Virus record (IMG/VR): IMGVR_UViG_3300024475_000292
Span: 1-20,967 of that record
Length of the DNA stretch: 20,967 nucleotides
DNA from: a virus
Strand: one strand, 5' to 3'
Shown: positions 1 through 20,967 of the stretch, one piece after another
Layout: each line of letters starts with the position of its first letter
Numbering within the stretch: the first letter of the stretch is position 1
The notes under the pieces: generated by a model
Database searches by the model: none
Told to the model about the DNA's origin: nothing
Seen by the model: only the letters and a program-made list of their open reading frames with translations
Made by a program: the position numbers and the translations under genes

Positions 1-299
1 ACTTTAGCAACAAACCTTGGATCTGCAAAGAAGTCTGCAGATTGTGAGTTATTGCCAATCTCTTTAAAGATATTATCGAGAGAGGACAGTTGTGTGGTGC
101 TCAAGTCCCTTGCTTGATATAATCCTTGAATGAAGTACGAATACACTTCATCATCTTTTTCGATAAAGTCATAATAGATATCAAGAAACTTTACTAAGTC
201 TGGGTACTCAGTTGCAAAGTGTTCTGGCAAAGCTTCCTTTGTCTTATCAATGATAAGATTAAGTGGAAGTCTTCCGTTGTAATCAAATCTATTTGACAT
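1..299 (-). CDS. Putative baseplate/tail structural protein, N-terminal fragment
   Basis: The start codon is at 299-297 and the gene runs off the window after about 99 codons, so only the N-terminus is seen. The ATG shares one base with the gp6 stop codon (TAATG), so it is the next cistron of the baseplate operon and probably translationally coupled. The fragment begins MSNRFDYNGRLPLNLI and contains EYPDLVKFLDIYYDFIE followed by LYQARDLSTTQLSSLDNIFKEIG and DFFADPRF. From memory, this YPxxxxFLxxYYxFxE pattern occurs near the N-terminus of virion proteins encoded after gp6 in marine T4-like phages. In T4 the gene after 6 is 7 (a baseplate wedge protein), so a gp7-position wedge protein is the best guess, but family identity is inference. 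No enzymatic motif is visible. Confidence 0.7.
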   Translation of the reverse strand, partial: MSNRFDYNGRLPLNLIIDKTKEALPEHFATEYPDLVKFLDIYYDFIEKDDEVYSYFIQGLYQARDLSTTQLSSLDNIFKEIGNNSQSADFFADPRFVAK

Positions 300-2131
300 T
301 ATAGCGTTACTCTAATCTCTTGATAATCAATTTGTGCGGATGCGAATGATTTTTCAGTATCAAGTGTAAGAATATAGTTTCTTAACGGTCTTATCGTGCT
401 TTGATTAGCAGGAACAGCCGATATTTTAATATATGATGCTGCGCCGACAATAGATGTTGGAGTCAAACTCACTATATTGACAGAGCCTTTTGCTGCATCA
501 TATGTTCCAATATTTGTGATTACAATCTCACCATCTGCCGTGACAACTTCAAGAATGTTTGAGCCCAATCTATTTCTGATTGTGCATGTCTTACCATTTG
601 TGTTAAATGGAGTTGATGTTATAGTGTGTGTTGTTGTCAATGGCGCTGCAAGTGCAACAGGATATTGAAGAGAATATGCAAGATTTTGTGACAAAGTTGG
701 AGTTATTCTTTGTTGAACTTTAACATCCATTCGAGAGTTAAGAATAGCTGCATTCACATCATCGATATCAGCCAAGATTTGTGAACGTCTAAATGTGGAG
801 TTAAACTTATTAAGATTTGTCGTGAAATAATCTCTGATAACTGTCTGAACTGTGCCTTCAGTTGTACCTGCAGTAACGTTTGTTAGTGATGGATCAAAGT
901 TAAAGAATGTTTCAGTTTCAATATAAGTTGTGACTGCATCTGTAAACTTAGTATCAATAGACATGATAGAAAGGGTGTCTGATAGATTCGATACGATTCC
1001 ATCTTTCACAACCTGCTTTACCGCTTCTGTCGTATTCTCAATAAACTTCAAAGACACATATACATTACCGAAATCGGCTGGAACGTTATCTTCTCCGCCC
1101 CATGCAGTAACATCATCAAGAAAGCTTCCGAACGTTCTCGTGATAAGTGCAATGTAGTCATTTGCAGTAACAAGTCTGTTTTGTGATGCATATGAAATTG
1201 GTGCATTTGCTTTAATAGATTTAATTGATTCTTTGTCTGAACCACCAGCTGCTCTTGAAAGTGTACTAACTGCAATAGCATAATCTGTATCATCAACAGT
1301 TATTTCACTTTGTGAAACAAAGTCTCTAGCACCATTTGCTGCAACATTACTTGTTGAAAGATATGTTACTCGAATAACTTCGCCAGCTTGAGGCGTTTTA
1401 CCTGTCGTGATCCCATCACCGAATGTGATTTCATAGCTTCCGTTAGGCGCTTCTCTTAGTGTATAATATCGCGTGTCCGCGGTTACGTTCTGGGCGGATG
1501 CCAAAGGAAGATAAGTTTCAAAAAGTTCTGCATTTCTAGACGCATAAACCTGAACTTTCGCAGTTGATGTATCCATAGTATCATCTGGAATAATATAAAC
1601 CGGTGTAGATGTTGAATCAGCAATAAATGTTTTTGTTCTAAATACGCCTTCATAGATATAGATTGTTGGAGATCCACTAGATGTTAAGAACTGATAGAAT
1701 CCAGATCCATTGTCAACAGCAATATGATCTTCAATAGTCTGGAAAATATATGATACATCCTCAACTGTTGAAGTGAACTGTGAACCAGCTGGTAATGTTA
1801 GTGTTCCAGGTCTACTTGAGCTTGTAACGCTTACTGACAAATTCACAGTGGCATATGCTGCAGTTTTTGATCTTGGGATATAACCAAGAGATTCTGAAAT
1901 AGCTAGAACAGAACTTCTAAGTTGTGCTGTTGTGAGGAATGATTCATTCAATGCAAAGTTTGCAATCAAAGCATTATAGTGGGTGTTATACGCTAGAACG
2001 TCAAGAATATTTGATAGACCAGATGCTTCAAAGTCATAGTCAGCAAATTCATTACTGGCAAGAAAGTGTGTTTTTAGTTGCTCTTTGATTCTATTAAAAT
2101 CAAGGTCTGTTGATTTAATACTAACTGCCAT
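299..2131 (-). CDS. gp6: Baseplate wedge protein gp6
   Basis: 610 aa, close to the 660 aa of T4 gp6. gp6 forms the inner wedge ring that links wedges around the hub and changes conformation on contraction; it belongs to the gpJ/baseplate J-like group. The N-terminus (MAVSIKSTDLDFNRIKEQLK, then ASGLSNILDVLAYNTHYNA and NESFLTTAQLRSSVLAISESLGY, residues about 35-85) is the strongly conserved gp6 signature. The remainder is beta-rich with Thr/Ser-rich stretches and ends in QIDYQEIRVTL. The start at 2131 lies one base after the gp25 stop, indicating coupling. An exact late-promoter octamer sits at 2187-2180 inside gp25, so gp6 may also have its own late transcript. The stop codon overlaps the next start. 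The family call is firm. Confidence 0.93.
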   Translation of the reverse strand: MAVSIKSTDLDFNRIKEQLKTHFLASNEFADYDFEASGLSNILDVLAYNTHYNALIANFALNESFLTTAQLRSSVLAISESLGYIPRSKTAAYATVNLSVSVTSSSRPGTLTLPAGSQFTSTVEDVSYIFQTIEDHIAVDNGSGFYQFLTSSGSPTIYIYEGVFRTKTFIADSTSTPVYIIPDDTMDTSTAKVQVYASRNAELFETYLPLASAQNVTADTRYYTLREAPNGSYEITFGDGITTGKTPQAGEVIRVTYLSTSNVAANGARDFVSQSEITVDDTDYAIAVSTLSRAAGGSDKESIKSIKANAPISYASQNRLVTANDYIALITRTFGSFLDDVTAWGGEDNVPADFGNVYVSLKFIENTTEAVKQVVKDGIVSNLSDTLSIMSIDTKFTDAVTTYIETETFFNFDPSLTNVTAGTTEGTVQTVIRDYFTTNLNKFNSTFRRSQILADIDDVNAAILNSRMDVKVQQRITPTLSQNLAYSLQYPVALAAPLTTTHTITSTPFNTNGKTCTIRNRLGSNILEVVTADGEIVITNIGTYDAAKGSVNIVSLTPTSIVGAASYIKISAVPANQSTIRPLRNYILTLDTEKSFASAQIDYQEIRVTL

Positions 2132-2132
2132 A

Positions 2133-2576
2133 TTATCTTAGCCTTGTAATTGTTGTTTCAAAAGTCACTTCCTCGGATGTATTTATAATTTGAAATACAA
2201 TCTGGACTCTTGCAGTGTTTCTATCTGGTTGAACATTAGGAGAAACTGAAATAAGCTTAGCTCTCGGTTCGAAGTTTTCTAGTGCAAATGCAACTTGATC
2301 CGCAATCAAAACATTACTCTCATCATCGGCAAGTTCAAAAAGAAGCGCATTTAAGCCACCGCCGAAATATGGATTAAACGGCTTCTCACCTAAGTCTGTA
2401 AGCAACAAGTTTTTAACCGCCTGCTTTACTGCCGCAGCATCATTTTTCTTGTAAACATCACCAGATGCTTTTTTAGCAAATGTCAAATCAATATCTGAAT
2501 ACAATCTATTCCTAGAAGTAACAAGACTTCTAGTTTGTAGATCGCCGTCCTCTATTGAGAAATATTTTCTAGCCAT
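2133..2576 (-). CDS. gp25: Baseplate wedge protein gp25 (lysozyme-like fold family)
   Basis: 147 aa, close to the 132 aa of T4 gp25. gp25 is the small wedge protein that staples gp6 and gp53 to the base of the sheath and is conserved in contractile injection systems (TssE in type VI secretion). Visible family features are the segment GEKPFNPYFGGGL (residues about 63-75) and the conserved EPR core motif in NFEPRAKLI (residues 103-105), followed by a beta-strand C-terminus with regularly spaced Thr/Val. The gene is preceded at 2605-2598 by an exact TATAAATA late promoter octamer in the 34-nt gap after the spike gene, so it probably heads a sub-transcript gp25-gp6-downstream. Only one base separates its stop from the gp6 start. 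Confidence 0.92.
   Translation of the reverse strand: MARKYFSIEDGDLQTRSLVTSRNRLYSDIDLTFAKKASGDVYKKNDAAAVKQAVKNLLLTDLGEKPFNPYFGGGLNALLFELADDESNVLIADQVAFALENFEPRAKLISVSPNVQPDRNTARVQIVFQIINTSEEVTFETTITRLR
2180..2187 (-). promoter_or_regulatory. T4-type late promoter octamer upstream of gp6
   Basis: Minus-strand TATAAATA, an exact match to the T4 late promoter -10 octamer. It lies inside the 3' end of gp25 and 48 nt ahead of the gp6 start. Being inside a coding region, a chance match is possible, but the distance and orientation fit a late promoter for gp6. Confidence 0.5.
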
Positions 2577-2597
2577 TTTACTTCCTAATCTTTGAAG

Positions 2598-2605
2598 TAT
2601 TTATA
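2598..2605 (-). promoter_or_regulatory. T4-type late promoter octamer upstream of gp25
   Basis: Minus-strand TATAAATA in the 34-nt gap between the spike gene (ends 2611) and gp25 (starts 2576), leaving 21 nt to the start codon. It is an exact octamer in one of the few real gaps of an otherwise overlapping operon, which supports a functional late promoter. Confidence 0.7.
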
Positions 2606-2610
2606 TAGTT

Positions 2611-4998
2611 TTAAGATGGGTATCTCTTAATAAAGTTTAAGTTTTCGAATGGAACTTCACCACCACTGGCTTTATAATTAGGAATCGTGAATGGGAACCA
2701 AAGCTTGTCGGTATCCTGCCACACGTAAATTATGATTGAGCCGTTATCATCATTGGTTCTGGTAACAACATAATCGCCCTCCTGAGCTGGAAGATGAAAT
2801 GGCCTTTTGAAGCTATTGACATAATCAATCCTAGAATCACCAGTGTTAAATGTATGAATTGGACCAATTTGATCTTCTGGGTGAATAAATGGATATGCAT
2901 TGCCTGCTTCTTCATCTGGTTCACTACCGTCATCGCTAATATCTTCCGCTGGTTCTTCATTAGCGTCTTCAGGTGATGGAGCATTTTTAGGTTCAGTTGC
3001 AAGCATCATAATCTCTTTACCTTGAACCTTACCATTGAACATTGTTTCAACAGTCATAGCATAGGTTGCTTTCCAATCTTTTGGAATAGAAGGCATAATA
3101 AGAACAATCTGAACATTCAAATCACCAGATGGATCATATGTATCATAGTCAAGAATCATTTTTTCAAACTTGATATTTTTTACGATCCAAGTTGCAAGTT
3201 CGAATGTTTTATCGATATCAACAGCGCCATCTAGTCCGGTTAGTTCGTATACAACGGCACGACCTTTTGTTCTTAAATCGAGGAGTCCACCTGAGGTGAT
3301 GATCTCAACACCATTCTTTACATAGATGCCTTCAATGATCTCTAAGTTATATCCCTTAAACTCTTCTTTATCTTTTCGAATTCTGCTTACAAACTCCGCT
3401 TGAGGATATAAATTTCTAAGCATCTGAATTTTTTCATTCAATGTTTTAGAAGGATCAAGCTTTCCTGGATCGCCTTTGCCATATAAGAACTGACTTAATG
3501 AAATGCCTGCCACAAGCAATGTACTTGAAGTAACGTTTAGAACGCCATTTGGATCGTATTGTGTATCTGGAACAATAGCAGTTTGCGTATTAACCGATGC
3601 AATGACTCTTGCTGTTGGGTCACTTGAACTTGAAACAGTTGATCTTGGTGTTACAGTAAGTTGTTTAGGGTCACGTGTTTCAATAACTTCAGCTGGAACA
3701 GTATCAGAATGTTTAGGATTCATATTACCAGTAGACACTTGATAATTATTAAACTTCTGGTTTGCGTGGTGTCCTGTATCTCTTTTTCTTGCACGAACTT
3801 CTTGGGTCGTTAGAGTTTCTCTTGAAACGTACCCAGTATCGGCTGATTTATCAAATGCATTTTTAAGATGATCGCCTTTATCAATCGTAACAGTCTTAAT
3901 ACCATATGCACCCTTTGTTAGATATTCGGTCATAACTGCGGTCGTTGCTTTTGCCGTTTGTCCCGTTGTATCGAATGATGCATCACTTCCAGATGATTGT
4001 GAAGCGCCACCACCGCCTGTTGCTGCAGCAACGTTTGCGGCAAGAGCAGCTGAAGCCGTTCCAAATAGATCGCCACTAAATGAAATAGCATTCATTGTTT
4101 GAGTTGCTGTTACGGTTTTCGTATTAACAGTTTCTCCAGCCCATAAGCTGTGTCCAACATATGAGTTATAGCTGTGCATAATAACGTTTTCACCGCCGAT
4201 ATTACCTGATGCACCAAATACTGAAATGCTTTCGGCTGCAATATTAATATCAGGAGCTGATTGAACAATCTGAGCTTCGGATGTAGTTGCAATCGCACCC
4301 TTTGCTGCAACAGTAGCACTACCACCAGCTGCAAGTTTGTAATCTACTTTTGCAAATTGTGTGATACTTCCCATTGTTGTATTCGTGTAGCTTCCGGTAT
4401 ACGTGTCTTGTCTGCTGCCGACGATTGAAGTATATTTGCTTCCATAATACAGGTCCCTTGACGGACCTTTGATTGTCTTTGTTTCGTCTTTTGCTTGAAC
4501 GTTATATGAACCCCCGACATTTACGTTAAAGTCCCCGCCGACATTCAATGTAAGATTGCCAGAGTAATTGAGTTGTCCATCTCCAGTGATTACCATTTTA
4601 TGGCCACCGGTAGCGACTTCTACTAATCCATCACCTTGAGCAACGACGATAATGCTACCATCTGGTCGCATATCAACGCCTGATCCATCAGCATGTTTAA
4701 TTAGAATTCTTTCTGAACCAGGAGTATCATTATATTCGATAACGTGTCCACTCTCAGTTTCAATCACTTGATTCAGTGGATAAGCAGATTCGATACCGCC
4801 ACGGTATTTTCCTAAGTCAACACCTGCAGTAGTTCCGCTGATATTCAACTCATTTACAGAAACACTTTGTTTAGCAGAGTGGTTTACGGATGATGCATTC
4901 TCATACGACTCTTTAGGGTATTTGCCTGATTGATCGCCAAACGCTAAATTTCCAGAACCGTCATTGCGAGGATCTAATTCGTCAAGTCTATTACTCAT
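2611..4998 (-). CDS. Baseplate central spike protein, gp5 C-terminal beta-helix-like, with extra C-terminal domains
   Basis: 795 aa. Residues about 80-135 contain GHVIEYNDTPGSERILIKH and RPDGSIIVV, the segment that leads into the gp5/VgrG trimeric beta-helix. Residues about 140-310 show short Val/Gly-rich repeats (LTLNVGGDFNVNVGGSYNV) like the octad repeats of the T4 gp5 needle. A low-complexity Ser/Gly/Ala segment follows (about 315-345). A mixed alpha/beta domain spans about 500-670 (SGGLLDLRTKGRAVVYELTG; DYDTYDPSGDLNVQIVLIM). An acidic linker (about 673-700) precedes a C-terminal domain of about 95 residues. There is no OB fold or lysozyme domain; those are in the 335-aa protein two genes upstream, so gp5 is effectively split. 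The gene starts with a 4-nt ATGA overlap with the preceding gene. The spike call is good; functions of residues 350-795 are unknown. Confidence 0.8.
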   Translation of the reverse strand: MSNRLDELDPRNDGSGNLAFGDQSGKYPKESYENASSVNHSAKQSVSVNELNISGTTAGVDLGKYRGGIESAYPLNQVIETESGHVIEYNDTPGSERILIKHADGSGVDMRPDGSIIVVAQGDGLVEVATGGHKMVITGDGQLNYSGNLTLNVGGDFNVNVGGSYNVQAKDETKTIKGPSRDLYYGSKYTSIVGSRQDTYTGSYTNTTMGSITQFAKVDYKLAAGGSATVAAKGAIATTSEAQIVQSAPDINIAAESISVFGASGNIGGENVIMHSYNSYVGHSLWAGETVNTKTVTATQTMNAISFSGDLFGTASAALAANVAAATGGGGASQSSGSDASFDTTGQTAKATTAVMTEYLTKGAYGIKTVTIDKGDHLKNAFDKSADTGYVSRETLTTQEVRARKRDTGHHANQKFNNYQVSTGNMNPKHSDTVPAEVIETRDPKQLTVTPRSTVSSSSDPTARVIASVNTQTAIVPDTQYDPNGVLNVTSSTLLVAGISLSQFLYGKGDPGKLDPSKTLNEKIQMLRNLYPQAEFVSRIRKDKEEFKGYNLEIIEGIYVKNGVEIITSGGLLDLRTKGRAVVYELTGLDGAVDIDKTFELATWIVKNIKFEKMILDYDTYDPSGDLNVQIVLIMPSIPKDWKATYAMTVETMFNGKVQGKEIMMLATEPKNAPSPEDANEEPAEDISDDGSEPDEEAGNAYPFIHPEDQIGPIHTFNTGDSRIDYVNSFKRPFHLPAQEGDYVVTRTNDDNGSIIIYVWQDTDKLWFPFTIPNYKASGGEVPFENLNFIKRYPS

Positions 4999-7007
4999 GT
5001 GTTCAACCTATTTGTTCCCATTACGTCTTCTAGCCATTCTGACCAGCGGCCGCCCTTTTTGCCCCAATATCTAAACGGCTCTGTGCCAGGATTTCTACCC
5101 CAAGAAATATCAACATGAAGATTCCCTGCCATATATCCAGAACCAGCGCCCATGCCCGTGATACCTTGTGATGCCAAATATTTAACAAACTTTAAAGTAT
5201 CTTGTGGAAGTTTATCTACTGCAAAGTTGACTCTTTCTCCGTTTGCATTAAAAACTCGTAAGTCTGCAGCCCAACCGTAGTTATGTCTAACAGAACCTGT
5301 TCCCTGTCCCGGCAGCTGTCCTCCGCTTGTGATACGAATCTTAAACCCAGTCGCGGCAGATGCATTTTCAAGTATTGCCATAAGCTGAGGCTGAATATAT
5401 CCATCCCGTGTTGTTTTATTAGTATACGCGTATTTTACATCACCTTTGCCTGTTGGAAGCCCAAGCTCTTTGTTATCTGCTGGCTTCTGTGGCACAGGTT
5501 GTTTGACGTTACTTTTACCCAATTTGTTTTCGATAAAGGTATCAAGATCGAAACCAGGCGCAAGACGGTTAGCTTCTTCCCATCCTTCATAATCAGGATA
5601 TTCGGCTGCAGTAAACATTTTTATTCCGGGATACACACTATATATTGTCGCAATAAGTCTTTTTGCAGATTCTTTTGTTTGCTGAGTAACTGCATCTTGC
5701 GTATATGTTGCACCATCGTCAAAGGAACCGCCAGCAACGATAATATCAATACTTTTGGGAGATGTTATGTCAGGATCTGGACCGGGTTTACCAATAGGAA
5801 TACCGCGTTCGATAGTTCCATCACCCCAAATATAATAGTGCCATTCTGGGTCACGCGGGTAGCCAAGACCTTCTTTTTGATCTAATTTATCTTTGAGTCT
5901 ATAATCAGGATTTAGTGTCGATCCAGTCCAATAGAATACAACTTTGTCAACATCACGTGAGTTACCTGCAAGTTCGGCAGTAAACTCTTCAAGGCTGTTG
6001 ATTGTTGTTTCCTGCGCTGTCGTATTGCCCATTGTTGAAATTGGATTTGTAGAAACAACCGCACTTGCTGCATCAGGTGGAGTTGATGTTAACATCGATG
6101 AGACACTGCCTAAAGTTTGCTGAAATCCACCAAGTTTGTCTTCAATTTCACTTAAAGCTAAACCAACTGCTTGACCCTTAATTGCATCAAACGCACCTGA
6201 CAAATCATTATTGGAAAATGCTGTAAGAACATCAGCCGCTACATTTTTAGAGAATGAGTTTGCTGGCAGATTAAATCCTGTTGAAATTTGTGATACTGAA
6301 TTATTCATTTTATGAAGCGTATCAAGTATAGGCAAGCCAGTAATACTTCCGAGCACATCGCCAATGCCAGATGTAATGCCACCGGTAAGTTTTGATAGAT
6401 CGGCATCAATTTTAAGATTAATTGATCCAGATAGAAAATCGTCAATCTGCGGCAATTCTGCCTTGAGCGCTGGATTAAAATCACCTACTGCAGATTCGAT
6501 AGTTCCTTTTATATCGTTAGACGTAATTTCTGGAGACAATGCTGCCATACCAGCGGCAATGCCTGCAGCCGTAGGCAATGCAACGCATATGTTATTAAAT
6601 GTAGGTGCCACAGTAGTTCCCGTCAATGAATTTGCAATATCGTTTTCAGCGCTGCTAAGATTCTTTTTAACCTTTGAACCAACACCGGGTAAAGTTTCAG
6701 TTAACTCTGCGGGAGTGTTTTGAAGATTTCCCATTGCAGTTTGTAGATTTTGGGGAACAGTAGTAGCATTCTTAAGTTCAATCTTTGACTTAGTTGAAAC
6801 ATCGGCAATAGGAAAATCACCAGTGATTGAACTTAATGACTTGACGCCATTGTTGACTTGACCAGCAACACTACCAACGACACTTGTATTAAGAGACGCA
6901 AAGCCACGTTGCGCTTTGTCTAAACCAGAAAGAGTATCTGGTGTATTAATTTGCGCCTTGATGCCGCCTAACTGACTCTTTAGTTTATCTTTAAAGAATG
7001 TTGACAT
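4995..7007 (-). CDS. Baseplate hub-associated protein with amidase-like and M15-type peptidase-like domains
   Basis: 670 aa with three parts. Residues 1-340 are low-complexity Ser/Thr/Gly/Ala-rich helical sequence typical of virion structural proteins. Residues about 350-495 resemble an N-acetylmuramoyl-L-alanine amidase type 2 fold (VVFYWTGS, WHYYIWGDGTIERG, DIIVAGGSFDDGATYTQDAVTQQT), but the first zinc histidine expected in the opening strand is replaced (FYWTGS) and the GH-type ligand is not seen, so it may be inactive. Residues about 520-650 resemble M15 peptidases: ITSGG, then H575-x2-G578-x-A580-x-D582 (RHNYGWAADL) and H631-V-D633, a metal-ligand set. The likely role is peptidoglycan recognition and peptide cross-link cleavage during tail penetration. 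It sits between the OB/lysozyme hub gene (9-nt gap) and the spike gene (4-nt overlap), which supports hub location. It is not the lysis endolysin by context. Confidence 0.75.
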   Translation of the reverse strand: MSTFFKDKLKSQLGGIKAQINTPDTLSGLDKAQRGFASLNTSVVGSVAGQVNNGVKSLSSITGDFPIADVSTKSKIELKNATTVPQNLQTAMGNLQNTPAELTETLPGVGSKVKKNLSSAENDIANSLTGTTVAPTFNNICVALPTAAGIAAGMAALSPEITSNDIKGTIESAVGDFNPALKAELPQIDDFLSGSINLKIDADLSKLTGGITSGIGDVLGSITGLPILDTLHKMNNSVSQISTGFNLPANSFSKNVAADVLTAFSNNDLSGAFDAIKGQAVGLALSEIEDKLGGFQQTLGSVSSMLTSTPPDAASAVVSTNPISTMGNTTAQETTINSLEEFTAELAGNSRDVDKVVFYWTGSTLNPDYRLKDKLDQKEGLGYPRDPEWHYYIWGDGTIERGIPIGKPGPDPDITSPKSIDIIVAGGSFDDGATYTQDAVTQQTKESAKRLIATIYSVYPGIKMFTAAEYPDYEGWEEANRLAPGFDLDTFIENKLGKSNVKQPVPQKPADNKELGLPTGKGDVKYAYTNKTTRDGYIQPQLMAILENASAATGFKIRITSGGQLPGQGTGSVRHNYGWAADLRVFNANGERVNFAVDKLPQDTLKFVKYLASQGITGMGAGSGYMAGNLHVDISWGRNPGTEPFRYWGKKGGRWSEWLEDVMGTNRLNT

Positions 7008-7016
7008 TATTTAACC

Positions 7017-8024
7017 TTATTGTGCATTTGATGGTGGCGAAACAGGAGCAGATGATACTTTGTGTGCAAATGTATTAAAAGCATCAGCCGCATAGTCTAT
7101 ACGTTTTGCAATGTGTGGATCTAAATATCTTTTCTCAAACGATTCATTTGCCAACTCAATATTGGATCTTTCATACCATCTTTCAACTCTATCTGCAGCT
7201 AATCTAGCCGTCGTTGCTGCCGGAGCCCATTTGGAGAATCTGAGCCAACCTACAGTTTTAAGTTCATGGACAACGAAGCCTGCTTGCGTTTTAATATCAG
7301 GGACTTTAAATCCACCAGAGTTTTCTAATAGTTCTACCTTTTCTGCAGAAGCAAATTTCAATAGATTATCATATCTATCTGCTCTCCATTGAGCAATACC
7401 ATGAGCGCCTTTGCCACCACCTGCGTTGTTATATGCAAGAGGATCCATTCGCGTGTATGATTCAACCATAAAGTTGCCGACGAATCCCGCTGCAAGTTCT
7501 TTTGAGTTTGAATATTTAAAATCTGTTCTAAAAGCTTCTTCTAATAGGTTATAAACTCTTTCGGGATTTGATCCTCCCTCAAAGTTATATTGTTGCGTAG
7601 ATCGTGTTCCGCTATAATGCACCTGACCATTTGATGTTGGCTGTACCATACCTGGAATAGGATTTTTAAGTCCACGTCCGCCCGACACTGAAGGATTTGG
7701 ACCATCAACTCTTGGAATAGAACCTAAAACTATTGGTAACTGTGAGTGCTTTCCGTCAAGGAACATACCAAATACTTGGGCATACGGCTTAATACCAACT
7801 GGAGTTCCGTTAATACCTGAAGTGCCACCATGCGTAATTGGAGCAACACATTGTGCCCAAGGTAAGGCATCATTTGGAATCTCACTTGTATTTGCTGAGT
7901 GAACACCGAAGATCCTGACTCTCACTCTACCTTGCTTGAGTGGGTCATTAACACTTTCGACAATGCCAACAAACCAACGAGTTTCGTCGCCGTAATATCC
8001 GTCATTTACAGTTTTTAAACTCAT
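7017..8024 (-). CDS. gp5: Baseplate hub protein, gp5-like OB fold fused to a phage tail lysozyme domain
   Basis: 335 aa, against 575 aa for T4 gp5. Residues about 15-105 form the gp5 N-terminal OB fold (RWFVGIVESVNDPLKQGRVRVRIFG; LPWAQCVAP; GTPVGIKPYAQVFGMFLDG; LPIVLGSIP). A linker leads to a lysozyme-like domain at about 155-300: ELAAGFVGNFMVES, with E188 as candidate general acid, then GAHGIAQWRADRYDNLL. This matches the phage tail lysozyme type (GIAQW motif) rather than the T4 lysozyme inserted in T4 gp5. It has no C-terminal beta-helix; that module is the 795-aa protein. It should cleave glycan strands as the tail tip crosses the cell wall. It overlaps the hub gene upstream by 4 nt (ATGA). 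A start at 8024 is supported by that overlap. Confidence 0.85.
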   Translation of the reverse strand: MSLKTVNDGYYGDETRWFVGIVESVNDPLKQGRVRVRIFGVHSANTSEIPNDALPWAQCVAPITHGGTSGINGTPVGIKPYAQVFGMFLDGKHSQLPIVLGSIPRVDGPNPSVSGGRGLKNPIPGMVQPTSNGQVHYSGTRSTQQYNFEGGSNPERVYNLLEEAFRTDFKYSNSKELAAGFVGNFMVESYTRMDPLAYNNAGGGKGAHGIAQWRADRYDNLLKFASAEKVELLENSGGFKVPDIKTQAGFVVHELKTVGWLRFSKWAPAATTARLAADRVERWYERSNIELANESFEKRYLDPHIAKRIDYAADAFNTFAHKVSSAPVSPPSNAQ

Positions 8025-9301
8025 TTTGTGTTCTCTAACTTAACGCAACTAAATGTAACATCATATCGCTCTTTTCTGATAATATGTCTTGCTGCATAGA
8101 TTAGGTGCTTGCCTGACTTCATTTGATCTGTCGATTGACTTATATCTGTTCCGTCATCGCCAATATCGTTATTCAAAAATCTTAATCTAATGATGTTGCC
8201 AAGAGTTTTATTGGAATTTGCAATAAGAAAATTTCTTCCGGAAACAGATATATCTATAGCGTTACTTGTGATAATGTGGCGCAATGCTCTTGCGTTTACG
8301 TTGTTGTTCCAGGAATCGGGTTCTCGAATAGATTGATGATTTTCATACGAATACGATGTTGCAATATTATATATCTTTTTGGATTTAATCGTATTCAACT
8401 TCTGATTTTTATACACATAGTTTGTATTAAAAACAAATGACTCTGGCTCAAGATTAGATGTAAGTGCAAACTGATTAATAACATCATACTTCATTGGTCT
8501 GGGATTAGCGTTTGTCGTATCCCAAAAACTATACTCTGCCCCAACAAGACCTTTTGCAATAACCTTGCTAATATTAGGTGCAGCTTGTGTCTGATAGTTT
8601 TGAATAATATATTTTTTAGCTTCTCTATCTTGTGTGCCTGTAGCATTTTGGCTGTAAACGTATTCTGTATTGCCACCAGACTGATCAAGCATTTTCGATA
8701 GTGAAAGAAAGTGAACCTTGTTATAGTTTCCAAGCGTGGAAAATAAGTAAAATGGTGAGCCGAAAAAGTCAGTCGTTCTATCTTTAATCCAATTGCAAGC
8801 TTCCATAGGAGTCATGTTTGGAACCACAACTTTAAGCGTTGATGCTTGTTCAGTTTCATCTGCTTCACTCAGAGAATATTCATCAAAGTGATCAAGGAAA
8901 ATCTTTTCGATAATCTCACGACCTGATCCTTCATATGCTTTATTCACATTCAATAATGTAGATATAAATGCACTCTCTTCAACCATCTGGAATGTGATCA
9001 ATTCGCTTTTATCGTTGTTCTTCGCGGCATCAACGATGCCACTAATGATAAAGTTTCTGTTAACTGTTGCTGTTTCATCTTCTGGATATCTTAATGCAAG
9101 ATAGAATGATTCAACGCCCCTAAACTTAATCTTATCATATATGCCTGCAGTGTCAAGAAAACTTACAAGACCAGTCAAATAAGGTTTGTCAATATGTTCA
9201 AAGATTTCAATATCAGTAATGATATTTTCAATCTCAAACACTAACAATCCTTCAGGATCGCTAATGATTGCCTTTTCTATGATTAATCTATCTTCTGACA
9301 T
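8021..9301 (-). CDS. gp27: Baseplate hub protein, gp27-like
   Basis: 426 aa, similar to the 391 aa of T4 gp27, the trimeric hub ring that joins tube and spike. The N-terminal half (LVFEIENIITDIEIFEHIDKPYL..., then FRGVESFYLALRYPEDE and FIISGIVDAAKNNDKSELITF) and the middle (YEGSGREIIEKIFLDHF; PNMTPMEACNWIKDRTT; SPFYLFSTLGNYNKVHF) are the pattern of hub proteins in marine T4-like phages and of the wider gpD/VgrG tube-like hub fold. It lies directly upstream of the gp5-like gene (4-nt overlap) and shares one base with the gp53 stop, matching the partnership gp53-gp27-gp5. No catalytic motif is seen. The name gp27 rests on fold pattern and position rather than close identity to T4. Confidence 0.8.
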   Translation of the reverse strand: MSEDRLIIEKAIISDPEGLLVFEIENIITDIEIFEHIDKPYLTGLVSFLDTAGIYDKIKFRGVESFYLALRYPEDETATVNRNFIISGIVDAAKNNDKSELITFQMVEESAFISTLLNVNKAYEGSGREIIEKIFLDHFDEYSLSEADETEQASTLKVVVPNMTPMEACNWIKDRTTDFFGSPFYLFSTLGNYNKVHFLSLSKMLDQSGGNTEYVYSQNATGTQDREAKKYIIQNYQTQAAPNISKVIAKGLVGAEYSFWDTTNANPRPMKYDVINQFALTSNLEPESFVFNTNYVYKNQKLNTIKSKKIYNIATSYSYENHQSIREPDSWNNNVNARALRHIITSNAIDISVSGRNFLIANSNKTLGNIIRLRFLNNDIGDDGTDISQSTDQMKSGKHLIYAARHIIRKERYDVTFSCVKLENTK

Positions 9302-10011
9302 TATGCGTTACGCACCGCTTCTTTGAAAGCAGATACAACAGAGTTAATTGCAGTCGGCTTGATTACTCGAATTTCTTTTAGCTTATCATTTTCTTCTTTA
9401 TAAAAGTCTATATAAGTCATTTCTGTAAGAAGCACACCAGGCCCAACTGACGGATCAATATCAGCATAAAGACCATCACCATCGACATACATTTTTGCTG
9501 AGTTATATTCCTCCGAAACAGAATCAATCAAAACGCGATTGCCATTCTGATCTTCTAAAAGTTCATCTGTTCTAAATGCCTTTGTTCCGCTAACAATAAT
9601 CTGACCTAAGTCAGCCTTTCTTCGCGATATGGTTCCCGTTACGGCACTTGTAACACCGATAACAGTTTCTCCGATGGCAAAAACATTTTGGAGTGGATCT
9701 TTTGTTGTAACTGTTGTTCCAGAGAAAACGTCCTTAGCTCTTGCTTCAATCTGTTGACCGACCATCGGCCAGCCTTGTCGTCTAATATGATCATTCATTA
9801 AGAAGAATGTCCAATAGAATTCTGCAGTGTCGTATAGTTTATATGAAAGCTGATCTGGTCTTTCATTTTGAATAGTATAAATCTCATAGAAATCTAAGTT
9901 GTCTTTTATATCATCGATAATATCAACATACGTTAGAATATTTTGAAATTGAGTATTGTATGTCTCATTGCCAAATTTGTATGACGTTTTTGTAAAGTTG
10001 CTGAAATACAT
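9301..10011 (-). CDS. gp53: Baseplate wedge protein gp53
   Basis: 236 aa, against 196 aa in T4. gp53 clamps neighbouring wedges together around gp6/gp25. The diagnostic segment is ERPDQLSYKLYDTAEFYWTF followed by LMNDHIRRQGWPM (residues about 50-83). The N-terminus MYFSNFTKTSYKF is typical of marine T4-like gp53. The C-terminal half (about 100-236) is beta-rich with repeated short strands (GETVIGVTSAVTGTISRR) and ends in basic helices (IRVIKPTAINSVVSAFKEAVRNA). It is coupled to both neighbours by 1-nt stop/start overlaps (TAATG at 10013-10009 and at the 3' end). Confidence 0.88.
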   Translation of the reverse strand: MYFSNFTKTSYKFGNETYNTQFQNILTYVDIIDDIKDNLDFYEIYTIQNERPDQLSYKLYDTAEFYWTFFLMNDHIRRQGWPMVGQQIEARAKDVFSGTTVTTKDPLQNVFAIGETVIGVTSAVTGTISRRKADLGQIIVSGTKAFRTDELLEDQNGNRVLIDSVSEEYNSAKMYVDGDGLYADIDPSVGPGVLLTEMTYIDFYKEENDKLKEIRVIKPTAINSVVSAFKEAVRNA

Positions 10012-10937
10012 TAGTAACCTGCCGCGATATCTTGTTTCGATAGTGTTCTTGGTTCGCCGAATGCTAAAGTCAAATCAACTTCTGAAGGTTTGCCATCGGC
10101 ATGCCAGCCCATACTTGAGGGGTTATATGTTGTTTGAACTGAGATAAGATTTGAGTCAAGAAACTTAATAGGAAGAACTTTGCCACCATACATCATTGTG
10201 ATTCTATACTTATTCGGGAATTGATAACCGATTGGCACATTAAAGAATTCTGGATTAGCATTGATTGTTTCGGGATATAGTTCCGTTCTAAATGACTTAA
10301 CAATATCTTCAATTGACTGCGCTTCTGCCGCTGAAGACGCAATCATTTTAAATGTGAATCCAAAAGTTCTTAGTTCAACTCCACGAAATAGTGATTTTGT
10401 ATTTGGGTTAACAGTTACACCTAGTACGGACTTTGCAGCGCCAGAAGCAACACCACCAGGAGCAAGTCTGACTGCAGCAAGTGATGCGAGTTCGCTGCGC
10501 ATTCCAGAAGGATTTGTAATGAAATCCATCATACTTTTGCCTGTTTGTGAGCCAGCATCATATGCGCTTCCAAGCAAGCTTCTGCCAGATTTTAATGCGG
10601 CAGCACCAACAGCACCAATTGTTCCTAAGTCAATTCTTTCATAACTTACTTGATCTGAGACGTTAATTGCCTGTGGAAGATACAATGTAACTGGACCAGA
10701 TGGCGCTAGTCTACTTACTTGTTTCTTTGGCGGGGCTTGTGTATATGAGTTCCCACTCCCGAATGCATCTGATACTGATCCAGTTGACACGCCACTTGTG
10801 CTAAACTGGCTTAAAACATTCGATGCCTCTGATACAGTAGATGTTGCAGTTTTAGGCACATCAACATAGTTCTCTTGGACAGGCGTGAACATAATCTTGC
10901 CTTGATATTGCTCTGTATCGCTTAGTGGATATCTCAT
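10011..10937 (-). CDS. gp48: Baseplate tail tube cap protein gp48
   Basis: 308 aa, against 364 aa in T4. gp48 sits on the hub and starts tube polymerisation; with gp54 it has the same tube-like fold as gp19. The N-terminus MRYPLSD is the usual start of gp48 in cyanophage-type T4 relatives. A Gly/Ala-rich middle (about 120-180) precedes the conserved C-terminal tube-like domain (LRTFGFTFKMIASSAAEAQSI, FRTELYPE, FPNKYRITMMYGG, VDLTLAFGEPRTLSKQDI). It is the first gene of the baseplate operon. Upstream it has a Shine-Dalgarno-like AAGG about six bases before the ATG and an exact late promoter octamer 34 nt away. gp54 is the alternative assignment; no second cap gene is present in the window. Confidence 0.75.
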   Translation of the reverse strand: MRYPLSDTEQYQGKIMFTPVQENYVDVPKTATSTVSEASNVLSQFSTSGVSTGSVSDAFGSGNSYTQAPPKKQVSRLAPSGPVTLYLPQAINVSDQVSYERIDLGTIGAVGAAALKSGRSLLGSAYDAGSQTGKSMMDFITNPSGMRSELASLAAVRLAPGGVASGAAKSVLGVTVNPNTKSLFRGVELRTFGFTFKMIASSAAEAQSIEDIVKSFRTELYPETINANPEFFNVPIGYQFPNKYRITMMYGGKVLPIKFLDSNLISVQTTYNPSSMGWHADGKPSEVDLTLAFGEPRTLSKQDIAAGY

Positions 10938-10946
10938 TGTGAACCT

Positions 10947-10954
10947 TATAAATA
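10947..10954 (+). promoter_or_regulatory. Late promoter octamer for the gp4-tube operon
   Basis: Plus-strand TATAAATA, an exact match to the T4 late -10 octamer, with 34 nt to the gp4 start. The expected start site is around 10960. It faces the opposite-strand octamer at 10979-10972, so the two initiation regions overlap. Confidence 0.8.
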
Positions 10955-10971
10955 TTAGGAATTCTTATCGT

Positions 10972-10979
10972 TATTTATA
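10972..10979 (-). promoter_or_regulatory. Late promoter octamer for the gp48 baseplate operon
   Basis: Minus-strand TATAAATA, exact octamer, with 34 nt to the gp48 start codon at 10937. The expected start is around 10966. The leader contains the AAGG ribosome site at 10947-10944, which shares a base with the opposite promoter's octamer. Confidence 0.8.
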
Positions 10980-10988
10980 TGGAAACTT

Positions 10989-11474
10989 ATGGCTTATTCT
11001 GGAAAATACAGAGTTAAAAATACAAAGAAGTACTCTGGTGATCATACGAAAGTTGTTTATAGATCATTGTGGGAAAAATACTGCTTTCAATGGTGTGATG
11101 CAAATCCAGATATTGCATCTTGGTCAAGCGAGGAAGTTGTTATTCCATATGTCTATGACGTTGATAAGAGATATCATAGATACTTTATGGATCTCAAAAT
11201 AACATTCAAAGATGGTAAGACTCTTCTTGTCGAAATAAAACCAGACAAAGAGACAAAGCCTCCAGCGTTCAATGGTCGCAAGACAAAGAGATATATAAAC
11301 GAAGGCTTAACATATGTGAAGAATATGAATAAGTGGGCTGCCGCACAAGAGTATGCTGCAGACAGAGGTTGGGGATTTCAAATCTGGACAGAAGACACGC
11401 TACATAAGATGGGCATTAAACCCAAATCAACAAAACCCCTGAAGCCATATAAAAAGTCAAAGAAAAAGGTATAA
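10989..11474 (+). CDS. gp4: Head completion protein/nuclease gp4
   Basis: 161 aa, close to the 150 aa of T4 gp4 (also called gp50), which completes filled heads before tail joining. The N-terminus MAYSGKYRVKNTKKYSGD, then VVYRSLWEKYCFQWCD and WSSEEVVIPYVYDVDKRYHRY, is the clear family signature. A PD-(D/E)xK-like set is visible: E29, D68 (RYFMDL) and E82-I-K84 (LVEIKP), consistent with the TnsA-like endonuclease relationship of this family. The C-terminus is strongly basic (KPKSTKPLKPYKKSKKKV). It is first in the plus-strand operon behind the late promoter at 10947. The next gene's promoter octamer overlaps its stop codon. Confidence 0.88.
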   Translation: MAYSGKYRVKNTKKYSGDHTKVVYRSLWEKYCFQWCDANPDIASWSSEEVVIPYVYDVDKRYHRYFMDLKITFKDGKTLLVEIKPDKETKPPAFNGRKTKRYINEGLTYVKNMNKWAAAQEYAADRGWGFQIWTEDTLHKMGIKPKSTKPLKPYKKSKKKV

Positions 11475-11477
11475 ATA
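11470..11477 (+). promoter_or_regulatory. Late promoter octamer overlapping the gp4 stop codon
   Basis: Exact TATAAATA on the plus strand; its central TAA is the gp4 stop codon (11472-11474). It leaves 25 nt to the next start at 11503. Position in the only gap before the next gene makes it a credible late promoter. Confidence 0.7.
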
Positions 11478-11502
11478 TGATTATGAAATATGGGTATTAT
11501 AG

Positions 11503-12099
11503 ATGAGCAATCTCTTCCACAAATTAGAAATTGAAGCGTTCCGCAAGGGCCTTACTTTAAGAACAAAAGAATCTCGTGATTGGTTCCGCAAAAAAGCTGG
11601 AGCCATGGGAAAGGTTGATCGCAATTCTTTAATGAAAGAGGAACCAGTGAAGCTACGAAATCGTGGTTCGCATGGTGTGGGAAACATGTATATGTTTTTC
11701 TATGACCCAAAACATAAAAAGACGCTTCCTTATTATGACTCATTTCCTCTTGTTATTGTCATTGGACCAGCAAAAGATGGATTCTTAGGACTCAATCTAC
11801 ACTATCTTCCATTAGCACTAAGAGCAAAATTCCTTGACGAGTTAATGAATATTACAAACAATAAAAGATATGATGAGACTACTAAGTTTGAATTATCATA
11901 TGAAATGCTACAAAAAGCTTCGAAGATGAAGTATTTCAAACCTTGTGTGAAGCATTATCTATCAAAACATCTGCGCTCTAAACTTGCCTTGGTTGAAGCA
12001 CCAGAGTGGGAGATTGCAACTTTCTTACCAACCGCAGATTTCCAAAAAGCAAGCAAAACCGAGATTTGGAAAGATTCTAGGAGAATAATGAATGGCTAG
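11503..12099 (+). CDS. Conserved T4-like phage protein next to gp4; DNA end protector gp2 candidate
   Basis: 198 aa. The sequence has the pattern LTLRTKESRDWFRKKA, then GNMYMFFYDPKHKKTLPYYD, FPLVIVIGPAKDGFLGLNLHY and LPLALRAKFLDELMN, ending in YLPT-like ATFLPTADFQKASK. I recall this pattern as widely conserved in T4-superfamily phages. In T4, gene 2 (DNA end protector, which shields packaged ends from RecBCD) is next to gene 4, so gp2 is the leading candidate, but it is shorter than the 274-aa T4 protein and the identity is not proven here. It is soluble, basic and aromatic-rich, with no membrane segment or obvious catalytic motif. Its late promoter is at 11470-11477, and its last codons overlap the start of gp19 by 8 nt. 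Confidence 0.8.
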   Translation: MSNLFHKLEIEAFRKGLTLRTKESRDWFRKKAGAMGKVDRNSLMKEEPVKLRNRGSHGVGNMYMFFYDPKHKKTLPYYDSFPLVIVIGPAKDGFLGLNLHYLPLALRAKFLDELMNITNNKRYDETTKFELSYEMLQKASKMKYFKPCVKHYLSKHLRSKLALVEAPEWEIATFLPTADFQKASKTEIWKDSRRIMNG

Positions 12100-12688
12100 T
12101 ATCGAAGAGTTCAAATCACAGGTATCCGCAGGTGGTGGATTAGCTCTTGCTAATCAATACATGGTTCAACTTCCTAACATTCCAGGAAGCAACTTCTCTG
12201 CGCGTGAGAGAAATGCGCTATGCAGAGTCGCAAGACTTCCAGGTAGACAAATTCTAACACAAGATCGTCAGATTGGAATTGTAAATCAAAAGATTGCTAA
12301 CGGATACGCAAACGCAGATGTTGGTCTATCATTTCACGTTTTAAATGATTACAAAGCAAAAGCATACTTTGATGCGTGGCAGAATCTAGTTGTGAACCAA
12401 AACAACCAACAGATATCTTATGCAGATGAATATAAATACAGTGTAAAAATATATCAGATGAAGAAGGGTGAGTCAATACAACTCTTTGACAGAACTTTTA
12501 ATGTATTTGGATTAGATATCAATATCGACATTGAATCATTTTCAGGAGCGAATGTCATATATGGCGTTGAACTTGAAAAAGCCTTTCCCGTCACTATGAA
12601 TGGCATTGACTTAACTGATGCATCGTCTGACACCACTGTAGAAATTTCCATTGATCTCTCGTATCAAAATTGGAAGCGAATTAAATAA
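12092..12688 (+). CDS. gp19: Tail tube protein gp19
   Basis: 198 aa, against 163 aa in T4. gp19 stacks as hexamers to form the tail tube. Recognisable parts are the N-terminal MASIEEFKSQVSAGGGLALA followed by NQYMVQLPNIPG, the loop RNALCRVARLPGRQILTQDR, VGLSFHVLNDYKAKAYFDAW, and the C-terminal VELEKAFPVTMNGIDLTDAS plus the final strand TVEISIDLSYQNWKRIK. The strong Shine-Dalgarno AGGAG at 12079-12083, 8 nt before the ATG, fixes the start and lies inside the preceding gene, which it overlaps by 8 nt. A strong own ribosome site fits a protein needed in many copies. Followed after 16 nt by the gp26-like gene. Confidence 0.9.
   Translation: MASIEEFKSQVSAGGGLALANQYMVQLPNIPGSNFSARERNALCRVARLPGRQILTQDRQIGIVNQKIANGYANADVGLSFHVLNDYKAKAYFDAWQNLVVNQNNQQISYADEYKYSVKIYQMKKGESIQLFDRTFNVFGLDINIDIESFSGANVIYGVELEKAFPVTMNGIDLTDASSDTTVEISIDLSYQNWKRIK
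12431..12438 (+). promoter_or_regulatory. Possible intragenic late promoter octamer inside gp19
   Basis: Exact TATAAATA on the plus strand inside gp19, about 270 nt ahead of the gp26-like start. It encodes the residues EYKYS, so it may be a chance result of codon choice. Listed as a weak candidate only. Confidence 0.2.
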
Positions 12689-12704
12689 TTGGAGCACTTA
12701 CACT

Positions 12705-13415
12705 ATGGCACTGCCTAAAATTAATGAATCACCAAAATATAAAGTAACTATTCCCTCTATGAAAAGGGAAGTTTTCTATAGACCATTTTATGTGAAAGAA
12801 CAAAAAATTCTTTTGATGGCTATGGAATCACAGGACCAAGAACTAATTCTCAAGGCAATGGTTGATACTATTACATCATGTTTAGAAGAAGATATTAATC
12901 CAAATTCTTTAACAACATTTGATGTTGAATATATCTTTACTAAAATTAGATCGAAATCTGCTGGTGAATCAGCTGATATTATTCTATCCTGTCAGGAATG
13001 TAAAGCAGATAACGAAGTATCTGTTAATCTAGAAGAGATTCCAACACCAGAAGTAAAAAAGATTGAAGATATTGTTTTAAACGACAAATATACATTAAAG
13101 CTTAGATATCCAAGATATAATCATATGTTGGAATCTATTCAAAAAGAAGAAAAAGTCACAGCAACAGGTCTTATTTTAGATTTGGCTATGGCAAGTTTAG
13201 ATAAACTTCTTACTGAAGATGAAGCAATTACGTTTGATAATGAAACAGATGAAGAAAAAACACAGTTTATTGATAATTTGAATAGTGATCAGTTTAAAAA
13301 GATTATGGCCTTTGTTGATGATTTACCTAAACTATCAAAGGATGTTGAGTTTAAATGTGAAAAGTGTAAGCATGAAAATAATTACACACTACAAGGAATT
13401 CAAGATTTTTTTTAA
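12705..13415 (+). CDS. gp26: Baseplate hub assembly/tail chaperone protein, gp26-like
   Basis: 236 aa from the ATG at 12705 (MALPKINESPKYKVTIPSMK). An in-frame ATG at 12651 lies inside gp19, whereas GGAG at 12691-12694 is ten bases before 12705, so the internal start is chosen. The family (T4 gp26 group, 208 aa in T4) is recognised by VTIPSMKREVFYRPFYVKEQ, the helical segment AMVDTITSCLEEDI, and IFTKIRSKSAGE. Two CxxC pairs (C96-C99 and C218-C221) could form one zinc ribbon. In position it lies between tube and tape-measure genes, like lambda gpG and P2 gpE tail-assembly chaperones. The final codons are GAT TTT TTT TAA, a run of eight T (13406-13413) that would permit a -1 slip into the downstream reading frame, which is open and contains the 50-aa ORF. 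Confidence 0.8.
   Translation: MALPKINESPKYKVTIPSMKREVFYRPFYVKEQKILLMAMESQDQELILKAMVDTITSCLEEDINPNSLTTFDVEYIFTKIRSKSAGESADIILSCQECKADNEVSVNLEEIPTPEVKKIEDIVLNDKYTLKLRYPRYNHMLESIQKEEKVTATGLILDLAMASLDKLLTEDEAITFDNETDEEKTQFIDNLNSDQFKKIMAFVDDLPKLSKDVEFKCEKCKHENNYTLQGIQDFF
13406..13413 (+). promoter_or_regulatory. Candidate -1 ribosomal frameshift site (T8 slippery run)
   Basis: Eight T span the last two Phe codons and the first base of the gp26 stop. The heptamer T TTT TTT fits the X XXY YYZ slippery form. After a -1 slip, reading resumes at TTA (13412) and continues LINLSHETL-MNYY without a stop to 13591, giving a 295-aa fusion. No convincing GC-rich stimulatory structure is seen downstream; only a weak AT hairpin (13413-13418 with 13444-13449). 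Confidence 0.5.
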
Positions 13416-13438
13416 TAAACCTTTCTCATGAAACCCTA

Positions 13439-13591
13439 ATGAATTATTACCAGTCCAACTACCAGTTAATGGAAAAACATCATTATTCTTTAAGTGATCT
13501 GGATATGATGATTCCATGGGAGAGGGAAATCTACCTTGCTATGTTAATTGAGGATTTGAAGCTACAGCAACAACAGATGCAACAAGGATAA
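13439..13591 (+). CDS. Small gp51-like tail assembly protein or C-terminal frameshift extension of gp26
   Basis: 50 aa if started at the ATG at 13439. It begins MNYYQSNYQLMEKHHYSLSD and has a core MIPWEREIYLAMLIEDLK followed by a Gln-rich tail (QQQQMQQG). The motif PWEREIYLAMLI is the type seen in short tail-assembly proteins such as T4 gp51 and the T extension of lambda gpGT. No Shine-Dalgarno is visible before 13439: the upstream sequence is CTTTCTCATGAAACCCTA. Its frame is -1 relative to the gp26-like gene and stays open back to the T8 run at the gp26 stop, so it may be made as a gp26 fusion rather than alone. It ends 3 nt before the tape-measure candidate. The coding call is supported by the motif and position; the mode of expression is inference. 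Confidence 0.75.
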   Translation: MNYYQSNYQLMEKHHYSLSDLDMMIPWEREIYLAMLIEDLKLQQQQMQQG

Positions 13592-13594
13592 CGC

Positions 13595-15895
13595 ATGGCT
13601 ATTACCCTAACAGAGGTCAACAATACATTAATTAGTATGGTTGATGAGCAGCGAGAAACTAAATCGGTTATGCAAAGCATTGCCGATAAAATTACTGCAT
13701 CTGCTGAACGAGATGAAAAGGCCCGATTAAAGTTTTTAAATAATAAAGGTTCTACCGCTACTGCGGGTAATGTAAGATCGGCAGGCGCTTCTGCATCGGC
13801 AGGAAATTCTGGCGGTTTATTAGCTGGTATGTTAGGTGGCCTTGGTGGAAGAATGCTTGGTGGCGCTGCGGGAATTGCTGGATTAGGGCTAGCACTTCCT
13901 GCTTTCTTTGGCGGTCTCATTGCTGGTGATGCTGCAATGAAGTGGTTAGATGTTAGTATGGATTTCGGCAAACTCAAAGAGGCTGCAATTGGTTTTACTA
14001 ATATCATTCTTGAAATGGATCCAAAAGCATTAGTAGTTCTTGGCGGGATGATGGGTATCTCTGCCGTTGGTGGTACAAAGGCTGCTAAAGGTCTTGGCAC
14101 AATGGGATTTGCTATTAGTGCATTTCTTGGAGGTTTATTAGCAGGTGATCTAATCTTCAGTGGGGTAAAAGCTCTTGGCGGTGATCTAAATTTTGATGGT
14201 ATGAAATCTGCATTAGGCGGATTCTCTGGCATGATTATGTCAATGAAACCAGAAGCGATAACCGTAATGGCTGGGCTTATGGGAATAAGTGCTCTGGCTG
14301 GAATTAAAGGTGACGGCAAATCAGCTGCTATAGCGTTAGGTGCTATGGGCATTGGTATCACTGCCTTCCTAGGCGGTTTACTTCTAGGCGATCAACTTAT
14401 CGAAGGGGCTTCCGCTTTAGGTATGAGCATGGACTTTGGTGGAATGAAGTCTATATTAACTGGCTTCTCTGATTCAATTGGAGCGCTCACACCAGCTGCG
14501 GCAACTGCATTGGTTGGAATTTTAGGCGCTGCTACTGGATTGGCTGTTGTAGGTAAAGGTCCAAAGGCTGCAGCTAATATTGCAGCTAATATGGCAGGCA
14601 TCGGCGCTGGTATCGCTGGATTTATGACAGGTCTGGCAGCTGGTGATGCAGGAATAACATGGCTTCAAAAGACTGCAGGCGCCGACGGCGGTGGTTTAAA
14701 ATCTGCATTTAGTATGTTCAATGATTCTATGGGAGTTTTAGATGAAAAATCTGTAAAAGCTCTTGCTATTATCGTCGGTGCATCAACAGCTGCTGGTCTA
14801 TTGGCTGGAGCTGGAGCAGGTGTATCAGGTGCACTTGGTATTGCTGCAATTATGACCGGCGTTGGTGCTGGTATCTCTGGTTTGTTTATCGGTCTTGCCG
14901 CTGGCGGTAAGATTGTTGATGTAATTAATAAGCTACCAACTGGTGGCGACGGATTTGTATCCGTTATGCGCATGTTTAATGATTCAATCTTAGCAATCAC
15001 ACCAGATGCAATTGATCGTCTTGTCGAAATTAGCAATAAGAAAATTGGCGGTGGTCTATTAAGTCTAGGCGCTGGGATGGCAGCTTTCTTCGGTGCACAA
15101 GGCCTGGGTGAGATTGGTAACATCTACTCAAATGCAAAGGATGCAATCCAAGGTGCTGTAAATTGGATCTTCGGAACCAGCTTTGGCGAAGGTGAGGACA
15201 AAGGTGCAATCTCTCAAATTATCAGAGCACTCGACCCGATAAAAACTGTTGATCAATCACTCATTGAAAAGATGGGATCATTTGGTGATGCAATTAATAA
15301 CTTTGCTATGGCATTTCAAAACTTATCAAATCTGAGTGGCGAAAAAGCATCATCCAATTTATCAAAAATGGTAAAGGACCTAGGTGGTGTTCTCTCAATG
15401 TGGCCACACTTGACTGGTGATAATCCAGAACCATTTGACCCTAGAGGCTGGAAAGCATTTGGTAGAGATAAGATTGATTTTGGTGGTGGTCTTAAAAATA
15501 TTAAACCAGAAAACATTGAAGTTGTATCAGAAGGTATTAATAAATTAAGAATAGCACTTGGTGTTACAGATCCTGTAAAAACACTTGGTGCCGTAGAACC
15601 TAGAATTAAAATGGCTGATGGATCTATTGTTGAATCCATTACCAATGCAGAAGCTGGTGTTAGAAGATCAGGTGGAACATTAACAGAATCAACAGAAGCG
15701 CTTATGCAACAAGATGAAATGTTAAGACATCTAAAAGATATCCGTGATGGGATTAACAGAATGGCTGGTGGAAACGTCTCTATGGACGATAATAGCACAA
15801 CAGTAACAAATAACTCGGGTATTGTGATGCCAAGAGGAGCTACTGTAGATTTACTTGATGGGGGTCTTGCACTTGGAGTAACAGGACCCAGATAA
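13595..15895 (+). CDS. Tail tape measure/hub length-determining protein candidate, with ~80-residue repeats
   Basis: 766 aa. The N-terminus (1-50) is a charged helical segment (MAITLTEVNNTLISMVDEQR). Residues about 70-520 are Gly/Ala-rich and hydrophobic with six copies of a degenerate repeat opened by a glycine-rich block: AFFGGLIAGD at 103, AFLGGLLAGD at 176, AFLGGLLLGD at 257, GFMTGLAAGD at 342, GLFIGLAAGG at 429 and AFFGAQGLGE at 497. Each is followed by F/M-rich helices and a xxPxAxxxLxGxxG block. The hydrophobic runs could enter membranes. The C-terminal 240 residues are mixed helix with Asn/Thr-rich end. Position just after the tail chaperone genes, length and membrane-like segments fit a tape measure protein; T4 gp29 (590 aa) is the functional counterpart, but no sequence identity to gp29 is claimed. 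It is the last gene before the terminator at 15900. Confidence 0.6.
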   Translation: MAITLTEVNNTLISMVDEQRETKSVMQSIADKITASAERDEKARLKFLNNKGSTATAGNVRSAGASASAGNSGGLLAGMLGGLGGRMLGGAAGIAGLGLALPAFFGGLIAGDAAMKWLDVSMDFGKLKEAAIGFTNIILEMDPKALVVLGGMMGISAVGGTKAAKGLGTMGFAISAFLGGLLAGDLIFSGVKALGGDLNFDGMKSALGGFSGMIMSMKPEAITVMAGLMGISALAGIKGDGKSAAIALGAMGIGITAFLGGLLLGDQLIEGASALGMSMDFGGMKSILTGFSDSIGALTPAAATALVGILGAATGLAVVGKGPKAAANIAANMAGIGAGIAGFMTGLAAGDAGITWLQKTAGADGGGLKSAFSMFNDSMGVLDEKSVKALAIIVGASTAAGLLAGAGAGVSGALGIAAIMTGVGAGISGLFIGLAAGGKIVDVINKLPTGGDGFVSVMRMFNDSILAITPDAIDRLVEISNKKIGGGLLSLGAGMAAFFGAQGLGEIGNIYSNAKDAIQGAVNWIFGTSFGEGEDKGAISQIIRALDPIKTVDQSLIEKMGSFGDAINNFAMAFQNLSNLSGEKASSNLSKMVKDLGGVLSMWPHLTGDNPEPFDPRGWKAFGRDKIDFGGGLKNIKPENIEVVSEGINKLRIALGVTDPVKTLGAVEPRIKMADGSIVESITNAEAGVRRSGGTLTESTEALMQQDEMLRHLKDIRDGINRMAGGNVSMDDNSTTVTNNSGIVMPRGATVDLLDGGLALGVTGPR

Positions 15896-15899
15896 AGCA

Positions 15900-15930
15900 A
15901 AAGCCGGTAATCACTAGGACTACCGGCTTT
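15900..15930. terminator. Bidirectional intrinsic terminator between convergent operons
   Basis: Perfect 10-bp inverted repeat AAAGCCGGTA / TACCGGCTTT with an 11-nt loop (15910-15920). It lies 5 nt after the tape-measure stop and 33 nt after the gp32 stop on the other strand. The stem ends in T runs on both strands (TTT plus; TTTTGCTTT minus), as expected for a two-way terminator. Confidence 0.85.
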
Positions 15931-15939
15931 CCATCACAT

Positions 15940-15954
15940 TGTAACGTGGTTACA
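15940..15954. repeat. Short perfect inverted repeat in the gp32 3' untranslated region
   Basis: TGTAAC-gtg-GTTACA, a 6-bp stem with a 3-nt loop, between the gp32 stop and the terminator. No T tract follows on either strand, so it is not a terminator by itself. It may be an mRNA 3' hairpin or chance. Confidence 0.35.
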
Positions 15955-15962
15955 TGTAAAAC

Positions 15963-16877
15963 TTATGATGCTGCCAACTTAGCAAAGTATGACATTGTGT
16001 CTTCTTCCTCTTCTCCAGAGTCATCTGTCTGAGAGATTGACTCCTCAAGAGTCTGTGCAGGCATTTCACGATGCATAGGCGCTGGCGCTTCTGCATTCAT
16101 TTGTGATTGTTGCTGCATTGTGGGTTGAGACGTATTACCAAGAACACTGTCCAGTTTCTTTTTCAATTCATCATATGATTTGAATGTTGCTGGGTCAGTA
16201 TACTCTCCAAGATTGTGGAGAGAGTTGTAAATACCTTCAAGATATTCATCATCCTCACTTAGAGTGGATGGAGATGCAAACTCTGATTTGTCATAGTTGC
16301 GATAACCTTCAACTTGACGAATTTTTAGTTTGAAATCAGCACCAGCCCAGAAGTCGAATGGGTTGATTGGATCTTCATCATCAAATTGTGGCTGCATTGC
16401 ATCCATAACTTTATCAAAGATTTTCTTACCATATTCATAGATGAATACTTTACCTTCGTTTGCAGGATTGCTTGGGTCAGATACGACCAAAACATTTGAT
16501 GCATAGTGAAGACGGCGCTTCTGATCACGTGCTTGTTTACGTGAAGGTGACTTATCGTCATCAACCAAGTTCCAGAGATATGAATTCAACTCACCAACTG
16601 GATCTTCCTGACCGATTGTTGTGAGAGATTTTTCAATATACCATTTACCAGTCGGGCCCTTAAAGCCGTGATCCCAGTATTTTACGAATGGTAGGTCTTG
16701 ACCTTCACTTGCTGGAAGGAAGCGCAGAATAGCGTAGCCATTTCCTGCTTTGTCTACTGTAGGACGCCACTTGCGTTCATCTTTGTAGCTCTTGTTATTG
16801 CCACCACCTGCGGCTTCGGCTGCGGCTACGAGTTTATCAACAGAGCCACGATTACGTTTTAGATTTGCAAAAGACAT
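15963..16877 (-). CDS. gp32: Single-stranded DNA-binding protein gp32
   Basis: 304 aa, as in T4 (301 aa). gp32 coats ssDNA in replication, recombination and repair and represses its own translation. The N-terminal LKRNRGSVDKL matches the basic LAST-type cooperativity region. The core has RFLPASEGQDLPFVKYWDHGFKG (split here as RFLPASEGQ and LPFVKYWDHGFKG), KWYIEKSLTTIG, ASNVLVVSDPSNPANEGKVF and IRQVEGYRNYDKSEF. The C-terminus is acidic (SGEEEEDTMSYFAKLAAS), the region that recruits partner proteins. Only H70 aligns with a zinc ligand; the protein has no cysteine at all, so the T4 zinc site is lost, as in cyanophage gp32 that I recall. The Shine-Dalgarno AAGGAA is at 16889-16884. The leader carries a phased repeat array described separately. 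It follows gp33 after 94 nt. Confidence 0.92.
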   Translation of the reverse strand: MSFANLKRNRGSVDKLVAAAEAAGGGNNKSYKDERKWRPTVDKAGNGYAILRFLPASEGQDLPFVKYWDHGFKGPTGKWYIEKSLTTIGQEDPVGELNSYLWNLVDDDKSPSRKQARDQKRRLHYASNVLVVSDPSNPANEGKVFIYEYGKKIFDKVMDAMQPQFDDEDPINPFDFWAGADFKLKIRQVEGYRNYDKSEFASPSTLSEDDEYLEGIYNSLHNLGEYTDPATFKSYDELKKKLDSVLGNTSQPTMQQQSQMNAEAPAPMHREMPAQTLEESISQTDDSGEEEEDTMSYFAKLAAS

Positions 16878-16952
16878 TTGTATTTCCTTGTATTGCGTTG
16901 TATGTTTTGTATTGCAGTGTATATCATTGTATCATACATCAAAGAAGATGCA
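16878..16952 (-). promoter_or_regulatory. gp32 mRNA leader: hairpin plus phased ATACAA repeats, putative autogenous operator
   Basis: Reading the minus strand, a TGCATC-ttcttt-GATGTA hairpin (16952-16935, one G-U pair) is followed by six ATACAA-like units with first bases 10, 10, 9, 10 and 10 nt apart, ending directly at the ATG. Plus-strand TTGTAT copies are at 16878, 16888, 16898, 16907 and 16927, with a variant GTGTAT at 16917. The hairpin loop UUCUUU can pair with the Shine-Dalgarno AAGGAA (16889-16884, one G-U). This resembles in layout the T4 gene 32 leader, where a 5' pseudoknot nucleates cooperative gp32 binding over an unstructured region. Confidence 0.6.
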
Positions 16953-16958
16953 CACCAC

Positions 16959-16966
16959 TATATATA
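16959..16966 (-). promoter_or_regulatory. Late-like promoter element for gp32
   Basis: Minus-strand TATATATA, 7 of 8 matches to TATAAATA. It would place the transcript start near 16953, right at the base of the leader hairpin. A second option is an extended -10-like TGATACAAT at 16935-16927, which would remove the hairpin from the transcript. Moderate evidence only. Confidence 0.35.
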
Positions 16967-16971
16967 CGTTT

Positions 16972-17196
16972 TTACTCAAAATCTAGCTGATTCCCACGTG
17001 GAATCAAATTTAATTGCATTGCTTCGGCTTCAAGCTTACCGAGGATTGGAGCAGAGATAAACTTCTTGCAATCTTCTGGATCAATGCCATGCTTTTCGCA
17101 TAGGTCAAGCACAACATCCATATAAGAATTCTTTTGTTCAATCACTGTCTTTTCGATAAGCTTTGCGAATTCAGCTTTTGTTAAAAACTCACTCAT
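16972..17196 (-). CDS. gp33: Late promoter transcription accessory protein gp33
   Basis: 74 aa, shorter than T4 gp33 (112 aa). gp33 bridges RNA polymerase to the sliding clamp gp45 and lets gp55-directed polymerase start at TATAAATA promoters. The sequence MSEFLTKAEFAKLIEKTV, SYMDVVLDLCEKHGIDPEDC, then KLEAEAMQLNLIPRGNQLDF is the compact form I recall from cyanophage-type phages, with a core helix pair and a short hydrophobic C-terminus suited to clamp contact. It sits between gp32 and the 371-aa gene; in T4, gene 33 is also close to gene 32. It overlaps the upstream gene by 4 nt (ATGA). It is the natural partner of the late octamers found elsewhere in the window. Confidence 0.7.
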   Translation of the reverse strand: MSEFLTKAEFAKLIEKTVIEQKNSYMDVVLDLCEKHGIDPEDCKKFISAPILGKLEAEAMQLNLIPRGNQLDFE

Positions 17197-18308
17197 TTGT
17201 TGAGCACCCTCAATATAATGGTATCCTTATTAATGCGACCATTGATGTTGTCAACAGTCTTTGTTGTTAGTGTTCCCCAAAACTTATTAATAGCTGTGGG
17301 AGTTTTAGTTTGAAAAACAGATAGGTGTTCTTCTGGTTTACGCAAACGAATACCGCGTGAACGTTCTGCATCAATGCCATATACTGTGCTGCCTTTGACT
17401 TCAAGGCCACCAGAGCGTTCTGTGATGTATTCGGTTAGCATTCTTGTTTTCACATTAAAAGTATAGAGCCTTGCAGCACCAACAATCAATGCGGGGTTGA
17501 TAGACGCCAACTTATATTCAGCTGAGTCTTTCAGATAGTTTAGTTTCAGAACCTGTTTGTCTGCAGACTTAACACGAGGCTTTGTAGGTTTACGTGTCGC
17601 TTTCTTTGACATAACATATTTCTCGGCATCATCAACAATCGTTGAAACAATCTTGAGAAACTGTTTGCGCTCTGGAACTGACCAATGAGAATAAGCTTCG
17701 ACAAGATCATCCGACTTGTCATTAACCAATTCATTCATTTCATTCAAAAGAGGTGTGTAATAGTCAAGAACGTGCTTAGCAGAGATTGCATTCAACTCTG
17801 CTTTAACCATTTCATTATACACGGAATAGTTCTTCCAGTCAACAAAAATATCACCAGTACCAAACATATCTAAAATTTCTTCAATACACGCGATGAATTC
17901 AGATGATTTTTCTTTGACAATCTCCATAGGAGACTTTTTGTTCAAAACAACAACAGCGTCTTCTTTCAGTTCTGCTTTCTTGTTTGCAGCTTCACGCACA
18001 CGCGCGATATATGATTCAATATGCTTTGTGCCATTCCACTTAGCGTCCCACTCATTACCGAGGTTCTTCCAAGCGATAGTAGCGCAAACGCCAGCTTCGC
18101 CACCATACATATAGTCAGGAGCAGACAACAAGAGCGTCCGTTCCTTTCCAGTGTAGTTGGACTTGATGTAGTCCTTTAAGACAACAGCGATATCTTTCTT
18201 GTCAACATCCATACGAATATGAGACGCAAACCAGTGAAAAGAATCCGTTGGCGCGGCAGCAATACCCGTTTTGATTTTACGAGGAAGTATCTTCTTTTTC
18301 TTCGCCAT
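17193..18308 (-). CDS. Conserved T4-like phage protein of unknown function, 371 aa
   Basis: Not assignable to a known enzyme. The N-terminus is very basic (MAKKKKILPRKIKTG). The N-terminal region (about 20-110) has HWFASHIRMDVDKKD and many aromatic residues. A helical middle (130-235) leads to a basic linker (ATRKPTKPRVKSADK, about 237-251). The C-terminal domain (about 252-371) has LKYLKDSAEYKLASINPAL-type strands: KLNYLKDSAEYKLAS, IVGAARLYTFNVKTRMLTEY, GLEVKGSTVYGID and NGRINKDTIILRVLNK. This C-terminal pattern is one I recall from hypothetical proteins of marine T4-like phages. The basic segments suggest nucleic acid contact. Co-transcription with gp33 and gp32 suggests a role in DNA replication, repair or transcription; this is inference. 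It overlaps the upstream membrane-protein gene by 32 nt and gp33 by 4 nt. Confidence 0.8.
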   Translation of the reverse strand: MAKKKKILPRKIKTGIAAAPTDSFHWFASHIRMDVDKKDIAVVLKDYIKSNYTGKERTLLLSAPDYMYGGEAGVCATIAWKNLGNEWDAKWNGTKHIESYIARVREAANKKAELKEDAVVVLNKKSPMEIVKEKSSEFIACIEEILDMFGTGDIFVDWKNYSVYNEMVKAELNAISAKHVLDYYTPLLNEMNELVNDKSDDLVEAYSHWSVPERKQFLKIVSTIVDDAEKYVMSKKATRKPTKPRVKSADKQVLKLNYLKDSAEYKLASINPALIVGAARLYTFNVKTRMLTEYITERSGGLEVKGSTVYGIDAERSRGIRLRKPEEHLSVFQTKTPTAINKFWGTLTTKTVDNINGRINKDTIILRVLNK

Positions 18309-18504
18309 TGTCTAGGTCTCCATTCAACTTAACGATTTCGATTTCGTTGTCAGCCGTTGTGTAATAATTGATAAACCCTTCGTCACACAGATATGTGATT
18401 GTATTGTTTATCGTCTGTACTTCTGATTTTTTTGCATAATTATAACCTATCATAAAGCAACAGATTGCACCCGAAATAACAAAACATACTGTAACTAGAT
18501 CCAT
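18277..18504 (-). CDS. Small predicted membrane protein, 75 aa
   Basis: The N-terminus MDLVTVCFVISGAICCFMIGYNYAKK is one hydrophobic segment (about residues 3-22, given here as VTVCFVISGAICCFMIGY) closed by lysines, so a single transmembrane helix with an N-out or N-in anchor is likely. The C-terminal 50 residues are polar and acidic (NGDLDNGEEKEDTSS). Function is unknown. The ribosome site AGAGG stands about eight bases before the ATG. It is the first gene after the sigma70-like promoter at 18613-18585 and a leader hairpin, and overlaps the 371-aa gene by 32 nt, so it is part of that operon. Small early membrane proteins are common in this phage group, with roles mostly unknown. Confidence 0.65.
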   Translation of the reverse strand: MDLVTVCFVISGAICCFMIGYNYAKKSEVQTINNTITYLCDEGFINYYTTADNEIEIVKLNGDLDNGEEKEDTSS

Positions 18505-18546
18505 ATTATTTGTCCTCTAGGTCTTGTTCATATATGTAAATGTTGC

Positions 18547-18575
18547 CTCGCTCTTCCTTCTTACGAAAGAGCGAG
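18547..18575 (-). promoter_or_regulatory. 5'-terminal mRNA hairpin of the early transcript
   Basis: Perfect 9-bp inverted repeat CTCGCTCTT / AAGAGCGAG with an 11-nt loop. It begins about two or three bases after the predicted start of the promoter at 18613-18585 and lies 42 nt before the membrane-protein gene. No U tract follows, so a 5' stabilising stem-loop is more likely than a terminator. Confidence 0.6.
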
Positions 18576-18584
18576 TTCCATTTA

Positions 18585-18613
18585 AGTATACACATATATT
18601 TGATATATGTCAA
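18585..18613 (-). promoter_or_regulatory. Sigma70-type early promoter
   Basis: Minus strand TTGACA (18613-18608), 17-nt spacer, TATACT (18590-18585): perfect -35, 5 of 6 in the -10, optimal spacing. It lies in the 114-nt gap between the SH3-like gene and the small membrane protein gene and should drive membrane protein, 371-aa protein, gp33 and perhaps gp32. Confidence 0.8.
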
Positions 18614-18618
18614 CCAAT

Positions 18619-18918
18619 TCATGAGAAAGAAATCACACTATCAATACGAAATGAGCGCCAGCCTTGTGCTGTTGTATCCCACACAGGAAGCACTTCTTCA
18701 TTTACAGGTTTAGGAGATTTAGAGGCTTTGATCTCAATTGGGTCCGGAATAAGATTTTCATCCAATGTGCAAGTCATTTCACGTTGCTCACCATTCACCT
18801 TTGTGAATGTAACAACTCGCGTTCCTGACTGTAGCTCTTCAATCATTTTAATTCGAATCTCTTTGCGGATATTCTCCGCAAGCAATTCCAATTCCTTTGC
18901 TGAACTCAAGTTCTTCAT
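18619..18918 (-). CDS. SH3 beta-barrel/WYL_2-like small phage protein
   Basis: 99 aa. After an N-terminal helix (KELELLAENIRKEIRIKMIEE, given in part: ELLAENIRKEIRIKMIEE) come VVTFTKVNGEQREMTCTLD (about 35-53) and VLPVWDTTAQGWRSFRIDSV (about 76-95). These two blocks are the signature of the small phage family annotated as SH3 beta-barrel fold or WYL_2-like (Sm/SH3-type strands with a W-R-S-F-R end). The biochemical role is not known; related WYL domains bind ligands or nucleic acids. Shine-Dalgarno AAGGA is present before the start. It is 40 nt after the ligase-domain-like gene and precedes the sigma70-type promoter of the next unit. Confidence 0.75.
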   Translation of the reverse strand: MKNLSSAKELELLAENIRKEIRIKMIEELQSGTRVVTFTKVNGEQREMTCTLDENLIPDPIEIKASKSPKPVNEEVLPVWDTTAQGWRSFRIDSVISFS

Positions 18919-18958
18919 ATTATATTCCTTTATTTTTTAGTGAGATGTTTGTATGGTT

Positions 18959-19240
18959 TTATTTTACACTATCGCGAAAGCTTTGTAAAGCGTCTTTAAT
19001 AATGCTTGGATACTTTCCTAAAAAGCTACCTGCTTTTAGTGCATCCTTATCTATTGCATCTTTATGTCGATGTGCGATATTGTCCCATTCTTTGTAAATG
19101 ATTTTAGAAAGATTGTCATAAAATCCATCAGTCAATATAGGATCGTCATCGACATAATACGCATATGAAGCCATAAGATAAAACGGAACCATCATGTTCA
19201 TATTATCTTTAATGACATTAGCGACTTGCTTATCAAGCAT
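18959..19240 (-). CDS. Orphan protein resembling domain Ia of NAD-dependent DNA ligase
   Basis: 93 aa. The block SYAYYVDDDPILTDGFYDNL (residues 25-44) matches the LigA domain Ia signature, in which two tyrosines and an aspartate bind NMN (Y..YY..D.P...D..YD.L). The C-terminal part has AGSFLGKYPSIIKDAL. I recall such small proteins being annotated as LigA-related in T4-like phages. No adenylation domain (no KxDG) is present here or in neighbours, so it is not a ligase on its own. It might bind NAD/NMN or act on a host or phage NAD enzyme; this is inference. It shares one base with the stop codon of the upstream gene. The upstream GGGA ribosome site is close and weak, so coupling is likely. Confidence 0.7.
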   Translation of the reverse strand: MLDKQVANVIKDNMNMMVPFYLMASYAYYVDDDPILTDGFYDNLSKIIYKEWDNIAHRHKDAIDKDALKAGSFLGKYPSIIKDALQSFRDSVK

Positions 19241-19521
19241 TAATCCCAGTCGCCATTTGAAAATGGGCTGTCAAACTTGGTCGTTTCACGAAACGTGTCT
19301 CCGTAATACTCGCTTGCATACTTAGATGCATCAGTGTAATAGTTTGGATTTTTTGAACTATCATCAGGAGTCTCAACAAAACTTCGCATAGGTTTTGCTG
19401 CAGCTTTCATTTTAAGAATAGTAGCACTAGATTTTTTCTTGATAGCTACCATTTTCTTTTTGCGCTCTGCAACTTCTTTGATAAGAGCTAGGCGTTCCGA
19501 TTGTGTTGTCGCGTATTTCAT
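19240..19521 (-). CDS. Hypothetical basic protein, 93 aa
   Basis: Unrecognised. The N-terminal half is very basic and helical (ERLALIKEVAERKKKMVAIK, then SATILKMKAAAKPMRSF). The C-terminal half is polar with many Tyr, Asp and Ser (NPNYYTDASKYASEYYGDTF) and an acidic end (SPFSNGDWD). Two adjacent ATG codons are available (19524 and 19521). The Shine-Dalgarno AAGGA (19532-19528) is only 3 nt from the first but 6 nt from the second, so 19521 is preferred. The gene follows the 68-aa gene by about 9 nt and overlaps the next start by one base. The N-terminal charge would suit nucleic acid or membrane binding, without further support. Confidence 0.6.
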   Translation of the reverse strand: MKYATTQSERLALIKEVAERKKKMVAIKKKSSATILKMKAAAKPMRSFVETPDDSSKNPNYYTDASKYASEYYGDTFRETTKFDSPFSNGDWD

Positions 19522-19530
19522 CATATATCC

Positions 19531-19737
19531 TTAGTAGAGGTCAGCTGGAGTGAAGTAAGTTCCGATAGGCGAACCCGTCGGCTGCATATAATCATTACGA
19601 ATTGATTTGATTTCAATGACTTGTTCTGTGCCATCTTCTTGGGCAACAGTAACAGTTGTTTCTGTGAAGTCAACAACGAGCGATTCTACATGAGCGTAGT
19701 AAGCGCCGTAGTTTGAAATGATTTTAGTTCCGATCAT
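19531..19737 (-). CDS. Conserved hypothetical small protein, 68 aa
   Basis: The sequence is MIGTKIISNYGAYYAHVESL, then VVDFTETTVTVAQEDGTEQV, IEIKSIRNDYMQPTGSPIG and YFTPADLY. The alternation of hydrophobic and polar residues predicts a small beta barrel (four or five strands), with a polar turn in the middle. The family type is one I recall from T4-like phages but with no known role. It is the first gene behind the sigma70-like promoter at 19800-19772. The mRNA has an unusual GA-repeat just before the ATG that can serve as an extended Shine-Dalgarno. No catalytic motif or membrane segment is visible. Confidence 0.65.
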   Translation of the reverse strand: MIGTKIISNYGAYYAHVESLVVDFTETTVTVAQEDGTEQVIEIKSIRNDYMQPTGSPIGTYFTPADLY

Positions 19738-19744
19738 GCGAATT

Positions 19745-19756
19745 CTCTCTCTCTCT
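19745..19756 (-). repeat. (GA)6 simple repeat acting as ribosome site
   Basis: Plus strand (CT)6, that is GAGAGAGAGAGA in the mRNA, ending 7 nt before the ATG at 19737. The repeat offers several staggered GAGA/GGAG-like pairing registers with 16S rRNA. It is the only simple dinucleotide repeat noticed in the window. Confidence 0.6.
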
Positions 19757-19771
19757 TCTGTCTATGCATTA

Positions 19772-19800
19772 TTAATAGCATATGCTAGAACCACTGTCAA
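19772..19800 (-). promoter_or_regulatory. Sigma70-type early promoter with palindromic spacer
   Basis: Minus strand TTGACA (19800-19795), 17-nt spacer, TATTAA (19777-19772): perfect -35, 4 of 6 in the -10. A perfect 12-bp palindrome TAGCATATGCTA (19776-19787) covers the spacer and the edge of the -10 and could be an operator. It lies in the 81-nt gap between genes and should drive the run of small genes from 19737 downward. Confidence 0.6.
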
Positions 19801-19818
19801 GAACTATTTTGAATTTTA

Positions 19819-20148
19819 TTAATACATTTCTTTTGCCTTTAGATTCTTTCGAACCCATTCGATCTTTTTATCGGTATCCCATCCACTCAAATAATAGCTA
19901 TCGCGATCAAAAAATGTCAACATTTCATCCTCATCACACTCATATGTGTCAACAATTTGCTCACCGAGATGCTTTTGAGAAAATTCATTACACTCTTCCA
20001 TAACAACAGTATCCATAGCCCACTCAGCGAGGTCTTTGTCTGTCGCCTTTATATCTGTATTCATCTTACGTAGATCATCTTTATGCATCACAAACCGATG
20101 ATGAAACGTTGAAATTGTTGTCACTACTACATAATCTTTATTTTTCAT
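19819..20148 (-). CDS. Conserved hypothetical protein, 109 aa
   Basis: The start at 20148 (MKNKDYVVVTTISTFHHRFV) is chosen because an upstream in-frame ATG at 20199 would overlap the previous gene by 47 nt, whereas 20148 follows its TGA by 4 nt with GGGA nearby. The protein is 109 aa with DLAEWAMDTVVMEECNEFSQ, HLGEQIVDTYECDEDEMLTF and SYYLSGWDTDKKIEWVRKNL. I recall similar proteins in marine T4-like phages, all of unknown function. It is acidic, soluble and lacks a visible active-site motif. It is followed by an 81-nt gap that holds the next promoter, so it probably ends an upstream early transcript, although no terminator is obvious. Confidence 0.7.
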   Translation of the reverse strand: MKNKDYVVVTTISTFHHRFVMHKDDLRKMNTDIKATDKDLAEWAMDTVVMEECNEFSQKHLGEQIVDTYECDEDEMLTFFDRDSYYLSGWDTDKKIEWVRKNLKAKEMY

Positions 20149-20152
20149 TTTA

Positions 20153-20767
20153 TCAATCCCACAAATTTTCATAATACTTGCCAAATAGTTTAAAACCATT
20201 TGTCATACGTGCTTGATGTGCTTTGCGACCTTCATCATCTGACCATACTAGTCTTAGGCCAAACATACCAGACGGATCTTCTTCATATTTGTAATAAGCA
20301 CTTTCCCAGTCATCATCTTGCTTCTGTTCAAAAGCCCAGATCATTTCATCCATGACCCAGTCCCAACGCTTGAAGTGATTATCGTCTAAGTCGTATTCAT
20401 CTTTTTTGGGTGGTGCAGATGTGCTACGAAGGTCTTCTGGAACATCTTCGTCATCTACAAACGGTGAGCCATGTTTATTGTCATTCAGTTGTTTAAGCAT
20501 AGGGACAATAATATGAGAAAGTGTGTGATCCATGCCCCATGTATCCCACTTATCAATGTGAACCTTAATTTTTTGATCACTACGATTGTCTAAGATTCGA
20601 TTAATGGTACTGTTATATAGCCACTGCAAACCATCTTCAAGCTTTTCTAGGAAATGCTCAAACTTAGTATTACTGTCTTGCCAACTTCTATCATATTTTT
20701 TATCCATGTATTTGTCATGGACATAGCTTACCCAGCGCTGGCGGAATGGGCCCATATAGATTTTCAT
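20153..20767 (-). CDS. Conserved T4-like phage hypothetical protein, 204 aa
   Basis: The protein starts MKIYMGPFRQRWVSY and contains FEHFLEKLEDGLQWLYNSTI, VHIDKWDTWGMDHTLSHIIV, PMLKQLNDNKHGSP, VDDEDVPEDLR, HFKRWDWVMDEMIWAFEQK and ARMTNGFKLFGKYYENLWD. The block DxWDTWxMDHTLxxIxxPMLxQL with the ending GFxLFGKYYxxLW is a highly conserved family in T4-like phages of cyanobacteria and other bacteria, as I recall, with no established function. The many conserved Asp, His and Trp residues could suggest a metal or nucleotide site, which is not proven. AAAGGA lies about 11 nt before the ATG and overlaps the stop region of the previous gene, 7 nt away, so coupling is likely. Confidence 0.78.
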   Translation of the reverse strand: MKIYMGPFRQRWVSYVHDKYMDKKYDRSWQDSNTKFEHFLEKLEDGLQWLYNSTINRILDNRSDQKIKVHIDKWDTWGMDHTLSHIIVPMLKQLNDNKHGSPFVDDEDVPEDLRSTSAPPKKDEYDLDDNHFKRWDWVMDEMIWAFEQKQDDDWESAYYKYEEDPSGMFGLRLVWSDDEGRKAHQARMTNGFKLFGKYYENLWD

Positions 20768-20774
20768 TTCACTT

Positions 20775-20966
20775 TCATCCTTTCATCTCATAAACCGGAA
20801 CAACTGTTAACTTAACCAAAAATTCTTCAAGTTTTGCATTAAGTTCTTTAGAAAGCTCTTCCGCGCGCGCATTACTTTTGCAGTGAATATTTAAAATACA
20901 CTCTCCGTTATTGGCAAAAATACGAACTTTTGCGGGTTGAAAATGCGCAAAAAGGTCACCTTCAAA
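20775..20966 (-). CDS. Hypothetical protein, C-terminal fragment
   Basis: The gene enters from beyond the right edge; 63 codons and a TGA stop are visible. The fragment reads FEGDLFAHFQPAKVRIFANN, GECILNIHCKSNARAEELSK, then ELNAKLEEFLVKLTVVPVYE and MKG. It looks like two or three beta strands followed by a helix and a last strand, a small alpha/beta domain. The start and length are not known and the family is not recognised. It sits 7 nt upstream of the 204-aa gene, in the same operon. Confidence 0.6.
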   Translation of the reverse strand, partial: FEGDLFAHFQPAKVRIFANNGECILNIHCKSNARAEELSKELNAKLEEFLVKLTVVPVYEMKG

Positions 20967-20967
20967 C

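Follow-up and report, generated by a model that had tools for sequence, protein, structure and literature searches.

A phased ATAC array behind a 5′ hairpin in gp32 leaders of marine T4-like phages: a candidate translational operator

The gp32 leader in the viral DNA analysed here (the window, 20,967 nt in full) contains an array of ATACAA-like units that is real and beyond chance. Such arrays are specific to gp32 genes, have a period of about 10 nt and hold the Shine-Dalgarno sequence (SD) in register. They are not private to the phage of the window and are widespread in many marine T4-like phages. The best reading of the compared leaders is that they represent a distinct, widespread marine operator type, composed of a 5′ hairpin and a phased ATAC array.

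The gp32 leader in the window

The leader is the reverse complement of positions 16878–16971 (Table 1), and all letters described earlier are present. In mRNA sense, it reads AAACG-TATATATA-GTGGT-GTGCATC-TTCTTT-GATGTAT-GATACAATGATATACACTGCAATACAAAACATACAACGCAATACAAGGAAATACAA-ATG. The gp33-like gene contains a terminator-like inverted repeat, TTGATTCC-ACGTG-GGAATCAG (16987–17007), in its 3′ end; this repeat lies 20 nt upstream of the late box and could limit read-through into gp32. Amid the tail genes, a 766-aa ORF (13595–15895, plus strand) had no PHROG match and is repetitive and tape-measure-like. The window as a whole gave no match by DNA similarity against a phage collection.

Table 1. Features at the gp32 locus of the window.
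Feature	Position	Strand	Basis or remark
gp32	15963..16877	−	PHROG phrog_224, E = 3e-109
Array unit 6, ATACAA	16878..16883	−	sequence; abuts gp32 ATG
Shine-Dalgarno AAGGAA	16884..16889	−	sequence; most relatives arranged alike
Array unit 5, ATACAA	16888..16893	−	sequence; continues into Shine-Dalgarno
Array unit 4, ATACAA	16898..16903	−	sequence
Array unit 3, ATACAA	16907..16912	−	sequence
Array unit 2, ATACAC	16917..16922	−	sequence
Array unit 1, ATACAA	16927..16932	−	sequence
TACAAT, −10-like hexamer inside array unit 1	16926..16931	−	aligns with TATAAT of relatives
Hairpin GUGCAUC-UUCUUU-GAUGUAU, 7 bp, 6-nt loop	16934..16953	−	fold; stem kept in L001
TGTGCA, weak −35-like hexamer, 17 nt before TACAAT	16949..16954	−	TGTACA in relatives L009, L017, L019
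Predicted late transcription start, sixth base after the box and first hairpin-stem base	16953	−	T4 late-promoter geometry
TATATATA, candidate T4-type late promoter	16959..16966	−	matches TATAAATA in 7/8 letters; full TATAAATA at this position in relatives
gp33-like late-promoter transcription co-activator gene	16972..17196	−	phrog_254, E = 3e-19; stop codon directly upstream of the leader
371-aa ORF, before gp33	17193..18308	−	phrog_11903, family without known function

The earlier note had described six ATACAA-like units with spacings of 10, 10, 9, 10 and 10 nt up to the gp32 ATG, and this was borne out, with five ATACAA and one ATACAC. With a unit definition that was chosen after seeing the data, a six-unit chain arose in none of 5000 dinucleotide shuffles of the leader and a five-unit chain in six. 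The self-identity of the leader at lag 10 was 0.61 (p = 0.0006 for any lag). The SD stands where the decamer has CGC, so that ATACAACGCA becomes ATACAAGGAA. The 53-nt 3′ part of the leader folds at −0.4 kcal/mol, leaving an unstructured repeat stretch before the AUG. In an alignment, unit 1 (ATACAAT) falls on the TATAAT −10 box of the relatives L002 and L009, and the leader proper may therefore hold five units, not six.

The array across viral gp32 leaders

We fetched 80 viral loci with gp32 55–77% identical and read their leaders. Leaders of named phages were read one by one as well, since the exact motif is too short for blastn to find. The nearest relative (L001, gp32 77% identical) aligns along the whole array and has one extra 11-nt unit. 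The 10-nt period recurs in this relative and in many other lineages, and L001 retains both the array and the stem, as had been expected of close relatives. The notion of a "counted" operator is rejected by the same alignment, since relatives differ by whole units (six in the window, seven in L001). Whole-unit gain or loss would also follow from neutral tandem duplication in an A+T-rich leader, and longer blocks are indeed repeated in some leaders (L069, L294, L415). Nevertheless, the word and the period recur across widely divergent gp32 lineages, the spacers differ among units of one leader, and the arrays are strictly limited to gp32, which makes neutral duplication very improbable.

An exact-motif scan of about 2.9 million viral contigs (IMG/VR) for ATACAAYGCAATAYAAGGA returned 104 places. 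Eighty of these matches were fetched, and 78 lay directly upstream of a gp32 start codon, the gp32 lineages concerned being very diverse. Of the other two, the first was at the end of a contig and the second (L100) fell in unrelated sequence. In a scan of IMG/VR for four units with free spacers at an exact period of 10 nt, 12 of 80 loci were gp32 leaders, and three more were recognized by eye. At exact periods of 11 and 9 nt, gp32 was found in 6/80 and 1/80 loci, respectively, among the matches listed. The marine array type has several ATAC-type units 10–11 nt apart directly before gp32 and the SD in the last or next-to-last unit, and the leader in the window fits this type.

A motif-unbiased set was also compiled from leaders chosen solely through protein similarity; it was thinned to 34 leaders at 75% identity and left out the window. 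Pairs of ATAC-type units occurred 29 times at 10 nt and 23 times at 11 nt, compared with 2.4 and 2.2 in shuffles, and harmonics appeared at 21 nt (16 vs 1.8) and 31 nt (10 vs 1.3); related leaders share ancestry and are not independent, so the p-values are optimistic, and E-values and shuffles overstate independence. At least two unit pairs at 10 or 11 nt were present in 53% of gp32 leaders and in 0/474 leaders of other genes on the same contigs, and at least one pair in 84% and 0.8%, respectively, the "other gene" classes here, in the hairpin comparison and in the count for the second leader word below containing a few gp32 genes missed by the pattern, which weakens, and does not strengthen, the contrasts.

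The mean spacing of the units in gp32 leaders, 10.0 nt, is near the DNA helical repeat. Together with the harmonics at 21 and 31 nt and with a promoter overlapping the 5′ end of the array in many relatives, it would suit an array acting at the DNA level, that is, units one helical turn apart forming an iteron-like operator for a DNA-binding protein in transcription or replication. However, the spacing across gp32 leaders is loose (8–12 nt) and becomes more variable from one end of the array to the other (sd 0.9, 1.3 and 1.9), so errors accumulate, the phase is not kept, and the case for helical phasing is weakened. Moreover, the units continue up to the ATG and include the SD in register, and the accompanying hairpin has an excess of G-U pairs on the mRNA strand (see below). 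We therefore consider a DNA-level array rather improbable.

Several leaders showed further peculiarities. In many gp32 leaders, a second word, ATTATGAATAANGTGGAYAA, follows a TATAAT box at a distance of about 10 nt and stands just before the ATAC units (L714–L792, L020, L082, L109, L131). By pattern, it lay upstream of gp32 in 72 of 79 fetched viral-contig matches, and the remaining seven were also gp32-like. In these lineages the word appears as a 20-nt 5′ element in place of the hairpin, and it is similar to a DnaA box (TGTGGATAA) in its 3′ half. The L382 leader runs through an array, the first gp32 codons and a second array to the annotated start, and looks like a tandem duplication of the leader and gene start. 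In L294 (Phage C48C1), ATATTTTAGTTT occurs twice at 12 nt, and in L415, ATACTCCGTTT occurs twice at 11 nt; both leaders still end in an ATAC unit with the SD.

The 5′ hairpin

Taken alone, the hairpin in the window is not beyond chance. The 77-nt leader folded no better than its shuffles (z = 0.0), and a hairpin of at least 6 bp formed in 81% of shuffles of its 5′ part, so the support for the hairpin has to come from the relatives. The window has both the late box and the hairpin, and L001 keeps the stem; the loop of L001 is CUAACA vs UUCUUU in the window, and the two stems differ only by a one-sided change, G-U to A-U. Since no other kind of stem change occurs in the clade of the window, the window hairpin rests on its position and on L001.

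Among gp32 leaders at large, a hairpin directly followed the late box in 64% of 25 leaders, while the share was 10% among 98 late-box leaders of other genes (p = 1e-9), according to a stem search that halts at the first failing stem length and thus understates stems, both gene classes being treated alike. The hairpin often begins at the sixth base after the box. An 8-bp stem was 100% paired with 12 double changes, and a 7-bp stem was 92% paired with 23 double changes, each matched in 0/500 shuffles. Covariation, with changes on both sides of the stem, was clean in two clades other than that of the window, one with TAGGACTA-GAAA-TAGTTCTA in many variants and one with a 7-bp stem around GAGATT. 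Read on the mRNA strand, the stems contained 40 G-U vs 14 A-C oppositions (p = 0.0005), an excess that a DNA palindrome would not explain and that points to a hairpin acting as RNA. The −90 to −40 part of gp32 leaders also folded better than shuffles (mean z −1.14). In the related leaders, selection on the hairpin at the RNA level is evident from these patterns of substitution and pairing. Folding against shuffles gave no significant hairpin in the relatives L012, L029, L043 and L051, and a search of Rfam returned no family at the curated threshold; the sole hits were miRNA models that scored well under their gathering cut-offs. In L233, L269, L143 and L171, small genes that begin like signal peptides (MKRIITAVFLFL...) also have a hairpin right after a late box.

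The last 42 nt of gp32 leaders folded worse than shuffles (mean z +0.37, 45 leaders). Such openness, along with a hairpin where the mRNA is predicted to begin, would also be expected of a leader that serves translation and stability and has no repressor. In that case, the hairpin would guard the late mRNA from 5′-end-dependent decay and the A/C-rich repeats would keep the SD open for a high output of gp32, a protein required in large amounts. Yet openness requires neither a 10-nt period nor the ATACAAYGC word, and other genes on the same contigs have no array. We regard a leader of this kind as unlikely, though as the strongest of the alternatives weighed here.

In the scheme of the earlier note, pairing of the loop UUCUUU with the SD would form a nucleating pseudoknot, and each of the six decamers would seat one gp32 monomer. 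Both the pairing and all six units can be traced in the window, but neither the hairpin nor the loop-SD complementarity is beyond chance in this sequence alone: a hairpin whose loop also pairs at least 6 nt with the SD region was obtained in 4.7% of shuffles of the 5′ part. The loop is not conserved (TTCTTT in the window, CTAACA in L001) or kept in other relatives, and neither L001 nor almost any other leader has the pairing. Among 31 hand-picked hairpins, the window had the only loop whose pairing with the SD region exceeded 4 nt, and in a wider automatic scan of 136 distinct hairpin-bearing leaders, 4 loops paired at least 6 nt with the last 22 nt. We thus reject the loop-SD nucleating pseudoknot; as the number of units also varies and the T4 gp32 site size is 7 nt per protein (PMC10484735), very little credence is left for the combined scheme. 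Inspection of the window and cyanophage leaders by eye for a T4-like pairing between the loop and its 5′ flank showed it to be possible in P-RSM6 only; such pairing is not conserved.

Promoters and transcript start

From the box and its geometry (Table 1), we infer a late promoter and its start site in the window. The same geometry of box, predicted start and hairpin was found in L103, L105, L111, L119, L296 and L460, and the leaders of relatives have TATAAATA or CTAAATA boxes. The motif NATAAATA is the late motif of cyanophages, whose middle genes are reported to have overlapping early and late promoters (PMC2984593). The gp32 leaders of relatives are similar to the middle genes of cyanophages S-PM2 and Syn9 in combining a late box with sigma-70-like hexamers: TGTACA or TTGACA lies 17 nt before TATAAT-like boxes and overlaps the hairpin. 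An overlapping early promoter at this place is likely in the relatives. It is doubtful in the window, where the sigma-70 part is weak and a sigma-70 scan gave no promoter match that passed. If the early promoter were used, the transcript would start inside the array and would not include the hairpin.

Comparison with known gp32 leaders

The gp32 proteins of T4 and RB69 repress their own mRNA via a 5′ pseudoknot and an unstructured repeat stretch over the SD (PMC535899). The leader in the window resembles the T4 gene 32 operator (T4, T2/T6, RB69) in that a gp32 leader has a 5′ structure followed by more than 40 nt of unstructured repeats that include the SD (PMC535899). However, the T4-type operator has an H-type pseudoknot and UUAAA/UAAA repeats, whereas the window has a plain hairpin, with no flank-loop pairing by eye, and ATACAA/ATACAC decamers without UUAAA. 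As these two defining features are absent, the leader in the window falls outside the T4-type operator as defined. The repeat sequence does differ from that of T4, as the earlier note stated, with no TTAAA in the window leader. In the leaders of T6, HY126 and Roth04, a pseudoknot with pairing of the GACC:GGUC type was recognized by eye.

The closest counterparts are gp32 leaders of marine T4-like phages (Kyanoviridae S-MbCM100 and P-RSM6, HTVC008M and many IMG/VR contigs), which, like that in the window, have a late box, a hairpin near the predicted start, ATAC units and the SD in a late unit. They differ among themselves in the number of units (about 2–7), the spacing (8–12 nt) and the lineage-specific stem and loop. 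Vibrio phage R11Z (Schizotequatrovirus) likewise has ATAC units with a 10-nt period and the SD in a unit, but it belongs to the Straboviridae and no hairpin was predicted in its 5′ part. With the array the common form in marine T4-like gp32 leaders and present also in R11Z, the idea of an independent solution in the window is not supported. The proteins differ as well: 74 of 80 marine gp32s (L001–L080) have no cysteine at all, whereas the six T4-type gp32s checked have cysteines at the zinc-site positions, with the full motif in five. In the gp32s of S-RIM44 and R11Z, cysteines are clustered at different spacings.

The proposed operator

We consider it reasonably probable that the leader is a bipartite translational operator of gp32, T4-like in its working and built of other parts, with gp32 as its own repressor, as suggested by the layout and the gene. 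The late promoter would start the mRNA at a 5′-terminal hairpin; in some lineages, an overlapping early promoter would start it just downstream of the hairpin. Behind the hairpin would follow an unstructured A/C/U-rich stretch of about 50 nt with ATAC-anchored units about 10 nt apart and the SD inside one of the last units. Once free gp32 exceeds the exposed single-stranded DNA, it would bind cooperatively along the array stretch, with either the hairpin or the array itself as the nucleation site; bound gp32 would cover the SD and the AUG and stop its own translation. We infer gp32 as the ligand, and repression as the outcome, from the same layout. Several observations count against this operator: the 10-nt period vs the 7-nt site of T4 gp32, the loose spacing, the variable unit number, a hairpin that is not significant in several relatives and no better than shuffles in the window, and the absence of the H-type pseudoknot and UUAAA repeats of T4.

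One gp32 monomer per unit is possible; the T4 site size does not support it, though these gp32s have diverged. Less probably, the gp32 of these phages, which lacks the T4-type zinc site, might read its own mRNA as an ATAC register of about 10 nt, one protein per unit, with the ribosome-binding site lying within a unit. If true, this would amount to an RNA filament phased by sequence and formed by a protein that is regarded as having no sequence preference in binding.

No description of ATAC-array gp32 leaders was found in the literature searched, which covered only a minority of subscription journals. In marine T4-like phages, the leader word can serve to mark gp32 leaders. Since the T4 work, it has been an open question how gp32 distinguishes its own mRNA from other single strands, and the study of divergent T4 relatives has been called for (PMC535899, PMC3014915). 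The leaders vary naturally in how many units they have, in spacing and in their 5′ structure, and offer material with which to test what part sequence, register and structure play in the specificity.
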